From contig NZ_CP021914.1 of assembly GCF_002814095.1 (NCBI RefSeq), positions 248,001 through 312,000 of the forward strand: 64,000 nt of DNA, given 5' to 3'. Shown here one piece after another: positions 1 through 64,000 of this stretch. A program made the position numbers and the translations under genes. A model generated the notes under the pieces. It was not told the origin of the DNA. It saw nothing but the letters and a program-made list of their open reading frames with translations, and did not search any database. The DNA is from Sagittula sp. P11 (lineage in GTDB: Bacteria > Pseudomonadota > Alphaproteobacteria > Rhodobacterales > Rhodobacteraceae). Position 1 is the first letter of the stretch. Each line of letters begins with the position of its first letter.

Positions 1-133
1 GGTTAAATATGTCAACCTTTTGTACCAGATCGTTAAAAGTGGGTGCGGCGATGCGAGATCCACGGGCATTTCCGCGCGCCTTGCCTTGCGGTACACGGGG
101 GCGTTGGCCAAGGATCGAAGGAGAGACGGCACC

Positions 134-1780
134 ATGGGGGATGCACCTTCCCACCCGCGCCCGGGCGAAACGCAACGCGGTGGCTGGAAACAGGATCCCG
201 ATGCCGTGCGCCGCAACATCCTGCAGGTCGCGCGCACCGTCTTTGCCCGGCAGGGCCTGTCGGGCGCGCGGGTCGATGAGATCTCGGCCAGCACGAAGAC
301 GTCGAAGCGGATGATTTACTACTACTTCGGCGACAAGGAGGGGCTCTACCGCGCCGTACTCGAGGACGCCTATGCGCGGATGCGCGACGACGAGGCCGCC
401 CTGGACCTGCGCGCCGTGCATCCCATGACGGCCCTGCGTCAGCTGGCGGAGTTCACCTTCGAGCACCACCGGCAGGACCCGGACTTCGTGCGACTGGTGA
501 TGATCGAGAACATCCACGGCGCCGCGCATATGGACTCGTCCGAGATCCTGGCCGGGCAGAACAGTTCGGCGATCCTGCTGCTCGAGGACATCTACCAACG
601 CGGCTGCGACGCCGGCCTGTTCCGGCGCGGGCTGACGGCGCTCGAGCTGCACTGGCACATCTCGGCTCTGTCCATCTTCAACATCGCCAACCGCGCGACC
701 TTTTCGCGGATCTTCGGCAATGACCTCTTTACCGAGCGTGGCCAGCGCATGCTGTGCCGCCATGTCGGCGACATGATCCTGGGGCTCGTGATGAAGCCCG
801 GACTTTCCGCCGAGTTCGACATGCCAAGACCCAAGGAGGAGGCACGCACGATCAACCCGGGTATTTTCCGATTTCTCGACGTATGGGACAGCAAATGGGC
901 CACGCTCGCACCGGGGGCGACCCCCGCCGAGCGGCGTACGCACTTCGAAAGCATCGCGCGCGACATGCGCCTGCCGACACCCCGCGAGGTCGAGACCGAT
1001 GACGAACACTGGATTGACAGCGACGGCGGTCCGGTGCGGGTGCGGGTCTTTCGTCATGACAGCGGAGGCACGCAGCCTGCACTGATCTACATGCACGGCG
1101 GGGCATGGATGCAAGGCAGCCCGGAAACCCATTGGGACATCACCGCGCGGCTTGCAGCGTGGAACCGGCAGACCGTGATCTCGGTCGACTACGCCCTGGC
1201 GCCGGAGCATCCCTTTCCGGCGGCCTACCTTCAGGTGCTGTCCGTGGCGCGATGGGCCCATGCGGAAGCGAACTCCCTGGGGATCGACCCTGCGCGCATC
1301 GCCATCGGAGGCGACAGCGCGGGCGGCAACCTTGCCGCTGCCGCGGCGCTGGCCTGCCGTGACGAAGGCGTCCCGATCTGCGCCCAGCTTCTGATCTATC
1401 CGGCCTGCGACTTCGACCAGTCCCGCCCCTCTTACGCCGAGAATGCCGAGGGGCCCCTCCTGAAGGTCGCGGGCATGGCGGCGACCCACGCGCTCTACTG
1501 TCCGGACGAGGCAACCTTGCACGGCGATCCGCGCGCAGCGCCTCTGGCGGCCGATAGTCATGCGGGCCTGCCTCCTGCCTTCATCGCTGTGGCACAGAAC
1601 GACCCTCTGCGCGACAGCGGGCTGGCCTATGCCGAGGCGCTGACGGCTGCAGGCGTCGATGTCGAGGTCGACCGCGGAGAGGGGCTGATCCACGGCTATC
1701 TTCGTGCCATGGAATACTGCCCTGACACAGAAACCAGCCTCCGCCGGATGGCTGGCTGGCTGCGCCGGATCACGGGATAA
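134..1780 (+). CDS. TetR-family regulator fused to HSL-type alpha/beta hydrolase
   Basis: A single 548-residue protein. Residues about 20-220 are a TetR regulator: an N-terminal HTH followed by the hallmark IYYYFGDKEGLY, then a ligand-domain-like helical region. From about residue 239 a hormone-sensitive-lipase-type hydrolase begins, with the oxyanion motif HGGAW (321-325), nucleophile Ser395 in GDSAGG, Asp490 in NDPLRD and His520 in LIHGYL, so the catalytic triad looks complete. The ATG at 134 was chosen because GGAGAG lies just upstream; TTG20 has no such site. Fusion of the two families in one chain is unusual. The linker contains AAGGAGGAGG (833-842) five bases before an in-frame ACG, as if two genes had merged. 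Inference: an esterase or lactonase whose substrate or product is sensed by the regulator half, controlling the TRAP binding-protein gene downstream. Confidence 0.85.
   Translation: MGDAPSHPRPGETQRGGWKQDPDAVRRNILQVARTVFARQGLSGARVDEISASTKTSKRMIYYYFGDKEGLYRAVLEDAYARMRDDEAALDLRAVHPMTALRQLAEFTFEHHRQDPDFVRLVMIENIHGAAHMDSSEILAGQNSSAILLLEDIYQRGCDAGLFRRGLTALELHWHISALSIFNIANRATFSRIFGNDLFTERGQRMLCRHVGDMILGLVMKPGLSAEFDMPRPKEEARTINPGIFRFLDVWDSKWATLAPGATPAERRTHFESIARDMRLPTPREVETDDEHWIDSDGGPVRVRVFRHDSGGTQPALIYMHGGAWMQGSPETHWDITARLAAWNRQTVISVDYALAPEHPFPAAYLQVLSVARWAHAEANSLGIDPARIAIGGDSAGGNLAAAAALACRDEGVPICAQLLIYPACDFDQSRPSYAENAEGPLLKVAGMAATHALYCPDEATLHGDPRAAPLAADSHAGLPPAFIAVAQNDPLRDSGLAYAEALTAAGVDVEVDRGEGLIHGYLRAMEYCPDTETSLRRMAGWLRRITG
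833..850 (+). other. Relic ribosome-binding site and start inside the fusion gene
   Basis: AAGGAGGAGG at 833-842 is followed after five bases by ACG ATC AAC CCG, in frame at residue 239, just where hydrolase homology begins. One change (ATG to ACG) would turn a separate hydrolase start into the present read-through. No stop codon separates the halves. This is an inference about origin; weak internal initiation remains possible. Confidence 0.4.
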
Positions 1781-1898
1781 CGAGACCCTCAGACTCAAAA
1801 TACAGCGGCGCCGGGATACGGCGCCCCTGCCCCATCGCCCAGCACGCGGGTCGATGCGGGTTTGCGTGGGGGTGATTCCTGATATATCTTCCAAAACA

Positions 1899-1922
1899 CC
1901 CTACGATTCTAATTTCGTAGGG
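1899..1922. promoter_or_regulatory. Inverted-repeat operator candidate before dctP
   Basis: Perfect eight-base arms CCCTACGA and TCGTAGGG separated by eight AT-rich bases, ending 16 nt before the TRAP binding-protein ATG. There is no U tract, so an operator is likelier than a terminator. The upstream TetR-hydrolase is the obvious candidate binder; this is inferred from position only. Confidence 0.5.
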
Positions 1923-1938
1923 CATTATGGGAGGAAAA

Positions 1939-2922
1939 ATGCTAAATCTCAATCGTCGGCTCGTCTGTGGTTTCGCCGCTGCGGCCATGGCCCTTTTCCC
2001 TCTTGCCGCCGCAGCGCAGGACGCAAGGGAACTCACCTTCTCGGCGGTGTTCACACAGAACGACATTCGCGCGGAGATGATGGAACAACTGAAGTCCGCG
2101 GTGGCGGATAGCTTCGACCTCCAACTGTACTACGGCGGAACGCTGTTCGCGCAGGGCACGGAGCTTGTCGCCATTCAGCGCGGCAACCTCGACATGAGCA
2201 ACGTTGCGCCGCAGGACATCGCCAAGCAGATCCCCGCGTTCTCGATCCTGACCGCCGCTTACCTGTTCCGCGATGCCGAGCATCTGAGCACCTTCTTTGC
2301 CAGCGAGGCGGGTGCAGAGATGGTGGCGATGGCCGAGGATCAGCTGGGCATCCACATCCTCGGTCCGACCTATTTCGGCACACGTCAGGTGAACCTCCGC
2401 GGCGACAAGGAAATCCGTACGCCCGAGGACATGTCCGGTGTCAAACTACGGATGCCGGGCGGTGACGCATGGCAGTTCCTGGGCGAGGCGCTTGGCGCCA
2501 ACCCGACCCCGATGGCATATTCAGAGGTCTATACCGGCCTTCAGAGCGGCGCGATCGACGGGCAGGACAATCCCTTCCCGAACGTCGAGAACATGAAGTT
2601 CTACGAGGTGACGGACCAGATCGTGCTGACGTCGCATCTTGTGGCCTTCGATTTGCTGGTGATCTCCAGCCGCGTCTGGGACGAAATGACTGAAGAGCAG
2701 CGCACAGCCTTCCAGTCCGCCGCGGACGAGGCGATTGCCTGGAGCACCGAACAGCACCTTGCCCGTGAGGACGAGCTGGCCGCGTTCTTCGAGGGCGAGG
2801 GGCTGAAGATCTACGAGCCCGACCTTGACGCTTTCCGCAGCCATGCGCAGACGAAGTACCTCGAGTCGGACCTTTCGGCAGACTGGCCCGAGGGGATGCT
2901 GGACCGCATCAACGGCCTCTGA
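1939..2922 (+). CDS. dctP: TRAP transporter substrate-binding protein (DctP family), orphan
   Basis: Periplasmic solute receptor of a tripartite ATP-independent transporter, 327 residues, normal for the family. It has a Sec signal peptide (charged LNRR, hydrophobic stretch, AAAAQ around residues 22-27) and the usual DctP core, including GVKLRMPGG, whose Arg normally binds the ligand carboxylate. The ATG at 1939 is preferred over the in-frame ATG at 1927 because GGGAGG lies between them. No dctQ or dctM follows; the nearest membrane pair is on the opposite strand at 7.9-9.6 kb with its own dctP. It may feed that transporter or be a leftover. A candidate operator lies just upstream. Confidence 0.9.
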   Translation: MLNLNRRLVCGFAAAAMALFPLAAAAQDARELTFSAVFTQNDIRAEMMEQLKSAVADSFDLQLYYGGTLFAQGTELVAIQRGNLDMSNVAPQDIAKQIPAFSILTAAYLFRDAEHLSTFFASEAGAEMVAMAEDQLGIHILGPTYFGTRQVNLRGDKEIRTPEDMSGVKLRMPGGDAWQFLGEALGANPTPMAYSEVYTGLQSGAIDGQDNPFPNVENMKFYEVTDQIVLTSHLVAFDLLVISSRVWDEMTEEQRTAFQSAADEAIAWSTEQHLAREDELAAFFEGEGLKIYEPDLDAFRSHAQTKYLESDLSADWPEGMLDRINGL

Positions 2923-2956
2923 GTCCACGCCCATCGACCACACCAAGGATCAGACA

Positions 2957-2981
2957 CCCGGCACGCCTTTCGGCGTCCGGG
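2957..2981 (+). other. Intergenic stem-loop
   Basis: CCCGG and ACGCC pair with GGCGT and CCGGG around a TTTC loop, with one unpaired base in the left arm. It lies in the 88-nt gap between dctP and the AroQ-like gene. There is no T run, so it may be an mRNA-processing or stabilising hairpin that makes dctP more abundant than the downstream gene, rather than a terminator. Confidence 0.4.
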
Positions 2982-3010
2982 TCCTTCGTGCCAACGAGGA
3001 AACTCATGCG

Positions 3011-3451
3011 ATGTCAAAGCCGATCTATATCCTGAACGGCCCGAACCTGAACCGGCTGGGCGTCCGCGAGCCGGAGATCTACGGCCACACTACGCTGGCC
3101 GAGGTCGAGGCGCTTTGCCGAGAGGCCGTGGGTGCCCGACCGCTCGAGTTCCGGCAGACCAACTCCGAAGAGACGATGATCGACTGGATTCACGAAGCCA
3201 CGGACAGAAGCGCGGGGATGATCATCAACCCGGCCGCCTTCACCTTCTACTCGATGGCGATCATGGACGCGCTGAAGATGTTCGGCAAACCGTTGATCGA
3301 GTACCACATTTCGAACATCCACAAGCGCGAACCGATGTATCACAACTCACTGGTGTCGGGCGTCGCGACTGCAGTACTGGCAGGGCTTGGCGCCAAAGGG
3401 TACGTGCACGCCGTCCGCATCCTGATCGAGATGATCGGCGAGGACGCCTGA
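3011..3451 (+). CDS. Divergent type II 3-dehydroquinate dehydratase-like protein
   Basis: 146 residues, the size of AroQ, the dodecameric type II dehydroquinase that dehydrates 3-dehydroquinate. Fold motifs are clear: NGPNLNRLGVREPEIYG (10-25), INPAAFTFYS (72-81), IEYHISNIHKRE (96-107). Arg19, Tyr24, Asn73, Glu97, His99 and Arg106 sit at family positions. However, the conserved substrate His of the GAxTHTS motif is Phe79, the Arg of ExFRxxS is Tyr110, and QxNHEG/QTNFEG reads QTNSEE. These are substrate-contact positions, so a different substrate is likely. The gene follows dctP in a catabolic locus, not in shikimate biosynthesis. The ATG at 3011 was chosen by homology, with GAGGAA 11-16 nt upstream. 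Confidence 0.8.
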   Translation: MSKPIYILNGPNLNRLGVREPEIYGHTTLAEVEALCREAVGARPLEFRQTNSEETMIDWIHEATDRSAGMIINPAAFTFYSMAIMDALKMFGKPLIEYHISNIHKREPMYHNSLVSGVATAVLAGLGAKGYVHAVRILIEMIGEDA

Positions 3452-3546
3452 GTCCCGAAGAGACCTGACGGCAGGGCCCCGTTTGAGGCCCTTCCGGCCA
3501 GCTTTGTTGGGCCTTGCTTCGATGGTCTGCCGGATGGTCGCCGGGA

Positions 3547-4257
3547 TCAGACCCCGTCGTCCAGCAGTTGAAGTGCGCCGGAATAGTTCGGCTCCATCGC
3601 CGCGATATGCCGGGTCAGCAGGTCCTGCAGCGCGTCCGGGTCGCGTGCCTCGACCGCGTCGGCGATCATGAGGTGTTCCGAATAGGTCGTGTGCCGATGC
3701 AGGCTGAGCTGTGCCGACAGATGCACGCGTAACGCGGCAAGACGGCCCGAAGCGATGTCGAAGGCCTCGCAGAAGAACGGGTTTCCGGCGTTCTCGAAGA
3801 AAGTGTTGTGAAAGGTGGTGTCGGCCTCGGCATAGGCGAGGGAGTCGTCGGCCGCCCGGGCGGTGTCCATCATCGAGATCGCTTCGCGAAGCCCCTGCAG
3901 GGTGGCCTCTGGAGCGCGCTCCAGCGCAAGGCGGCTGACCAGACGCTCGAGGTGCAGGCGGTAGTCGACCAGCGCGCGAAGTTCCTCCGCGTCGGGCTTG
4001 AAGACAATGCTGCCCCGGCGCGGCAGTATGTTGATCAGCCCCTGCATCTGCAAAATGGTCAGCGCCTCTCGGACGGGCGTGCGGCTGACATCCATTGCGA
4101 CGGCGATCTTCTCCTCGGACAGCGGCTCACCCAGAGCGATTTCGCGGCGCAGGATCGCCTCCTTCAGGCGTTCGGCCACCGTCGCCGCCAGCGATTGCGG
4201 GCGGTTGATGGGGCTTTTCTTCATCGGATTGACGTTCTTGTTCGCTTTCAGTGCCAT
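3547..4257 (-). CDS. GntR-family (FCD) transcriptional regulator
   Basis: 236 residues. The winged HTH near residues 20-85 contains the GntR signature LSEEKIAVAMDVSRTPVREAL, followed by an FCD ligand domain with the metal-type pattern D...H...H (ADTTFHNTF, HLMIADAVEARD, LTRHI). FCD proteins usually repress uptake and catabolic genes and are released by a sugar acid or pathway intermediate. It is divergent from the epimerase-SDR pair across a 127-nt gap that holds one copy of a 17-nt palindrome also found at 10.69 and 16.17 kb, making this protein the best candidate for regulator of all three promoters. The start is the first ATG consistent with family length. Confidence 0.85.
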   Translation of the reverse strand: MALKANKNVNPMKKSPINRPQSLAATVAERLKEAILRREIALGEPLSEEKIAVAMDVSRTPVREALTILQMQGLINILPRRGSIVFKPDAEELRALVDYRLHLERLVSRLALERAPEATLQGLREAISMMDTARAADDSLAYAEADTTFHNTFFENAGNPFFCEAFDIASGRLAALRVHLSAQLSLHRHTTYSEHLMIADAVEARDPDALQDLLTRHIAAMEPNYSGALQLLDDGV

Positions 4258-4330
4258 GCCCCGATGCCTTTTTCTACCCGATCCCGCCGACTGTACCCGA
4301 TGGCTCGGGCAGGTCCAATATATGGACAAT

Positions 4331-4347
4331 TGACATACTGTATACCA
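4331..4347. promoter_or_regulatory. Shared GntR-type operator, copy 1
   Basis: TGACATACTGTATACCA, a near-perfect 17-nt palindrome 37 nt before the epimerase start and 74 nt from the GntR start. Its left half is also a perfect -35 hexamer (TTGACA, 4330-4335) pointing at the epimerase, so binding would block RNA polymerase. Matching copies occur at 10687-10703 and 16169-16185. Confidence 0.65.
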
Positions 4348-4384
4348 GTTAATACGAGGATGAGGGATTGGTAAGGAGACAGGC

Positions 4385-5281
4385 ATGAGGGTGCTGGTAA
4401 CGGGAGGCGGCGGTTTCATCGGAGCGTGGATCATCCGCAGGCTGGCGGAGGCCGGGCACGATCCGGTCGTGTTCGACATGCATCAAAATCGCGGGAAGGT
4501 TGCGGAAATCGCCGGACGCGATCTGGCGGACCGGATCGACTGGCACGTCGGCGATATCGTCCGGACGGACCCGGTGATCGCGGCGGCGCAAGGGTGCGAC
4601 GGACTCGTCCACCTTGCGGGCGTGCTGACGCCCGCCTGCCGCGACAATCCGGTGTTGGGCGCAGAGGTCAACCTGATCGGCACGCTGAACGCCTTCCTCG
4701 CCGCCCGCACCCATGGCATCCGCAACGTCGCCTACATGTCGAGCATGGGGGTCTTCGGACCGGACGGCGGCGCAGAGCCGCGTCCCACGACGCTTTACGG
4801 TGCCTTCAAGTTGGGAGCCGAGCACAGCGCACGCGCCTTCCACGCCGAAGACGGCATCAGCTCGACCGGTTTTCGCCCCTACGTGGTCTACGGGCCCGGT
4901 CGCGACGTGGGGATTTCGGCAGGGGCGACCCTCGCCTGTGAAGCCGCCGCGCGGGGCGAGTCCTATACCATCCCTTTCACGGGTCCCATCGACATGATCC
5001 ATGCCGACGACGTCGCGCGGATCTTCCTGTCCGCGGTCGAGGCTCCACCGGAGGGCGCCAATGCTGTCACCCTGCTGGGCCGGGAGACCGACACGGCTGC
5101 CATCGCCCGGACAATCAACGAACTGGCGCCCGGGGCCCGGATCGACGCGGCTGGACCGCCCATGCCCATCGACGGACCCAAGGCGGAACCCGCGCTGGCC
5201 CGGCTCTTCCCCGAGTGGCAGCCCATGACCCTGAAGCAGGGCCTTTCCGACACCATCGCATTCTACCGGAGCCGCACATGA
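4385..5281 (+). CDS. NAD-dependent epimerase/dehydratase (extended SDR)
   Basis: 298 residues. N-terminal Rossmann motif VTGGGGFIG (5-13) and the catalytic pair Tyr138/Lys142 in YGAFK show an extended SDR of the nucleotide-sugar epimerase type. Catabolic relatives include uronate dehydrogenases and other sugar or sugar-acid oxidoreductases; the sequence alone does not fix the substrate. AAGGAGA sits just before the ATG. The stop overlaps the next start as ATGA, so the two enzymes are translationally coupled. Transcription probably starts at the operator-overlapped promoter at 4330. Confidence 0.85.
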   Translation: MRVLVTGGGGFIGAWIIRRLAEAGHDPVVFDMHQNRGKVAEIAGRDLADRIDWHVGDIVRTDPVIAAAQGCDGLVHLAGVLTPACRDNPVLGAEVNLIGTLNAFLAARTHGIRNVAYMSSMGVFGPDGGAEPRPTTLYGAFKLGAEHSARAFHAEDGISSTGFRPYVVYGPGRDVGISAGATLACEAAARGESYTIPFTGPIDMIHADDVARIFLSAVEAPPEGANAVTLLGRETDTAAIARTINELAPGARIDAAGPPMPIDGPKAEPALARLFPEWQPMTLKQGLSDTIAFYRSRT

Positions 5282-6006
5282 GACGTTTCGAGGATCAGGT
5301 CGCCATCGTAACCGGCGGGGCGCGCGGCATCGGGCTGGGCATCGCCCGCCGGCTGACACAAGAGGGCGCGCAAGTCGTCGTCTGGGACCTGGCCGATGTC
5401 GCGCCGGGCCAATCCGATGCCCCGGCCGCAGAGATGAAGGTGGACGTCACCGATCCGGCCTCGGTCGAAGCCGCGACGGCCGACGTCTTGTCGCGCTTCG
5501 GACGGATCGACGTCTTCGTGAACAACGCGGGCATCAATGGTCCCGTCGCCGATGTCGAGCACTACGACCTGGCCGACTGGAAACGGGTGATCGACATCGA
5601 CCTCACCGCAGTCTTCCTGTGCTGCCGTGCGGTGATCCCGCAGATGAAGGCCCAAGGCTATGGTCGGATCGTCAACATCGCCTCGATCGCTGGCAAGGAG
5701 GGCGTGCCCGGGATCGCCGCCTATGCGTCGGCCAAGGCCGGTGTCATCGGGCTGACCAAGTCGCTGGCCAAGGAACTGATCCGCACCGGGATCCTGGTCA
5801 ATGCCGTGGCCCCGGTGATGGTCGAGACCGATCTCCTTCAGCAGATGACACCCGAGCATGTGACGGCGAGCAAGGCCAAGATCCCTATGGGTCGCCTTTT
5901 GCAGATCGAGGAACTGGCCGCACTTGTCGCCTTCGTCGCCAGCCCGGAGAATTCCTTCACCACCGGCGTGGCTTACGATGCCTCGGGCGGGCGCGGCACC
6001 TACTGA
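5278..6006 (+). CDS. Short-chain dehydrogenase/reductase
   Basis: 242 residues, classical SDR. NAD(P) motif TGGARGIG (12-19), the NNAG motif, a catalytic Ser in NIASIAG, and Tyr149/Lys153 in YASAK. Asp35-like acidic residue after beta-2 (VWDLAD) favours NAD over NADP. It probably oxidises or reduces a hydroxyl of the intermediate handled by the preceding epimerase-like enzyme. The substrate is not identifiable from sequence. The start overlaps the upstream stop; a strong hairpin follows the stop. Confidence 0.87.
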   Translation: MRRFEDQVAIVTGGARGIGLGIARRLTQEGAQVVVWDLADVAPGQSDAPAAEMKVDVTDPASVEAATADVLSRFGRIDVFVNNAGINGPVADVEHYDLADWKRVIDIDLTAVFLCCRAVIPQMKAQGYGRIVNIASIAGKEGVPGIAAYASAKAGVIGLTKSLAKELIRTGILVNAVAPVMVETDLLQQMTPEHVTASKAKIPMGRLLQIEELAALVAFVASPENSFTTGVAYDASGGRGTY

Positions 6007-6021
6007 GGCGCCGTCCGAAAC

Positions 6022-6044
6022 GGGACAGGCTCAGGGCCTGTCCC
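6022..6044. terminator. Hairpin between convergent genes
   Basis: Perfect nine-base arms GGGACAGGC and GCCTGTCCC around a five-base loop. It lies between the SDR stop and the 3' end of the aldo/keto reductase, overlapping the last codons of the latter. There is no clear T run on either strand. Probably a bidirectional transcript end. Confidence 0.45.
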
Positions 6045-6855
6045 AATCCGGGGCCCAGTCGAAATCGCTCTTGCGGTCCTGCCGGTCCAGCGCCGCGATC
6101 TCGGCCATTTCCGCATCGCTCAGCTCGAAGTCGAAGATGTCCAGGTTCGCGCGGATATTCTCGGGCCGGGACGAGCGCGGGATAGCCGCCACGTTGTCCT
6201 GCTGCACCAGCCAGCGCAGGGTCACCTGGGCGGCAGACTTGCCGTGTGCCTCGCCAATACGGGTGATCGTCGGATCCTGGAAGACTTCGCCGCGGGCGAT
6301 GGGCTGGTAGGCCGTCAGCAGCATGTCGCGGCTGCGCGCATCGGCCAGCAGTTTGTCCTGTGCAAGATACGGGTGATACTCGACTTGGTTCACCACAAGG
6401 TCGGCGCCGCAGGTGTCGACCGCCTCGGCCAGCAGCGGGATCGTGAAGTTACTGACCCCGATGCTGCGGGTCCTGCCGCTGTCGCGCATCTCGGCAAAAG
6501 TGGCGAGCGTATCGGCCAAAGGCACTTCGCGCGTCGGCCAGTGCACCAGAAGCAGGTCGACCGCATCCATCTGCAGCCGGTCGAGGCTTTCGGCGACGCT
6601 CTGTCGGATCTGATCGGGCGCCAGCTTGTCGAACCAAACCTTTGTGGTGACGAACAGCTCGTCCCGCGGCACGCCGGAATCGCGAATGGCCTGGCCGACC
6701 TCTGCCTCGTTGCCGTAGCGGGCCGCGGTGTCAATGTGACGATAGCCGTGTTCGATGGCGGTGCGGATGGCCGCGACGCCTGAGTCGCCGGTCAGCTCAA
6801 AGGTGCCCAGGCCCAGGGCCGGAATGCGGATGCCTTTTACGGTCTTGTGGATCAT
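6031..6855 (-). CDS. Aldo/keto reductase
   Basis: 274 residues, the bacterial 2,5-diketo-D-gluconate reductase-like AKR size. The catalytic tetrad is complete: Asp42, Tyr47, Lys72, His105. The NADPH-site region near the C terminus reads IPRSSRPENIRANLDIFDFELS. It is a soluble carbonyl reductase. It is the last gene of the dctPQM-alcohol dehydrogenase operon (11-nt gap), so it probably acts on a keto or aldehyde form of the imported compound. The ATG at 6855 is supported by AAAGGAAA upstream; longer reading lacks homology. Confidence 0.87.
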   Translation of the reverse strand: MIHKTVKGIRIPALGLGTFELTGDSGVAAIRTAIEHGYRHIDTAARYGNEAEVGQAIRDSGVPRDELFVTTKVWFDKLAPDQIRQSVAESLDRLQMDAVDLLLVHWPTREVPLADTLATFAEMRDSGRTRSIGVSNFTIPLLAEAVDTCGADLVVNQVEYHPYLAQDKLLADARSRDMLLTAYQPIARGEVFQDPTITRIGEAHGKSAAQVTLRWLVQQDNVAAIPRSSRPENIRANLDIFDFELSDAEMAEIAALDRQDRKSDFDWAPDWDRP

Positions 6856-6866
6856 GTGGTTTCCTT

Positions 6867-7859
6867 TCACACGGTCAGGATAATTTTCGCGGCAGCTAGG
6901 GTGCCCGCGTCGATGTCGGCGAAGGCGCGGCTGCCGCATGACATGGGGCGTCGCTCGACCCAGCCCAGATCGCCCAGAGCCCCGGCACGCAGCAGGGCGA
7001 TGGCCTGCCGGAAGTCCGCCATCGTGTAGCAGTAGGCACCCAGGAAGGACAGTTCGCGCAGGGTCAGCGCCCGCACATCCACACCTTCGCTGCCGGGCAG
7101 AAGGCCACTGTGGACGATCACCCCGCCGCGCCGCGCCAGGGAAAAGGCCAGTGTGCGCGTGGCCGCGGCACCCACAGCGTCGAAGAGCATGTCGGCGTCA
7201 CCGGGCACGGACGCCTGCTCGGGCGCGACGGCGCAGATCCGGGCGGAGGCCGCCTCTGCCGTGGCCCGCCGCGCGGCGGAGGTCTCGGCCAGCGTCACGT
7301 TCCGGGCGCCTTCGGCGATCAGCACCAGTGCCGTCGTCAGGCCGATTGCCCCGCCGCCCAGCACGACCAGCCGCGCGGTGGACAGCGGTTCTGCCAGTGC
7401 ACGCATCCCCAGACGGACCGCATGCACCGAAACGGCCAGAGGCTCTGCCAGGGCGGCAACGTCAAAGGGCATATCATCAGGAATAGGGACGAGGTTGCGC
7501 TCGGGCACCAGCACGCTCTCGGCAAAGGCGCCCGCATGCGGCGGCAAGCCGATGTTGCGCTGCGCCTCGCAGAGCTGCGGGGCGCCGGACAGGCAACGTT
7601 CGCAGGTGCCACAGTTGAGGAAGGGATTCAGGGCCACCCGCTGGCCGTCGAGCGCTCCGCCCTCCACCACGCCCGCAGCCTCGTGGCCCATGATCATCGG
7701 TGGCACGCGGCGGGGATCGTGTCCGTGATAGCCGTGCATGTCCGACCCGCAGATGCCGCAGGCTGCAACCTTGAGAAGGACCATGTCTCCGCCGGGTTGC
7801 GGCGGCGGCACGTCCTCCCACTCCATCCGGGATTTGCCCTTGTACACGAGTGCCTTCAT
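6867..7859 (-). CDS. Zinc-dependent alcohol dehydrogenase (MDR, sorbitol/idonate type)
   Basis: 330 residues. Catalytic zinc ligands Cys37, His59 and Glu60 (GICGSD, GHE), and structural zinc ligands Cys83, Cys86, Cys89 and Cys97. The cofactor motif GGGAIG is present. Relatives oxidise polyols or sugar acids such as sorbitol, L-idonate or galactitol with NAD. It sits seven bases after dctM and before the aldo/keto reductase, so uptake and first oxidation are coupled in one transcript. The substrate cannot be named from sequence alone. Confidence 0.87.
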   Translation of the reverse strand: MKALVYKGKSRMEWEDVPPPQPGGDMVLLKVAACGICGSDMHGYHGHDPRRVPPMIMGHEAAGVVEGGALDGQRVALNPFLNCGTCERCLSGAPQLCEAQRNIGLPPHAGAFAESVLVPERNLVPIPDDMPFDVAALAEPLAVSVHAVRLGMRALAEPLSTARLVVLGGGAIGLTTALVLIAEGARNVTLAETSAARRATAEAASARICAVAPEQASVPGDADMLFDAVGAAATRTLAFSLARRGGVIVHSGLLPGSEGVDVRALTLRELSFLGAYCYTMADFRQAIALLRAGALGDLGWVERRPMSCGSRAFADIDAGTLAAAKIILTV

Positions 7860-7866
7860 GAGAACC

Positions 7867-9144
7867 TCAGTAGAACAGCGACGGCAGGAAGAGGCTGATC
7901 CACGGCACGAAGGTCACCAGCAGCAGCGTCAGGAAGTTGATAAGCAGGAAGGGCAGAGAGGCGCGAACGAGCCGGCCCACAGGCACCTTCGCCACCGCAG
8001 CCCCGACATACAGGCAGTTCCCGACCGGCGGTGTCACCAGCCCTACGCCGAGGTTCACCACCATGATCGCGCCGAACTGCACAGGGTCCACGCCTTGGGC
8101 CACGGCCACGGGCAACAGGATCGGGGCAAAGAGGATCAGCGCCGGGACAAGGTCGACGAACATCCCGATCACCACCAGGAACAGGTTGATCAGGATCAGC
8201 ACCACCCATGGGCTGGCGTCGAGACCGTTGAAGAAGCCGACGAGCGAGTCCGGGAACTGCTCGATGGCCACGACCCAGGCGACGACCGAGGTGGTGGCGA
8301 CCACGAAGAGCGGGATCGCGGTGTTGACCGCCGCTTCGACGACAATGGTGCCGAGCTGGCGAAAGCTGAATTCGCGATAGACGACGCCCGCCAGGAACAG
8401 TGCGTAGACGACCCCGATCACGCCGGCTTCGGTGGCGGTGGTCAGTCCGGTGACGATGGCTCCCAGCAGGAATACCGGAAGAAGCAGCGCCAGGATCGCG
8501 TCCTTGAAAGCGGCCCAGAGTTCGGATGCGGGTGCGCGCCGTTCTGCCTGGGGCCAGCCCTTGCGCTTGGCCATGACGTAGACCGCGACCATGAGTAAAA
8601 GACCGACGAGGATGCCCGGAACCAACCCGGCCAGAAACAGTGCGCCGACAGACGTGCCCACGGTCACGCCGTAGAGGACCATCGGGATCGACGGCGGGAT
8701 CAGAATGCCGATGGTCGACGAGGTGATGGTGATGGCGCCTGCGTCCTCGCGGCTGTAACCCTGCTTCTCCATCGCCGGGATCATCAGGCTGCCCACAGCT
8801 GCGGTATCGGCCACGGCAGAGCCAGACACGCCGCCGAAGAACATCGAGGAGGCGACGTTGACGTGCCCCAGCCCGCCACGGATGTGCCCGACCAGAGCTG
8901 TGGCGAGCCGCACCAGCCGTGCGGCAATCGAGGTTTCTCCCGCAAGTGCACCCGCCAGGATGAACAGTGGCACCGCGACCAGCGGAAACGAATAGACGCC
9001 GTTGACCATTTTGTGGGGGACCTGCGCCATCGGAAAGGTGCCGTCCAGCCAGAAGGCCCCCATCGCCGCTGCGCCGATTGCCATGGCAACGGGCACTCCG
9101 ATCAACAGGAGCACGAAGAAGGCGACGAAGATCGTCAGGATCAT
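7867..9144 (-). CDS. dctM: TRAP transporter large permease (DctM)
   Basis: 425 residues, full length for DctM, the ion-coupled transport subunit in the inner membrane. It starts with MILTIFVAFFVLLLIGVPVAMA, contains FFGGVSGSAVADTAAVGSLMIPAM and IPPSIPMVLYGV, both typical of the family, and ends in a final hydrophobic segment (LLVTFVPWISLFLPSLF). The start overlaps the dctQ stop by ATGA. Together with dctQ and dctP it makes a complete sodium-dependent uptake system, in contrast to the damaged TRAP sets at 30-32 and 60-62 kb. Confidence 0.93.
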   Translation of the reverse strand: MILTIFVAFFVLLLIGVPVAMAIGAAAMGAFWLDGTFPMAQVPHKMVNGVYSFPLVAVPLFILAGALAGETSIAARLVRLATALVGHIRGGLGHVNVASSMFFGGVSGSAVADTAAVGSLMIPAMEKQGYSREDAGAITITSSTIGILIPPSIPMVLYGVTVGTSVGALFLAGLVPGILVGLLLMVAVYVMAKRKGWPQAERRAPASELWAAFKDAILALLLPVFLLGAIVTGLTTATEAGVIGVVYALFLAGVVYREFSFRQLGTIVVEAAVNTAIPLFVVATTSVVAWVVAIEQFPDSLVGFFNGLDASPWVVLILINLFLVVIGMFVDLVPALILFAPILLPVAVAQGVDPVQFGAIMVVNLGVGLVTPPVGNCLYVGAAVAKVPVGRLVRASLPFLLINFLTLLLVTFVPWISLFLPSLFY

Positions 9145-9611
9145 GTTGGTGCTCCTTCACCCGGTCTGCGCAGCAGCCGGAAGAGGTTTTCCACGCTGCA
9201 CACCGCCATGAGCAGGGCGGACAGCGGCATGCAGATGTAGAAGTAGCCGCGCGGGATCTTCAGCGCGTCCGAAAGGCTGTTCATCGCGCTCGACACGATC
9301 TGGTAGCCGTACACGGTCAACGCGCCCAGGAAGGCGAGGACGACCAGTTCCGCCACGATGCGGAAGCTCCACCGCAGCCGTTCGGGCAGAGCGTCGACCA
9401 GCGCGGTAAATGCGATGTGGCGTCGTTCGTAATAGGCCACGACCGAGCCGATGAACACGATCCAGACAAGAATGACGTTCGGCACCTCGGTGGCCCAGTA
9501 CAGCGAGTTGCCGAGGCCGTAGCGCCAGAACACGCCCATCGCCACGCTGATCACCAGCGCGACGATGAGGATGCCGATAAACCAGCGCAGGACTTGGTTT
9601 ATCAAAGCCAC
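9141..9611 (-). CDS. dctQ: TRAP transporter small permease (DctQ)
   Basis: 156 residues with four hydrophobic segments, the usual DctQ topology. The motif between the second and third segments, YYERRHIAFTALVDALPERL, corresponds to the family RRGAHIAVDLL-type pattern. It bridges DctP and DctM in the membrane. It starts one base after the dctP stop and overlaps dctM, so the three subunits are tightly coupled. Confidence 0.9.
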   Translation of the reverse strand: MALINQVLRWFIGILIVALVISVAMGVFWRYGLGNSLYWATEVPNVILVWIVFIGSVVAYYERRHIAFTALVDALPERLRWSFRIVAELVVLAFLGALTVYGYQIVSSAMNSLSDALKIPRGYFYICMPLSALLMAVCSVENLFRLLRRPGEGAPT

Positions 9612-9612
9612 G

Positions 9613-10602
9613 TTACTTGGCCTCTAGAACGGCGTCGATGAGGTCGCGGCCGATTGTGTCTTCGGAGGCGGCATAGGATTCCTCGGCACCGGCGCGGAAC
9701 GACTCCTTGTCGATGTCGCGGACGATGGTGACGCCCGACTCCTCGATCTTGTCGACCAGCGCGGCATTGGCCTCGCGGGCGGCGGCGACCTGGATCAGGC
9801 TTCCGGCCTTGGCGGCCTCCACAACGGTGTCCTTCACGTCATCGGGCAGACTTTCCCAGAACGATCGCGACAGCACGAATTCCGTCGGGATGTTGGCGTG
9901 GCCGGTCAGGCTCATGGTGGACTGAACCTCGTGGAACTTCGACGTCCAGATGTTCTCCGGCGGGTTCTCCTGAGCGCTCACCACACCCTGTTGAAGCGCC
10001 GAATAGACCTCTTCGAAGGGCAGCGGCGTCGGGTTCGCGCCCCAGGCCTTGAAGGCGGTCAGCCATGGCTGGACATTGGGAACGCGGATGTCGAGCCCTT
10101 GCAGGTCGGCGGCAGAGCGAACCTCGGTGCCGTTCGTGGTGATGTAGCGGAAGCCAAGCTCGCCCCACGCCAGCACCTTGAAGCCCTTTTCGTAGAGGAT
10201 GTCGCTGAGCTGCGCCTCGACCGCGCTGTCCGAGTGGAGCACCGCGTCGACATGCGCGTCGTCGCGGTAGATCATCGGCAGGTTCAGCACGTCAAGCCGC
10301 GGGTCGATCTGACCATGACGGCCCATGATAGCTCCGTCCAGGGTGCCCAGCTGCATCGCCTCGAGGTACTCGGTCTCGGTGCCAAGCTGGGCAGCGGGAA
10401 AGACCTTGATGTCGAAGCGGCCCGGGAATTCTTCCTCCAGCACCTCTTCGAACTTGTCGAGCCACAGCGAATAGCTGTGCGTCTGCGGCATGTTGTGGGC
10501 GATGCGCATTGTGATTGTGTCCTGCGCCATGGCGGCACCGGCGCCAAGGCCGATGCTCACCGCCGCCGCGGTCATGGAAATCCTGCAAAGCAAGGCGTTC
10601 AT
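9613..10602 (-). CDS. dctP: TRAP transporter substrate-binding protein (DctP)
   Basis: 329 residues with a Sec signal peptide (residues 1-26, ending AGAAMAQ) and mature start DTITMRIAHNMPQ. The ligand-Arg region reads GLDIRVPNVQPW, and the ANPTPLPFEEVYSALQQGVV segment is characteristic of DctP. It is the first gene of the dctPQM-adh-akr operon. GGGAGGAG precedes the ATG at 10602. The promoter region holds palindrome copy 2, whose half site gives a TTGACA box facing this gene. The ligand is likely a carboxylate, as for most DctP proteins with this Arg. Confidence 0.93.
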   Translation of the reverse strand: MNALLCRISMTAAAVSIGLGAGAAMAQDTITMRIAHNMPQTHSYSLWLDKFEEVLEEEFPGRFDIKVFPAAQLGTETEYLEAMQLGTLDGAIMGRHGQIDPRLDVLNLPMIYRDDAHVDAVLHSDSAVEAQLSDILYEKGFKVLAWGELGFRYITTNGTEVRSAADLQGLDIRVPNVQPWLTAFKAWGANPTPLPFEEVYSALQQGVVSAQENPPENIWTSKFHEVQSTMSLTGHANIPTEFVLSRSFWESLPDDVKDTVVEAAKAGSLIQVAAAREANAALVDKIEESGVTIVRDIDKESFRAGAEESYAASEDTIGRDLIDAVLEAK

Positions 10603-10686
10603 GTTTTCTCCTCCCTGATTTTTCTGCCGCGCCTGCCGGATGTGACACCGGCGCATGGCAGCTGGCTGTCGCCGATACTTGGCAAC

Positions 10687-10703
10687 TGACATACAGTATG
10701 TCA
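10687..10703. promoter_or_regulatory. Shared GntR-type operator, copy 2
   Basis: TGACATACAGTATGTCA, a perfect palindrome apart from its centre base. It lies between divergent dctP (85 nt away) and the TIM-barrel gene (45 nt away), so it could control both. On the minus strand it reads TTGACATACTGTAT, giving a -35 hexamer for the TRAP operon. Confidence 0.7.
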
Positions 10704-10747
10704 ATAGTCTTGCAGACCCGTCGATATCCAAGAAGAAAGACCCGTCA

Positions 10748-11572
10748 GTGACCCGTTCTTACTGCCTCTCCTACCTCACGCTGGAACTGTCCCCGCCCGA
10801 GACCATCACCCTTGCAGCCAGGTCTGCTTACCAGTCCGCCGGAGTCCGGCTGATGCCCGCTCTGCCCGGCGGGCAGGCGTTTCCGCTGTGGAAAGACGCG
10901 GCGATGCTGCGCGAAACGGAGCGGGCCATCGCCGATACGGGCGTGCCCATCCACGACATCGAGATCGCCTGCATCGACGGCGAAACCCGCGTGGGCCACT
11001 GGATGCCGATGCTGGAGACCGCCGGACGGCTGAAGGCCCGGACCGTGATCGCGGCGGGCCTCGACAAGGACGAGGGACGCCTGACCGATACCTTCGCGGC
11101 CCTGTGCGAGGCGGCGCGGCCCTTCGGCCTGTCCATCAACCTCGAATTCACGCCTTGGGCGCCGCTGAACAGCGCCGCCGCGGCCCTGCGGGTCGTGACC
11201 GACGCCGACCAGCCGAACGGCGAGGTGCTTATCGACACCATCCACGTTGCCCGGTCCGCCACCACGCTGGACGATCTGCGAGGAATTCCCGCCACGCGGA
11301 TGAGCTACCTCCAGATCTGCGACTGCCCCGCGAGCCCCGCCGAGTCCGTCGAAGACCTCCTCTTCACCGCTCGGCAGGAGCGGCTGCTGCCCGGCGAGGG
11401 CGGCGCGGACCTTGCGGGGATCGTGGGCGCCCTGCCCGCAGACCTGATCGTGAGCGTCGAGATTCCCAGCCACCGCCGGATTGCCGACATGGGCCATGCC
11501 GCCTGGGCAGAGTTTTGCCTCGCCGAGTCGCGGCGCGCGATGGCGGACTTCGACGCAAAGCGCCAGCCATGA
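10748..11572 (+). CDS. Sugar phosphate isomerase/epimerase-like TIM-barrel protein
   Basis: 274 residues of the xylose-isomerase-like TIM-barrel (AP endonuclease 2) superfamily. Strand-end acids typical of the metal site are visible: IEIACID, LEFTPW, LIDTIHVAR, LQICDCP and VSVEIPS. Members include sugar isomerases, hydroxypyruvate isomerase and dehydroshikimate dehydratases; the last would fit the AroQ-like neighbour but is only a guess. GTG at 10748 is chosen because homology starts at SYCLSYLTLELS and AAGAAAG lies upstream. It overlaps the M24 gene by ATGA. Confidence 0.75.
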   Translation: MTRSYCLSYLTLELSPPETITLAARSAYQSAGVRLMPALPGGQAFPLWKDAAMLRETERAIADTGVPIHDIEIACIDGETRVGHWMPMLETAGRLKARTVIAAGLDKDEGRLTDTFAALCEAARPFGLSINLEFTPWAPLNSAAAALRVVTDADQPNGEVLIDTIHVARSATTLDDLRGIPATRMSYLQICDCPASPAESVEDLLFTARQERLLPGEGGADLAGIVGALPADLIVSVEIPSHRRIADMGHAAWAEFCLAESRRAMADFDAKRQP

Positions 11573-12732
11573 CCGAGCGCCCCCTGCCGCCCTTCGACAC
11601 GGCCCGCCTCGACCGGCTGATGCAGGACGCCGGGGTCGACGTGCTGATCGCCTCGTCCAAGCACAACATCCAGTATCTGCTGGGCAACTACCGCTTCTTC
11701 ATGTTCGAAGCGATGGATGCCATTGGGCTCAGCCGTTACCTTCCCCTTCTGGTCTACCCAGCCGGTCGGCCCGACCTCGCCTTTTACGTCGCCAATGCCA
11801 ACGAGCGGTTCGAAGAAGAACTGAATCGTTTCTGGGTGCCCGAGGTCGTGGCGAAATCGCGCGGCTCGGTGGATGCCATGCACCTCGCGCTCGGGGGGCT
11901 TGCGGAGCGGGGGCTGACCCCGGGCGCATTGGCGGTGGAAACCGGATTCCTGCCTGCCGACGCATGGGAGTGTCTGCGCACAGGACTGCCGGCGACAAAG
12001 CCTGTGGACGCGGTCACGATCCTCGAAGAATTGCGCGCCGTGAAGCAGCCTTGGGAGCTGGACCTGCTGCGCGCCGCATCCGAGGGGGTCGTGGACGCCA
12101 TGCAGGCCACCTTTGAGCAATTGCGCCCCGGCATGACGAAGAACGACGCCGTCGCGATACTGCGCCGCGAAGAAATCGCACGAGGCCTCACCTGGGAATA
12201 TTGCCTGATCACCGCCGGTCAAAGCCTCAACCGGGCGCCGTCCACCCAGGTTCTGGAAGCTCAGGACATACTGTCGCTCGACTCGGGCGGTAATGTTCAG
12301 GGCTACCTCGGCGACCTGTGCCGCATGGGCACCCTTTCCGCTCCGTCGGCAGAACTGGAAGACGCCCTCGCCGCGATCGAAGCGGTGCAGCAGGCCGCAC
12401 GGGTGCCGTTGCGGGCTGGCGTGGCCGGCCGGACGCCGTTCGACGCGGTTGCCGATCTTCTGGCCCGTCCGCGCGAAGGCTCCTTCTCGTTCGTGGTGCA
12501 CGGTGTCGGGCTGATCACCCACGAAGCGCCCCGCCTGATGGACGACGGGCCGATCCCCTACCTCGCGCTCCACCGGGACCGCCCGCTGGAGGCCGGGATG
12601 GTGCTGTCCGTCGAGACGACATGGCAACACCCCCGGCTGGGGTTCATCAAGCTCGAAGACACCGTTGCCATCACCGAGACGGGTTGCGCGGCCTATGGCG
12701 ACACCGCGCGGGGCTGGAACCTGCCCGGGTGA
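11569..12732 (+). CDS. M24-family metallopeptidase/creatinase-like hydrolase
   Basis: 387 residues. The N-terminal creatinase-type domain is followed by the pita-bread catalytic domain with all five metal ligands in place: Asp238, Asp249, His311, Glu349 and Glu363 (LDSGG, GDLCRM, HGVGLITHE, SVETTW, LEDT). Family members are Xaa-Pro dipeptidases and creatinases that hydrolyse C-N bonds. It is co-translated with the TIM-barrel gene inside a catabolic locus, so a small-molecule amide is as likely a substrate as a dipeptide. The ATG overlaps the previous stop. Confidence 0.85.
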   Translation: MTERPLPPFDTARLDRLMQDAGVDVLIASSKHNIQYLLGNYRFFMFEAMDAIGLSRYLPLLVYPAGRPDLAFYVANANERFEEELNRFWVPEVVAKSRGSVDAMHLALGGLAERGLTPGALAVETGFLPADAWECLRTGLPATKPVDAVTILEELRAVKQPWELDLLRAASEGVVDAMQATFEQLRPGMTKNDAVAILRREEIARGLTWEYCLITAGQSLNRAPSTQVLEAQDILSLDSGGNVQGYLGDLCRMGTLSAPSAELEDALAAIEAVQQAARVPLRAGVAGRTPFDAVADLLARPREGSFSFVVHGVGLITHEAPRLMDDGPIPYLALHRDRPLEAGMVLSVETTWQHPRLGFIKLEDTVAITETGCAAYGDTARGWNLPG

Positions 12733-12750
12733 GCCCTCACACGGGTCCGG

Positions 12751-13776
12751 TCAGGGTTCCAGCAGGATTTTGACCCCTTCGCGCGCGGCCACGGCCTTCA
12801 ACGCGTCCTCGAAGCGGTCCAACGGAAAGCGGTGGGTTACCAGGCGAAGGACTTTCGGCGCGACCTGCGGAAGCAACTTCATCAGCAGCCGCCAGGTCGG
12901 ATCGTTATAGGCGCGCGAGCCAGTCAACTGCACCTCTTTCAGCACGGCGGGCGTGGTGACGAAGGTTGCGGGGCCATGGCATAGGCCGATCAGAGCGATC
13001 CGCCCGGCCTTGCGCACCAGTTTCAGCATGCTTTCCGCCACGGCCGCGTTGCCGCTGGTTTCGTAGATCACGTCGGCGCCCTCGGGACCAAGTGCTGCGG
13101 CAGGGTCATCCGCATCGACATCGACAGCCTCCATCCCCAGTTCACGGGCCAGCTCGAGACGACCGGCATCGGCGGCGACGCCGGTGATCACCACCCTGGA
13201 GGCCCCCGCCTCCAGCGCGAGGATGCCGCAGAGCAGGCCGATGGGCCCGGCGCCGACGATCAGCGCAGCATCACCGGCACGAAGCGGCACCTGCTCCATC
13301 ACGGCGTGGACCGCAACGGCAAGCGGCTCCAGCAGCGGGGCGACGGCAGGGTCGACACCCTGCGGCAGGGCAAAGACCTGCGCGGCTGGCACGCAGACCA
13401 TCTCGGTCCAGCCGCCGTCGATGTGCCCCCCCATCATGCGCCGGCGGTCGCAGAGGGTCGGGCGCCCAAGACCGCAATACCGGCAGGTCCCGCAACCGAC
13501 CTGCGGGTTGACGCCGACGACCGTGCCCGGCGCCAAACTGCTGCCCTCGGGCGCTTCGACGACCACCCCGGCGAATTCATGGCCGATGACCACCGGAAAG
13601 TCCGGTGCGTACTGGCCCACCACCGCCTCGTGCCACCTCCAGATCGCGACGTCTGTCCCGCAGATCCCGGCGGCGGTGATGCGGATCAGCACCTCACCCG
13701 GACCACGGACAGGGATGTCCCTGTCCACAACCGCCATGCAGCCATCGCGCGGCGCCTGCTTGACGACCGCTTTCAT
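12751..13776 (-). CDS. Zinc-dependent alcohol dehydrogenase (threonine/sorbitol dehydrogenase-like)
   Basis: 341 residues. Catalytic zinc site Cys39, His66, Glu67; structural zinc Cys95, Cys98, Cys101, Cys109; NAD motif GAGPIG. It is distinct from the alcohol dehydrogenase at 6.9 kb, so the locus has two polyol-type dehydrogenases. It is the last gene of a three-gene operon after the flavoprotein and the EthD-like protein, overlapping the latter by ATGA. Its 3' end converges on the M24 gene with an 18-nt gap. Confidence 0.87.
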   Translation of the reverse strand: MKAVVKQAPRDGCMAVVDRDIPVRGPGEVLIRITAAGICGTDVAIWRWHEAVVGQYAPDFPVVIGHEFAGVVVEAPEGSSLAPGTVVGVNPQVGCGTCRYCGLGRPTLCDRRRMMGGHIDGGWTEMVCVPAAQVFALPQGVDPAVAPLLEPLAVAVHAVMEQVPLRAGDAALIVGAGPIGLLCGILALEAGASRVVITGVAADAGRLELARELGMEAVDVDADDPAAALGPEGADVIYETSGNAAVAESMLKLVRKAGRIALIGLCHGPATFVTTPAVLKEVQLTGSRAYNDPTWRLLMKLLPQVAPKVLRLVTHRFPLDRFEDALKAVAAREGVKILLEP

Positions 13777-14471
13777 TGCGCGGCAGCCATGTCTGCGGCG
13801 GAAAGCGCATAAGCGAGGTGATAGACGATGGTCTGCGGGTCGCTCAGGTTCAGGCCGCTGTTGCCAATGACCCGGTGGAATTCGGGCAGCGAGGCCTCGA
13901 GCTCGGGCTTGCCGCTCCCTTCGATCAGAACCACCACGTCAAAGCCTTTCTCGGCCATGCCGGGCCGCATCTCGGTTTCGCGGGTGCGGATGTCCGAGAC
14001 CTCGTTGCGCGCGGCCCCGACATGCACGCAGGCGGCGCCGGTAACTGCCAGCAGGTCATCGCACAGTCCCTGCGCCCCGTCCTTCAGCGCGGCGTTTCCG
14101 CCCTCGGCAAGGGTCAGCCGGATCGTGGCCATCGCGCCGCCGTCGCCAACGCCGGACGACGCCAGCCGGTCGCAGGCGACCCTGAGGAAGTTGCGGAACG
14201 CAGGCTGCACCCGGCCGGACCATTCGGTCGGATTGTTGAGACGCTCCAGATAGGCGGGCGAGCGGAAGACCTCGACCGACTCGGCAGTGTAGATGGTGCC
14301 GTACCGATACCGCTGCCGGCTCTGGTCGATCAGTCGCTTGCCGACCAGAAAGCCCGGGATCGAGAGGCGCTCGGGCATGTGTTCGCGCGTGTGCCACTCC
14401 ATGTATTCCGTTTGTGACGCGGGGTCGATGTCATGCCAAAGGGCCAGAAAGGCGGTTCCGGGCAGGGTCAT
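13773..14471 (-). CDS. EthD/dimeric alpha-beta-barrel-like protein of unknown function
   Basis: 232 residues. The opening LALWHDIDPASQTEYMEWHTREHMPERLSIPGF strongly resembles EthD-like and DUF4286-like ferredoxin-fold proteins (WHxxEHxPE...PGF). The second half (DVVVLIEGSGKPEL, LPEFHRVIG) looks like a second, weaker repeat, so the chain may hold two barrel halves. Related domains serve as small monooxygenases or isomerases for ring compounds; no catalytic residues can be assigned. It lies two bases after the flavoprotein gene and overlaps the alcohol dehydrogenase. Confidence 0.6.
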   Translation of the reverse strand: MTLPGTAFLALWHDIDPASQTEYMEWHTREHMPERLSIPGFLVGKRLIDQSRQRYRYGTIYTAESVEVFRSPAYLERLNNPTEWSGRVQPAFRNFLRVACDRLASSGVGDGGAMATIRLTLAEGGNAALKDGAQGLCDDLLAVTGAACVHVGAARNEVSDIRTRETEMRPGMAEKGFDVVVLIEGSGKPELEASLPEFHRVIGNSGLNLSDPQTIVYHLAYALSAADMAAAQ

Positions 14472-14473
14472 GG

Positions 14474-16135
14474 TCAGGTCTCCTTCGAAGTGGCGGCATG
14501 TCGCGCCGCGACATGGCCGAATGTCAGTGCGGGTCCGATGGTGATGCCCGGACCGGGGTAACTGCCGCCCATGACCGACGCCATGTCGGCCCCGGCGGCG
14601 TAGAGGCCGGGGATAGGGGCACCAGCGGCATCCAGAACCCGGGCTTGGGTATCGGTGACGATGCCCATGGCGGTGCCGATGTCCGCAGGGTGCAGGCAGA
14701 CGGCGTAATAGGGTCCCTCCCCCATCGGCCCGAGACAGGGGTTCGGCCCGATGTGGTCCGGATCGCCGAGGTTACGGGAATAGGCCGTTGAGCCGCGGTT
14801 GAATTCCGGGTCCCGCCCCTCCGCTGCATAGCGGTCGTTTCGCGCGAAGCTGTCTGCCAGCACTGCGGGATCGGCGCCGATTGCAGTGGCGATGGCTTTG
14901 ATGTCGCGCCCCTCGGCAAGGTAGCCCTCGGCCACCCAAGGACCGAGGCGCCGTGTCATCGGGTGGATCACGCCCAGACCGTACTGACGGATGAACGCCG
15001 CGTTGCACACAAGGTGACAAGGGATCGCCCCGGCCCGGTACATGCCCTGAACAAACCGGTGGTACGAGGTCGATTCATCGACGAAGCGCCGCCCTGACGC
15101 ATCCACCGCGATGATGCCGGGCTTGGCCCGGTCCAACAGCAGGTGGGGGAAGACAGCCTTGCTTCCGTCGGATCGCGTCCGAACCGACGCCGGTGCCCAG
15201 AAGGCCGCGGTCGAATAACCCCGTTCAAGCTGGCCACCGGCGCCAAGCAGCAGGTCCAGGCCACCGCCGGTATTGGTGTCAGGCACCACAGATTGCTCGG
15301 CCAGCGGGTCCGGAAACAGGTCCTGCCTCAGCCGGGCGTGATGCGAGAAGCCGCCAGTGCAGACGACGATGCCGCAGTGCGCCGCGATCTGTTGTTTCCC
15401 GATGGCAACGCCCGTCGCCCGCCCGTCCGAGACCACAATGCGGTCGACGCGGCATCCGGTGCGGATCTCGACCCCGCGGTCGATGAGAAAGGCAAGCAGG
15501 CGCCCGACCAGCGCGTTGCCCATGACAAGACGCCGCCCGCGCGGCCCGGTCAGCCGGTCTCGCCCGTGGCGAAGCATCAGCCCCGCCGCGTGGCGGAAAC
15601 TGGCCAAACTCCGCGTGGCGCGCAGCAAGTGCCCGATGTCGGTTCGGTCGACCATCATTCCGCCCATGATCGTGAACTCCGGCAAGGGCGGCTTCACCAA
15701 CCCGAAGGCGGATCCAAGTTTGCGCCCGTCGAAGGGCTGCGCCCCAAGCGCCCTGCCCCGGGTCACGGCGCCGGGCAGATCGGTGTGGTAGTCAGGATGG
15801 TGCGCAAAGGGTGCGAGATCGATCGCGCCCGCATTCTGCAGCTCCGCGACCATCTCGGGCGCGCGCGCGAGGAAGGCCTCTCGCATCTCGGCACGCGACT
15901 CGTTGCCCACCACGTGATCGAGGTACCGTCTTGCAGCGTTCGGATCGTCCTCTCTGGAAAGCATCGTGTTGGGCAACCAGGCACAGCCGGCAGAGATCGC
16001 GCATGTGCCCCCGACCCGGTCCGTCGCTTCCAGCACCACGACCCGCAACCCGGCAAGCGCAGCCGTCGCGCTGGCGGCAAGACCCGCGGCACCCGCACCG
16101 ATCACCACAAGGTCGAACTCTTCTGCCTCATCCAT
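14474..16135 (-). CDS. FAD-dependent dehydrogenase (ketosteroid dehydrogenase/fumarate reductase type)
   Basis: 553 residues. N-terminal FAD motif VIGAGAAGLAASATAALAG (about 11-29) with the following acidic residue VLEATDRVGG, and a C-terminal GLYAAGADMASVMGGSYPGPG that matches 3-ketosteroid delta-1-dehydrogenase and flavocytochrome-c fumarate reductase relatives. These introduce or remove ring or enoate double bonds. The ATG at 16135 is chosen because AAAGGAGC lies ten bases upstream; a longer reading would start inside the operator. Heads an operon with the EthD-like and alcohol dehydrogenase genes under palindrome copy 3. Confidence 0.8.
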   Translation of the reverse strand: MDEAEEFDLVVIGAGAAGLAASATAALAGLRVVVLEATDRVGGTCAISAGCAWLPNTMLSREDDPNAARRYLDHVVGNESRAEMREAFLARAPEMVAELQNAGAIDLAPFAHHPDYHTDLPGAVTRGRALGAQPFDGRKLGSAFGLVKPPLPEFTIMGGMMVDRTDIGHLLRATRSLASFRHAAGLMLRHGRDRLTGPRGRRLVMGNALVGRLLAFLIDRGVEIRTGCRVDRIVVSDGRATGVAIGKQQIAAHCGIVVCTGGFSHHARLRQDLFPDPLAEQSVVPDTNTGGGLDLLLGAGGQLERGYSTAAFWAPASVRTRSDGSKAVFPHLLLDRAKPGIIAVDASGRRFVDESTSYHRFVQGMYRAGAIPCHLVCNAAFIRQYGLGVIHPMTRRLGPWVAEGYLAEGRDIKAIATAIGADPAVLADSFARNDRYAAEGRDPEFNRGSTAYSRNLGDPDHIGPNPCLGPMGEGPYYAVCLHPADIGTAMGIVTDTQARVLDAAGAPIPGLYAAGADMASVMGGSYPGPGITIGPALTFGHVAARHAATSKET

Positions 16136-16168
16136 CTGTGCGTGCTCCTTTGTTGGACTTGAAGCATC

Positions 16169-16185
16169 TGCCATACTGTATGTCA
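16169..16185. promoter_or_regulatory. Shared GntR-type operator, copy 3
   Basis: TGCCATACTGTATGTCA, 33 nt before the flavoprotein start, one mismatch from a full palindrome. On the minus strand it reads TTGACATACAGTATGG, giving again a TTGACA -35 box facing the gene, as in copies 1 and 2. Confidence 0.65.
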
Positions 16186-16186
16186 A

Positions 16187-16599
16187 TTATCCGGATCAGT
16201 GTGAATGGCTGCAAAAGATCCTGAAAACCGAAGGCCCGCACACCTGCCCAACCGGAGCGCGCAGCGTGTCTCATTTGAGGCGGACAAAATCACCTTTGCA
16301 CCTCGTCGCGCGGATAAAGCCGGACGCAAGTGGGTTGCCGCCTTAGGTTGATTATCAAGGCATCCGCCTGGACACACAGCCGACAGCAACGAACGGCGGT
16401 AGCAAGCGTAGGTGGTATGTGCCGCTTTCCTCCGCGATCAGGTGCGGCGAGGAATGCGCGGCGCGACGCAGGAAGGCTGGCAAGCCTCCAGTGGTTAGTT
16501 TGTCATGGCGATGCCCGGCACAATTCGGCGGTCTCAGGCAAGGCGAGCTTCACCGCCCGCGGACAGCCCGCACAACCCGACGATGGAGAAATCTAACGG
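16187..16599. other. Intergenic region without a recognisable gene
   Basis: 413 bases between the flavoprotein promoter and the 3' end of the next GntR gene. Only short open frames of about 60-90 codons occur, none with a family motif or a convincing ribosome-binding site. No repeat or hairpin stands out. It could be decayed sequence. Confidence 0.5.
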
Positions 16600-17286
16600 T
16601 CACGTAAAACGCCCCGAGGCCAGCAAGTGCGCCACGCCGCTGTCGATGTGACGCGTCAGCAGCGCAACCGCTGCATCGGCATCGCGCCCGATCACCAGAT
16701 CGCGCAGACGGACGTGATCCTCAACCACGCCCTGCCCCCGAAAGTCCAGAGCCAGCTGGTGATAGCGGGCGAAGCGGTCAAATATCGAAGCGTAGCTGCG
16801 CAGCAGGATCGGTTGATCGCAGGCTGCGATGGTAGCGTTGTGGAAGCCCCAGTCACAGGCCACCCAGCGGTCCACCACCGCAGGGTCGCCCGCGATCAGG
16901 GCGCGCTCGGCCACGGACAGCTTGTAGTGCGCGGCCACGACCGAGGCCTCCCACTCGATATCCCCCTGCGCGATGGCGGCGCGCAGCGCATGGCTTTCCA
17001 GCAAACCGCGCAAGACCGCCAGTTCCCGCAGCTCTCCGGCGCTGACCGTGCTCACCCTGAACCCTCGCTGGCCTTCGGCGGTCACCAGCTCCTCGACCGC
17101 CAGCCGGTTGAGTATCTCGCGCAGCGTCGTCACCGACGCACCGTAGATCTCCTTCATCCGGTCGAGTTTCAGCTTCTCGCCGGGCATTAGCTTGCCATGA
17201 ATGATGTGCGAGCGGATGCGACGGTAGGCGACGTCGCCCACAGTGTCGCCATCCCGTTCAACCGTTTCGAAGCGCCAGGTTTCCAT
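16600..17286 (-). CDS. GntR-family (FCD) transcriptional regulator
   Basis: 228 residues. Winged HTH at about 18-80 (VAYRRIRSHIIHGKLMPGEKLK, then SVTTLREILNRLAVEELV), followed by an FCD domain with DWGFHNATI and LTRHIDSG carrying the likely metal ligands. It is not adjacent to a clear target: the flavoprotein operon lies downstream across 413 bases. It could be a second regulator of that operon. The next gene upstream is the IS5 relic and then the denitrification module, to which it is probably unrelated. Confidence 0.82.
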   Translation of the reverse strand: METWRFETVERDGDTVGDVAYRRIRSHIIHGKLMPGEKLKLDRMKEIYGASVTTLREILNRLAVEELVTAEGQRGFRVSTVSAGELRELAVLRGLLESHALRAAIAQGDIEWEASVVAAHYKLSVAERALIAGDPAVVDRWVACDWGFHNATIAACDQPILLRSYASIFDRFARYHQLALDFRGQGVVEDHVRLRDLVIGRDADAAVALLTRHIDSGVAHLLASGRFT

Positions 17287-17519
17287 GCCGCAGTCTTACA
17301 ACCCCTCGTGGGACCGTGCGAAGGGGCAATCCGCAGGGCAAAGGAAATCCTTGCGTCTTTTGCGCATTCCTGGCCACGATCAAACCCTGCGAACCGAACT
17401 GGGGCGCAGAGCCCTGCGTCCGGCAAGCCACGCAGTGTCCCAGCGACGTTGAACAGTACATCTTGGAAATCCGCGCCCACCGCGGTTCGATCAGCCTGAA
17501 TTCGGCGTTCGTGGCCATT

Positions 17520-17767
17520 ACGCCGGCTGGTTCCGAGACGCGTTGAAAGGCAACGGAATACGCGCCTGCATCCCGGGCCGGAAGCAAAGCAAGACCCCGG
17601 TCAAATACTCCACTCGTAACATCGCTTCGCAATACATTGCCGGGCAGCGATCCAGATCGTCTTTGTCACGCTCAAGGACCGGCGGCGGGTAGCGACCCGC
17701 TATGACCGCTCCCCAAAGGTCTTTCTCTCAGCAATCGCTCCCGCCACGCCCGCCATCTACTGGTCAT
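17520..17767 (+). mobile_element. IS5-family (IS427-like) transposase C-terminal remnant
   Basis: Two frames carry the end of an IS5-family transposase. The first reads WFRDALKGNGIRACIPGRK, the second, after a frameshift near 17630-17650, reads LKDRRRVATRYDRSPKVF and then LSAIAPATPAIYW. Both match the conserved C-terminal region of IS427-group transposases. The 5' part is missing and no terminal repeats are visible. The remnant runs into the last codons of nnrS, marking one edge of the denitrification module. Confidence 0.7.
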
Positions 17768-18971
17768 GAATCGCAACTCTGGCTGCGGCACGGGGTACCT
17801 TGCGGCCCGCCTTCGGGCGGAGAAGCCAGGGGCCGATACGCGCCACAAGGAGTGCGAAGGCGCAGGTCCATAGAAACGCGGAGAGGTCGATGCCGTCCAA
17901 TCCCGCGACGACCGGTGCCGGGCCGGCCACACGCGCCGCAGCTGCCGCGATCATTAGAACGAAGGCCCCCGACAGGACCCTGCCCGCCTCCAGTGGCCGA
18001 CCGGTATGCCCCATCGTCGCGCGCATCATCACCGCCACGGTCATGCCGCCGACCGCACCTATGCCCAGCACATGCGCCCCGCTTGCCGGCGCAACGAGGC
18101 CAAGTCCGGCCAGGGCCACGGCAGCAAATCCCAGCGGCACCATCAGGTAGGCAACGTGCAGCATCAGCAGGAGCGGCGAGCGCCATGTGCCTGCGCCCCG
18201 CCAGCGTGCGACCCGCACGAGATGCAGCACGGCGGCTGTCGTCCCGAATACGGCACAGATCATGGTGTAGGGGGCGACCACCCAGGCAATCAGCCCCGCA
18301 GCGCCAGCCGCCAGGCACAGCGCATCGAAGCGGGAGAAACCCACCGGCAACCGGGTCTCACCGCGCTGAACAAGCCAGTTGCGGGTAAAGCTCGGCACGA
18401 TGCGTCCCCCGATCAACATGACGAGGAAGATCAGCAGTGCGATCCCGAGCCGGCGACCGTGATCCGCCGTTCCCTGCATCGCGGCCTCGGCATGGAACAG
18501 GATGTTGGCCAGCCAGAGCAGCGTCACGGGGACCAGCACCTTGAGGTTGCGCCAGTTCCGGCCGGCGACAATTTCCCGCGCGATCATCAAGGTCACCGCC
18601 AGAAGGAAAAGCTGATCGATCAGCGCCACCACGAATGGCCCCTGCCCCGTAAGCCCTGCCACGGCAACGCGTCCCGCAATCCAAAACGACAGCAGCAGCA
18701 TCAGAGGTCCGCCGCGTGTCGGCAGGCGGCCGGTCCAGTTCGGCACAGCGGTAAACAGGAAGCCCGCGACGACGGCAGCGCCATAGCCAAAGATCATCTC
18801 GTGAATGTGCCAGTCCACCGGGTTTAACCGGCTGGCAAGTGCGAGGTCGCCGCGCCAGACCAGCCACCACATGGGAATAGCGAGCATCGCGAAGAGCGCA
18901 GCCGATAGGAAAAACGGTCTGAAGCCATAGGAAAAGAGCGCCGGGCCCTTGTATGTCTCGCGGTTGGTCAT
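17757..18971 (-). CDS. nnrS: NnrS family membrane protein
   Basis: 404 residues with about twelve hydrophobic segments. The start TNRETYKGPALFSYGFRPFFL, the segment NPVDWHIHEMIFGYGAAVVAGFLFTAVPNWTGR and MRATMGHTGRPL are hallmarks of NnrS, a heme- and copper-linked membrane protein associated with nitric oxide stress and denitrification. The ATG at 18971 follows AGGAG. It lies 79 nt after the pseudoazurin gene on the same strand and may be cotranscribed. Its last codons overlap the IS5 remnant, so the natural C terminus may have been slightly altered. Confidence 0.88.
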   Translation of the reverse strand: MTNRETYKGPALFSYGFRPFFLSAALFAMLAIPMWWLVWRGDLALASRLNPVDWHIHEMIFGYGAAVVAGFLFTAVPNWTGRLPTRGGPLMLLLSFWIAGRVAVAGLTGQGPFVVALIDQLFLLAVTLMIAREIVAGRNWRNLKVLVPVTLLWLANILFHAEAAMQGTADHGRRLGIALLIFLVMLIGGRIVPSFTRNWLVQRGETRLPVGFSRFDALCLAAGAAGLIAWVVAPYTMICAVFGTTAAVLHLVRVARWRGAGTWRSPLLLMLHVAYLMVPLGFAAVALAGLGLVAPASGAHVLGIGAVGGMTVAVMMRATMGHTGRPLEAGRVLSGAFVLMIAAAAARVAGPAPVVAGLDGIDLSAFLWTCAFALLVARIGPWLLRPKAGRKVPRAAARVAIHDQ

Positions 18972-19050
18972 CGTGAACTCCTCTCCCGAGGGCAATCGGG
19001 CGGCGCCTTTGGCCCCGCCCGTGTCGATCAAATGACGAAGGGACAGGACG

Positions 19051-19479
19051 TCACTCGACCTGTGCGATGAGATCGGCCATGCGGCTCGTGGCCTTGCCCT
19101 TGTGTTTGACGGCGGTTGCCTCGTCGAGGTTTGCGGCGTCGCCAACCTGGAGCACCGCGACCATGCCCATGGCGTAATGCGGCGTGCATTTGACGCCATA
19201 GACACCCTGCGCGTCCACCGTCAGCTCGAACTCTTCGTTGAACTTGGTCTTGAAGCCGTCGACGCCATCGGGAAGCATACCTTCGATGGTCTCGACGTTG
19301 TGGCCCTTGTCGGCGGGAAGGAAGTGGATCACGTCGCCCGGTGCGGCCTTCACGAAGGCGGGCTCGAAGACCATCACACCCGCTTCACCCTTGTTCAGCA
19401 TCTTGATCTCGTGGGTTTCGGCGCTGGCCAAGGTGGCCGCCAGGGCAAGGGCGGCGGTCATCATCATGGATTTGAACAT
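19051..19479 (-). CDS. Pseudoazurin (blue copper electron carrier)
   Basis: 142 residues: a 20-residue signal peptide ending ATLASA, then a mature cupredoxin. Type 1 copper ligands are His60, Cys98, His101 and Met106, which become His40, Cys78, His81 and Met86 in the mature protein, exactly the pseudoazurin pattern. It carries electrons in the periplasm to the copper nitrite reductase encoded at 28.4 kb. It is divergent from the Crp/Fnr-type regulator, and a TTG-N8-CAA box lies between them, 71 nt before its start. Confidence 0.93.
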
Positions 19480-19549
19480 CGGAGCATCCTTTCTGCGTTT
19501 CCGTTTGTTTCGTCTGCCCCCGATTTGCCGTAGACAGGCAGTCGGAACG

Positions 19550-19563
19550 TTGCCCTTGCACAA
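19550..19563. promoter_or_regulatory. NnrR/Dnr-type box 1
   Basis: TTGCCCTTGCACAA fits TTG-N8-CAA, the half-site pattern of Fnr/Dnr/NnrR regulators. It lies between divergent pseudoazurin and the regulator gene, so it may drive pseudoazurin and autoregulate. Confidence 0.55.
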
Positions 19564-19580
19564 ACTCCGGATGTGAAACC

Positions 19581-20270
19581 TTGCCGAAACTCGACGAAAG
19601 CCTGTTGACCGGCCTGCCGCCCTTTTCGCTGCTGGACCGCGCGCAGATCCGCGAGATCCTCGATCAGGCAGTGTCGCGCCGCTACGTCGAAGGCACGACG
19701 ATCTTCGGCGAGGGGCATGACGCGGACCGGTTTTACCTGCTGCTGGACGGCTACCTGAGGGTTGTCCGCACGACCCCCGGAGGGGACCAGATCATCGTCT
19801 TGCACATTTCGCCGGGGCAGTTGTTCGGCATTGCGCCCGCCTTGCAGCGCGACACATACCCCGCCAGCGCTATCGCCGCGGCCGAGTCGATCGCACTGTC
19901 ATGGCCGGTGCGTGTGTGGGATGACTTCACCAGCCGCTATCCCGGCTTTGCCACCGAAAGCTACAAGACCCTCGGTCAGCGCCTCGGCCAGATTCAGGAA
20001 ACCCTGACGGAAATGGCGACGCAGGCGGTGGAAAAGCGCGTCGCCTGCGCGCTGCTCCGCATGGTCCATCAAAGCGGCCGCAAGACGGACAAGGGGATCG
20101 AGATCGCCTTTCCCGTGACCCGGCAGAACATCTCGGACATGACCGGCACCACCCTGCACACCGTCAGCCGGCTGCTGTCGGCATGGCAGAAAGAGGGCAT
20201 CGTGGAATCGACCCGCAAGCATATAGTGGTCACGGATCCTCATGCCCTGGTGGTGCTGAGCGAGGCGTGA
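19581..20270 (+). CDS. nnrR: Crp/Fnr-family regulator, Dnr/NnrR type
   Basis: 229 residues. An N-terminal cyclic-nucleotide-type domain ([20 protein letters not shown]) is followed by a Crp HTH ([32 protein letters not shown]). It has no N-terminal cysteine cluster, so it is not an oxygen-sensing FNR; the NO-responsive Dnr/NnrR class fits the nor/nir context. It would activate the TTG-N8-CAA promoters at 19.55, 20.54, 26.17 and 29.63 kb. The start is uncertain: no ATG is available and TTG 19581 is the earliest in-frame codon, 17 nt after a box. Confidence 0.82.
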
Positions 20271-20273
20271 CGG

Positions 20274-20486
20274 CTACGGCTTGGCCAGGCGTTCCTGCAA
20301 TTCGGCGCGGAACGCGTCCTCGTCCAGATCGTATTCCAGACACGCATCCGTAATGGCGTGAAATGGCGCGATCAGGCAGCCGGGGCACAGCATCCGTCGG
20401 TCCATGAAAACCCCGGCCATGTCCGGCCATGCGGAAAACAGTTCCGAGAGAGGTAGTTCCGGGTCGTCGAAATCGGGCTGCGACAT
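20274..20486 (-). CDS. DUF1858-type small protein
   Basis: 70 residues. LPLSELFSAWPDMAGVFMDRRMLCPGCLIAPFHAI is a DUF1858 signature; the paired cysteines in MLCPGC are conserved. Such proteins often sit beside hybrid-cluster or nitric oxide detoxification genes, and a redox or metal-handling role is inferred only. The ATG at 20486 is chosen because AAAGGA lies nine bases upstream. It shares a bidirectional promoter region, including NnrR box 2, with norC and converges on the regulator gene with a three-base gap. Confidence 0.78.
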   Translation of the reverse strand: MSQPDFDDPELPLSELFSAWPDMAGVFMDRRMLCPGCLIAPFHAITDACLEYDLDEDAFRAELQERLAKP

Positions 20487-20535
20487 GGGCTGTCCTTTCA
20501 TAGCCACATGTTGCCCGTACCTTTCGCCGGCTTCT

Positions 20536-20549
20536 TTGCGTTTGCACAA
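20536..20549. promoter_or_regulatory. NnrR/Dnr-type box 2
   Basis: TTGCGTTTGCACAA, close to the NnrR consensus TTGCG-N4-CGCAA. It is 62 nt before norC and 49 nt before the DUF1858 gene, well placed to activate both. This is the strongest of the four boxes. Confidence 0.65.
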
Positions 20550-20611
20550 CAAGTGGTGGGACAGCCCCCGATAAACAGCGGTCATCCGAAACAATTCGAC
20601 AGGACCGCGAC

Positions 20612-21064
20612 ATGTCTGAATTCCTAACAAAATCGCGGGCAAGGAACGTGTTCTACGGGGGATCCATATTCTTCGTCGTCGTGTTCGTGGCCCTCACGGC
20701 GCAAAGCCACCTGCACATCGTGGACAAAGCCACAGCCGGGATGCCCCTGACCGACGAGGTCGTCCTCGGCAAACATGTGTGGGAGCGCAATTCCTGCATC
20801 AACTGCCACACGCTGCATGGTGAAGGCGCCTATTTCGCCCCCGAGGTCGGCAACGTGATGACCCGCTGGGGCGTCGCCGACGACCCCGAGGGCGCCTACG
20901 AGATGCTGGACGGCTGGATGCAGGCGCAGCCCTCCGGAATCGAGGGCCGTCGCCAGATGCCGCATTTCGAGATCACCGAAGAGGAGATGCGCGGTCTCGC
21001 CGAATTCCTCCGCTGGGCCGATCAGACCGACACCCAGAACTGGCCGCCGAACGACGCGGGCTGA
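20612..21064 (+). CDS. norC: Nitric oxide reductase cytochrome c subunit
   Basis: 150 residues. One N-terminal membrane anchor (about 13-31) and a periplasmic cytochrome c domain with the heme motif Cys62-x-x-Cys65-His66 (CINCH) followed by TLHGEGAYFAPE. NorC passes electrons to NorB for reduction of two NO to N2O. It heads norCBQD, with 21 bases to norB. Box 2 lies upstream. Confidence 0.95.
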   Translation: MSEFLTKSRARNVFYGGSIFFVVVFVALTAQSHLHIVDKATAGMPLTDEVVLGKHVWERNSCINCHTLHGEGAYFAPEVGNVMTRWGVADDPEGAYEMLDGWMQAQPSGIEGRRQMPHFEITEEEMRGLAEFLRWADQTDTQNWPPNDAG

Positions 21065-21085
21065 TCGTGGGAAAGGAGAAAAAAC

Positions 21086-22429
21086 ATGAAATACCAATCG
21101 CAAAAGGTGGCTTACGCCTATTTCCTCGCCGCGCTGGCGCTGTTCGGCATCCAGGTGCTGGGCGGGCTGCTGCTGGGCTGGATCTACGTTTCGCCCAACA
21201 CATTGTCCGAGGTCCTGCCGTTCAACATCGTGCGCATGATCCACACCAACGCGCTGATCGTCTGGCTGCTCTTGGGCTTCTTTGGCGCGGCCTATTACCT
21301 TGTCCCCGAAGAGTCAGAGCGCGAGATATTCTCGGTCAAGCTTGCCTATATCCAGCTGGCGATCCTCGTGGTCGGAACGCTGGGCGCGGTCGGGTCGTAC
21401 CTCGTCGGCATTCACGGCGGACGCGAATTCCTCGAACAGCCGCTCTGGGTCAAGTTCGGCATCCTCGTGGCGGCGGTGATCTTTCTCGTGAACGTCTCGC
21501 TGACGTTCCTTGCGGGGCGCAAGACGGCGATCACCAACATCCTGATGATGGGTCTGTGGTTGCTGTGCCTGCTCTGGGTCTTCGCCTTCATCAACCCGGA
21601 CAACCTGTCGCTCGACAAGATGTACTGGTGGATGGTCGTGCATCTCTGGGTCGAGGCCACCTGGGAGCTGGTCATGGCTGCGATCCTCGGCTTCCTGATG
21701 CTGAAACTGACCGGGGTCGACCGCGAGGTGATCGAGAAATGGCTCTACATCATTGTCGCCACCGCGCTGTTTTCCGGCATCCTCGGCACCGGGCACCATT
21801 TCTACTGGATCGGCACACCGGGCTACTGGCAGTGGATCGGCTCGATCTTCTCGACCTTCGAGGTGGTCCCGTTCTTTGCCATGATGTCCTTTGCCTTCAT
21901 CATGGTCTGGAAAGGCCGCAAGAACCACCCCAACAAGGCCGCGCTGCTGTGGTCGCTGGGGTCCTCCACCGTCGCCTTCTTCGGCGCGGGCGTCTGGGGC
22001 TTCCTGCACACGCTGCACGGGGTGAACTTCTACACCCACGGCACTCAGATCACCGCCGCCCACGGGCACCTCGCCTTCTACGGCGCTTACGTGGCGCTGA
22101 ACCTGGCGATGTTCACCTATGCGATGCCGATCCTGCGGAAGCGGGACCCGTATAATCAGGTGCTGAACATGGCGAGCTTCTGGCTGATGACCGGCGGCAT
22201 GGCCTTCATGACCTTCACGCTGACCTTTGCCGGCACGATCCAAACCCACATGCAGCGCATCGTCGGCGACTACTACATGGACGTGCAGGATCAGTTGGGC
22301 CTGTTCTACCTGATGCGCTTCGGCTCGGGCATCGCCGTGGTGCTGGGTGCCCTGCTGTTCATCTACTCGATGCTCGTGGTGCGCCGCGAGGTGGTGAAAC
22401 CCGGCCCCGTCGCCGTACCCGGAGAGTGA
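21086..22429 (+). CDS. norB: Nitric oxide reductase catalytic subunit
   Basis: 447 residues with about twelve membrane segments, a heme-copper-oxidase relative with non-heme iron in place of copper. Metal and heme histidines are recognisable in RMIHTNALIVW, MVVHLWVEATWE, GTGHHFYW and FYTHGTQITAAHGHLAFYGAY; the Glu in HLWVEATWE belongs to the FeB site. It is the cNor (short-chain) type because NorC is encoded separately. GGAAAGGAG precedes the ATG. It lies in the inner membrane. Confidence 0.96.
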   Translation: MKYQSQKVAYAYFLAALALFGIQVLGGLLLGWIYVSPNTLSEVLPFNIVRMIHTNALIVWLLLGFFGAAYYLVPEESEREIFSVKLAYIQLAILVVGTLGAVGSYLVGIHGGREFLEQPLWVKFGILVAAVIFLVNVSLTFLAGRKTAITNILMMGLWLLCLLWVFAFINPDNLSLDKMYWWMVVHLWVEATWELVMAAILGFLMLKLTGVDREVIEKWLYIIVATALFSGILGTGHHFYWIGTPGYWQWIGSIFSTFEVVPFFAMMSFAFIMVWKGRKNHPNKAALLWSLGSSTVAFFGAGVWGFLHTLHGVNFYTHGTQITAAHGHLAFYGAYVALNLAMFTYAMPILRKRDPYNQVLNMASFWLMTGGMAFMTFTLTFAGTIQTHMQRIVGDYYMDVQDQLGLFYLMRFGSGIAVVLGALLFIYSMLVVRREVVKPGPVAVPGE

Positions 22430-22432
22430 GCC

Positions 22433-23227
22433 ATGAAAGACCTGATCCATACCGACCTGCCGTTCTACCACGCACAATCCGACGAATGCGCGGTGTTCCA
22501 GACGGCCTATGAAAACTGCCTGCCCCTTCTTCTGAAGGGGCCGACAGGCTGCGGCAAGACACGCTTTGTCGAACACATGGCTGCACGGCTGGACCTGCCG
22601 CTGCATACCGTCGCCTGTCATGACGACCTGTCGGCGGCGGACCTGATCGGACGCTACCTGCTGAAAGGCGGCGAAACCGTCTGGGTCGACGGCCCGCTGA
22701 CCCGAGCCGTGCGCGAGAGCGGTATCTGTTACCTCGACGAGGTGGTCGAGGCGCGCAAGGACGTGACCGTGGTCCTGCACCCGCTGACCGACGACCGCCG
22801 CCGTCTGGTCATCGACCGCACGGGCGAAGAGCTGCAGGCGCCCAAGCCCTTCATGCTGGTGGCCAGCTATAACCCCGGCTACCAGAACATGCTGAAAAAG
22901 CTGAAGCCGTCCACTCGGCAGCGGTTTGTCTCCATCGGCTTCGACTTCCCGACACCCGAGGTCGAAACCCCGGTGGTCATGCGCGAAAGCGGGCTGGACG
23001 AAGCGCGGGCGACTGCCCTCGTCCGGCTGGCGGGCAAGATCCGCGCGCTGTCGGGCATGGATCTGGAGGAAGGTGTCTCGACCCGCCTGCTGATCTATGC
23101 GGCCACGATGATTGCGCGCGGCATGGCGGTGGATCGCGCCATCGAGGCCGCCATCATCGAACCGCTTTCCGACGAGCCGGATGTGCAGCAGGCGCTGCGC
23201 GATCTGGCCGCCGTGATCTACGGGTGA
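22433..23227 (+). CDS. norQ: NorQ, MoxR-type AAA ATPase for NO reductase assembly
   Basis: 264 residues. Walker A GPTGCGKT (36-43), Walker B ICYLDEV and a sensor region VASYNPGYQN. With NorD it forms the chaperone that inserts the non-heme iron into NorB. It lies three bases after norB and four before norD, the usual Paracoccus order. Confidence 0.93.
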   Translation: MKDLIHTDLPFYHAQSDECAVFQTAYENCLPLLLKGPTGCGKTRFVEHMAARLDLPLHTVACHDDLSAADLIGRYLLKGGETVWVDGPLTRAVRESGICYLDEVVEARKDVTVVLHPLTDDRRRLVIDRTGEELQAPKPFMLVASYNPGYQNMLKKLKPSTRQRFVSIGFDFPTPEVETPVVMRESGLDEARATALVRLAGKIRALSGMDLEEGVSTRLLIYAATMIARGMAVDRAIEAAIIEPLSDEPDVQQALRDLAAVIYG

Positions 23228-23231
23228 CGCC

Positions 23232-25109
23232 ATGATCCACGTCCTCGACCTGATGGAGCCCGAAGAGACCGTCGGCAACCTCTGGCACGACATGGCGTCG
23301 CGCTGGGGGGCCGTTGCGGGGGACGAAGCCCGGGCGGTGACGTTCGACGCGATGCGGCCCTCGGTGCTGGCGCTGTTCCGGGCGCTTGGCGGCGCGGCGG
23401 GGGTGGAGATCACCCCGGCCCCGCTGACCACATCCGACCATCGCCCCGACCGGCTGCGGCGCATCGGGACGCCCCGTGAAAAGACCTGTGATGCCGATTT
23501 CGACGGGGACCGCCTGCGCCTGCCGCCGGTGATCGACACCTTTCCCACGCGCGATCTGAACCGGGCCTGCTATCTTTGGCTCACGGCATTGGCGGCGTTT
23601 GTCGATCTGCCCGAACCGCAAGCCGACCCTCTGGCTGCCGACCGGGCCCAGATCGACGCGTTGGCGCAGGCCTCCGACCGGGCCTACGCCGCCTGCCCCG
23701 GCCTGCGCGGGCCTCACGGGCAATTCTGCACCCACATCACTCTGAACCGGCACCGCTCAGGCCTGCCGCATTGCGAGGCTGGTATCGAGCGGATGCTGCT
23801 GGACCAGCTCTGTGGCCACGCACCCCAGCGTGAGTGCCTGACGTGCCCGGCCCCGCGCGGCTACCGGACCTTCGCGCCACTGCCGATCTGGCCGCGCCTG
23901 CGGCCCCGAACCCGCAGCGACCGGCCCGCCGCGGCGAGTGACGAGGCCGCTGCCCCCGCGATGGCCCTGCCCACCCGCAAGGAGGCCCGCCGCGAAGACC
24001 GCGATCAGGCCAATCGCAACGACAGCTTCATCGTGCACCGGTTCGAGTCGATCATGTCCTGGGCCGAAAGCCTGAACATCAACCGCATGGTCGATGACGA
24101 CGATCAGGACAACGCCGCCAAGGCTGCCGAGGATCAGGACCACCTGACCCTGTCTCAGAACATGAAACGCGCCGCCACCCGACTGCGCCTGTCGCTGGAC
24201 CTGTCGCCACAGGATGCGGACCACGAACGGCTTGCGGGCAAATTCACCTATCCCGAATGGAACCGCCGCACCGGAGCCTACATGCCCGACCACACCCGCG
24301 TGCTGGAGGCCGAGGCCAAACCGCGCGCCGACTACGCCCCCGATCCGCGCCTTGTCGCCCGCGTGCGACGGCAGTTCGCGCCCCTGCATCCCCGCCGCGT
24401 GATCCTGCCCCGGCAGCTGGACGGCGATGATCTGGACCTCGATGCGGTGGTGACGTCGCAGACCGACATGGCCTGCGGGCAACAGGGCAGCGACCGGGTG
24501 TGGCAATCGGGCCGCCCGATGGCGCGTGACCTGAGCGTTGCGATCCTGATGGATTGCTCGCGGTCGACCGAGGCTGCGCTCGGCGATACCTCGGTGATCG
24601 AAACCGCGCGCGAGGCGCTGGCCGCGCTGTCCTGTGGCATCGACACGGCGGGCGACCGGCTGGGGATCTGGGGGTTCTCGTCGCTGAAACGCGACCGCGT
24701 CTTCCTGCACCGGGCCAAGACATTTGCCGAACCGATGTCACAGGCTGTCACCACCCGCATCGGCGGCTTTCGCCCCGGGCACTACACCCGGCTAGGGGCC
24801 GCGATCCGGCATGTCTCGGCGCAACTGGCAGATGAGGGTGCGACCCGCCGGCTGCTGCTGGTGCTGACCGATGGCAAACCTAATGACCTCGACCACTACG
24901 AAGGCCCGCACGGTATCGAGGACAGCCGCATGGCCGTCCGCGAGGCCCGCGCGCTGGGGCAGTCGGTGCATGGCGTGATCGTCGATCAGGACGGACAGGA
25001 CTGGTTCGCGCGGATCTTTGGCCGCGCCGGGTTCACCCTGTTGCCCGATCCGCAGCGCCTGCCCCGCGCCCTGCCTGACATCTACCAGACCCTGACCATG
25101 GAGAGCTGA
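23232..25109 (+). CDS. norD: NorD, von Willebrand factor A protein for NO reductase activation
   Basis: 625 residues. The C-terminal vWA domain has the MIDAS pattern DCSRS beginning at Asp441 and continuing with DGKPNDLDHYEG. The N-terminal half is NorD-specific and contains several Cys residues (CTHITLNRH, CLTCPAP). It partners NorQ in NorB maturation. Full length for the family. ATGATCC at 23232 follows the norQ stop closely. Confidence 0.92.
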   Translation: MIHVLDLMEPEETVGNLWHDMASRWGAVAGDEARAVTFDAMRPSVLALFRALGGAAGVEITPAPLTTSDHRPDRLRRIGTPREKTCDADFDGDRLRLPPVIDTFPTRDLNRACYLWLTALAAFVDLPEPQADPLAADRAQIDALAQASDRAYAACPGLRGPHGQFCTHITLNRHRSGLPHCEAGIERMLLDQLCGHAPQRECLTCPAPRGYRTFAPLPIWPRLRPRTRSDRPAAASDEAAAPAMALPTRKEARREDRDQANRNDSFIVHRFESIMSWAESLNINRMVDDDDQDNAAKAAEDQDHLTLSQNMKRAATRLRLSLDLSPQDADHERLAGKFTYPEWNRRTGAYMPDHTRVLEAEAKPRADYAPDPRLVARVRRQFAPLHPRRVILPRQLDGDDLDLDAVVTSQTDMACGQQGSDRVWQSGRPMARDLSVAILMDCSRSTEAALGDTSVIETAREALAALSCGIDTAGDRLGIWGFSSLKRDRVFLHRAKTFAEPMSQAVTTRIGGFRPGHYTRLGAAIRHVSAQLADEGATRRLLLVLTDGKPNDLDHYEGPHGIEDSRMAVREARALGQSVHGVIVDQDGQDWFARIFGRAGFTLLPDPQRLPRALPDIYQTLTMES

Positions 25110-25110
25110 C

Positions 25111-25281
25111 ATGAAACGTCTTTTGATCCTTGCCGCCCTGATCCCCGCCCCAGCGCTGGCCACTTTCGACCGGCCCATCCCGCAGCCGCAGACAGATGTG
25201 GCCGAATTCTGGTTCTTCGTCGGATCGGTCGCCCTGATACTGGCCCTCGTCGCCGTGCAGTTACTGGTCAGCCGCAGATGA
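25111..25281 (+). CDS. Small signal-peptide/membrane protein in nor operon
   Basis: 56 residues: MKRLLILAALIPAPALA is a signal-like segment, then FDRPIPQPQTDVAEFW, then one strong membrane helix (FFVGSVALILALVAVQLLV) ending SRR. It starts one base after the norD stop and overlaps the next gene by ATGA, so it is embedded in the operon and probably translated. Its place matches the small downstream proteins of nor operons (NorF-like position), but I recognise no family motif. A membrane accessory of the NO reductase is a reasonable inference. Confidence 0.65.
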   Translation: MKRLLILAALIPAPALATFDRPIPQPQTDVAEFWFFVGSVALILALVAVQLLVSRR

Positions 25282-25496
25282 AACCCGGATGGAAACTGCT
25301 GGCCGGGCTCTATCCGTTCGGTGCGGGGGCGATGGGGGTGAACCTGTTCTTTGCCTCGCTGATCGGGTCCTGGCTGGGCTGGCCCGTGCTGACGCCGTGG
25401 CAGTCTGCCGCCGGGGGGCTGGTGATCGGTGCCCCGGCGACCTACGCCTTTGCCTGTCACATCATGCGGCTGATGAAGGAGGCGGACGAGGCATGA
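25278..25496 (+). CDS. Small two-helix membrane protein in nor operon
   Basis: 72 residues with two hydrophobic segments (about 14-32 and 38-60) and charged ends (KPGWK, KEADEA). It overlaps the genes on both sides by ATGA, so it is tightly coupled between norD and nnrU. Proteins of this size and position exist in other nor clusters, but no motif gives a function. Likely an inner-membrane accessory. Confidence 0.65.
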   Translation: MKPGWKLLAGLYPFGAGAMGVNLFFASLIGSWLGWPVLTPWQSAAGGLVIGAPATYAFACHIMRLMKEADEA

Positions 25497-26170
25497 CCGG
25501 CTGGGCCGAATACACCCTTGCGCTCGCACTTTTTGCGGCCAGCCATTTCGTGCCGCGCCTCGGCGGCCTGCGAGAGAGGCTGATCGGCGCGGTGGGACGC
25601 CGGGTCTATTTCGCTGCCTATGGCGTGATCTCGCTGGCCCTGCTGGTCTGGGTGATCGCTGCCGCCGGGCGCGCCCCCTATGTGGAGCTTTGGCCGCAAT
25701 TGCCATGGACGCGCTGGGTTCCGAACCTCGCGATGCCTGTGGCTCTGGTGGTTGTCGCTTGCGGTATCGGTGCGGCGCAACCCTTTACCCTTGGCGGGGG
25801 CAAGACATTCGATCCCGCGCAGCCCGGCTTTGCAGCCGTCTCGCGCCATCCGCTGTTCCTTGCGCTGGCGCTGTGGGCCGGGGCGCACCTGTTTCCGAAC
25901 GGGGATCTTGCCCATGTCATTCTCTTCGGCAGCTTCGCCGCCATGGCACTGGCCGCCATCTTGGCCTTCGATGCAAAGGCGCGGCGCGCGGCTCGGGCGG
26001 ATATCTTCGCGCACACGGCGCTCCTGTCGCTGAAACCCATGACCTGCTCGGCGTGGCGACGCGCCAACCTGCGCCGCGTGCTTATCCGCAGCGCGATGGG
26101 CTTGTTGGTGTGGGTGGCCTTGCTCCACTTGCACGGGCTCGTGATCGGCGTTTCGCCCTTTCCTGTCTGA
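25493..26170 (+). CDS. nnrU: NnrU family membrane protein
   Basis: 225 residues with about six hydrophobic segments. The start LFAASHFVPRLGGLRERL and the central SRHPLFLALALWAGAHLFPNGDLAHVILFGSFAAMAL are NnrU features; the family was found next to nor and nir genes and is needed for normal denitrification, perhaps through heme or electron supply. The ATG overlaps the previous stop. Last gene of the norCBQD transcript before NnrR box 3. Confidence 0.85.
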   Translation: MTGWAEYTLALALFAASHFVPRLGGLRERLIGAVGRRVYFAAYGVISLALLVWVIAAAGRAPYVELWPQLPWTRWVPNLAMPVALVVVACGIGAAQPFTLGGGKTFDPAQPGFAAVSRHPLFLALALWAGAHLFPNGDLAHVILFGSFAAMALAAILAFDAKARRAARADIFAHTALLSLKPMTCSAWRRANLRRVLIRSAMGLLVWVALLHLHGLVIGVSPFPV

Positions 26171-26173
26171 AGC

Positions 26174-26187
26174 TTGATCCTGCGCAA
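26174..26187. promoter_or_regulatory. Fnr/Dnr-type box 3
   Basis: TTGATCCTGCGCAA, 34 nt before the hemN ATG. The left half TTGAT is Fnr-like and the right half CGCAA NnrR-like, so hemN may respond to low oxygen, NO or both. Confidence 0.5.
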
Positions 26188-26221
26188 AGTCGTGCCGCCG
26201 GAAAAGGCGCATATCGGCCGC

Positions 26222-27577
26222 ATGAAACACCTAGACCGCCTCAGATCCCTTGGCCTGTTCGACAGCCGGGTGCCCCGCTACACCTCATATCCCACAGCGC
26301 CGGTCTTTGCGCCCGGCGTAGGCTCCGCCGACCAAACCCGCGCGCTGGCCGCACTGGACCCGGCCCAGCCGGTGTCCGTCTATCTGCACATTCCGTTCTG
26401 CGAACGCCTGTGCTGGTTCTGTGCCTGCCGCACGCAGGGGACGAAGACCCTGTCCCCGGTGGAAAGCTACCTCGGCACGCTGGAACAGGAACTTGCGCTG
26501 CTCAGGGACATCCTGCCCAAGGGTCTGCGCATGGGGCGGATGCATTGGGGTGGCGGCACGCCGACGATCCTGCCGCCCGAGATGATCCACCGTCTGGCGC
26601 AGGCGGTCCGAGCGGTGATCCCGGCCACCGAGGATTGCGAATTCTCGGTCGAGATCGACCCGACCATGGTCGACCGCCCGAAGATCGCGGCACTGGCTGC
26701 CGAGGGCATGAACCGCGCCAGCATCGGCATTCAGGACTTTGACCCTATGGTGCAGGCCGCCATTGGGCGGGAACAACCCTTTGACATCACGCAGGCCTGC
26801 GTTGACGACCTGCGCGCGGCGGGCATTCGCTCGCTGAACGCCGACCTTGTCTATGGTCTGCCGCACCAGACCACCGAACGGCTGGATGATACGGTGTCCA
26901 AGGTGCTGGAGCTGGCACCCGACCGCGTTGCACTGTTCGGCTATGCGCATGTGCCCTGGGTGTCCAAGCGGCAAAAGCTGATCCCCGAAGACGCCCTGCC
27001 GGCCGAAGAGGCGCGCCACGCGCTGGCGACGCTTGCCGCCGCACGGTTCAACAGCGCCGGGATGACCGCCATCGGGATCGACCATTTCGCCCGCACGGGT
27101 GATGGGCTCGCCCGCGCCGCTGCCACCGGGCATCTGCGGCGCAATTTCCAGGGCTATGTCGACGATACCTGCCCGACGCTGATCGGTCTTGGCGCTTCGT
27201 CGATCTCGCGCCTGCCCACAGGTTACGTCCAGAACGCACCCGCCACCGCCGCCTATGTCCAGCGGATCGAGGCCGGGCAGCTGGCCGGTGTGCGCGGCCA
27301 CCTGATGACCGCGGACGACCTGCTGCGCGCCCGCGCGATCGAGATGCTGATGTGCGAGTTCCGGCTGGACCGCGCGGCGCTGCGGGACGCCTTTGGCGGA
27401 CAGACCGCAACGCTGGATGCAGAGATCGCTCTGCTGAGCGGGCGGTTCGGCGATCTGGTGGTGGTGACGGAGGATGCACTGACCATCGCGCCCGAGGGCC
27501 GTGCGCTGACGCGGATCATCGCCAGCGCCTTCGATGCGCATGTCCCCGATGGCATCCGCTACAGTCAGGCGTCGTAA
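26222..27577 (+). CDS. hemN: Oxygen-independent coproporphyrinogen III oxidase
   Basis: 451 residues, radical SAM. The iron-sulfur ligands are Cys60, Cys64 and Cys67 (CERLCWFC), preceded by YTSYPTAPVF and YLHIPF as in true HemN, with GGGTPT for SAM binding. It decarboxylates coproporphyrinogen III without oxygen, supplying heme for NorB, NorC and NnrS under anoxia. The ATG at 26222 is chosen; the longer reading overlaps the regulatory box. It converges on nirV with a seven-base gap. Confidence 0.93.
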   Translation: MKHLDRLRSLGLFDSRVPRYTSYPTAPVFAPGVGSADQTRALAALDPAQPVSVYLHIPFCERLCWFCACRTQGTKTLSPVESYLGTLEQELALLRDILPKGLRMGRMHWGGGTPTILPPEMIHRLAQAVRAVIPATEDCEFSVEIDPTMVDRPKIAALAAEGMNRASIGIQDFDPMVQAAIGREQPFDITQACVDDLRAAGIRSLNADLVYGLPHQTTERLDDTVSKVLELAPDRVALFGYAHVPWVSKRQKLIPEDALPAEEARHALATLAAARFNSAGMTAIGIDHFARTGDGLARAAATGHLRRNFQGYVDDTCPTLIGLGASSISRLPTGYVQNAPATAAYVQRIEAGQLAGVRGHLMTADDLLRARAIEMLMCEFRLDRAALRDAFGGQTATLDAEIALLSGRFGDLVVVTEDALTIAPEGRALTRIIASAFDAHVPDGIRYSQAS

Positions 27578-27584
27578 GCGGGGG

Positions 27585-28373
27585 TCATTTCCCCCGCACC
27601 AGCCTGAAGCCAAGGTGATCCGGCGGCAGCCCCACGGCGCAGCCGCCGACACTAGCATCGCGGACAAAATCGATCACTGCAGCGCGGTGCACGCCTCCGG
27701 CGATGCGCACACCGCAATAGGGTTCCGTCTCTGCCACGGTGCCATCCGCCGCCAATTCGCCGTTCTGCATGCAGCCATCTGTCCATTCCCAGACATTGCC
27801 TGACACATCCGCCAAACCGTTGGAGTTCAGGCCGAACTCACCGGCGGCATATAGTGTCGGGTCGGCATCCCGACGCAGGGTCGCGCCGTTTTCATAGCTC
27901 GCCAGCATCTGCGCGCCCGGATCGGCAACCGCGTAATCCGGTCCGCTGTCGCCGTAGCGTTCCGCTGCAGCCAGCTGCCATTCGACGTCGGAGGGCAAGC
28001 GCCAGTCCGCACCGGTCCGCTTGGCATACCAGCGGGCAAAGGCGGTGGCGTCCTTCCAGCTGACCCCGGTCTGCGGGGCGTCAGGCGGCACGGTGCGGAC
28101 CCGGTCACATGCCTCGTCTGCCACACAGGCGGCGTATTGCGCCCCGCTCACCTGGTATTTCATGATGTCAAAGCCCTGCACGGTCATCGGCACCGGCCGC
28201 GGCGTACGCGTCTTTCCAGACCGAGAGAAATTCCCCAACGGGCGAAACGCGATCCCACCTGTGGCCACATGCACCATTTCCGGTGGATCGAAGGGCGGAT
28301 CTGCCTGCTGTCGCGCTGCGATCCCCGAAACGAACGCGACGCCGACCGCCGCCATGGCAACAACGATTTTCAT
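27585..28373 (-). CDS. nirV: NirV, formylglycine-generating-enzyme-like protein
   Basis: 262 residues. N-terminal signal-like segment, then an SUMF1/FGE fold with GVSWKDATAFARWYAKRTGADWRLPSDVEWQLAA and GLADVSGNVWEWTDGC, ending PDHLGFRLVRGK. NirV is found downstream of nirK in Rhodobacter-type denitrifiers; its role is unclear. It lies 71 nt after nirK on the same strand and follows GGAGGAACC. Extra cysteine pairs (C...C around ACVADEAC) suggest a periplasmic disulfide. Confidence 0.87.
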   Translation of the reverse strand: MKIVVAMAAVGVAFVSGIAARQQADPPFDPPEMVHVATGGIAFRPLGNFSRSGKTRTPRPVPMTVQGFDIMKYQVSGAQYAACVADEACDRVRTVPPDAPQTGVSWKDATAFARWYAKRTGADWRLPSDVEWQLAAAERYGDSGPDYAVADPGAQMLASYENGATLRRDADPTLYAAGEFGLNSNGLADVSGNVWEWTDGCMQNGELAADGTVAETEPYCGVRIAGGVHRAAVIDFVRDASVGGCAVGLPPDHLGFRLVRGK

Positions 28374-28444
28374 CGGTTCCTCCGATCAAATGAAAGAGGC
28401 GGTCACATCCTGCGACCGCCCCCTGTCTTTCCTTTTTGGCTGCA

Positions 28445-29566
28445 TCAGATCGCGTTCAGATCACTTGGGGCAAGGACCTGTTCCATCAGGTCGTTGTTCC
28501 AGTCGCCCTCGACCTTCACATGTGCGGTTGCGCCAAGGTTCACCGCCTCGATCAGGTTGTGGTTCACGTAGGCATAGACCCCCGGTTGCAGGAAGGTATA
28601 CAGCGCCGCGCCCGCCGAACCGCCCCGGATGAACCAGGTTTCCATGTCGCGGTCGGGGACGTTGTTGAACTTGCCGTGCTCCCAAACCAGGTCGCCGTGC
28701 CCGCCGATCAGGTGCGGACGGGTGTCGCGGTTGGCCTGGCTGTGGACGAACAGCACCCGCTCACCGACATTGGCGGTCATCGCGTTGTCGCCGGTCAGCG
28801 CGCCGACCTTGCCGTTGAAGACAACGTGGGTCGGGATCAGCCCGTTCATCACCTCGAGCGTGTCGGCATAGCTTTCGCCAACATCGGCGTAGCGCTTGTA
28901 ATCGCCGTTCTCGTCCTTGGGAATGTAGAACTCGTTCTCGCCGATATAGTAGATGCGGTCGTAGCTGACCGGGTTGCCCTCGTGGTCTTTCAGCCCGTCA
29001 CGCGGCAGCACCATGATCGTCCCCGCCATGCCCGAAGCGACGTGCCACGGGATCATGGGGCCGCCCGGTGCGCAGTGATAGACAAAGGTGCCCGGACGCG
29101 TTGCCTTGAACCGCAGGATGGTCTTTTCGCCCGGGTTCACATGAGTCAGCGCGCCACCACCCAAGGCCCCTGTCGCGGCGTGGAAATCGATGTTGTGCGG
29201 CAGCATGTTGTCTTCGGGGTTGATCAGGGTCAGCTCGACGTAGTCCCCTTCGTGCACCACCATCATCGGACCCGGGATCGACCCGTCAAAGGTCATGCCC
29301 TGCAGATAGGCCCCGTCATCGACCTCGATCTCCTTTTCGGCGATCTTCATCTCGAATTCGACGATGCGGGGTGCGCCGGGCGCAACCTGTTCGTGGTCGT
29401 GCACGAAGGGCGGCGCGATCAGCTTGCGCTTGATGCGGGTGAGGCTCGACAGGTCCGCAGGGGCCGCAAGCGGGGCCGCCACAGTCTCTGCATGCGCAGC
29501 CTTGGCCAGGATCGGAAGCGAGGCAACCCCGGCTGCGCCCATCAATGCGGCTCTTCTCGTAAGCAT
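28445..29566 (-). CDS. nirK: Copper-containing nitrite reductase
   Basis: 373 residues. A Tat-like signal (LTRRAALMG) ends AHAE near residue 26. Two cupredoxin domains. Type 1 copper: His124, Cys165, His175, Met180. Type 2 copper: His129 and His164, with the third His from the second domain; catalytic Asp127. The [12 protein letters not shown] segment is of the Rhodobacter class I type. It reduces nitrite to NO in the periplasm, accepting electrons from pseudoazurin. GAAGGA lies ten bases before the ATG. Box 4 lies 67 nt upstream. Confidence 0.96.
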
Positions 29567-29632
29567 TTTCTCATTCCTTCTCGGTATGTCTGCGCGTTGA
29601 GAAGAGTTTATCCGGAGGCGCGGCGCGGAACG

Positions 29633-29646
29633 TTGCGGAAATGCAA
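29633..29646. promoter_or_regulatory. NnrR/Dnr-type box 4
   Basis: TTGCGGAAATGCAA, 67 nt upstream of the nirK start, fitting TTGCG-N4-NGCAA. Position and match support NO-dependent nirK activation by the regulator at 19.6 kb. Confidence 0.6.
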
Positions 29647-29789
29647 GTTCCCGGCGACTTGGTACGCATTTGACGGGCTCGAGGGGGGAATGCCGGCAGG
29701 GTGACCTACAAGAAGCATCGCTCCCCGGGTTGCACGAGAACATTCCCTTCCGGTTGCCGATGTCGGGCCCCTATGAGGTCGACCTTATC

Positions 29790-30345
29790 GAGCAGATGGA
29801 GACGATCTTTGGTCAGGACCTCGACGGCCGTCGACGCTGCATCCGTTACGGCAGCACTATCTTGCAGGGCGCTGGTGGGAACGGAGCGGATCGCGCTCCT
29901 GCCAGTCGGTGCGAATATGTGGCCAACCCCAAGCGGTGCCCAGATCAAGGTGCCGACCGCGTCGAGGTAGTGACAGTACGGACCCCCAAGCTCAATCTGT
30001 GCCCCGAAGACATCCGCACCGACCAGCCTTGCCCATCCAGCCGCCCCACCGCGCAGATCTCGCCCACGTTCATTGCATCGCGCAGTCCTTTGCGGTGCAA
30101 GCGCCGCAACAGGCTGTTTGTTCCACATCCTTGCGCAACCTCGTTTAGCGTCAATGCCATGCAGGGTCGCCCGAGACGCACGGCGGTATCATCCATCGTC
30201 ACACTGTCGAGTCCGACCATGGATTGTGCCGCCTCGATTTCGACTGGTCACCCCGCACGGCCGCATTGGCATGGGCGGCAAACAGCGGCTGGACAATCAG
30301 ATCGAATGAACCTTCAGTCGCGTGGTACATTTCGCGTGCCATCGA
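29790..30345 (-). pseudogene. nosX: nosX relic (ApbE/FAD:protein FMN transferase family)
   Basis: Three minus-strand frames in series match NosX/ApbE. The first (from 30342) reads REMYHATEGSFDLIVQPLF. The second (30220 to about 30010) reads LGRPCMALTLNEVAQGCGTN and GLRDAMNVGEICAVGRLDG. The third (about 30017 to 29810) reads GHIFAPTGRSAI and DAASTAVEVL. At least two frameshifts and loss of the N-terminal part make it non-functional. Intact NosX donates FMN to NosR for nitrous oxide reductase. Its presence beside nirK suggests that a nos cluster once stood here. Confidence 0.75.
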
Positions 30346-30395
30346 CAGTGGTCTATGTCCCGTTTTTCTTCCAGTTTCAGGGAGCCATGCAACTG

Positions 30396-31610
30396 TCAGC
30401 GTCCGGTGATCCCCGGGAAGGCGACCAGCAGACCAACCGCCAGGACTTGCAGTGCAATGAAGGGGAGCAACGATCGAAAGATCTCGCCCAGCGATATGTC
30501 CGGCGGCGCGACCGACTTCAGGTAGAAGGCCGCCGGGCCGAAGGGCGGCGACAGGAAACTGACCTGCATGTTCATGGCGAAGAGCACGCCGAACCACACC
30601 GGGTCGAGGCCGAGCGTCTTGATGATCGGCACGAAGATCGGCATCGTCAGAAGCGCGATCCCCACCCAGTCGAGGAAGGCCCCCAGCACAAAGAGGATCG
30701 CCATCATCACCAGCACGATGACCGTCGGATTGTCGGAAATACCCGTCATCAGCTCCGAGATGAAGCGGATCCCCCCCATCAGGTTGTAGACCCCCACGAG
30801 CGCCGTGGCGCCGATGCCGATCCAGACGATCATGCCGACGGTGGCCAGCGTTTGCATCGCGCTGTCGCGCAGCATGGCAAACGAGAACTCACCCCGCAGG
30901 ACTGTCGACAGCAGCACGCCGCCGACGCCCACGGCAGAGGCTTCGGTCACCGAGGCGATCCCGGCATAGATCGAACCCAGCACGAAGAAGACGACCAGCA
31001 GCGGCAGGATCAGCCCTTTGAGCAGCTTGATCTTTTCCGCACTCGGGATCGGCACGGGATCGGGCGGCGGCGCGATGTTCGGTCTGCTGTAGGACAGCAC
31101 GAGAATATAGATCACGTAGAACATCGCCAGCATGAAGCCGGGGATGAAGGCCGCGGTGAAGAGGTCCCCGATCGAGACGTTGGCCGTCAGACCGTAGATG
31201 ATCAGCACGATGGACGGCGGCACCATCGTGCCCAACGAGCCGCCCGCGCAGACCACGCCGATGGCGAGCTTGCGGTCATAGCCCTGCCGCAGCATCTGAG
31301 GCAGCGCGATCATGCCCAGCAGGACGATTTCGCCACCGATGATCCCGGACATCGCGGCCAGTACCACTGCGACAAAGATCGTCTGAACCGCCACCCCGCC
31401 GCGCAACCGGCCGCCGATCAGCTTCATCGCGTCGAACAGGTCCCGCGCGATGCCGGATCGGTCCAGCAGCGCGGCCATGAGCACGAACATGGGCACCGAG
31501 ACAAAGACGAAACTCTCGACAAAGGTGTAGATCCGCGAGGTGATGATCGGCACCGCCATGGTGCCATACCCCAGGAGGGCAAAGACCAGCGCGACCAGCA
31601 GCGTGACACA
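30396..31610 (-). pseudogene. dctM: TRAP large permease (dctM) lacking its N terminus
   Basis: The reading frame from about 31610 down encodes nearly all of a DctM protein: VTLLVALVFALLGYGTMAVP, ESFVFVSVPMFVLMAALLDRSGIA, GGSLGTMVPPSIVLIIYGL and a C-terminal hydrophobic stretch. The first 20 or so residues of the family are missing and the frame runs upstream into the opposite frame of an SDR gene without a proper start; the nearest candidate is TTG 31637. No dctP or dctQ is present. The C terminus (AFPGITGR) is also short and abuts the nosX relic. Probably a deletion product. Confidence 0.72.
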
Positions 31611-32196
31611 TGTCGGTGACCATGTAGCCCGGGCCAATGGCGTTAGACTGGATGCCCAATTCGCCCCACTCCGCCGCCATCGCCTTGATCAGCATCTTGA
31701 TGCCGCCCTTGGCGACCGTGTAGGGCGCCACCGTTGCGCGGGCCAGTTCCGAGGTGAGCGAGCCGATGTTGATCACCTTGCCCCTGCCCCGCTTGGCCAT
31801 GCGTTTCGCGGCCTCGCGCCCGACGACGAAGGCAGCGGTCAGATTGATGTCGAGGACGCGGCGCCAATCGGCGGTCTCGAGTTCCAGCATCGGCTTTCGG
31901 AACTGGATGCCGGCGTTGTTGACGAGGATGTCGACGTCGATGCCCTCCGCATCCAGCGTCTCGAAGGCCGCGACGATCGCCGCCTCATCCGCCACGTCGA
32001 AGGCCGCTGTCAGCACGTCGTAGCCCTGATCGCGCATCGCCTGCGCGGCGGCCTCAAGCCGTTCTTGGTTGACGCCATTCAGGACAATGCGCGCCCCGGC
32101 TTGCGCGAGGCCCTCGGCAAAGGCGCGGCCCAGACCACGCGAAGAGCCGGTGATGAGGGCGGTCTTGCCGGTCAGATCGAACAGGGGATGGCTCAT
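31276..32196 (-). pseudogene. SDR (gluconate 5-dehydrogenase-like) truncated and run into dctM
   Basis: Residues 1-196 are a classical SDR: TGSSRGLG near residue 15, NNAGIQ, Ser in NIGSLTSE, Tyr/Lys in YTVAKGG, then IQSNAIGPGYMVTDM. Similarity stops at 31609; the remaining 110 codons are simply the wrong frame of dctM. A full gluconate 5-dehydrogenase is about 255 residues, so the substrate-lid end is gone. GGAGG precedes the ATG, which overlaps the upstream enolase-type gene by ATGA. It would have oxidised a sugar acid in the same pathway. Confidence 0.75.
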
Positions 32197-33389
32197 GAAA
32201 CCTCCGAAATGCGTGTTGTCAGATCGCTGCGGTCAAAGAATTCCGGGCGCAGCTCGGTGCCCAGGCCGGGGCCGTCCATCGGGTAGACGTAGCCCCCCTC
32301 GATGCGCGGCACCTCGGTCACCAGTTCGCGATACCAGCCGTTGTAGAAGGCGCGAACCGATTCCTGGATGAGCGTGTTGGGCTGGCTGAAGGACATGTGG
32401 ATCGCGGCGGCAAAGCCCACGGGGCCGATGCAGTCATGCGGCGCAAAGGGGCGGTGGTAGGTGTCGGCCATGGCGGCGATCTTGCGCCCCTCGGTCAGGC
32501 CGCCGGTCCAGCACAGGTCCGCCATGACCACATGCGCGGCGTCCCGGTCGAGGAATTCCTTGTAGGCAAAGCGCGAGCCCAGCGTTTCCGACGCGCAGGT
32601 CCAGACCGAGGTCGATGCCGCGAATTCCGCCAGCGCCTGCGCGTTGTTCATGCGGATCGGGTCCTCGTACCAGCGCGGTTGGTAGTCCTCCAGCACGCGC
32701 GCGATGTCCTTGGCCACGGGCAGGTTCCACAGGCAATGCAGCTCGACCATGATTTCCATCCGGTCGCCAACAGCCTTGCGGATCTGTTCGAAGGGCTTCA
32801 CCGCCGTCTTCATCTGGTCCGCGGTGATGAACATGCCCTTGTTCTCGATCGCGGGCGGATCGAAGGGCCAGATCTTCATCGCGGTGATGCCCTTGTCCAG
32901 CAGGTCCTCGGCCAGCGCACCCGCATCGGTCATGAAGGCGTCGAGGTCCTCGTACTGGCCCTCGTCCCGGTTCCATGTGTCGACCGGCTTGATCTTGTTG
33001 GTGCGCACATAGCGGGTGCCCGCGCAGGTGTTGTAGACGCGGATCCGCTCCCACGACTGTCCGCCGAGCATCACATGCACCGGCTGGCCGGCCACTTTTC
33101 CAAAGATGTCCCACAGCGCGATGTCGATGGCCGAGGCGGCGCGATATTCGACGCCCGTGCTGGCCTGCGCATTGGGCAGGCTGACCATTTCCTTGTGCAG
33201 CGCCTCGATGTTCAGAGGGTTCTGCCCCAACAGCCGCACGGCAAGCGTGTTGTGGATGTGCGCCTCGCAGGCTTCGGCCCCGTAGAAGGTTTCGCCAAGC
33301 CCGGTAATCCCGGCATCGGTTTCCACGTGGACCCAAAGCACGTTGGCGAATTCCTCCGCACGATAGGTACGAATGGCGGTGATCTTCAC
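32193..33389 (-). CDS. Mandelate racemase/enolase-superfamily sugar-acid dehydratase
   Basis: 398 residues. N-terminal capping domain and C-terminal barrel with the lysine strand MKIWPFD, metal ligands in MVELHCLWNLP, RWYEDPIRM and ASETLGS, and the His segment FAPHDCIGPVG. The family dehydrates aldonic and aldaric acids or racemises related acids. Position before an SDR of gluconate-dehydrogenase type and a TRAP permease fits sugar-acid catabolism. GTG 33389 is chosen for homology and GGGAGGA upstream. It probably belongs to the regulon of the divergent GntR protein. Confidence 0.85.
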   Translation of the reverse strand: MKITAIRTYRAEEFANVLWVHVETDAGITGLGETFYGAEACEAHIHNTLAVRLLGQNPLNIEALHKEMVSLPNAQASTGVEYRAASAIDIALWDIFGKVAGQPVHVMLGGQSWERIRVYNTCAGTRYVRTNKIKPVDTWNRDEGQYEDLDAFMTDAGALAEDLLDKGITAMKIWPFDPPAIENKGMFITADQMKTAVKPFEQIRKAVGDRMEIMVELHCLWNLPVAKDIARVLEDYQPRWYEDPIRMNNAQALAEFAASTSVWTCASETLGSRFAYKEFLDRDAAHVVMADLCWTGGLTEGRKIAAMADTYHRPFAPHDCIGPVGFAAAIHMSFSQPNTLIQESVRAFYNGWYRELVTEVPRIEGGYVYPMDGPGLGTELRPEFFDRSDLTTRISEVS

Positions 33390-33494
33390 GTCAGATGTCC
33401 TCCCTGCGCGTCCGGTCAGGCCGGTAGCGTTCGTCACGGCAATGCCTATCTGTCGCGTTGGCAGGTGGCTACATTTCGTGACAATTTCCGATAG

Positions 33495-33507
33495 ATTGTC
33501 AGACAAT
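33495..33507. promoter_or_regulatory. GntR/FCD-type operator candidate
   Basis: ATTGTCAGACAAT, a perfect 13-nt palindrome in the divergent region between the enolase-type gene (106 nt away) and the GntR gene (84 nt away). Its form TTGTC-N-GACAA is typical of FCD-type GntR operators. Confidence 0.6.
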
Positions 33508-33590
33508 ATGGTTGCAGAATCCACTTAGAAGCCGGATTTCGCCCTTCACTGGCGGGAATCACCGCAACCAACGCCGAAGGGAGGCACCGC

Positions 33591-34301
33591 ATGACAAATC
33601 CCATATCCGGCGAGCCCGGGCTGGCCGAAATGGCCATGAAGCGCATTCGTGACCTGATCCGCGCGCAGGGCCTGCGCCCCGGCGACGCGCTGCCGTCAGA
33701 GGCCGCTCTTGCGGAACACCTGGGCGTGTCCCGACCCGTGACGCGCGAAGCGCTGCGCGGCCTTGCCACGCTGCGGATTCTCGATATCGGCGGGTCGCGC
33801 AAGGCGCGCGTGGCCTTGCCAGATGCCTCGGCCCTGAGCCTCGTTCTCGACCACGCGACCTATAGCCGGGGATTGAGCATTCAGCAGGTGCTGGACGTGC
33901 GCAGGACGCTGGAGATGCGCACCGTTGGCCTGGCTGCGATGCGGCGCAGCGACGCCGAGGCGACAGAGCTGCTGGACATCACCACCCGCATGTTTGCCGC
34001 CCTCGAGGGGGGGCATACGGACCTCATGGAACTGGACATCCGCTTTCATTCCCTGATTGCAAAGGCTTCGGGCAATCATCTCTATTCCATGCTCGTCGAC
34101 AGTTTCTGGATCATCACGCGGCAGACCTGGGCCATCGGATGGCGTTCGCGTGCAACGCACCAGAACCGCCGCGACAACATCAAATGCCATGAACGGATCG
34201 CGACCGCGATCATGGCGCAGGATGCCAGCCGCGCCGAAGCCGCCATGTCCGAACACTTCGACAGTGCTGTCAGCGTGCTGCTGCGTGCTGGCGTGACCTG
34301 A
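33591..34301 (+). CDS. GntR-family (FCD) transcriptional regulator
   Basis: 236 residues. Winged HTH with LPSEAALAEHLGVSRPVTREALRGLA, then an FCD domain with metal-ligand pattern LDIRFHSLIA and MSEHFDSAVS. It is divergent from the enolase-type/SDR genes and very likely represses them through the palindrome at 33495. GAAGGGAGG precedes the ATG. The effector is probably a sugar acid, by family habit. Confidence 0.88.
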   Translation: MTNPISGEPGLAEMAMKRIRDLIRAQGLRPGDALPSEAALAEHLGVSRPVTREALRGLATLRILDIGGSRKARVALPDASALSLVLDHATYSRGLSIQQVLDVRRTLEMRTVGLAAMRRSDAEATELLDITTRMFAALEGGHTDLMELDIRFHSLIAKASGNHLYSMLVDSFWIITRQTWAIGWRSRATHQNRRDNIKCHERIATAIMAQDASRAEAAMSEHFDSAVSVLLRAGVT

Positions 34302-34338
34302 AGGGCGCGTTCAAGTCGATCTTGGGATTAGGTTGCTT

Positions 34339-34500
34339 CTAAAGATTCGGGTTTGTCACCAAAAACTGAGCAACCTGCCAACCTTGTCGCCGAGCAGCAT
34401 CGAGATAGCCAAGCTCCGCTCTGGTTGATAGCGGTGGTTCGGTTTCTCTGAACAGTTTCCCGGCATTTTCTAAGTGGTTTTCTGCCTTGTTTAGGCCGCC
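34339..34500 (-). other. Short protein-like remnant of unknown origin
   Basis: In the 365-nt gap between the GntR gene and tctA, a start-less minus-strand frame of about 54 codons reads like real protein (KAENHLENAGKLF, LSTRAELGYLDAARRQGW) and ends at a proper stop at 34339. Upstream the frame is closed by a stop, and another frame reads GYFNRPRPEAVAA. It looks like the end of a decayed gene. I do not recognise the family. Confidence 0.35.
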
Positions 34501-34666
34501 ACCGCTTCAGGCCTCGGCCGGTTGAAGTAGCCTGATCGGGTGTTTTCCCGTCGGTGATGAATGCGACCAACGAGAAAGGCTAAAGACAGATCACCGCGAA
34601 ACCCTTTCCGCAACGATCGTGTACCCGGGCGAAGAAGAGAGGCAACGTCCCCTCCGCCCGGATGCC

Positions 34667-36154
34667 TCAAACGCGGCGCTGCCGGAACGCCCGGACGCCG
34701 GACCACAGCATCAATAGCGCCGTCGCGCCCAATACGGTGGCACTGATCGGCTCGGTGATGAAAGTGGTCAGGTCCCCCCGGGACATCAACAGGGCGCGGC
34801 GCATGTTCTCTTCCAGCATCGGCCCCAGAATGAAGCCCATCAACAATGGTGCTCCGCTTATGTTTACCAGGCGCATTGCGTAGCCCAGAAGCCCGATGCC
34901 CAGTACGATCAGGATGTCCAGACTGGTCAGCTTGACGCTGTAGACGCCGACGCAGATCAGGCAGATGATTCCCGGATAGAGCAAGCGATAGGGGATCGAC
35001 AGGAACCGGATCCAGATCCCTACCAAGGGTATGTTCAGGACCAGCAGAAGCACGTTGCCGATCCAGAAGCTCGCCACCAACGCCCAGAACATGTCTCCGT
35101 GGTCGGTGATCAGCCGCGGCCCCGCGGGGATGCCGTGGATCAGCAGTGCACCGAGGATCAGCGCCATCGTTGCGCTGCCCGGGATGCCCAGCGTCAGCGT
35201 GGGGACGAAAGCGGTCTGCGCCGCGGCGCTGTTGGCCGCCTCCGGCGCGGTGACACCTTCGATGATTCCCGTGCCAAAGGCCTCGGGCCGTCGGCTCACA
35301 CGCTTTTCAAGGGTGTAGGCCAGGAAGGAGGCGATGGTCGGCCCGGTGGCAGGCAGTGCGCCCAGCAGCGAACCGAGCAGCCCTCCGCGCAGGATCGGCA
35401 TGGCACTGCGCCTACGGTCATCCCGCGTGGGCAGCATGTCTCGCAGGCGCACGTTGGCCTTTACCGACATGTGATCGCCACTCATCACCGTGGCCAGGAT
35501 CTCCGCGATGCCGAACACACCCATTGCGATGATGATGATGCTGATGCCGTCGAACAGCTCCATCGTGCCGAAGGTGAAGCGTTGTACGCCGGTGTTAATG
35601 TCGGTGCCGATGGTGCCGAACATCACCCCAAGGACCACCGATGCACAGCTTTTGAGCACCGCGCCCTGGGTCATCGTGGTCGATGCCAGCAGACCAAGCA
35701 CCATGATTGAAAAGTAATCGGCCGGACCGAAGCGCAGCGACAAATCCGCGAGAATCGGCGAGAACGCCGTCAGCAGCACGATACCGATGGTGCCGCCCAG
35801 AAAGGATGCGATGGCAGTGATGAAGAGCGCCACGGGCGCCCTGCCCTGCCGCGTCATCTGGTAGCCCTCGATGCTGGTCACCGCGCTAGACGCCGAGCCC
35901 GGCAGATTGATGAGGATCGACGAGATCGACCCGCCATATTCTCCGCCGTAATAGATGCCGGCGAGCATCACCAGCGCGGCCTCGGGTGACAGGTAGAAGG
36001 TCATCGGCAACAGGATCGAGATCCCGATCATGGATCCGATGCCTGGCAGCACACCGACAAAGGTGCCCACAGTCACGCCTATGAAGCAGAAAAGCAGGTT
36101 TTCCGGAGACAGCGCACTGGCGAAACCGCCGATCAGGTTGGCGAGAATATCCAT
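34667..36154 (-). CDS. tctA: Tripartite tricarboxylate transporter large permease (TctA)
   Basis: 495 residues, full length, about eleven membrane segments. Signature segments GTFVGVLPGIGSMIGISILLP and GIYYGGEYGGSISSILINLPG (TctA consensus) near the N terminus, and LGIPGSATMALILGALLIHGI in the second half. It is the transport subunit of a TTT system for carboxylates. It lies three bases after tctB; the binding protein is divergent. The downstream 365 nt carry no intact gene. Confidence 0.93.
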   Translation of the reverse strand: MDILANLIGGFASALSPENLLFCFIGVTVGTFVGVLPGIGSMIGISILLPMTFYLSPEAALVMLAGIYYGGEYGGSISSILINLPGSASSAVTSIEGYQMTRQGRAPVALFITAIASFLGGTIGIVLLTAFSPILADLSLRFGPADYFSIMVLGLLASTTMTQGAVLKSCASVVLGVMFGTIGTDINTGVQRFTFGTMELFDGISIIIIAMGVFGIAEILATVMSGDHMSVKANVRLRDMLPTRDDRRRSAMPILRGGLLGSLLGALPATGPTIASFLAYTLEKRVSRRPEAFGTGIIEGVTAPEAANSAAAQTAFVPTLTLGIPGSATMALILGALLIHGIPAGPRLITDHGDMFWALVASFWIGNVLLLVLNIPLVGIWIRFLSIPYRLLYPGIICLICVGVYSVKLTSLDILIVLGIGLLGYAMRLVNISGAPLLMGFILGPMLEENMRRALLMSRGDLTTFITEPISATVLGATALLMLWSGVRAFRQRRV

Positions 36155-36157
36155 AGA

Positions 36158-36616
36158 TCAGAAACCTGCCCAGACGCGGATCGGCATGGACAACAGCACG
36201 ATGAAGAGGAGCCAGATGGCGACGGCAAGCCCGGCCGACAGCATCAGTGCCTCGCGCCAAGTGGTCGAGGGGGTGGCCTTTGCGGCGATAGTGCCGCAGA
36301 TCACGATCGCCGGGATAAGGCCCAGCCGGTCGATGGTCAGGCTGAAGGCGATGAAGGCCGCTGAAATGAACAGCAACGGCCGGAGCGCAGGCGGGCGCGG
36401 AATCTCACCCTGCCGGGCAAGCCCCATGATGATCAGTGCGACGCCGAGCAGCGTACCGATCACTCCTAGGACGAGCGGGAAAAAGCCCGCCTGCATCCGG
36501 GCGAGACTGCCGATGTCGTAGGATATCGCCCCGATTCCGAATCCCAGACTCAGGGCAACGATCACGATTCCGGCGAGCACGTCCGAAGACGCAAGGCGGT
36601 GGCTAATGGCGGTCAT
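36158..36616 (-). CDS. tctB: Tripartite tricarboxylate transporter small permease (TctB)
   Basis: 152 residues with four hydrophobic segments and the TctB-type stretch MQAGFFPLVLGVIGTLLGVALIIMGL in the first half. It is the small membrane partner of TctA. It is divergent from the TctC gene, and the 168-nt gap between them holds a palindrome at 36724-36741. Confidence 0.88.
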   Translation of the reverse strand: MTAISHRLASSDVLAGIVIVALSLGFGIGAISYDIGSLARMQAGFFPLVLGVIGTLLGVALIIMGLARQGEIPRPPALRPLLFISAAFIAFSLTIDRLGLIPAIVICGTIAAKATPSTTWREALMLSAGLAVAIWLLFIVLLSMPIRVWAGF

Positions 36617-36723
36617 CTTTGGACTACCTCTCTGTTTAGGTTGTTATTTTTGGTTTCTGCCCCGGCTCTTGGGTGGCTGGGTGCTTTTGTCCTGCGCTGG
36701 CGAACCGGCGCTTGACAAGATGG

Positions 36724-36741
36724 AACGATGGTCGCATCGTT
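36724..36741. promoter_or_regulatory. Inverted-repeat operator candidate, tct region
   Basis: Perfect seven-base arms AACGATG and CATCGTT with a four-base spacer, a few bases after a TTGACA box (36712-36717), in the gap between divergent tctB and tctC. Repression of the transporter is inferred from position. Which regulator binds is unknown. Confidence 0.45.
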
Positions 36742-36784
36742 TAAAAACAATTACAACAATTGCTATGCAATACAGAGAAACATC

Positions 36785-37747
36785 ATGATCAATTCTGTCC
36801 TTCGGGTGCTCGCCGCCGCTGTCGCTCTTGCCACGCCTGCGCTGGCGCAGGAATTTCCGACCCAGCCCGTGCGCGTCGTCGTGCCCTACAACGCCGGCGG
36901 AACCGTCGATTACGTCGGTCGCGTCACCGCCGCCGAGATGGGCAAGCTGATGGGCGAGAACTTTGTCGTCGAGAACCGGCCCGGCGCCTCGGCCAGCATC
37001 GGCAACCAGTATGTCGCCAACGCTGAGGCCGACGGCTACACGTTGTTGATGACCTCGGTGACAAGCAACGCCATCACCAGCGCGCTCAACCCCGACACCG
37101 CCGGCTATGTGCTCAAGGACGATTTCGCCCCCGTGGGCGCCGTGGGCCGCGTGCCGCTGATGCTGGTGGCCGCGAACAACATCCCCGCCGACACGATCGA
37201 AGAGCTGATCGAATACGCAAAGGCGGAAGAGCTTCCGCTGACCTATGCCTCCTCCGGCATCGGCTCCACCGAGCATCTGGGCGCGATTGTGTTCGCCGAT
37301 GCCGCCGGTATCGAGCTTGAGCACATCCCCTACACCGGAGGTGCTCCGGCGATGGTCGATCTGGTGGCGGGCCGGGTGTCGCTGATGGTCGCGACCGTCT
37401 CCACCGCCCTGCCGCAGCTCGAGGCCGGGGCGATCAAGCCGATGGTCGTCGCGATGCCGGAGCGCATCGACATGCTTCCCGACGTGCCGAGCGCAACTGA
37501 CGCGGGCCTCGACAGCTTCAACGTGGCCTCGGTCTACGGCCTGCTGGCCCCGTCGGACATCGACGAGGCGACGATGTCCGCGCTTCGCTCCGCGCTGCAG
37601 GAGACGGTGAGCAGCGAGGCCTTCGTCACGCAGATGGGCGAGCGCGGCATCGTGCCCTCGACGGATGCGCCCGAGGATGCAGGCAAAATCTACGAGGCCG
37701 AGGTGGATACCTGGTCCGAGCGCGTGCTCGCGGTCGATTTCGACTGA
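36785..37747 (+). CDS. tctC: Tripartite tricarboxylate transporter binding protein (TctC/Bug family)
   Basis: 320 residues with a signal peptide ending ATPALAQ near residue 19, then EFPTQPVRVVVPYNAGGTVDYVGR, the classic Bug opening with the ligand loop. GDTPS-like ASSGIGSTEHLGA and PYTGGAPAMVDLVAGRV follow. It is a periplasmic carboxylate receptor for TctAB. ATG 36785 is chosen because the signal peptide starts there. It is followed by two strong hairpins and an acyl-CoA ligase, suggesting an aromatic, carnitine-like or other acid as ligand. Confidence 0.92.
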   Translation: MINSVLRVLAAAVALATPALAQEFPTQPVRVVVPYNAGGTVDYVGRVTAAEMGKLMGENFVVENRPGASASIGNQYVANAEADGYTLLMTSVTSNAITSALNPDTAGYVLKDDFAPVGAVGRVPLMLVAANNIPADTIEELIEYAKAEELPLTYASSGIGSTEHLGAIVFADAAGIELEHIPYTGGAPAMVDLVAGRVSLMVATVSTALPQLEAGAIKPMVVAMPERIDMLPDVPSATDAGLDSFNVASVYGLLAPSDIDEATMSALRSALQETVSSEAFVTQMGERGIVPSTDAPEDAGKIYEAEVDTWSERVLAVDFD

Positions 37748-37755
37748 TCTGCAAT

Positions 37756-37784
37756 CGGTCACCGCCCTTGCGGGGCGGTGACCG
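37756..37784. terminator. Strong hairpin after tctC, first of a pair
   Basis: CGGTCACCGCCC pairs with GGGCGGTGACCG around a short loop, eight bases after the tctC stop, followed by AAAACA. There is no T run on the plus strand. Likely transcript end or processing site. Confidence 0.55.
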
Positions 37785-37796
37785 AAAACAACGCGC

Positions 37797-37827
37797 GCCC
37801 TGACCGCACCGATGCTGCGGTCAGGGC
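37797..37827. terminator. Strong hairpin after tctC, second of a pair
   Basis: Perfect 12-base arms GCCCTGACCGCA and TGCGGTCAGGGC around a seven-base loop, 12 nt after the first hairpin and 51 nt before the CoA ligase. Two such hairpins in tandem may lower ligase expression relative to tctC. Confidence 0.55.
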
Positions 37828-37878
37828 GCCCCCTGCCGGGCCCACCGCCCGGAAAATTTCTCCGAGGAAAAAGTTTCA

Positions 37879-39462
37879 ATGTCCCAAAGCGTAGAGATGG
37901 ACCCGGTCAACGATGTCCTGTTCAAAGACCTGCTGGCGCAGCGCGCCGCAACCGACCCGGATCGCATCTTTCTGAAGTTCAAGGATGACGTCTACACGAT
38001 CGCGGATATCAACCGCGCCGCGAACAAGGTGGCAAACGCGCTGCTCGCATCGGGGCTTGCACCCGGCGACCGCGTGGGGCTGATGCTGCCCAGCCACCCC
38101 GACCACATCGTCGCCATTTTCGCGACGATGAAGGCGGGACTCGTGCGCGTCCCGGTGAATATCCACGCCAAGGGCGACTCTCTCGAGCATTACTTCACCT
38201 CCTACGACATGGCGGCGCTGATCGCGGACGCAGCCTACGCAGAGGCGCTTGAAGCCGCTTTCGCAACCGCGCCTCGCCCTGCGATGTTCTGGCGCGGCCA
38301 GCAGACCCCGGCGCCGGACAGCTACGAGGCGCAGGTCGCGTCCGCCTCCGACGCGGAACCGGACGCTGTCTTCGGCCCTGACGACGTGCTGGCCCTGACC
38401 CCCAGTTCGGGGACCACCGGCGCGCCGAAGGGCGTTTTGAAATCCGACCGGACCCTGCGCGGTGGCCCGATGGCCGTGCTGAACATCACCGACGCAAAGA
38501 AGGGCGACGTCTTCCTGCTTTGGGAAGCGCTTCACCACGGCGCAGGCGTCGCGGTGATTATTTCGGCAGTCATCGGCGGCGTGACCCTGGCCATGGTGGA
38601 ACGCTTCAGCGCCTCGGGCTTCTGGGACGACGTACGCCGGCATGGCGTCACGCACATCCATTACCTCGGCGGTGTGTTGCCGCTGCTCCTCAAGCAAAAA
38701 CCTTCCGAACGCGACCGCGACCACAATGTGCGCATCGCCTGGGGCGGCGGCTGCCCGCCCGAAATCTGGCGGGACGTCGAGGAGCGCTTTGGCGTCGAAC
38801 TGCGCGAGGGTTACGGACTTTCGGAGCTGATCACTTTCGTGACGCTGAACAAGGACGGCCGCGTCGGCTCGTGCGGACGGCCGCTGTCGCTTTTCGACAT
38901 GATGATCGCCGACGATGAGGGCAACGAAGTGCCCCGCGGCGAAACCGGCGAGATCGTGGCCCGCGGCACGCAGAAGGGGCTCGGCTTCCTCGGCTATTTC
39001 CGCAATGAGCAGACCACCCGGGACACCGTGCGCGACGGCTGGCTGCTGACCGGCGATCTTGGGCGGATGGATGAGGACGGCTACATCTTCTACGCTGGCC
39101 GGAAGAAGGAGATGCTGCGCCGCCGCGGCATCAACATCTCGGCCTGGGAGGTCGAGCAGGTGGTGAACAAGCACGCCGCGGTTGCCGAAAGCGCTCTGGT
39201 CGGCGTGCCCAGCGAGCTTGGCGAAGACGAGCTCAAGATCTTCGTGAAACTGGTCGATGGCGCTGCGTTCGATCCGATGGAGCTTGTGACCTTCTGCGAG
39301 ACGCGCATGCCCTACTATCAGGTCCCGCGCTATGTTGCGGTGATCGAAGAGTTCCCCAAGACCCCGACCCAGCGCATCCGCAAGAAGGAACTGTCGCGCG
39401 GCACCGAGGGCGCCTGGGATCTTGACGCGACCGGCTACAAACCGGGCCGCAAATCCGCCTGA
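37879..39462 (+). CDS. AMP-dependent acyl-CoA ligase (CaiC-like)
   Basis: 527 residues of the ANL superfamily. ATP loop LTPSSGTTGAPKGVLK, the aromatic/YGxSE-type motif EGYGLSE, WLLTGDLGRMDEDGYIFYAGRKKEML hinge, and C-terminal Lys in QRIRKKELS. It makes an acyl-CoA from an acid and ATP; relatives include crotonobetaine/carnitine-CoA ligases. It is clearly paralogous to the ligase at 49.4 kb (shared FSAS-FW, GGGCP, LLKQ segments). An enoyl-CoA hydratase follows after 22 bases, so the acid probably enters a beta-oxidation-like route. Confidence 0.87.
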   Translation: MSQSVEMDPVNDVLFKDLLAQRAATDPDRIFLKFKDDVYTIADINRAANKVANALLASGLAPGDRVGLMLPSHPDHIVAIFATMKAGLVRVPVNIHAKGDSLEHYFTSYDMAALIADAAYAEALEAAFATAPRPAMFWRGQQTPAPDSYEAQVASASDAEPDAVFGPDDVLALTPSSGTTGAPKGVLKSDRTLRGGPMAVLNITDAKKGDVFLLWEALHHGAGVAVIISAVIGGVTLAMVERFSASGFWDDVRRHGVTHIHYLGGVLPLLLKQKPSERDRDHNVRIAWGGGCPPEIWRDVEERFGVELREGYGLSELITFVTLNKDGRVGSCGRPLSLFDMMIADDEGNEVPRGETGEIVARGTQKGLGFLGYFRNEQTTRDTVRDGWLLTGDLGRMDEDGYIFYAGRKKEMLRRRGINISAWEVEQVVNKHAAVAESALVGVPSELGEDELKIFVKLVDGAAFDPMELVTFCETRMPYYQVPRYVAVIEEFPKTPTQRIRKKELSRGTEGAWDLDATGYKPGRKSA

Positions 39463-39484
39463 GCCGCCGCGAAAGGACGCACCC

Positions 39485-40267
39485 ATGACCCAGATCATCA
39501 CCGTCTCGCGCCCCGCACCCGGCATCGGGGTGATCACCATCAATCGCCCCGAAAAGCGGAACGCGCTGAACGAGGCTGCCTGGGATGCGCTGGCGCGTGG
39601 CTTGGGCGAACTCGGCGACGACCGGGAGGTGCGGACGATCGTGCTGACCGGTGTTCCCGGCGCTTTCTGCGCCGGTGACGACATCGGGGCCTTCGCGGAG
39701 GCCAGCAAGGATCCGGTGAAGCGGGACCGTTACTGGAACACGATCATGCGCTGCTACGCCACGCTGTCCGATGTGCCGTTGCCGATCATCACTGCCATCG
39801 ACGGACCCTGCGTGGGCGGCGGCATGACCTTGGCGCTGCGCGCAGATTTCCGGCTGGTGGGGCCGCGCGCCGTTCTCTCGGTTCCGCCGGCGCGGCTGGG
39901 GCTGGTCTATCCGGCCGACAGCACTGCGCGTCTGGCGGCCCTCGTGGGACCACAGGCCGCACGCTACATGATCTATACCGCCGCATCGCTCGACGCGGCG
40001 GAGGCGGTGGCGACGGGTCTTGCCTGGGGGGATGTCGCGGACGATCCGCTGGCGGCGGCACTGTCGCTTGCGGCCAGGATAGCGGACAAGTCGCCCCTGA
40101 CCGTGGCGGCGGCGCGCACGGTCTTCAATCGCCTTGCCACACAGTTGCCCGAGGGGCTGGCAGACGAGATCGCCGCCCTCACCCGCGAGGCGGAGGCCAG
40201 CGATGACTACGTCGAGGGCGTCGCCGCTTTTGCTGCCAAGCGCGCACCGGTCTTCAAGGGGCGGTAG
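39485..40267 (+). CDS. Enoyl-CoA hydratase/isomerase family protein
   Basis: 260 residues, crotonase fold. INRPEKRNALNEAAWDAL, the oxyanion loop AFCAGDDIGAF and DGPCVGGGMTLALRADFRLV are family motifs. The catalytic Glu of the usual second-site motif appears as PPARLGLVYPADST, so isomerase or CoA-hydrolase activity is also possible. It acts on the CoA thioester made by the preceding ligase. AAAGGACG precedes the ATG at 39485. Confidence 0.86.
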   Translation: MTQIITVSRPAPGIGVITINRPEKRNALNEAAWDALARGLGELGDDREVRTIVLTGVPGAFCAGDDIGAFAEASKDPVKRDRYWNTIMRCYATLSDVPLPIITAIDGPCVGGGMTLALRADFRLVGPRAVLSVPPARLGLVYPADSTARLAALVGPQAARYMIYTAASLDAAEAVATGLAWGDVADDPLAAALSLAARIADKSPLTVAAARTVFNRLATQLPEGLADEIAALTREAEASDDYVEGVAAFAAKRAPVFKGR

Positions 40268-40364
40268 AGCACCGGGTCCCTTGTCGCGAACGGTTTTTCC
40301 CGGCACACACGCCATCGCGTGGGCTGTCCGCCCGTGAAAAGCTCACCACCGGAGGGAGACCGAC

Positions 40365-41171
40365 ATGGAGCAGCCGGAGACCAAGGAAGAGCCCAGCACG
40401 GTCGATACACGCCTCTTCGTCGGCTCCGTGCGCAAGGCGATGGCCGTGATGGAAGCCTTCGACGAAACCGAGCCCGCGATGTCTATGACCCGGATCGCGG
40501 CCAAGACTGGGCTTGGGCGCAGCGCAGCGCAGCGCTTCGTCTACACGTTGGAGACGCTGGGCTACCTGCGGCGGGATGCACGGACGCTCGAATACCGGCT
40601 CTCGAACCGTGCATTGCTCTTTGCCCGCAGTATCCTGACGTCTCACGCGGCCATCGAACGGGCCTTTCCGTCCATGGTCAGGCTTGCAGAGACCTTTGGT
40701 GAAACCGTGTCCTGGCTGGAATACGACGCCGGGCAGGTCGTCGTGCTGAGTTCTGCACCCAGCCCGCACCGCGCGGCCGTGGTGCTGCCCATCGGTGCCC
40801 GCTTCGATGCGCTGACCTCCTCGTCGGGACACCTGTTCCTGGCGGACATGCGACGCGAGATCGTGGTCGGCATGTTAGAGGACGCCGGCCCCTCCGTCCG
40901 GGCACGGCTCGGAGACCTCGATGCCGACAGCTACGTGGACCTTGTCCGCAGCGAAGCCGCCCGAGGTTACGCGCTGACCGAGAAAGACATGGACATCGGT
41001 TCCATGTCGCTCTCGGTGCCGGTGCGCAATCTGCAGAACCAGGTCGTGGCCGCCATCAACGTTTCGGTCCTGCGCGCGCGCACCGGGCCGGAAAAACTGC
41101 TGTCAGAGATCGTCCCGGCCTTGAACGAGCTGGTTCAGACGCTCGACGCGGACCTTTTCAGAGGCCGTTGA
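40365..41171 (+). CDS. IclR-family transcriptional regulator
   Basis: 268 residues. N-terminal winged HTH (SMTRIAAKTGLGRSAAQRFVYTLETLGYL), then the IclR effector domain ending NLQNQVVAAINVSVLRAR. It lies 97 nt after the enoyl-CoA hydratase with GGAGGGAGA before its ATG, so it probably controls the ligase-hydratase pair. Its end overlaps by 14 bases the end of a second, convergent IclR gene with clear similarity (VDTRL, ETLGYL or EQLGYL), suggesting an old inverted duplication. Confidence 0.88.
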   Translation: MEQPETKEEPSTVDTRLFVGSVRKAMAVMEAFDETEPAMSMTRIAAKTGLGRSAAQRFVYTLETLGYLRRDARTLEYRLSNRALLFARSILTSHAAIERAFPSMVRLAETFGETVSWLEYDAGQVVVLSSAPSPHRAAVVLPIGARFDALTSSSGHLFLADMRREIVVGMLEDAGPSVRARLGDLDADSYVDLVRSEAARGYALTEKDMDIGSMSLSVPVRNLQNQVVAAINVSVLRARTGPEKLLSEIVPALNELVQTLDADLFRGR

Positions 41172-41982
41172 GCCCGGTCTCTGCCTGGTGTTCGAGGATC
41201 CTTGCGACACGCACCACCGCCGCGCGGATCGGCGGCCCCAGACGCTCCGAGATGGCTGTATGAGGAACCCTGCTCTCCAGCGCAGAGACGTTGAGTGCCC
41301 CCAGAACCAACCCGGATGACGACAGGACCGGCGCAGAGATCGAGACGCTGAACAGGTCTTCTTCCTTGGAGGTGGTGGCAAAGCCCTGCGACCGGATTTC
41401 CGCGAAGCGCGCAGCCATTTCTGCCGCGTCGGCAAAGGCGATCCGCTTGCGCAGCGCAGGACTGGCCGCAGCCAGAAGGCTTTCCGCGAACTTAGGGTCG
41501 CCTTGTGCAAGGATCGCCTGTCCCGATGAAGAGGGTAAGGCGGCGAACCGCTGCCCGGGGGCAAAGCTCACATGGCCGAGGTGCCTGCTGCGCACGGTCT
41601 GCTGGATGACGATCTCGTCGCCTTCGAGTTTGACCCAGCTTGCGGTTTCGCCTGTCTCGTCGGCCAGATCCTGAAGGACGGGCTGGACCAGCCGCATCAG
41701 GTTTCCGGGTCTGGTCAGCCCGCCGGACAGGTCGAGGATCTTGAGCGTCAGCCGGTAGTGGCGCTGGTCTTCCTCCCTTTCGAGGTATCCGAGCTGCTCA
41801 AGTGTGTAGACGATCCGCTGCACGGCGCTGCGCCCCAGGTCGATCTGCTTGGCAATGTCTGCGATGGTCCTTGAGCCGAGCCCGCCGTCGAAGGCCGCCA
41901 TGACTCGCATCGTGCGTTCGACCAACGCCACGTAGAGCCGTGTGTCGACCTCGTCCTGCGGTGGAGCGTTGCGCGTGTTCAT
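41158..41982 (-). CDS. IclR-family transcriptional regulator
   Basis: 274 residues. HTH with TIADIAKQIDLGRSAVQRIVYTLEQLGYL, effector domain with SWVKLEGDEIVIQQTV, GQRFAALPSSSGQAILA and GALNVSALESR. It is paralogous and convergent to the IclR gene at 40365, sharing 14 bases at the 3' ends. The ATG at 41982 gives family length; the longer open frame upstream has no IclR similarity. Its target is uncertain; divergent hglS lies 717 nt away. Confidence 0.87.
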   Translation of the reverse strand: MNTRNAPPQDEVDTRLYVALVERTMRVMAAFDGGLGSRTIADIAKQIDLGRSAVQRIVYTLEQLGYLEREEDQRHYRLTLKILDLSGGLTRPGNLMRLVQPVLQDLADETGETASWVKLEGDEIVIQQTVRSRHLGHVSFAPGQRFAALPSSSGQAILAQGDPKFAESLLAAASPALRKRIAFADAAEMAARFAEIRSQGFATTSKEEDLFSVSISAPVLSSSGLVLGALNVSALESRVPHTAISERLGPPIRAAVVRVARILEHQAETGLNGL

Positions 41983-42699
41983 GGGACAGCAGAGCCTTCT
42001 GGGTGACGGACCCGAAGTCTCTATCACAGTCCAGCCGGATGCAAAGGCCGCGTATGGCATTGTTCGGCCCGTCGGTCGGAGCAGGGAACGACAGTTCACT
42101 CGCTGATCTGGCAAACGTTGCAGGACACACAGTCGACCTGCATCGCGGCGCTGGCGGAGGCGGGGCACGCCGGACCACTCCGGATGGCTTGCGGCAAAGG
42201 CCAGCGGAGCGATGATCGCGAGGAGGCGCTCGCCTTGGCTCCCTGAGATGACGTGACCCTTGGTGCAGGTCGCCATGTCCAGCGATGCCTCCACTTCTGC
42301 GAGGAAACGGGGCTCGGACTGTCTGGTGATCACACGTGCGCGCGCGTCCAGCCAGAGGTTTGTCGTTCTGCGTCTCGAGATCGAAGTACTTTTGGATAAT
42401 AGCGCTCTGCGGCAGGTCAAGCTCTTCGCCTGAACGCGTGAAATGGCGTTCAGGGCAGCGCGTTCGAAGGACAGCAGCATCCGCATGTCAGGCCGGTATC
42501 AGCGTTGCCGGATCGTTCGACTGCTCCGCTCTTGGCTACACCCGAAGATCACGTCTTTGGCGTCACCATGCTCCTATTTGGAGGCAAGACTGGGACGCCA
42601 TGTGTTTTCGGAATGAGGTTATCTGGAATGGTCATTCGGAACCGCGACACCCCTTGGTCTACAATGCCCATAGATCATGAATACGAACGGAGCGGCCCT
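41983..42699. other. Long gap without an intact gene
   Basis: 717 bases between the minus-strand IclR gene and hglS. A minus-strand frame stays open for about 168 codons upstream of the IclR start, with some protein-like stretches (GERLLAIIAPLAFAASHPEWSGVP), but it shows no start signal, no family motif and a run of biased Arg/Cys codons near the IclR end. Probably a decayed gene plus the hglS promoter region. Confidence 0.45.
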
Positions 42700-44097
42700 A
42701 TGGCAGCCGAACATGCAAACCCCGATAAAATCCGCGCGCTCTTCTCCCGCGCCATGTCCGTCATGTACCGCGAAGAGGTGCCGGCCTACGGCACGCTCAT
42801 GGAGCTGGTGCATGACGTGAACGCCGAAGTGCTCTCGGCCAGCCCGGCCGAAAGGGAGCGCCTCGAAGGCCTGGGCGAGCTCGAGCGTATCGACGAGGAA
42901 CGCCATGGCGCGATCCGCCTCGGCACCCCGCGCGAGCTGTTCACCATCCGCCGTCTCTTTGCGGTCATGGGCATGCACCCGGTGGGTTACTATGACCTGT
43001 CCGTGGCCGGCGTGCCGGTGCATTCCACCGCATTCCGCCCGCTCGACGACGCTGCGCTGCGCCGCAACCCGTTCCGCGTCTTCACCTCGCTGCTCCGGCT
43101 CGACCTGCTGGACGACGCCGACCTGCGCGACGCCGCCGCCGAGGTACTGGACCGCCGCGAAATCTTTACGCCGGGCTGTCTCGAACTGATCCACAAGGCC
43201 GAAGCCGATGGCGGTCTTTCCGAGGCCGACGCCGAGCGTTTCGTGGCCGAGGCGGTCGAGACCTTCCGCTGGCATGCCGAGGCAAACGTTCCCCACGCGC
43301 TTTACCGCCGCCTGCACGATGCGCACCGGCTGGTGGCCGACGTGGTGGCCTTCAAGGGTCCGCACATCAATCACCTTACTCCGCGCACGCTCGACATCGA
43401 CCGCGTGCAGGAGATGATGCCGGATCGGGGAATCTCGCCGAAGGCCGTTGTGGAGGGACCGCCCACCCGCACCGTGCCGATCCTTCTGCGCCAGACCTCG
43501 TTCAAGGCGCTCGAAGAGCCGGTGAACTTCCCCGCTGATGACACCGGCGAGGCCGGTACCACGATTGGCCGCCACACCGCCCGCTTCGGCGAGATCGAGC
43601 AGCGCGGCATCGCGCTGACCCCGAGCGGCCAAGCCCTCTATGACCGCCTGCTGGCCGAGACGCGCAGCCGCATCACACCGGCCGCCGACGGCTCGAACGC
43701 CGACGCTTACCGCGCCACACTGGCCGAGGTGTTCGCGGCCTTCCCGGACGATCTGGAAACGCTGCGCAAGGACGGGCTGGGGTACTTCCGCTACTCGGCA
43801 ACGGGCCAGCCCTGCAAGGATCCGTCCTGCGGATTGGATGCGCTGATCGCGCAAGGCTGCCTGCGTGCCGACCCCATTGTCTACGAGGATTTCCTGCCGG
43901 TTTCGGCCGCTGGGATCTTCCAGTCCAATCTCGGCGACGGCGCCGCTCAGGCCTTCGTCGCCAACCCCAACCGTGCGCGCTTCGAGGAAGACCTCGGCGC
44001 GCCCGTGCATGACCTGTTCTTCCGCTATGCCGAGACCGAGGCACGATCGCTCGCCGAGGCCCGTATCGAGCTGAGCCGGAGCCACCAGACGGCCTGA
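42700..44097 (+). CDS. hglS: 2-oxoadipate dioxygenase/decarboxylase (HglS/DUF1338 family)
   Basis: 465 residues, matching the about 464 residues of HglS. The DUF1338/VOC-type metal site is recognisable: His38 in ELVHDVN, His222 (or 225) in GPHINHLTPRT and Glu at 298-300 in GEIEQRG. HglS converts 2-oxoadipate to D-2-hydroxyglutarate with Fe(II) and oxygen in lysine degradation. ATG 42700 follows ACGGAGCG and gives family length. The next genes encode an aminoadipate-semialdehyde-type dehydrogenase and an aminotransferase, which supply 2-oxoadipate. Confidence 0.85.
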   Translation: MAAEHANPDKIRALFSRAMSVMYREEVPAYGTLMELVHDVNAEVLSASPAERERLEGLGELERIDEERHGAIRLGTPRELFTIRRLFAVMGMHPVGYYDLSVAGVPVHSTAFRPLDDAALRRNPFRVFTSLLRLDLLDDADLRDAAAEVLDRREIFTPGCLELIHKAEADGGLSEADAERFVAEAVETFRWHAEANVPHALYRRLHDAHRLVADVVAFKGPHINHLTPRTLDIDRVQEMMPDRGISPKAVVEGPPTRTVPILLRQTSFKALEEPVNFPADDTGEAGTTIGRHTARFGEIEQRGIALTPSGQALYDRLLAETRSRITPAADGSNADAYRATLAEVFAAFPDDLETLRKDGLGYFRYSATGQPCKDPSCGLDALIAQGCLRADPIVYEDFLPVSAAGIFQSNLGDGAAQAFVANPNRARFEEDLGAPVHDLFFRYAETEARSLAEARIELSRSHQTA

Positions 44098-44175
44098 CCC
44101 GGGCAGCGGCACGACCGCCCGAAGGCCCACACCCCGTACACCGAAAAGACAACCGACCAATCAAGGAACCCTCTC

Positions 44176-45696
44176 ATGAGCACCCCTCTCAAGCAGACCA
44201 CCGCCGACACGATGGCAGCCTGCGGCGCGACCGCCGATCTTGCCGTCGCGGGCGGCATGTCCGTCATCTCTCCCGTGACCGGCGAGCCCGTCGCCAGCCT
44301 TGCCGAGCATTCCGTCCCCGACACCGAGGCCGCCATCGCCAAGGCCAACGACGCCTTCCGCACCTGGCGGCTTGTCCCTGCCCCTCGCCGTGGTGAGCTG
44401 GTGCGCCTCTTCGCCGAAGAGCTGCGCAAGGCCAAGGAAGACCTGGGCCGCATGGTCTCCATCGAGGCGGGCAAATCCCCGTCCGAAGGCCTTGGCGAAG
44501 TGCAGGAGATGATCGACATCTGCGACTTCGCGGTTGGCCTCTCGCGCCAGCTCTACGGCCTGACCATCGCCACCGAACGCCCCGGCCACCGCATGATGGA
44601 AACCTGGCATCCGCTGGGCGTAGTCGGCATCATCACGGCATTCAACTTCCCCTGCGCGCCGTGGTGCTGGAACGCGGCCCTCGCTCTGGTCTGCGGCGAT
44701 CCGGTGATCTGGAAGCCGTCCGAAAAGACCCCGCTGACCGCGCTGGCCTGCCAGGCGGTGTTCGAACGCGCGCTGGCGCGTTTCGGTGACGACGCGCCCG
44801 AAGGCCTCAGCCAGGTGCTGGTCGGCGGCCCCGCCGTGGGCGAGGCGCTGGTGGACAGCCCTAAGGTCGCGCTGATCTCGGCCACCGGGTCCACCCGCAT
44901 GGGCCGGATCGTCGGCCCCAAGGTCGCGGCGCGCTTCGGCAAGTGCATCCTCGAACTAGGCGGCAACAACGCCGGTATCGTCTGCCCCTCTGCCGATCTG
45001 GACATGGCGCTGCGCGCCATCGCCTTCGGCGCGATGGGCACGGCGGGCCAGCGCTGCACCACCATGCGCCGGCTCTTCGTGCATGACAGCATCTATGATC
45101 AGATCGTGCCCGCGCTGAAGAAGGCCTACACCTCCGTTTCGGTGGGCAATCCGCTGGAAACCGAGGCGCTGGTCGGCCCGCTGATCGACAAGACGGCCTT
45201 CGACTCCATGGGTGAGGCGCTGAAGGAAGCGGCCGGGCTGGGCGGGACTGTTCACGGCGGCGAGCGCCAGGACGTCGGTCCGGAGACGGCCTATTACGTC
45301 AAGCCCGCGCTGGTCGAGATGCCGAAGCAGGAAGGCCCGATGCTGCGGGAGACCTTCGCCCCGATCCTATACGTGATGAAGTACAGCGACTTCGACGAGG
45401 TGCTCGAGCTGCACAACGATGTCGGCGGCGGGCTGTCCTCTTCGATCTTCACCACGGACCTGCGCGAGATGGAAACCTTCCTTTCGGCACGCGGATCTGA
45501 CTGCGGCATTGCCAACGTCAACATCGGCACCTCGGGCGCCGAGATCGGTGGCGCCTTCGGCGGCGAGAAAGAGACCGGCGGCGGCCGCGAAAGCGGTTCG
45601 GACGCATGGCGCGCCTACATGCGCCGTGCCACCAACACGATCAACTACTCGCGCGAGTTGCCGCTGGCACAGGGCGTGGTCTTCAATATCGACTGA
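44176..45696 (+). CDS. amaB: Aldehyde dehydrogenase, ALDH7 (2-aminoadipate semialdehyde) type
   Basis: 506 residues. ALDH7 traits: GVVGIITAFNFPCAPWCWNAALALVCGDPVIWKPSEKTPLT, active-site region ILELGGNN with the Glu and GTAGQRCTTMRRLFVHD with the catalytic Cys, and C-terminal GGAFGGEKETGGGRESGSDAWRAYMRR. ALDH7/AmaB oxidises 2-aminoadipate 6-semialdehyde (in equilibrium with piperideine-6-carboxylate) to 2-aminoadipate. It lies between hglS and the aminotransferase, two bases before the latter, so the pathway order supports this reading. AAGGAA precedes the ATG. Confidence 0.85.
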   Translation: MSTPLKQTTADTMAACGATADLAVAGGMSVISPVTGEPVASLAEHSVPDTEAAIAKANDAFRTWRLVPAPRRGELVRLFAEELRKAKEDLGRMVSIEAGKSPSEGLGEVQEMIDICDFAVGLSRQLYGLTIATERPGHRMMETWHPLGVVGIITAFNFPCAPWCWNAALALVCGDPVIWKPSEKTPLTALACQAVFERALARFGDDAPEGLSQVLVGGPAVGEALVDSPKVALISATGSTRMGRIVGPKVAARFGKCILELGGNNAGIVCPSADLDMALRAIAFGAMGTAGQRCTTMRRLFVHDSIYDQIVPALKKAYTSVSVGNPLETEALVGPLIDKTAFDSMGEALKEAAGLGGTVHGGERQDVGPETAYYVKPALVEMPKQEGPMLRETFAPILYVMKYSDFDEVLELHNDVGGGLSSSIFTTDLREMETFLSARGSDCGIANVNIGTSGAEIGGAFGGEKETGGGRESGSDAWRAYMRRATNTINYSRELPLAQGVVFNID

Positions 45697-45698
45697 CC

Positions 45699-46931
45699 AT
45701 GAACACCGCAGTCGCATCAGACTTCCGGCCCGCCGAGCGCATCGAGTCGCTCGGCGTGTCCGAAATCCTCGCGATCGGGGCGCGTGCTGCAGAGCTGCGC
45801 GCCTCGGGTCGCGACATCATCAGTCTCGGGGCGGGCGAGCCTGATTTCGACACGCCCGACCACATCAAGCAGGCAGCCTGGGACGCCATGCAGCGCGGGG
45901 AGACCAAGTACACCGCGCTGCCCGGCACCGCCGCGCTCAGGACCGCGATTGCCGGCAAGTTCGCCCGCGAGAACGGACTGAGCTATTCAACGTCCGAGAT
46001 CATCGCCTGCACCGGCGCCAAGCAGGTGATCTACAACGCCATGATGGCGTCGCTGAATCCCGGCGACGAGGTCATCATCCCAACCCCCTACTGGGTCACC
46101 TATTCCGATATCGTCGAGCTTTGCGGCGGCATTCCGGTTCTGGTGCCCTGCGCCGCCGAGCAGGGCTTCCGACTGAGCGCCACGCAGCTGCGCGAGGCGA
46201 TCACGCCGCGCACCCGCTGGCTGATGCTGAACTCGCCCTCCAACCCGTCGGGTGCGGCCTATGCGGCCGAACACCTGCGGCCGCTCTTGGATGTGCTGCT
46301 GGAGGAACCGCATGTCTGGCTGATGGTCGACGACATGTACGAACACATCGTCTACGATGGTTTTCGCCATGTCACCCCGGTGGCCATCGAGCCCGCGCTG
46401 AAAGAGCGTACCCTGACCATAAACGGCGTCTCCAAGGCCTATGCGATGACCGGCTGGCGCCTTGGCTATGCCGGTGGTCCCGTGCCGCTGATCAAGGCCA
46501 TGACGGTGATCCAGAGTCAGTCGACCTCGGCCGCGAACACGATCAGCCAGGCGGCAACCATCGCCGCACTGGAGGGGCCGCAGGATTTCCTGGCGGAACG
46601 GGCCGAAGCCTTCCGCGCCCGCCGCGATCTTGTGGTTGACGCGCTGAATGCCATCCCCGGCCTTGCCTGTCGCAGTCCCGAAGGCGCCTTTTATGCCTTC
46701 GCCGAATGCGGTGGTGTGATGGGGCGCCAGACGCCGGACGGAACGCGGCTGGACACCGACCGCGCGTTCTGCGCCTGGCTGATGGAAACGGCGGATGTTG
46801 CAGTCGTGCCGGGCACCGCCTTCGGCCTGCCGGGGCATTTCCGCGTGTCCTACGCCACCGACACCGAAACGCTGAAGACCGCTATGGCCCGCATCGCGGC
46901 TGCCTGTGCAACCCTGTCGGATCCGGCCTGA
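45699..46931 (+). CDS. Class I aminotransferase, probable 2-aminoadipate transaminase
   Basis: 410 residues, PLP fold type I (AspC/subgroup Ib). GAGEPDFDTPDHIKQAA, PTPYWVTYSDIV, NSPSNPSGAAY, and the PLP lysine in NGVSKAYAMTGWRLGYAGG. C-terminal VVPGTAFGLPGHFRVSYATD holds the substrate Arg. In this operon, removal of the amino group of 2-aminoadipate to give 2-oxoadipate is the expected step; aspartate or other substrates cannot be excluded from sequence. It starts two bases after the ALDH stop. Confidence 0.83.
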   Translation: MNTAVASDFRPAERIESLGVSEILAIGARAAELRASGRDIISLGAGEPDFDTPDHIKQAAWDAMQRGETKYTALPGTAALRTAIAGKFARENGLSYSTSEIIACTGAKQVIYNAMMASLNPGDEVIIPTPYWVTYSDIVELCGGIPVLVPCAAEQGFRLSATQLREAITPRTRWLMLNSPSNPSGAAYAAEHLRPLLDVLLEEPHVWLMVDDMYEHIVYDGFRHVTPVAIEPALKERTLTINGVSKAYAMTGWRLGYAGGPVPLIKAMTVIQSQSTSAANTISQAATIAALEGPQDFLAERAEAFRARRDLVVDALNAIPGLACRSPEGAFYAFAECGGVMGRQTPDGTRLDTDRAFCAWLMETADVAVVPGTAFGLPGHFRVSYATDTETLKTAMARIAAACATLSDPA

Positions 46932-47117
46932 ATAAACATCCGGGACGCCGGGAAGCCGGCGTCCTCTCCTGCAAGGGCTGGGCCATGACACCCTGCGCAG
47001 ACAGTCGGGACACTTGAGCCGCTGCCGGATCTTCGTCACAACGGCTGGCGCTGGAGGTTCGTGTGAAACGGATCGGCTGACGGCGTGCCTGCGCCGCGAT
47101 CGGGATGGAGACCGCCA

Positions 47118-48143
47118 ATGTCTGACAGTGGAACCTCAGGGTCTACATCGCCTTGGTCCGCGCAGGCGCGCGGGGACGGCCTGCTTTACCTGTCCTCGGC
47201 CGACATCGAGAGCCTGAACCTCTCTCCCACGGCACTGCGCCGCGCCATTGCTGCAGCGATCCGGCAGCGGTCCGCACCCGTCCGTGGCGGCGGCCTGAAG
47301 ACGCGGGTGCAGCTGGATGAGGGCCGCTTCTTCATGTCGATGTCCGATGCGGATGACGGGCTTGGTCTGGGCGTGACCAAGTGGATCGGATACTCGGCCG
47401 ACAACGCGCGGCGCGACCTTCCTGCCATCAGTGCGCAGATCATCGTGAACGATGCCGTCACTGGCCGCGCCGTGGCGATCATGGACGGCAGCTGGATCAC
47501 GACACACCGCACCGCTGCCCTGTCAGCCCTCGCGGCCGAGGCGCTGGCCAGGCCGGGCGCGTCCAACCTCGGCGTGTTGGGGTGCGGCGTGCAGGCGCAC
47601 AGCAACCTCTCGGCGCTGGCGGACGTGCTGCCTAGGCTGCGCAGGGTCCGCGCGTTTTCACGCAGCACGGCGTCGGCGGAGGCGCTTGCGCTGCGGGCAC
47701 GCGAGATGGGGTTCGAAGCCGAGGTCATGCAGGACCCCGAGGCGCTCGCCGCCGCGAGCGACGTGGTGGTGAGCTGCCTGCCCAGCATCGACAGCATCCC
47801 GCCCATCGTACGCCCGCAGGTGTTGCGCCCCGGAGCGCTGGCAATCGGGGTCGACCTCGGGCGCGCATGGCATCGCGATGGCCTCACGGACTATCTGGAC
47901 GGATTCTTCACCGACGATCTTGCCGCGCTCGAACGCAACGGCGGCAATGCGGCTCTGGCGCATCAAGGCCGCTATGATGGCGACCTCGCCGCACTCCTGA
48001 CTGGAGCGCATCCCGGCCGCGTGGACGATGCGCAGCGCCTGATGTTCCTGTTCCCCGGCATGCCGCTGGCCGACCTGGCGGTCGCACGGCTTGCAATGAC
48101 GGAGGCTGCCGAAAAAGGTCTCGGCACCCTGCTGCCCCGCTGA
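47118..48143 (+). CDS. Ornithine cyclodeaminase/mu-crystallin-family ketimine reductase
   Basis: 341 residues. NAD(P) fold with GVLGCGVQAHSNLSAL, and the family segment GWITTHRT-like SWITTHRTAALSALAAEAL. Members deaminate ornithine or reduce cyclic ketimines such as piperideine-2-carboxylate to pipecolate. Beside hglS, ALDH7 and an aminotransferase the ketimine reductase role is favoured, feeding pipecolate into the same route. ATG 47118 follows GGATGGAG. It ends at a strong hairpin and converges on the next gene. Confidence 0.75.
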   Translation: MSDSGTSGSTSPWSAQARGDGLLYLSSADIESLNLSPTALRRAIAAAIRQRSAPVRGGGLKTRVQLDEGRFFMSMSDADDGLGLGVTKWIGYSADNARRDLPAISAQIIVNDAVTGRAVAIMDGSWITTHRTAALSALAAEALARPGASNLGVLGCGVQAHSNLSALADVLPRLRRVRAFSRSTASAEALALRAREMGFEAEVMQDPEALAAASDVVVSCLPSIDSIPPIVRPQVLRPGALAIGVDLGRAWHRDGLTDYLDGFFTDDLAALERNGGNAALAHQGRYDGDLAALLTGAHPGRVDDAQRLMFLFPGMPLADLAVARLAMTEAAEKGLGTLLPR

Positions 48144-48240
48144 CCGGGCACGCATCACGGCCACAGGCACGGGCACCACTGTGAGCGGCCCCGGACCGAG
48201 CTGGTCAATAGCGCTGCGACCCACTTCAGCCCTTTCACTG

Positions 48241-48273
48241 GACCATGGGCGCAGGCATGCGTCGCCCATGGTC
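48241..48273. terminator. Hairpin between convergent genes
   Basis: Perfect 11-base arms GACCATGGGCG and CGCCCATGGTC around an 11-base loop, between the ketimine reductase gene and the oppositely oriented gene at 48.3 kb. Likely bidirectional terminator. Confidence 0.55.
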
Positions 48274-48292
48274 TACCTTCGTAGGCGCGGCC

Positions 48293-49372
48293 TCAGGCCG
48301 GTTCGGACATCAGCCTGTCGCGCAGCGCGAGCATGTCCGTGCAGACATCTTCGAGGTCCGCAACGTCGAAGCCGTCCGCATGGGCAAACCCTTCGGCGTG
48401 CAGCAACTCGGCGAGCCGACCGTTATAGCTCGCCCGTCCACCCGAGACGGTAAGCCCGCCCGCGTGTTCGAACGCGTCGTTCCAGGCGATGGCTTCGGCC
48501 TCGGTGACGCTGCCGGGCAGATCAAGGCTCAACACCCCGGTCTGTGACAGTTTCACGGGATATCCACCCGGCAGGCCATTCGGCCCAGGAACGTGCCCGG
48601 TCCAGGCGGCTCCGGCTGCAAGGGCCAGGATCAGGGTGACGCCGCTGGCCCCCGAGATCTCGATGGCGGGCTCCGGCGTCAGCTTGCACTCGGAGAAGGT
48701 CGCGAAGGGGTCGGTAATCTCACGATCATCGGAGAAGATGCGCGGCGCGGGGCCGGCGCGCTCTGCCGCTGGCTGGCGCCAGGGTTTGAGGCACTGGTAA
48801 TGTGCCAACACCCTCAGCGTGCCCGCCGGACGCGCGCTGGCGCCACGGAAGACGTTTGACAGGATCGCGACATTGCCGGTCCCGCACAGCACGTCATGGC
48901 CCATGGCCGTGATCATCCCGTTGACCACGTCCGGGAAGGAGCAGTTGATCAGCGGTGTCGTCGGGCACAGCTTGCTGATTGCTGCCGCCATGCGCGCGGA
49001 CATCAGCGCCTGGAAGACGGCGGTGGCGCTGAGCCCGCCTTCGGCCACCAGCTCTGTCCAGCGCGACCCCTTGTCCGAGATCACCGAGGAGGTCTGGATC
49101 GACGCCGCCTGTACCACGATGCGGGGCTGTAATTCCGACAGGAGCGCCTCGCTCGCGCCCTCCTCAAGCAGGTCGATCCGGTGCGCCCTGAAGCCGGCAG
49201 GCGTGCCGAACATGGCGGCCCGGGCATTGCCCGCGGTCTGCAGCCATTGCAGCCGGTCGACGTTGCGCCCGGCGATGACCACCGAGACAGGCTCTTTTGC
49301 GGTGGCCGCGATGTCGAGAGCGATGCGGCCGGCGAACATTCCGGTGCCGGTGATGAGAACGTCGGTCGTCAT
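48293..49372 (-). CDS. NAD(P)-binding, saccharopine dehydrogenase-like protein
   Basis: 359 residues. N-terminal Rossmann segment VLITGTGMFAGRIALDIA with AGRN at the cofactor site; the layout resembles saccharopine-dehydrogenase-like proteins, but catalytic residues cannot be matched confidently. It overlaps the upstream CoA ligase by ATGA on the same strand. A lysine-pathway neighbour makes a saccharopine-like or other amino-acid substrate tempting, yet the operon partner is a CoA ligase, so it may act on a CoA-pathway intermediate instead. Confidence 0.6.
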   Translation of the reverse strand: MTTDVLITGTGMFAGRIALDIAATAKEPVSVVIAGRNVDRLQWLQTAGNARAAMFGTPAGFRAHRIDLLEEGASEALLSELQPRIVVQAASIQTSSVISDKGSRWTELVAEGGLSATAVFQALMSARMAAAISKLCPTTPLINCSFPDVVNGMITAMGHDVLCGTGNVAILSNVFRGASARPAGTLRVLAHYQCLKPWRQPAAERAGPAPRIFSDDREITDPFATFSECKLTPEPAIEISGASGVTLILALAAGAAWTGHVPGPNGLPGGYPVKLSQTGVLSLDLPGSVTEAEAIAWNDAFEHAGGLTVSGGRASYNGRLAELLHAEGFAHADGFDVADLEDVCTDMLALRDRLMSEPA

Positions 49373-50892
49373 ACGGTGTGGGCCTTTCTGGTGTTCTTGC
49401 GTTCCCAGCGTTCGGGCGACTTCGGCAAGAGATGCTTGCGGATCCGCTGGCTTGGCGTCTTGGGGAACTCGTCGATGAAGGCGATGAAGCGCGGCTGCTG
49501 GTAGGGGGCGAGCTTGTCGCTCAACCAGCGGCTGATCTCCTCGGCATCCGGTTTGGTACCGGGGGTTGGCCGCACGAAAAGCTGGATGTCATATTCGCCG
49601 ATTTCGGCGGGCACACCGACCATGGCGGATTCCTCGATCTGCGGGTGCCGGTTGGCAACGCTTTCGACTTCGTGTGCCGAGACGTTCTCGCCCATGCAGC
49701 GCACGCTGTCGCCCACCCTGCCATGGAACCGCAGCATACCGTCCTCGCCCCAAGAGCCGGTGTCACCGGTGTGGAACCCGTCTGGCTGCAGCGCCTTGGC
49801 GGTGGCCTCGGGTGCCTTGTGGTAGCCTGCGAAGATTGCGCCCTCGATGGTCGAGGTGATGACCAGTTCGCCACGTCCCTCTCCCGGTCCGAGGATGCGG
49901 CCTGTGTCATCCTTCACCTGAATGTCGAACCAAGGCAGCGGTCGACCGATGGCCCCCACGACCCCTTCGACATTGGCGCAGCTGATCGACGAAGCCTCGG
50001 TTTGGCCGTAACACTCCTTGATGGTGATGCCGAAACGGTCCTCGAAATCGCGCCATGCGGAGGCAGGGCAGCCGCCGCCCCATGCGACGCGCACGCCATG
50101 GCTGCGGTCAAGCTCGGAGGGCGGCTGCTTGAGCAGGATCTGCGGGATACCGCCGAGATGGTGGATGTGGGTGCAGCGCGCAGTAGACACCTGCTGCCAG
50201 AACTGGCTGGCCGAGAATTTCTCGGCGATGGTGAGGGTGACATTGCGCAGGATCGGCAGGACCAGGACCTGCGCGCCGCCGACATGATAGAACGGCTCCC
50301 ACATGAAGAGATTGTCGCCGTCCTGCAGGTTGCCCACCTCCTCCACACCGCGCGCGGCGATCTCGAGCATGGTCTGGGTAACGAGCACGCCCTTGGCAGG
50401 CCCGGTGGTGCCGGAGGTGAACATGATCGCCGCGAGGCCCATGGGCCCCGCCACGTCATATCGGGGCCGGACGGCGGGGGCGCCGGGAAGATCGCGACTG
50501 TGCAGCACGAGGATGCCTTCGCGCGGCTGCGCCTCGCAGGCGGCAAGCGTGGCTTCGAGCTCCGGATCGCATACCGCGATGGCGGCGTCCACCAAGCGGA
50601 TTGCATGCACCAGCCCGTCGCCGACGAGCGCCGGGTTCACCGGCACCCAGACCATGCCCGCGCGCAGAAGCCCATGGATGAGAGCAAGCGAGGCGGGACT
50701 GTTGCGTGTCATCACGGCCACCGTGTCACCGGGGCGCACGCCATGGTCGGCAAGCCAGGCGATCATCGCGTCGGCGGCATCTGACAGTTGCCGGAAGCTG
50801 AGTTCGGTGCCTTCGGTGGTACGGGCAAAGACGCGATCGGGGGTCCTGTCGGCCTGTTGGATGAAGGACTTTGCCAAGCCTTGGATGTTCAT
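49369..50892 (-). CDS. AMP-dependent acyl-CoA ligase (CaiC-like), second copy
   Basis: 507 residues of the ANL superfamily. ATP loop MFTSGTTGPAKGVLVT, KECYGQTEASS, HTGDTGSWGEDGMLRFHGR, and terminal Lys in SQRIRKHLLP. The middle region (FSASQFW, THIHHLGG, LLKQPPSELDRSH, VAWGGGCP) aligns closely with the ligase at 37.9 kb, so they are paralogs with probably related acid substrates. ATG 50892 follows GAGGAA. It starts an ATGA-linked pair with the saccharopine-dehydrogenase-like gene and lies 65 nt after the ABC permease gene. Confidence 0.87.
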   Translation of the reverse strand: MNIQGLAKSFIQQADRTPDRVFARTTEGTELSFRQLSDAADAMIAWLADHGVRPGDTVAVMTRNSPASLALIHGLLRAGMVWVPVNPALVGDGLVHAIRLVDAAIAVCDPELEATLAACEAQPREGILVLHSRDLPGAPAVRPRYDVAGPMGLAAIMFTSGTTGPAKGVLVTQTMLEIAARGVEEVGNLQDGDNLFMWEPFYHVGGAQVLVLPILRNVTLTIAEKFSASQFWQQVSTARCTHIHHLGGIPQILLKQPPSELDRSHGVRVAWGGGCPASAWRDFEDRFGITIKECYGQTEASSISCANVEGVVGAIGRPLPWFDIQVKDDTGRILGPGEGRGELVITSTIEGAIFAGYHKAPEATAKALQPDGFHTGDTGSWGEDGMLRFHGRVGDSVRCMGENVSAHEVESVANRHPQIEESAMVGVPAEIGEYDIQLFVRPTPGTKPDAEEISRWLSDKLAPYQQPRFIAFIDEFPKTPSQRIRKHLLPKSPERWERKNTRKAHTV

Positions 50893-50957
50893 GTGTTTCC
50901 TCGAAATGGAACAGAGAGCCGCGCCACGGTTCAGGCGGCGCGGCGTACAGGGTGTCT

Positions 50958-52727
50958 TCAGGACTTCTGGACGCGTTGGGCCACAAGCAGGATCAGCGTG
51001 ACGATGACCAGCACCACAACGGACACGGCGGCCAGCGTCGGGTTGAGCTGCAGGTACATGTCGTCCCACATCTGCTTGGGCAGGGTCGATTTCAGACCGC
51101 CCGAGATGAACAGCGCGATGGTAAGCTCGTCAAAGCTGGTGACGAAGGCGAAGAGCGCCGCCGAGATGATGCCGCCCCGCAGAAGCGGCAGCGTGATCAA
51201 TCTGAGGACCTTGATCCGCCCTGCCCCCAGCGTGGCCGCCGCCTGGTCAAGCCGCCAGTCGTAGCCCTTGAGCACCGCGCCGATGGCAATGAAGGTGAAG
51301 GGGATCGCGAGCAGCGTGTGACCGATGATCAGTCCGATGTTGGAGGCCACGAGCCCGATCTGGGCCATCAGGTAGAACAGGCCCACCGCGATGACGATGC
51401 GCGGCACGATCATCGGTGCGAGCATCAGGCCGAAGACCGTCTTGCCGAACTTGCTGTCCGAACGCGCCAGCGCCAGTGCCGCCATGCCGCCCAGAAGGGT
51501 GGCCAGGATGGCGGTGGCGAAAGCCACGCCGAAGCTGCGTAGGGTGGCCGAGATCCAGATCTGCGAACCGAAATACTCGGAGAACCAACGGGTGGAATAG
51601 GACGGCGGCGGGAAGGCCAGCGTCTGTTCGCCCGTGAAGGCCAGCGGCAGCACGATGATCGCGGGCGCCAGCAGGAATAGGAACAGCACCCCTAGATAGA
51701 CGCCACGGAGCGGCCTCGGGGCCTCGTCGCCGCGATCACCCAGATGGTTGAACGGCGAGCAGATCCAGGCAAGCCCGTTCAGCACTCTCTGACCCGCACG
51801 GCGCAGCCACCGCACGCCCTTCTTCGAACCCTTGGTCCCCTCGGAGCTGGCCTGCGTCAGCGAAGAAAGCCCGAAGAACTGGTCGTAGATCCAGATCGCC
51901 ACGAGGGCGGCCGCCACCAGCATCACCGACAGCACCGCGGCAAAGGCCCAGTTCACCAGCTCCTGCACCTGCATGATGATGATCTGAGCCAGCATCGTCT
52001 GGCTCCGGCCGCCAAGATAGGCCGGTACGATGAAGAAGCCGAGCGACGTGATGAAGGTCAGGAGCCCCCCGGCGGCAACCCCGGGCAAGGCCAGCGGAAA
52101 TTCGATCAGCCAGAACCGCTGAGAACGTTTCGCGCCGAGGCTGCCGGCGGCCAGCGGCAGGCGCTGGTCGATGCCGGTCATTACCGGCACCATGGTCAGG
52201 ATGGCCAGCGGCATCATTGCGTGGACCATGCCGACCAGCACGCCGAACTCGTTGTACATGAGATCCAGCGAGCTTTCGGTCACTCCCGAGCCGGTCAGGA
52301 TCGAATTGAAGAGGCCGCGGTCACCCAGCATGATCATCCATGCGAATGTCTTGACCAGGTACGAGGTCCAGAACGGCAACAGCACCAGGAACAGCCACTT
52401 GTTGCGGCTCTTGTCAGGAAGCCGGGCCAGCCACGCGGCGACCGGGTAGCCCAGCAGCACCGAGAAGAAGGCCGTGAGCATCGAGATCCGGAAGGTGATC
52501 CACAGAATGCGCATGTAGACCGGGGTGTCGGCGAGGTGCTGGTAGTGCTCAAGCGTCGCGCCGCCGGTCTCACCGCCTGTGAAGCTCAGGCCGATGAGGC
52601 GCAGCATGGGCAGCAGAAGGAAGACGGCCACGAAAGCCAGCGCGGGCGCGGCAAGCCACATCGGGCCGACCCTCAGCCGCGAGAGGGCGCTGCCACGGGC
52701 GAAGATATCAGAGGCCAGACTGCTCAT
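50958..52727 (-). CDS. ABC transporter permease, two PotB/PotC-like units fused
   Basis: 589 residues with about twelve membrane helices. Two binding-protein-dependent permease halves: the first has an EAA-type loop around AGSLGAKRSQRFWLIEFPLALPG, the second around AATLGAGRIKVLRLITLPLLRGG. They are joined by a soluble linker (EGTKGSKKGVRW) near residue 300. Usually polyamine/opine-type systems have two separate genes. With the ATPase (overlapping by ATGA) and the binding protein upstream this is a complete importer. Confidence 0.87.
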   Translation of the reverse strand: MSSLASDIFARGSALSRLRVGPMWLAAPALAFVAVFLLLPMLRLIGLSFTGGETGGATLEHYQHLADTPVYMRILWITFRISMLTAFFSVLLGYPVAAWLARLPDKSRNKWLFLVLLPFWTSYLVKTFAWMIMLGDRGLFNSILTGSGVTESSLDLMYNEFGVLVGMVHAMMPLAILTMVPVMTGIDQRLPLAAGSLGAKRSQRFWLIEFPLALPGVAAGGLLTFITSLGFFIVPAYLGGRSQTMLAQIIIMQVQELVNWAFAAVLSVMLVAAALVAIWIYDQFFGLSSLTQASSEGTKGSKKGVRWLRRAGQRVLNGLAWICSPFNHLGDRGDEAPRPLRGVYLGVLFLFLLAPAIIVLPLAFTGEQTLAFPPPSYSTRWFSEYFGSQIWISATLRSFGVAFATAILATLLGGMAALALARSDSKFGKTVFGLMLAPMIVPRIVIAVGLFYLMAQIGLVASNIGLIIGHTLLAIPFTFIAIGAVLKGYDWRLDQAAATLGAGRIKVLRLITLPLLRGGIISAALFAFVTSFDELTIALFISGGLKSTLPKQMWDDMYLQLNPTLAAVSVVVLVIVTLILLVAQRVQKS

Positions 52728-53812
52728 GACACCACCCGGCCGGCCTCGATGGGCCAATGTACGGTGATCTCTTGGCCGACATCGGCGCCTATGGCGACGC
52801 CCGGGTCGCGCCGCAGCGTGAATTCCGTGCCGTCCGGCAACACCAGCATCAGCCGGTTGTCCGAACCGATGTAGACCACGTCGCGCAACGTGGCGCGCAG
52901 CTCGTTCATGCCGGGGCCGGTGGCCGCGCCGAGCGATACCCGCTCGGGCCGCACGATCAGCGCGTGTATTCCGGCATTGACATCGCGCGCGCCCATGCGC
53001 CCCGCAAAGGTTCCCGCAGCGGTCTTGACCAGCGTGTTGCCCTGTGCGTCGGTGCCCGCGAGCGTGCCTTCCAGCAGGTTCGAATGACCGATGAATGTGG
53101 CGGCGAAGATGGTCTCAGGATCCGAGTAGATCTCGCTGGGGGTACCCAGCTGCTCGACCTTGGCATGGTTCATCACGCAGATGCGGTCGGACATCACCAG
53201 CGCCTCTTCCTGGTCATGGGTGACGTAGATCAGCGTGGTGCCGAATTCCCTGTGCAAGCGCCGGATCTCCAGTTGCATGGTCTCGCGCAGGGCCTTGTCG
53301 AGTGCGCCGAGCGGCTCGTCCATCAGGATGATCTCGGGGCGGAAGACAAAGCAGCGCGCAAGGGCCACCCGCTGTTGCTGCCCGCCCGAAAGCTCGCGCG
53401 GGAAACGGTGCGCGAACTTGTCGAGCTGCACCTTTTCCAGCGTCTCGGCCACGGACGTCCGGATCTGTGCGGCAGGCAGGTTGCGCATCTTGAGCGGGAA
53501 CGCGACGTTATCCTCGACGGTCATGTGCGGGAAAAGCGCGTAGTGCTGGAACACCAGCCCCATGCCGCGCTCGTGAACCGGACGGTTGGTCCAGTTCTCG
53601 CCGTCAATCGAAAGCCGCCCCGATGTGGCCGGAGTCAGCCCCGACACCATCTGCAGCAGCGTGGTCTTGCCCGACCCCGACGGCCCCAGCAGCGTGAGGA
53701 ACTCACCGCGCTGGACGTCCAGCGTCGTGGGTTCGAGAGCGGTGAACGTGCCGTATTTCTTTGACAGCCCATCGATGCGGATTTTGGCGGCAGGAGCGGT
53801 GGAGATGTTCAT
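52724..53812 (-). CDS. ABC transporter ATPase, PotA-like
   Basis: 362 residues. Walker A GPSGSGKTT, Q-loop VFQHYALFPHM, signature LSGGQQQRVALARC, Walker B IILMDEPLGALD and H-loop VTHDQEEAL, followed by a C-terminal TOBE domain. It energises uptake through the fused permease; substrates of relatives are polyamines, opines, 2-aminoethylphosphonate and similar amines. ATG 53812 follows a GGAG site. Confidence 0.92.
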   Translation of the reverse strand: MNISTAPAAKIRIDGLSKKYGTFTALEPTTLDVQRGEFLTLLGPSGSGKTTLLQMVSGLTPATSGRLSIDGENWTNRPVHERGMGLVFQHYALFPHMTVEDNVAFPLKMRNLPAAQIRTSVAETLEKVQLDKFAHRFPRELSGGQQQRVALARCFVFRPEIILMDEPLGALDKALRETMQLEIRRLHREFGTTLIYVTHDQEEALVMSDRICVMNHAKVEQLGTPSEIYSDPETIFAATFIGHSNLLEGTLAGTDAQGNTLVKTAAGTFAGRMGARDVNAGIHALIVRPERVSLGAATGPGMNELRATLRDVVYIGSDNRLMLVLPDGTEFTLRRDPGVAIGADVGQEITVHWPIEAGRVVS

Positions 53813-53969
53813 GAAGGAATTGCCTCTGTCGGAGTGGGCCGGGCACCGGTCGTGTGGCGGCGACGGGCTTCGCCCGGCGACCGCGCGCAACGGCCGTCTC
53901 TGGAGTGATCGCGGGGGGCAGAGAGAGCCTGCCAGCCGCACCCGCAGGGGGCAGCTGGCAGAAGGGTGA

Positions 53970-55031
53970 TTACATCAGGAGCCAGAGATTGAACCGTTCG
54001 GTCATCTCGGCACGGTTCTCTTCCCACCAGCTTTCATCCGCCAGCACCATCTTGTCCAGGTTGGCCGGTGCGGTGGTCAGAACGGGCGCGCGCTCTTCCG
54101 AGATGTGGTCGTAAGCCGCGAGGTTGGTCGGGCCATAGGACAGATCATCGGTGAACAGCGCCTGCTGCTCGGGCCGGGCGCAGAAGGCCAGGAACTGCCG
54201 TGCGGCATCGACGTTCGGGCCGCCCTTGGGAAGGCCCCAGCCCTCGATCGAGTAAAGACCCTGGTTCCAGACCAGTTCAGCGGGCGCCCCGGCGTCGATG
54301 GCCGATTGCAGGCGGGCGTTCCAGCCGGCCACCATGTCGACCTCGCCACTCTGCAGCAGTTGCGAGGATTGCGCACCGCCGGTCCACCATACGTCGATGT
54401 GGTCCTTGATCTCGTCAAGCTTGGCAAAGGCGCGGTCCACGTCGAGCGGGTAAAGATCCTCGGGCGCGACACCGTCGGCCATCAGCGCCTGCTCCAGAGT
54501 GTCGATGGGATTGCGGCGCAGCGCGCGACGCCCGGCGAAGGTTTCCGTGTCCCAGAACTCGGCCCAGTTGGACGGACCGGCTTCCATCCTGTCGGTGTTG
54601 AACGCCGATATCGTCGCGTAGACATCGGTGCCGAGGAAGTTCGAATGCACCGAGCCCGGCATCATGGTTTCGGCCAGCGCCGGATCGAGTTGGATGTCGT
54701 CCAGCAGATCTTCCTGTTCAAGGATCAGCCGGGCCGACAGGGTCAGGGTACAAACGTCCCAGATGTAGCTGCCGGTCTCGACGATGGACTTGAACTGCGC
54801 CGTGGGTTCCGCGTCTCGCGCCACGGAAACGATCTCGATGCCGGTCTCGGCGGTGAAGGGCTCGTAGAAGGCCTTGCTGAAGCCCGCGCTGAACGGACCG
54901 CCCGGATCGGCCACGGTCAGCGACGCGGTCTGCGCATTGGCACGGCGGCCCAGCATCGGGGCTGCCAGCGCGGCAGTGCCGATGGCCAGCATGCTGCGAC
55001 GGTTCAGGCGCGATCTGTCGTTCTTGGTCAT
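53970..55031 (-). CDS. ABC transporter substrate-binding protein, PotD-like
   Basis: 353 residues. A Tat-like leader NRRSMLAIGTAALAAPMLG ends RRANAQ near residue 34. Mature chain has the polyamine/opine-binding type II periplasmic fold (GPFSAGFSKAFYEPFTAETGIEI, WAEFWDTETFAGRRALRRNP, GWGLPKGGPN). First gene of the transporter operon, 157 nt before the ATPase. A cationic amine or amino acid derivative is a likely ligand and would fit the pipecolate or lysine genes nearby; this is inference. Confidence 0.87.
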   Translation of the reverse strand: MTKNDRSRLNRRSMLAIGTAALAAPMLGRRANAQTASLTVADPGGPFSAGFSKAFYEPFTAETGIEIVSVARDAEPTAQFKSIVETGSYIWDVCTLTLSARLILEQEDLLDDIQLDPALAETMMPGSVHSNFLGTDVYATISAFNTDRMEAGPSNWAEFWDTETFAGRRALRRNPIDTLEQALMADGVAPEDLYPLDVDRAFAKLDEIKDHIDVWWTGGAQSSQLLQSGEVDMVAGWNARLQSAIDAGAPAELVWNQGLYSIEGWGLPKGGPNVDAARQFLAFCARPEQQALFTDDLSYGPTNLAAYDHISEERAPVLTTAPANLDKMVLADESWWEENRAEMTERFNLWLLM

Positions 55032-55143
55032 GGTGTGTACCTCTGTTGGGATGTTGGCTTGGTTTTTGCTTTATTGTCTGTGTGGCGGCGCTCGCCCGCA
55101 GGGCGGAAACCGTCGTCTTCGGGAGGATTCCTCGTGAGGCCGG

Positions 55144-55917
55144 TCAGGCCTTTGCGCGCTTGGCGAAGAATTCCTCCATCATCCGCTGAGGCTCGCCGGT
55201 GGAGTAAGCCTCCAGCTGGATGCGGATACCGGCCTGCATGGCGTCCTCGTAGCCCGCTTGGGTCACTTCCTTGACCCGCTGACGGTTCAGACGCATCGCC
55301 ACGGGAGGCTTGGATGCAAGATCCTTTGCCAGCTCCATCGACGCGGCCATCACCTGGTCCTGGTCCACAAGGCGGCTGATCAGGCCCCAGTCATAGGCTT
55401 CCTTGGCGTCGAGCATGCGGCCGGTGAAAGTCAGGTCGATGGTGCGGGCAATGCCGATCATCTCCCGCATGACCCAGTTGCCGGTGACGGTCGGGATGCC
55501 GGACAGGATTTCTGGCTGGCCCATGCGCACGCCGGGGTGGGCGACACGAAGGTCACACAGCAGCGCCACCTGGAAGGCCGAGCCCGCCGCCACGCCATTG
55601 AGCGCCGCGACGATGGGCTTGGAGCTGTCGCGCAGGCAGGCATAGAGCTTCTTCCATTCGCCCATCCAGCTTTCGGCCCGGTCTGCGTCGAAGGTCTTGC
55701 TCTCGCCCAGATCCTGCCCCGCGCCGAACGCCCGGTCGCCGGCTCCTGTCAGGATGATGGCACGCACCTCGTCATCCGCTTCTGCAGCCACGAAGGCGTC
55801 GATGAGCATGTCACGCATGGAGGTGTTCCACGCATTCATCTTCTCGGGACGGTTCAACGTGATTGTCAGAACGTTGGCGGTTTTTTCGGTAAGAATGAAG
55901 TTGTCCATAGCATCCAT
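55144..55917 (-). CDS. Enoyl-CoA hydratase/isomerase family protein, second copy
   Basis: 257 residues, crotonase fold: LNRPEKMNAWNTSMRDML, oxyanion loop AFGAGQDLGESK, and NGVAAGSAFQVALLCDLRVA. The usual first catalytic Glu region reads QPEILSGIPTVTGNW, so activity may be hydratase or isomerase. Start at 55917 or the ATG at 55908; neither has a strong ribosome-binding site. It is divergent from the IclR gene at 56.1 kb, with a small palindrome between. Confidence 0.83.
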   Translation of the reverse strand: MDAMDNFILTEKTANVLTITLNRPEKMNAWNTSMRDMLIDAFVAAEADDEVRAIILTGAGDRAFGAGQDLGESKTFDADRAESWMGEWKKLYACLRDSSKPIVAALNGVAAGSAFQVALLCDLRVAHPGVRMGQPEILSGIPTVTGNWVMREMIGIARTIDLTFTGRMLDAKEAYDWGLISRLVDQDQVMAASMELAKDLASKPPVAMRLNRQRVKEVTQAGYEDAMQAGIRIQLEAYSTGEPQRMMEEFFAKRAKA

Positions 55918-55926
55918 TGCATTGTG

Positions 55927-55937
55927 ATAGTTACTAT
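55927..55937. promoter_or_regulatory. Small palindrome before enoyl-CoA hydratase
   Basis: ATAGTTACTAT, a perfect 11-nt palindrome ten bases upstream of the minus-strand start and 136 nt from the divergent IclR start. Operator candidate for that IclR protein, from position alone. Confidence 0.35.
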
Positions 55938-56072
55938 TGGATAAAAATGACAGCAGGCATGTTTGTCAATCGTCTTGTGGCTCTCGGTTGAAATTCCTGT
56001 CTGTGTTACCGAAGACAGTGCGGTGCATTCTCAGGGTGTCTGCATGCGACCAAGGCGGGATCGAAGGACAAG

Positions 56073-56861
56073 ATGGTGTCAGAACAAAACAAGAAGCCGG
56101 CGAAGCGGGCAGACCCCCTCATGGTGCAGTCAGTTGCCAAGGCCTTTCGCGTGCTCGAAGCCTTCAACGGCCAGCATCCGCAGATGACGCTCTCCGACAT
56201 TGCCGAACAGACCGGCCTTGACCTGAGCGGGGCGCAACGCTTTGCGCACACTCTGGAAACGCTGGGCTATCTCGAGAAGGACACGCGCACGCGGCAGTTT
56301 CAGCTGTCGGTCAAGACGCTGGATCTGGCCCATCATTTCACCCGCACGTCACGCCTCGTGGACCGGGCGATGCCGGTCCTGCAGTACCTCAGCAAGGAAA
56401 CCGAGGAGACGGTGAACCTCACCGTTCTGGACGGGACCGAGATCGTCTTCATCTCGCGCTTTCTCAGCCGTCACGTGCTTCACACGGATGTGACCATCGG
56501 CACCCGTCTGCCCGCCTATTGCATGGCACCGGGGCGGGCGATGCTCTCACGGTTGCCGCCCGAAAAGGTGGCGGCGATTCTGGATGCCTCGGACATACGC
56601 GCTCACACCCGGAACACCGTGACGGACGTCGACAGGCTCAAGGAGATCATCGAAGAGACGCGTCTGAAGGGCTATGCCTGCGCGTTCGAAGAGGTCTACC
56701 ACGCCGATGCTTCGATCGCGGCACCGATCCTCGGCGCCCAGGGGCAGGTGATCGGCTCGGTTTCGCTTGCGGTCTCGACCCTTCGTTACACGCCCGAACA
56801 GCTCGAAGCGTCCTTCGCCGCGATGATCCTCGCGGCCGGGAGGTCGATCTCCTTCTCCTGA
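56073..56861 (+). CDS. IclR-family transcriptional regulator
   Basis: 262 residues. HTH with TLSDIAEQTGLDLSGAQRFAHTLETLGYL, effector domain with LDGTEIVFISRFLSRHVLHTDV and GQVIGSVSLAVSTLRYT. Third IclR protein in the window and similar to the other two in its HTH. AAGGA precedes the ATG. It is divergent from the hydratase gene and upstream of the amino-acid dehydrogenase genes, with 152 nt between, so it could control either. Confidence 0.88.
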   Translation: MVSEQNKKPAKRADPLMVQSVAKAFRVLEAFNGQHPQMTLSDIAEQTGLDLSGAQRFAHTLETLGYLEKDTRTRQFQLSVKTLDLAHHFTRTSRLVDRAMPVLQYLSKETEETVNLTVLDGTEIVFISRFLSRHVLHTDVTIGTRLPAYCMAPGRAMLSRLPPEKVAAILDASDIRAHTRNTVTDVDRLKEIIEETRLKGYACAFEEVYHADASIAAPILGAQGQVIGSVSLAVSTLRYTPEQLEASFAAMILAAGRSISFS

Positions 56862-56980
56862 CGATCCGGGCCCCGGAGACACCAAGCAATCCTCCGACGA
56901 GCCAGCCGTTTTGAAGAATCCGCCCGATAAGCAGGGCCGGAAACGTTGAGGCTTGACGCAGGACCAGTTGTGGCCCCTCA

Positions 56981-57010
56981 TATTGCCATAAATCATATTG
57001 CATGGTAATA
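56981..57010. promoter_or_regulatory. Inverted repeat before the 2Fe-2S gene
   Basis: TATTGCCAT and ATGGTAATA are inverted with one mismatch, spaced by 12 bases. The repeat overlaps the ATG at 57002, so that ATG is an unlikely start and the next in-frame ATG at 57014 is preferred. Candidate IclR operator. Confidence 0.4.
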
Positions 57011-57013
57011 CTC

Positions 57014-57313
57014 ATGGCGGACTCGCTCCTTCATCCCATCGACGCCGACGCGCCGCGTCCGCTGCGTTTTGAATTCGACGGTGCCGAGATCACCGCGCGG
57101 CTCGACGACACCGTGCTGGCTGCGGTGCTGGCTACGCAGCCGGAGTGCGGCGTCAACGAATTCGACGGGGGCGCCCGCGCCGGTTTCTGTCTGATGGGCA
57201 GCTGCCAGGAATGCACCATGTGGGACGATCAAGGCCGACGCCTGCGCGGCTGCATGACGGTCGCCCGCGATGGCCTGCGCCTGCGCTCGCGCCCATACGA
57301 CGAGGCCGAATGA
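57014..57313 (+). CDS. 2Fe-2S subunit of amino-acid/opine-type dehydrogenase
   Basis: 99 residues. Single ferredoxin-like domain with cysteines in FCLMGSCQEC and RGCM, the HcnA/OoxA-type small-subunit pattern. It carries electrons between the two flavoprotein subunits that follow. The next gene starts one base after this stop. The start is uncertain between 57002 and 57014; the latter leaves a candidate operator intact, but neither has a good ribosome-binding site. Confidence 0.8.
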   Translation: MADSLLHPIDADAPRPLRFEFDGAEITARLDDTVLAAVLATQPECGVNEFDGGARAGFCLMGSCQECTMWDDQGRRLRGCMTVARDGLRLRSRPYDEAE

Positions 57314-57314
57314 C

Positions 57315-58694
57315 ATGCAGGGGGAAACGAAGATCGTTATCGTCGGCGCCGGACCGGCAGGGCTCGCGGCAGCGCGGCGGCTCGTCGAGGCCGGTCTGAG
57401 GCCCATCGTTCTGGAGGAGAGCGCCCACCCCGGCGGGCAGGGCACCCGCCGCTTGTCGCCCCTGACCTCGCGCCACCGCGCCGCGCTCTTCGGAAAGTCG
57501 GCCGAGACCATCGCGCGCCGCGAAGAGGCCGAGGATGCGGTGCTGCAGCATTGCGATTTCCGAACCGGCACTTTGGCATGGGCCTGCCATGACAATCGGC
57601 TGGAGCTGCTTGGCCCGGACGGTTTCGACAGTATCGCCTATTCCCATCTCGTCATCGCGGTTGGCGCGACCGACCGGCTGATGCCCTTGCCCGGCTGGAC
57701 CCTGCCGGGTGTCTTCACCCTCGGTGGGGCACAGGTGGCGCTGAAACGCCATGCCAGCTTCATCGGGCGAAAGGTGATCTTCGCCGGGTCGTCGCCGCTG
57801 CTGTACCTTGCGGCAGCGCAGTACCTGCGGCTTGGGCACCGCGATCTGACCGTGCTCGACACGACGCCCATCTCGGGGAAGGCCCGGGCTTTCCCGGCCA
57901 TGCTCCGCCACGCGCCGCGCAATGCGCTGCGAGGACTTTCCCTGATCGCCGAGCTGTGGCGCGGCGGTGTCAGCATGCGTTCGGGCGTGCGGCTGGAAGC
58001 GATCGAGGGCGACACCCGCGTCAAGCTGCTGCGCTACACGACCGCCCGCGGCCGGGCCGGGACCGCCGAGGCGGACGCAGTGGCCCTGGGCCACGGATTG
58101 CGCGCAGAGACCCAACTCGCCGAGCTGGCCGGAGCAACCTTCGCGTTCGATCCGGACTTGCGGCAATGGTTCCCCTGCACCGACGCGGCGGGCCGCGCGG
58201 GCGAGCGGCTCTGGCTGGCGGGGGACAGCGCCCGTACCGGCGGCGCCGAAGCTGCCGATGCCGCCGGGAGCCTTGCAGCGCAGAGCCTTCTGGAAAGTCT
58301 CGGCCATCCGGTCCGGAGCGTCGTGATGAGGCGCGACAGGCGCCGCCTGGCCGCGCAGCAGGCATTCCAGCGCGCCATGACAGGCGCTTTCCGCTGGCCT
58401 GCCGAGCAAGCCACCGCACTTGCCGATGACGTTCTGGTCTGCCGGTGTGAACGGGTCACCGCCGGCGAGATCCGAGCCGCCCTGAACGAGCCCTCCTGCC
58501 CGACCGAGGTGAACCGGGTGAAATCCGTGACCCGCTGCGGGATGGGCCGCTGCCAGGGCCGGTTCTGCGGACAGGCCCTTGGCGAGATTGTTGCAGCCGC
58601 CACCAAAAGTCCGCCCGGACGGCTGCGCGCGCAGGCTCCGGTCCGCCCCATCCCGCTGGTCTTCGACCCCAAAGCGCGGGGGGAAGACGCATGA
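57315..58694 (+). CDS. FAD/NAD-type subunit of amino-acid/opine-type dehydrogenase
   Basis: 459 residues. FAD motif VGAGPAGLAAARRLVEAG near the N terminus, second nucleotide motif around IFAGSSPLLYLAAAQYL, and a C-terminal BFD-like iron-sulfur region with cysteines in CRCERV and TRCGMGRCQGRFCGQ. This matches HcnB/OoxA/alpha-subunit proteins of D-hydroxyproline, octopine and proline dehydrogenases. It forms a heterotrimer with its two neighbours and overlaps the next gene by ATGA. Confidence 0.87.
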   Translation: MQGETKIVIVGAGPAGLAAARRLVEAGLRPIVLEESAHPGGQGTRRLSPLTSRHRAALFGKSAETIARREEAEDAVLQHCDFRTGTLAWACHDNRLELLGPDGFDSIAYSHLVIAVGATDRLMPLPGWTLPGVFTLGGAQVALKRHASFIGRKVIFAGSSPLLYLAAAQYLRLGHRDLTVLDTTPISGKARAFPAMLRHAPRNALRGLSLIAELWRGGVSMRSGVRLEAIEGDTRVKLLRYTTARGRAGTAEADAVALGHGLRAETQLAELAGATFAFDPDLRQWFPCTDAAGRAGERLWLAGDSARTGGAEAADAAGSLAAQSLLESLGHPVRSVVMRRDRRRLAAQQAFQRAMTGAFRWPAEQATALADDVLVCRCERVTAGEIRAALNEPSCPTEVNRVKSVTRCGMGRCQGRFCGQALGEIVAAATKSPPGRLRAQAPVRPIPLVFDPKARGEDA

Positions 58695-59851
58695 ACCGGC
58701 GCCTGAAATGCGACGTAATCGTGATTGGCGGCGGTCTCTTCGGCGCCTTCACCGGGCTCTTCCTCGCGCGCGCGGGACTGAGTGTCGCGCTGCTCGAGAA
58801 GGGTCAGATCGGGGCGCAGGCCTCCGCCACAAATTTCGGGAACCTGCGGCTGCACGGACGATCCGCACGCCAGTACCCGCTGTCGATCCGCGCACAGGAG
58901 CTTTGGGAGGCTTATGGCACCCTCACTGGCGAGGGTTGCGAGATCGAGCGCACCGGGCATCTCTATTTCGCCCACGGCGAACGCGGCGAGATCCAGCTGC
59001 GCAAGGACGTAGAGACCGCAACGCGCTTCGGCGTCGAGTCGCAATTGCTTAAGAAAGATGCCCTTCACGCCCGGTTCGGCTTCCTGTCGCGCCACATCCG
59101 CCTTGCGGCGTTCAGTCCGCGCAGCGCTGTGGCCAATCCCCGTCTCAGCACGCCGCCCGTGACCCGGGCGCTGGCCCGGGCGGGCGGCACCGTGATCGAA
59201 GGCTGCGAGGTTGCGGGCTTTGACAGCACCGCCACGGGGTTCGCGGTCACCAGCACGGATGGCAGGTGTTTCGAAGCGCCAAGGCTCGTCAACGCCGCGG
59301 GGGCCTGGGCCGGCAAGCTCGCCCAGCAGGCCGGAGAACCCGTGCCGATGTTCAGCGCCGGCCCGCCGCAATTCGTCACCGAGCCCCTGCCGCACCGACT
59401 GCACCCGTCGGTGCATATGGTGGAGGGCGATGTCATCGTGCGTCAGATCCCGCGCGGCAACATCATCTTCTCGGGCTACCCGCGCACCCGTTCGCTGCCC
59501 TCGGGCGAGTTCACCTACGTGCCGCCAGCCAAGACACTGCGAGGGATGCGCACGCTCGTCGAATGCATCCCCATGCTGGCGCGGGCAGAGATCATCCGCG
59601 TCTGGTCCGGGGTCGAGGGTTATCTGCCCGACATGCTCCCGGTGATTGGCGCCAGCACCACCACTCCGGGCCTGTTCCATGCCTTCGGCGGCAGCGGCGG
59701 CGGGTTCCAGATTGCTCCGGCGGTCGGCGAATGCCTCGCCGCGCTGGTGCGGGGCGAGGCCTCAAAGGTCGACATCTCGGGCTACGGCATCGACCGCTTT
59801 ACCGAGGGCTCCGAAGTCTCGGAAAAGATTCACTTGGAGTTCGACCAGTAG
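58691..59851 (+). CDS. D-amino-acid-oxidase-type catalytic subunit
   Basis: 386 residues, DAO fold: VIGGGLFGAFTGLFLARAG, then the DAO-type substrate region and GLFHAFGGSGGGFQIAPAVGE near the C terminus. It is the catalytic subunit of the HcnC/OoxB/hydroxyproline-dehydrogenase type. A secondary amine such as pipecolate is an attractive substrate, since oxidation would give piperideine-6-carboxylate for the ALDH7 enzyme at 44.2 kb, but opines or proline analogues are equally possible. It ends 128 nt before the convergent dctM end. Confidence 0.85.
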   Translation: MNRRLKCDVIVIGGGLFGAFTGLFLARAGLSVALLEKGQIGAQASATNFGNLRLHGRSARQYPLSIRAQELWEAYGTLTGEGCEIERTGHLYFAHGERGEIQLRKDVETATRFGVESQLLKKDALHARFGFLSRHIRLAAFSPRSAVANPRLSTPPVTRALARAGGTVIEGCEVAGFDSTATGFAVTSTDGRCFEAPRLVNAAGAWAGKLAQQAGEPVPMFSAGPPQFVTEPLPHRLHPSVHMVEGDVIVRQIPRGNIIFSGYPRTRSLPSGEFTYVPPAKTLRGMRTLVECIPMLARAEIIRVWSGVEGYLPDMLPVIGASTTTPGLFHAFGGSGGGFQIAPAVGECLAALVRGEASKVDISGYGIDRFTEGSEVSEKIHLEFDQ

Positions 59852-59979
59852 GCATTTGCGGACCCGCCTTCTTTGGGCGTGTGGCGTCCGATTCCGAGGC
59901 GGGGATGGGCGCGTAACCTCTTGCGCGATGGCGCTCGACAGCCGACAAGTTGATCTCTGGCATCTGCCCGCCCGCCCAA

Positions 59980-61230
59980 TCAGCCCAGACAACCGGTGAC
60001 GCGGGGCGGCTTCGCCAGTGCTGTCCGGCAAGCCCGCAGATCCGTCATGAATCCGGTCAGCGGCTGTGGCGCCCGGGGCGCGTCGGTGATCCCCTTGATG
60101 ACGAACAGGTTAAAACCGACGGGAGGCGTGATCATCGCCAGTTCGAGGTTGATTATCAGAAGCACACCGTACCAGACGAGGTCGATGTCCAGCGCGTGCA
60201 TCGTCGGCAACAGGATTGGCGTAGTGATCAGAATGATTGCGATGGAATCAAAGAACATGCCCATGACGAAGATCAGCGCCATGACCACGAGGATGAAGGC
60301 CAGCAGAGATAGGCCGAGCGCGGCAACAGCCTCCGTCACGCCGACCGGCAGGCGGATGATGGTGATGGCATGGCCGAGCATCGCCGCCCCCGCGATGATC
60401 ATGGAGACCATCATCGAGGTCCGCATCGTGGCATAAGCGCAGTCCCAGATCATGCGTGGTGTGAGGGTGCGATAGGCCAGCGCCGCAACGAGTAGTGCGT
60501 AGAGGCACCCGGCGGCGGCGGCTTCGGAAGCGGTGAAGACACCCGCGTATATGCCGCCCATGATGATCGGCGGGGTCAGCACGGCCCAGATCGACTTGCG
60601 CAGCGCCAGCATCACGGCGCCCCATCCCGACCAGGATGTATGTTCGCGTGTGCCGCCGTTCCACATGCAGTAGATAGAGAACATGATCGCCAGCATCAGG
60701 CCGGGCAGGATACCGGCGAGGAACAGCGCGCCGATGGAAGCGTCCGAGACGATGGCATAGAGGATCATCGGGGCCGAAGGGGGAATGAGAATGCCCAGGG
60801 TTCCACCCGCGGCGATCACCCCCAGCGCCTCGCGTTCCGGATAGCCATAGCGCTTCATTTGCGGGATGGCGCTGGAGCCAATCGACAGGGCCGTGGCCAC
60901 TGACGATCCGGAAATCGCGGCGAAGATCGTGCAGGACAGCACCGTCGCCACCCCGAGGCCGCCCCGGATGTGGCCGATCACCGTGTTTGCCATGACGTAG
61001 AGATCGTCGATGACCTTCGGTTTGATCATGATCTGCGCCATGAAGGCGAAGAGCGGGATGGTCATCAGCACAGGTTTGGACAGGTGCGCCATGACGGTGT
61101 CGGAGATCGGGCCGATATGGCCCTCGAAGATCAGCAGGATCGCCGTGGCCGTCAGCCCCAGCGCGGCAAAGATCGGCATTCCGGTCAGGAGCAGCAGGAT
61201 CAGCCCGCCGAAGACTAAAAGGATGGTCAT
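59980..61230 (-). CDS. dctM: TRAP large permease (DctM) with altered C terminus
   Basis: 416 residues. Clear DctM body: MTILLVFGGLILLLLTGMPIFAALGL, FAAISGSSVATALSIGSSAIPQM, GGTLGILIPPSAPMILYAI, and ELAMITPPVGFNLFVIKGITDAP. After that, where the family has a last membrane helix of about 35 residues, the chain ends instead in TGFMTDLRACRTALAKPPRVTGCLG, which is not hydrophobic. The 3' end was probably replaced by a deletion near 60080. Function is doubtful. It overlaps the dctQ part upstream by ATGA. Confidence 0.82.
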   Translation of the reverse strand: MTILLVFGGLILLLLTGMPIFAALGLTATAILLIFEGHIGPISDTVMAHLSKPVLMTIPLFAFMAQIMIKPKVIDDLYVMANTVIGHIRGGLGVATVLSCTIFAAISGSSVATALSIGSSAIPQMKRYGYPEREALGVIAAGGTLGILIPPSAPMILYAIVSDASIGALFLAGILPGLMLAIMFSIYCMWNGGTREHTSWSGWGAVMLALRKSIWAVLTPPIIMGGIYAGVFTASEAAAAGCLYALLVAALAYRTLTPRMIWDCAYATMRTSMMVSMIIAGAAMLGHAITIIRLPVGVTEAVAALGLSLLAFILVVMALIFVMGMFFDSIAIILITTPILLPTMHALDIDLVWYGVLLIINLELAMITPPVGFNLFVIKGITDAPRAPQPLTGFMTDLRACRTALAKPPRVTGCLG

Positions 61231-62138
61231 TGGCTCCGCCCAGCGAGGGTGTCGAGGATGCGCGTGAGCGCGACGAGGACCAGCATCGCCGCCGCAAGCA
61301 TCAGCGGCGCCTGGGGGATCCAGCCCGGGATTTCGAGGTGTCCGGTGGTGTAGCTGCCGAACATGCGGAAGAATTCCACCGCTTCCCACGTGGACAGAAA
61401 CAGGACGCCGGAGAGCACCAGAACGGCGAGGGCGGCAAACACCCGTTGTACCGCGCGGGAAGGGCCGCGCAGGCGGTCGGTCAGCAGGTCGATGGCGATG
61501 TGATCGCCCCGCCGGTAGGCTTCCGCCACCCCGCAGGAAATCATCGCCACCAACGCCCAGCCGGTCACCTCGTCGGACCACAGAAGCGGGCTGTCAGGAC
61601 GTAGCGCATGAAAACCGCGACGACGCTCCACCATCCGCATCACGTCATCGCCGGACACATCACCCACGATCGAACAGCCAAAGGCCGTGGCGATCCCGGC
61701 GTTGATGATTGTGCCCTTGCCCGTCTCGTCACGCAGCCGCGCCACGTCGGCGATGGCCGACAGGCTCTGTTCCTGCGTAAGGCGCACGTTGGCCTCGTTG
61801 TGCGCGGCGCTTGCGGAAATCACCACGGTGATTTCCGGCACATCGCTTGCCAGCGCATCCACTGCGCCCCGCTTGTTCATCGCCAACGCAACGCCATGGC
61901 CCCCCTGCGCCGCCACGGCGCCGATGACCTCGCGCACATCGGCAAAGCGCGGCACCTTGTCGGCGGAAAGAAAACTCCCCGTCTCGAAATAGCGCACACC
62001 TGCGGCCGCGCCCCGCGTGACCCACTCCAGCTTCTGTGTCGTCGTGGGCCAGGTTTTCGGCATTTGCAGACCGTCGCGCAGGCCGACCTCGCGCAAGGCG
62101 ATCCGATCCTCCGGGTAGGCCGCAAGGACGCGGGTCAT
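61227..62138 (-). CDS. Chimeric ORF: truncated HMG-CoA-lyase-like protein fused to DctQ
   Basis: 303 residues in one frame. Residues 1-175 are the N-terminal part of an HMG-CoA-lyase-type TIM barrel: LREVGLRDGLQ with the catalytic Arg/Asp, then FGCSIVGDVSGDDVMRMVE, where homology stops; the metal His pair and the catalytic Cys of the C-terminal part are missing. From about residue 185 it is a DctQ protein lacking its first membrane helix: SPLLWSDEVTGWALVAMIS, YRRGDHIAIDLLTDRLRG. The junction lies near 61590-61625. Probably a deletion joined two genes and removed the intervening dctP. Overlaps CaiB and dctM by ATGA at its ends. Confidence 0.78.
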   Translation of the reverse strand: MTRVLAAYPEDRIALREVGLRDGLQMPKTWPTTTQKLEWVTRGAAAGVRYFETGSFLSADKVPRFADVREVIGAVAAQGGHGVALAMNKRGAVDALASDVPEITVVISASAAHNEANVRLTQEQSLSAIADVARLRDETGKGTIINAGIATAFGCSIVGDVSGDDVMRMVERRRGFHALRPDSPLLWSDEVTGWALVAMISCGVAEAYRRGDHIAIDLLTDRLRGPSRAVQRVFAALAVLVLSGVLFLSTWEAVEFFRMFGSYTTGHLEIPGWIPQAPLMLAAAMLVLVALTRILDTLAGRSQ

Positions 62139-63105
62139 GCCTGCACCTTCAACGCGCCAAGGATCTCTGCCGTGTGCTCGCCGACCGAGGGCACAGTGAC
62201 GCTTTCGGACACGATGGGTCGCCCGTCTATCTCGACCGGCACCGCGGGAGCGCGGAAAGCCTTCTTGTCCCGGCATTCGGAGGTGAAGAGCCCGCCGGGC
62301 CTGTTCACATGCGGATCGTCATACATCTCGGCAGGACGGGAAACCGGGGCGAACAGCAGGTCGTTGGCCTCCATCACCTGCACCATCTCGTCGAAGGGCC
62401 GTGCAACGATCACCGCCGCAATCTGCGGCATGGTCCAGTCACGCGCTCTGATCTGGTCGGGGCGGGTCTTCAGACGGTCATCCGCGAGCAAGTGCTCCAG
62501 CCCGAGCCCGATGCACAGTTTCTCCCACTGCCCGTCCGTCGCCGCGCCCACGAATATCTGCCGCCCGTCCGCCGTTTCGAACAGGTCGTAGATCGGCCAG
62601 GAGAACACCCGCTCGGGCATCGGCGGGCTTTCCTCGCCTTCGATGTCGAACTGCACCATATGCTGTGCCACCAGCAGAAGGCAGTTCTCGAACAGGCCCG
62701 AGCGGATTGCCGCCCCCTGCCCGGTCTTGCCGCGCTGGATAAGCTCGCCCAGCACGCCATAGGCTGCAAACAGCCCGCCCATGATGTCATTGGCAGAAGA
62801 CCCGATGCGCAACGGACGCCGCTTTGGCCCGGTCAGGTACGCCATACCGGTCATCATCTGCACCACCTCGTCCATGGCTGCGCGGTGTTCGTAGCGACCC
62901 TTCAGAAAGCCCTTGCAGGAGGCGACGACAAGCGCGGGATGGCTTTGCCGCAGCTGGTCCGGCGCGAGCCCCATCTTCGCCAGGGTCTCGTCTCGGAAAT
63001 TCTCGACAAAGACGTCCGCGGTCTCCTGCAGCGCGCGCAGCGTTGCGAGGTCATCTGCATCCTTGACGTCCAGCACAACGGATCTCTTGCCGCGACCACG
63101 CCAGT
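62135..63105 (-). pseudogene. CaiB/BaiF CoA-transferase, 5' end lost at IS junction
   Basis: Family III CoA-transferase, readable from RGRGKRSVVLDVKDADDL to the end (SVGEHTAEILGALKVQA). ENFRDETLAKMGLAPDQL, ASCKGFLKGRYEHRAAMDEVVQMMTG and GSSANDIMGGLFAAYGVLGEL are family features. About 60-70 N-terminal residues of a normal 390-residue CaiB are absent: at about 63095-63110 the frame meets the truncated IS110 transposase. The first ATG left (63076) has no good ribosome-binding site. It would have moved CoA between acids in the same pathway as the lyase. Confidence 0.78.
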
Positions 63106-63765
63106 CCCGGGCATCGACATTAGGCGCAGACAGACCGGATCGTCATGGGCAGGTTGGCGGACATGGCGTTCAAGGCCTGCCAGTTCTCGTCGCAGCGCTG
63201 CCCGCGCGCGAAGCATGGGTTCGGTTGCCGCTACCAGCATCGGATTACCTGCCGCCAGTTCGCGTATACGATGTTCGAATAGGCCACGGGATATAGTGCC
63301 AACCTTGAAGCCAAAGTTCCGCAGTAGCCCGCGCAGGGACATTTCAAGCGTGATGAACCCTTGCTGCACCGCCTTGCGAGCGGTGAGCACAGCGCGAACC
63401 TCTTGTGCGGAGACTGATTTGCAGTGAACCGGTCGGAACCAGCCGAGGTGCGGCAGGCGTGCGATCCCTTCGGCATCCCGGCGGTCCGTCTTGATCGGCA
63501 TGGCCTTCAAGGCGCCTTTCACCTGCCGGGTTTCCATCAGCACGACAGGGAGTTCAGCCGCGGACAACCCGCGATGCAGCCATTGCGACAGGGGGCCAGC
63601 TCCGAGCCCGATAGCCGCAGCTTCCCCGTCCTGATCGCCGATCCAGAGCAACAGCGCCTCGGGCTCGCTGGACACCTCCGCCTCCCTCACGATCTTCCCA
63701 TGCTCGCTGATCACGCAAATTGCGGTCTTCTCAAGCGACACATCCAGCCCAATTCACAGCTTCAT
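63095..63765 (-). mobile_element. IS110-family transposase, truncated, with early stop
   Basis: Minus-strand frame from ATG 63763-63765 reads MKL, a TGA stop, then IGLDVSLEKTA, so the stop interrupts the gene at codon 4. Beyond it come DEDD-type features of IS110: LDVS Asp, VVLMETRQVKGAL, and IKTDRRDAEGIARL. The chain continues to RLMSMPGTGVV, the start of the C-terminal transposase-20 domain, then breaks at the CaiB junction near 63100. Both the stop and the truncation make it inactive. No terminal repeats are visible, as usual for IS110. Confidence 0.78.
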
Positions 63766-63868
63766 CCCGCAGTCCTCCATGTGGATCCGATACGGGAATG
63801 GCGCCAGCTTGCCCTCGATCTTGCAACGATAACGGGCGGGTCACGGACGCAGGCCCCGTTACGGCATC

Positions 63869-64000
63869 TCATAGGAGGTAGATGGCAGCAGCGGCGAGAG
63901 CGATGGCGGCAATGGCGGATCGCGTGAACTGCCGGAATGGGCCTGCAGCGACAGCGCACCTGAGGTGACCTTTGGCCTGCCCTTGCCGCACCGCCGCAGG
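63869..64000 (-). CDS. Partial ORF running off the window edge
   Basis: 43 codons open to the window end, stop at 63869-63871. The visible C terminus reads FRQFTRSAIAAIALAAAAIYLL, a hydrophobic tail. No family can be named from so short a piece; it may be the end of another mobile-element protein or of a small membrane protein. Confidence 0.3.
   Translation of the reverse strand, partial: PAAVRQGQAKGHLRCAVAAGPFRQFTRSAIAAIALAAAAIYLL

Follow-up and report, generated by a model that had tools for sequence, protein, structure and literature searches.

Proteins that are both an enzyme and a transcription regulator are known as trigger enzymes, examples being PutA, BirA and NadR. We know of no TetR-esterase among them and, judging from titles and the beginnings of abstracts, recognised no TetR-hydrolase or TetR-enzyme fusion among the papers listed in our literature searches. 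The gene described here lies at the left end of a 64,000-nucleotide stretch of the Sagittula sp. P11 genome (hereafter the window). By its domain content it belongs to the known regulator-enzyme fusions: like the trigger enzymes, the predicted protein would hold an enzyme and a transcription regulator in one chain, a likeness seen here in the domains alone. The original prediction, which spoke of a new kind of control circuit, was overstated in this respect. The hydrolase half matches HSL-type esterases in the PDB (Foldseek; 4ypv E 1.4e-25, TMt 0.91), and it shares fold (TMt 0.91 to 0.93) and catalytic triad with the HSL esterases Est8 (4ypv), EstS1 (9j1e) and EstE1 (2c7b), at 37%, 39% and 35% identity, respectively. 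These are stand-alone enzymes, whereas the hydrolase of the window is the C-terminal part of a predicted DNA-binding protein. Two-gene relatives at quinate/shikimate genes (e.g., loci L107-L113 and L149) have a TetR homologous to that of the window (51-56% identity) and share with the fused loci a divergent aroE-dctPQM and similar operator-like repeats, but their hydrolase is a separate, usually overlapping gene. A further parallel is the plant gibberellin receptor GID1 which, according to PMC3531792, is thought to have descended from HSLs by losing the catalytic histidine and turning into a receptor.

Positions 134-1780 of the window form a single open frame of 548 sense codons with no internal stop. 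The predicted uninterrupted run from a TetR helix-turn-helix to a complete Ser395-Asp490-His520 hydrolase was borne out, with both domains recognised by Pfam and the triad aligned.

134..1780, + strand: TetR-hydrolase fusion gene, 548 aa (ORF translation, domain matches, fused orthologues)
218..358, + strand: TetR_N helix-turn-helix domain, aa 29-75 (Pfam; core TSKRMIYYYF near-invariant in the 31 fused rows)
422..778, + strand: TetR_C_29 ligand-binding/dimerisation domain, aa 97-215 (Pfam)
812..841, + strand: low-confidence linker, aa 227-236, pLDDT below 50 (AlphaFold model)
1082..1702, + strand: Abhydrolase_3/HSL-type esterase core, aa 317-523 (Pfam and structure match)
1316..1318, + strand: Ser395 codon, nucleophile within GDSAG (alignment with HSL triad)
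1601..1603, + strand: Asp490 codon (alignment with HSL triad)
1691..1693, + strand: His520 codon (alignment with HSL triad)

The Pfam matches are strong for TetR_N (E 6.5e-12, 45.5 bits against a cut-off of 24), for TetR_C_29 (E 1.9e-39, 134.9 bits against 26.2), which is helical in the predicted structure, and for Abhydrolase_3 (E 2.3e-65, above the Pfam cut-off). The HSL-type esterase marks, i.e., the HGG oxyanion motif, GDSAG and the triad, are all intact; against the NCBIfam model LipP1 (NF058653), the protein scores 263.9 bits, under the curated cut-off of 350. The folding alignments drew on the window protein and 69 of 86 relative rows. In the AlphaFold model of the fusion, both domains are confident (mean pLDDT 91), and the linker at 227-236 between them coincides with the old junction; with a pTM of 0.61, the relative placement of the domains is not fixed by the model. 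Across 13 chosen pairs of fused genes, dN/dS is 0.00-0.20 for the TetR half and 0.06-0.23 for the hydrolase half. Judged on these sequence data, both domains are complete and conserved, and a mild relaxation of selection on the TetR half of the window is possible, since its TetR dN/dS tops the 13 pairs (0.199 against L079; 0.126 against L078).

The original prediction had proposed looking in related genomes for TetR-hydrolase architectures and for close relatives with two separate genes, and both exist. The best 80 of 360 relatives in a scan of named genomes represent 79 distinct loci, of which 27 are fused, 19 have two adjacent genes and one (L139) is a broken fusion; in the rest, the hydrolase is not adjacent to TetR on its strand (21 loci, most with a TetR elsewhere in the locus) or TetR alone is present (11 loci). 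Because the scan was ranked by likeness to the fused query, the share of fusions in it is no frequency. Among these best 79 loci, fused copies are found in Rhodobacterales, Nisaea and Martelella. A stop-free match across both domains was found in at least 6 of 394 family genomes and at least 2 of 385 class genomes, both lower bounds since no more than three candidates were scored in each genome. The 19 two-gene loci and L063 together make up 20 two-gene rows. Of these, 14 have overlapping genes, 5 have genes within 36 nt of each other and 1 has a gap of about 350 nt, which agrees with the earlier proposal that the regulator fused with a neighbouring hydrolase gene; a 4-nt ATGA or GTGA overlap, a type tied to translational coupling, is present in 10 of the 20. 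In L063 (genome G256), TetR and hydrolase share a frame and only TGA AAC stands before the hydrolase ATG, so that, on its sequence, this locus is one stop codon short of a fusion.

The junction of the window retains the marks of a former gene start, in the order AAGGAGGAGG, five bases (CACGC), ACG and then ATC AAC CCG.

833..842, + strand: relic Shine-Dalgarno AAGGAGGAGG (sequence, pairing energy, comparison with relatives)
848..850, + strand: ACG (Thr239), site of the hydrolase ATG in relatives (alignment with two-gene and fused relatives)

The view that these are relic start signals held up: the hydrolase starts at the window's ACG codon in 15 of the 20 two-gene rows, and in the other five it starts one codon upstream (L109, L110, L111 and L118; the start codon of L110 is GTG) or one downstream (L149). 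The alignment indicates that the match between this ACG and the hydrolase start of the relatives exceeds chance. We also compared 31 fused genes, comprising the 27 from the scan, the window, L057, L058 and L062. The codon equivalent to Thr239 is ATG in 18 of them and something else in 13, namely ACG in the window, AAT in L086 and L102, CGG in L087 and L088, AAG in L143 and L092, CAG in L090, GCC in L094-L097 and CTG in L062. None of the 15 further in-frame ATGs tested within the gene has a Shine-Dalgarno energy as good as that of the window junction (-11.8). Median energies are -11.2 for the 18 fusions with ATG versus -3.1 for the 13 without (rank test p 0.0067; 29 rows, not corrected for kinship), and 15 of the 18 ATG-retaining fusions have a site of -6.9 or better. 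Paired contrasts of ATG state against Shine-Dalgarno strength on the tree yielded five pairs only and had no power, and a synonymous-codon test for selection on the internal Shine-Dalgarno beyond the encoded amino acids gave p <0.05 in just 2 of the 18 ATG rows. Many of the ATG-retaining fusions could still yield free esterase. The window itself, where ATG is now ACG, probably no longer does so; as its Shine-Dalgarno is still untouched, the internal start looks to have been lost recently, and L086 likewise combines a strong site (-12.2) with ATG loss.

Some relatives have lost the regulator instead. The TetR half is decayed or gone in L065, L104 and L139, which are 3 of the 28 rows in the window's group on the hydrolase tree, and their hydrolases keep both ATG and Shine-Dalgarno (-6.9, -10.9 and -11.1, respectively), compatible with a usable internal start. 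In L139 (Sagittula marina), the TetR half is spread over three frames at 6001-6665, while hydrolase, ATG and Shine-Dalgarno are intact, so that the fusion is dispensable there or the assembly contains errors. L104 (5750-6981) holds a hydrolase with a fusion-like linker and start signals and no detectable TetR; the same MAG also carries an intact fusion, L081.

In a joint tree of 48 rows, built without L058, the long-branched L062, L115 and L155, and rows in which the two halves were not both usable, fused rows form two groups, one of 25 (support 100/100) that includes the window and one of 4 (100/98). On the midpoint-rooted hydrolase tree, which omits L058 and L138, it is the nested position of the fused groups among unfused rows that leads us to read the direction as fusion and not fission. 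The fusions arose once or twice: the freely inferred joint tree needs two changes to the fused state, but a single origin of all fusions is not rejected by the AU test (p 0.177). Across 29 fused rows, at least six changes of the ATG state are needed, and we infer that these were losses. The original prediction had the loss of the stop codon and the mutation of ATG to ACG make the fusion together. The two steps were most likely not one event: 18 of the 31 fused genes still have the ATG, usually with a Shine-Dalgarno, which disfavours a simultaneous loss of stop and ATG, and the change to ACG most likely came after the fusion and not with it. An ancestral Met-Thr-Ile start one codon upstream, as in the two-gene loci L109-L111, could in principle have supplied the ACG. 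A direct change of ATG to ACG is simpler, because 10 of the 12 rows in the window's closest group have ATG at this place and the others ACG and AAT. Taken as a whole, we consider this fusion history highly likely.

One clade of fused genes has lost catalytic residues. In L092-L097 (Martelella, Alloyangia and Salipiger) the catalytic Ser is replaced by Gly, and in L094-L097 the catalytic His by Arg as well. In a survey of 73 rows, made without L058 and L138 and with L072 counted among the 21 hydrolase-apart rows (unlike in the scan), Ser-Asp-His is kept in 22 of 22 scored two-gene, 21 of 21 hydrolase-apart and 24 of 30 fused rows; the loss is confined to these six loci and maps to one change on the tree. 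Within the clade, hydrolase dN/dS is 0.16-0.23 (three pairs), indicating that the domain with the broken triad remains under purifying selection. The fold of L095 is predicted to be intact (mean pLDDT 91), the hydrolase of L097 is still recognised by Pfam (198 bits), and TetR_C_29 is present in L097 as in the window protein. Compared with the window, the six loci are 58.9-61.5% identical in the hydrolase half and 64.7-72.1% in the TetR half; in 19 of the 21 other fused scan loci, it is the hydrolase half that is closer. This half looks catalytically dead, and the clade looks like an esterase becoming a sensor, analogous to GID1. As in that receptor, an HSL-derived domain has lost a catalytic residue, here giving Gly395 and Arg520 in L094-L097. 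There are differences: GID1 lost the His, binds its ligand via Ser and Asp and acts through DELLA/SCF (PMC3531792), whereas the clade lost the Ser (and the His in four loci), is fused to a DNA-binding domain, and would bind a ligand only putatively. The window protein itself, with its triad intact, has not undergone this loss. The flanks fetched for L094-L097 are without aroE, quiC and the TRAP genes of the cassette, while aroE and quiC persist in L092 and L093. At about 3900-5600 in L094-L097, a POT-family transporter stands in place of the quinate/shikimate genes (by Pfam in L095, by DNA match in the other three). Alloyangia mangrovi has, in addition to the apparently dead fusion L097, a hydrolase with intact triad next to TRAP genes (L131).

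Downstream of the fusion, the window encodes the following:

1942..2922, + strand: dctP, TRAP solute-binding protein (annotation of the window)
3011..3451, + strand: aroQ, type II 3-dehydroquinase (annotation of the window)

Neighbours were counted no further than flanks of about 6 kb or the end of the contig. Among the 27 fused loci, aroE lies divergently from TetR in 22 and DctM/DctQ in 19, and quiC is present in the fetched flanks of 15. All 19 two-gene loci have aroE and at least DctP in divergent orientation, and 11 of them have quiC in the fetched flanks. The aroE product is shikimate-dehydrogenase-like, with Pfam Shikimate_dh_N in 8 of 8 such proteins tested and also in L093. The quiC-type protein, checked in L090 and L093, combines AP_endonuc_2 with an HPPD-like domain; QuiC1 and QsuB are described as two-domain dehydroshikimate dehydratases in PMC7442255. 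By gene content, the cassette (aroE, quiC, aroQ and a TRAP importer) is a quinate/shikimate catabolism locus; no paper on it appeared among the matches listed in our literature search. Nine of the 11 TetR-only loci clearly adjoin aroE, so the regulator can do without the hydrolase. Just upstream of window position 1 (L077, 14264-14960) lie deletion relics of aroE and of a dctP, from a cassette present in most relatives: the aroE relic is detectable only for aa 9-91 and 244-291 of 292, and the first dctP relic for residues 265-334, with a signal-like start (by eye) and no Pfam match. The window's cassette keeps dctQ, dctM, a gluconolactonase-like gene, another dctP and a cyclase, and the genome encodes AroE-like proteins (34-38% identity) and a QuiC (67%) elsewhere. 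Given the relics, the pathway encoded at this site is incomplete and would have to rely on these AroE-like and QuiC proteins from elsewhere in the genome. On the minus strand at 7867-10668, the window contains a second complete TRAP transporter, dctP-dctQ-dctM, alongside alcohol dehydrogenase and aldo/keto reductase genes. An esterase that releases quinate or shikimate from acyl esters would be a natural fit to this setting, the ester substrate being guessed from the neighbour genes.

The upstream regions of fused and two-gene loci have TGTWC-N5-GGTTAA-like units in common, which form a candidate operator in the window.

1..36, no strand assigned: candidate operator, GGTTAAATATGTCAAC (1-16) and second unit TGTACCAGATCGTTAA (21-36) (comparison with relatives, shuffle control)

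The first unit, TGTTC-N5-GGTTAA, begins just before the window's left edge, and the second is at 21-36. Six two-gene loci carry a pair of perfect TGTAC-N6-GTTAA units, spaced 31-32 bp apart and frequently with GTCAA between them. An operator-like unit matching at least 9 of 10 positions is found upstream in 44 of 53 loci (27 of 31 fused, 17 of 22 scored two-gene), whereas 100 mononucleotide shuffles gave 0.3 of 53 on average and never more than 3. The matches in L094-L097 are weak (7 or 8 of 10 positions). A single copy of the core pattern GTTAA-N4-GTCAAC is present in the genome to which the window belongs, and since a backwards control pattern occurs equally often, no further target was found by this core pattern.

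The best reading of these data is a one-component regulator-esterase acting on a quinate/shikimate ester. The esterase gene would formerly have followed the TetR gene in the same, probably translationally coupled, operon before the two fused. Bound to the tandem TGTWC-N5-GGTTAA sites, a dimer of the fusion would repress both the fusion gene and the divergent operon, and its esterase half would cleave an imported acyl-quinate or acyl-shikimate. The TetR half may sense the substrate or the product, with repression relieved by a quinate/shikimate compound or its ester, while the attached esterase would turn over the ester, placing sensing and turnover in one polypeptide at a fixed 1:1 ratio. Since the quinate/shikimate cassette is conserved, it is plausible that the esterase acts on the ligand of the regulator. 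That the TetR regulator of a cassette for the uptake and catabolism of quinate/shikimate esters fused with the following esterase gene, and works in this way, is the account we hold to be probable; the functional part of it (sensing, turnover and repression) has a slightly better than even chance of being right.

An assembly or sequencing artefact at the junction, which the original prediction had named as a danger together with relatives in which both parts are always separate, is extremely improbable. One assembly of the window's species was examined and its ACG is a single base away from the ATG of near kin, but ACG leaves the frame unaffected, and 27 of the best 79 loci as well as further genomes show the fused frame again, which rules out a sequencing error or frameshift as the source of the fusion; nor are the relatives always separate. 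A more serious competitor, though in our opinion unlikely, is that stop loss passively joined two cooperating genes whose halves remain independent, with no effect on signalling and with internal starts giving free esterase in many relatives. The ATG kept in 18 of 31 fusions, 15 of them with a Shine-Dalgarno of -6.9 or better, is what such a history would leave, as are the low-confidence linker, the domain orientation that the model does not fix (pTM 0.61), and the hydrolases that have outlived an intact fused TetR in L065, L104 and L139, all with ATG and Shine-Dalgarno. It is harder to reconcile with an ATG state that changed at least six times while frame and both domains were kept, with 25 of the 28 rows in the window's hydrolase-tree group still being fused, or with a hydrolase half that in one clade apparently turned catalytically dead yet stayed conserved; evidence of Shine-Dalgarno selection beyond the amino acids in just 2 of 18 ATG rows also argues against it.

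Another possibility is that the hydrolase domain is itself the ligand-sensing module, with the esterase pocket and not TetR_C as effector site and hydrolysis just resetting the signal. The six fused loci of one clade with Ser395 changed to Gly, four of them also with His520 changed to Arg, fit this idea, as unfused rows keep the triad, and so do the clade's low hydrolase dN/dS in three pairs, the predicted intact fold of L095 and the precedent of GID1 (PMC3531792). Against this, TetR_C_29 is kept in both the window protein and L097, the window protein still has its full triad, aroE loci can be served by TetR without a hydrolase, the dead clade goes back to one event, and four of the six dead loci lie outside the aroE/TRAP setting and have weak operator-like matches. 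We regard a sensing hydrolase domain as unlikely and prefer the regulator-esterase in which the TetR half senses.

More tentatively, and with the odds somewhat against it, the family may represent an enzyme-to-sensor transition caught at several stages, i.e., coupled genes, a fusion with internal start, a fusion only (the window) and a receptor domain with a broken triad. If true, the last stage would be a TetR with an esterase domain, minus Ser and His, as receptor, a bacterial counterpart of the step from HSL to GID1. The relatives provide a tree-ordered series from two coupled genes via a regulator-enzyme fusion to an apparently dead-enzyme regulator, so that the evolution of an enzyme into a sensory domain becomes testable with existing intermediates; the dead-enzyme branch is the part that most deserves experiments. 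Should the target of the esterase be the ligand of its own regulator, the fusion would be a compact self-resetting switch and a possible quinate/shikimate biosensor.
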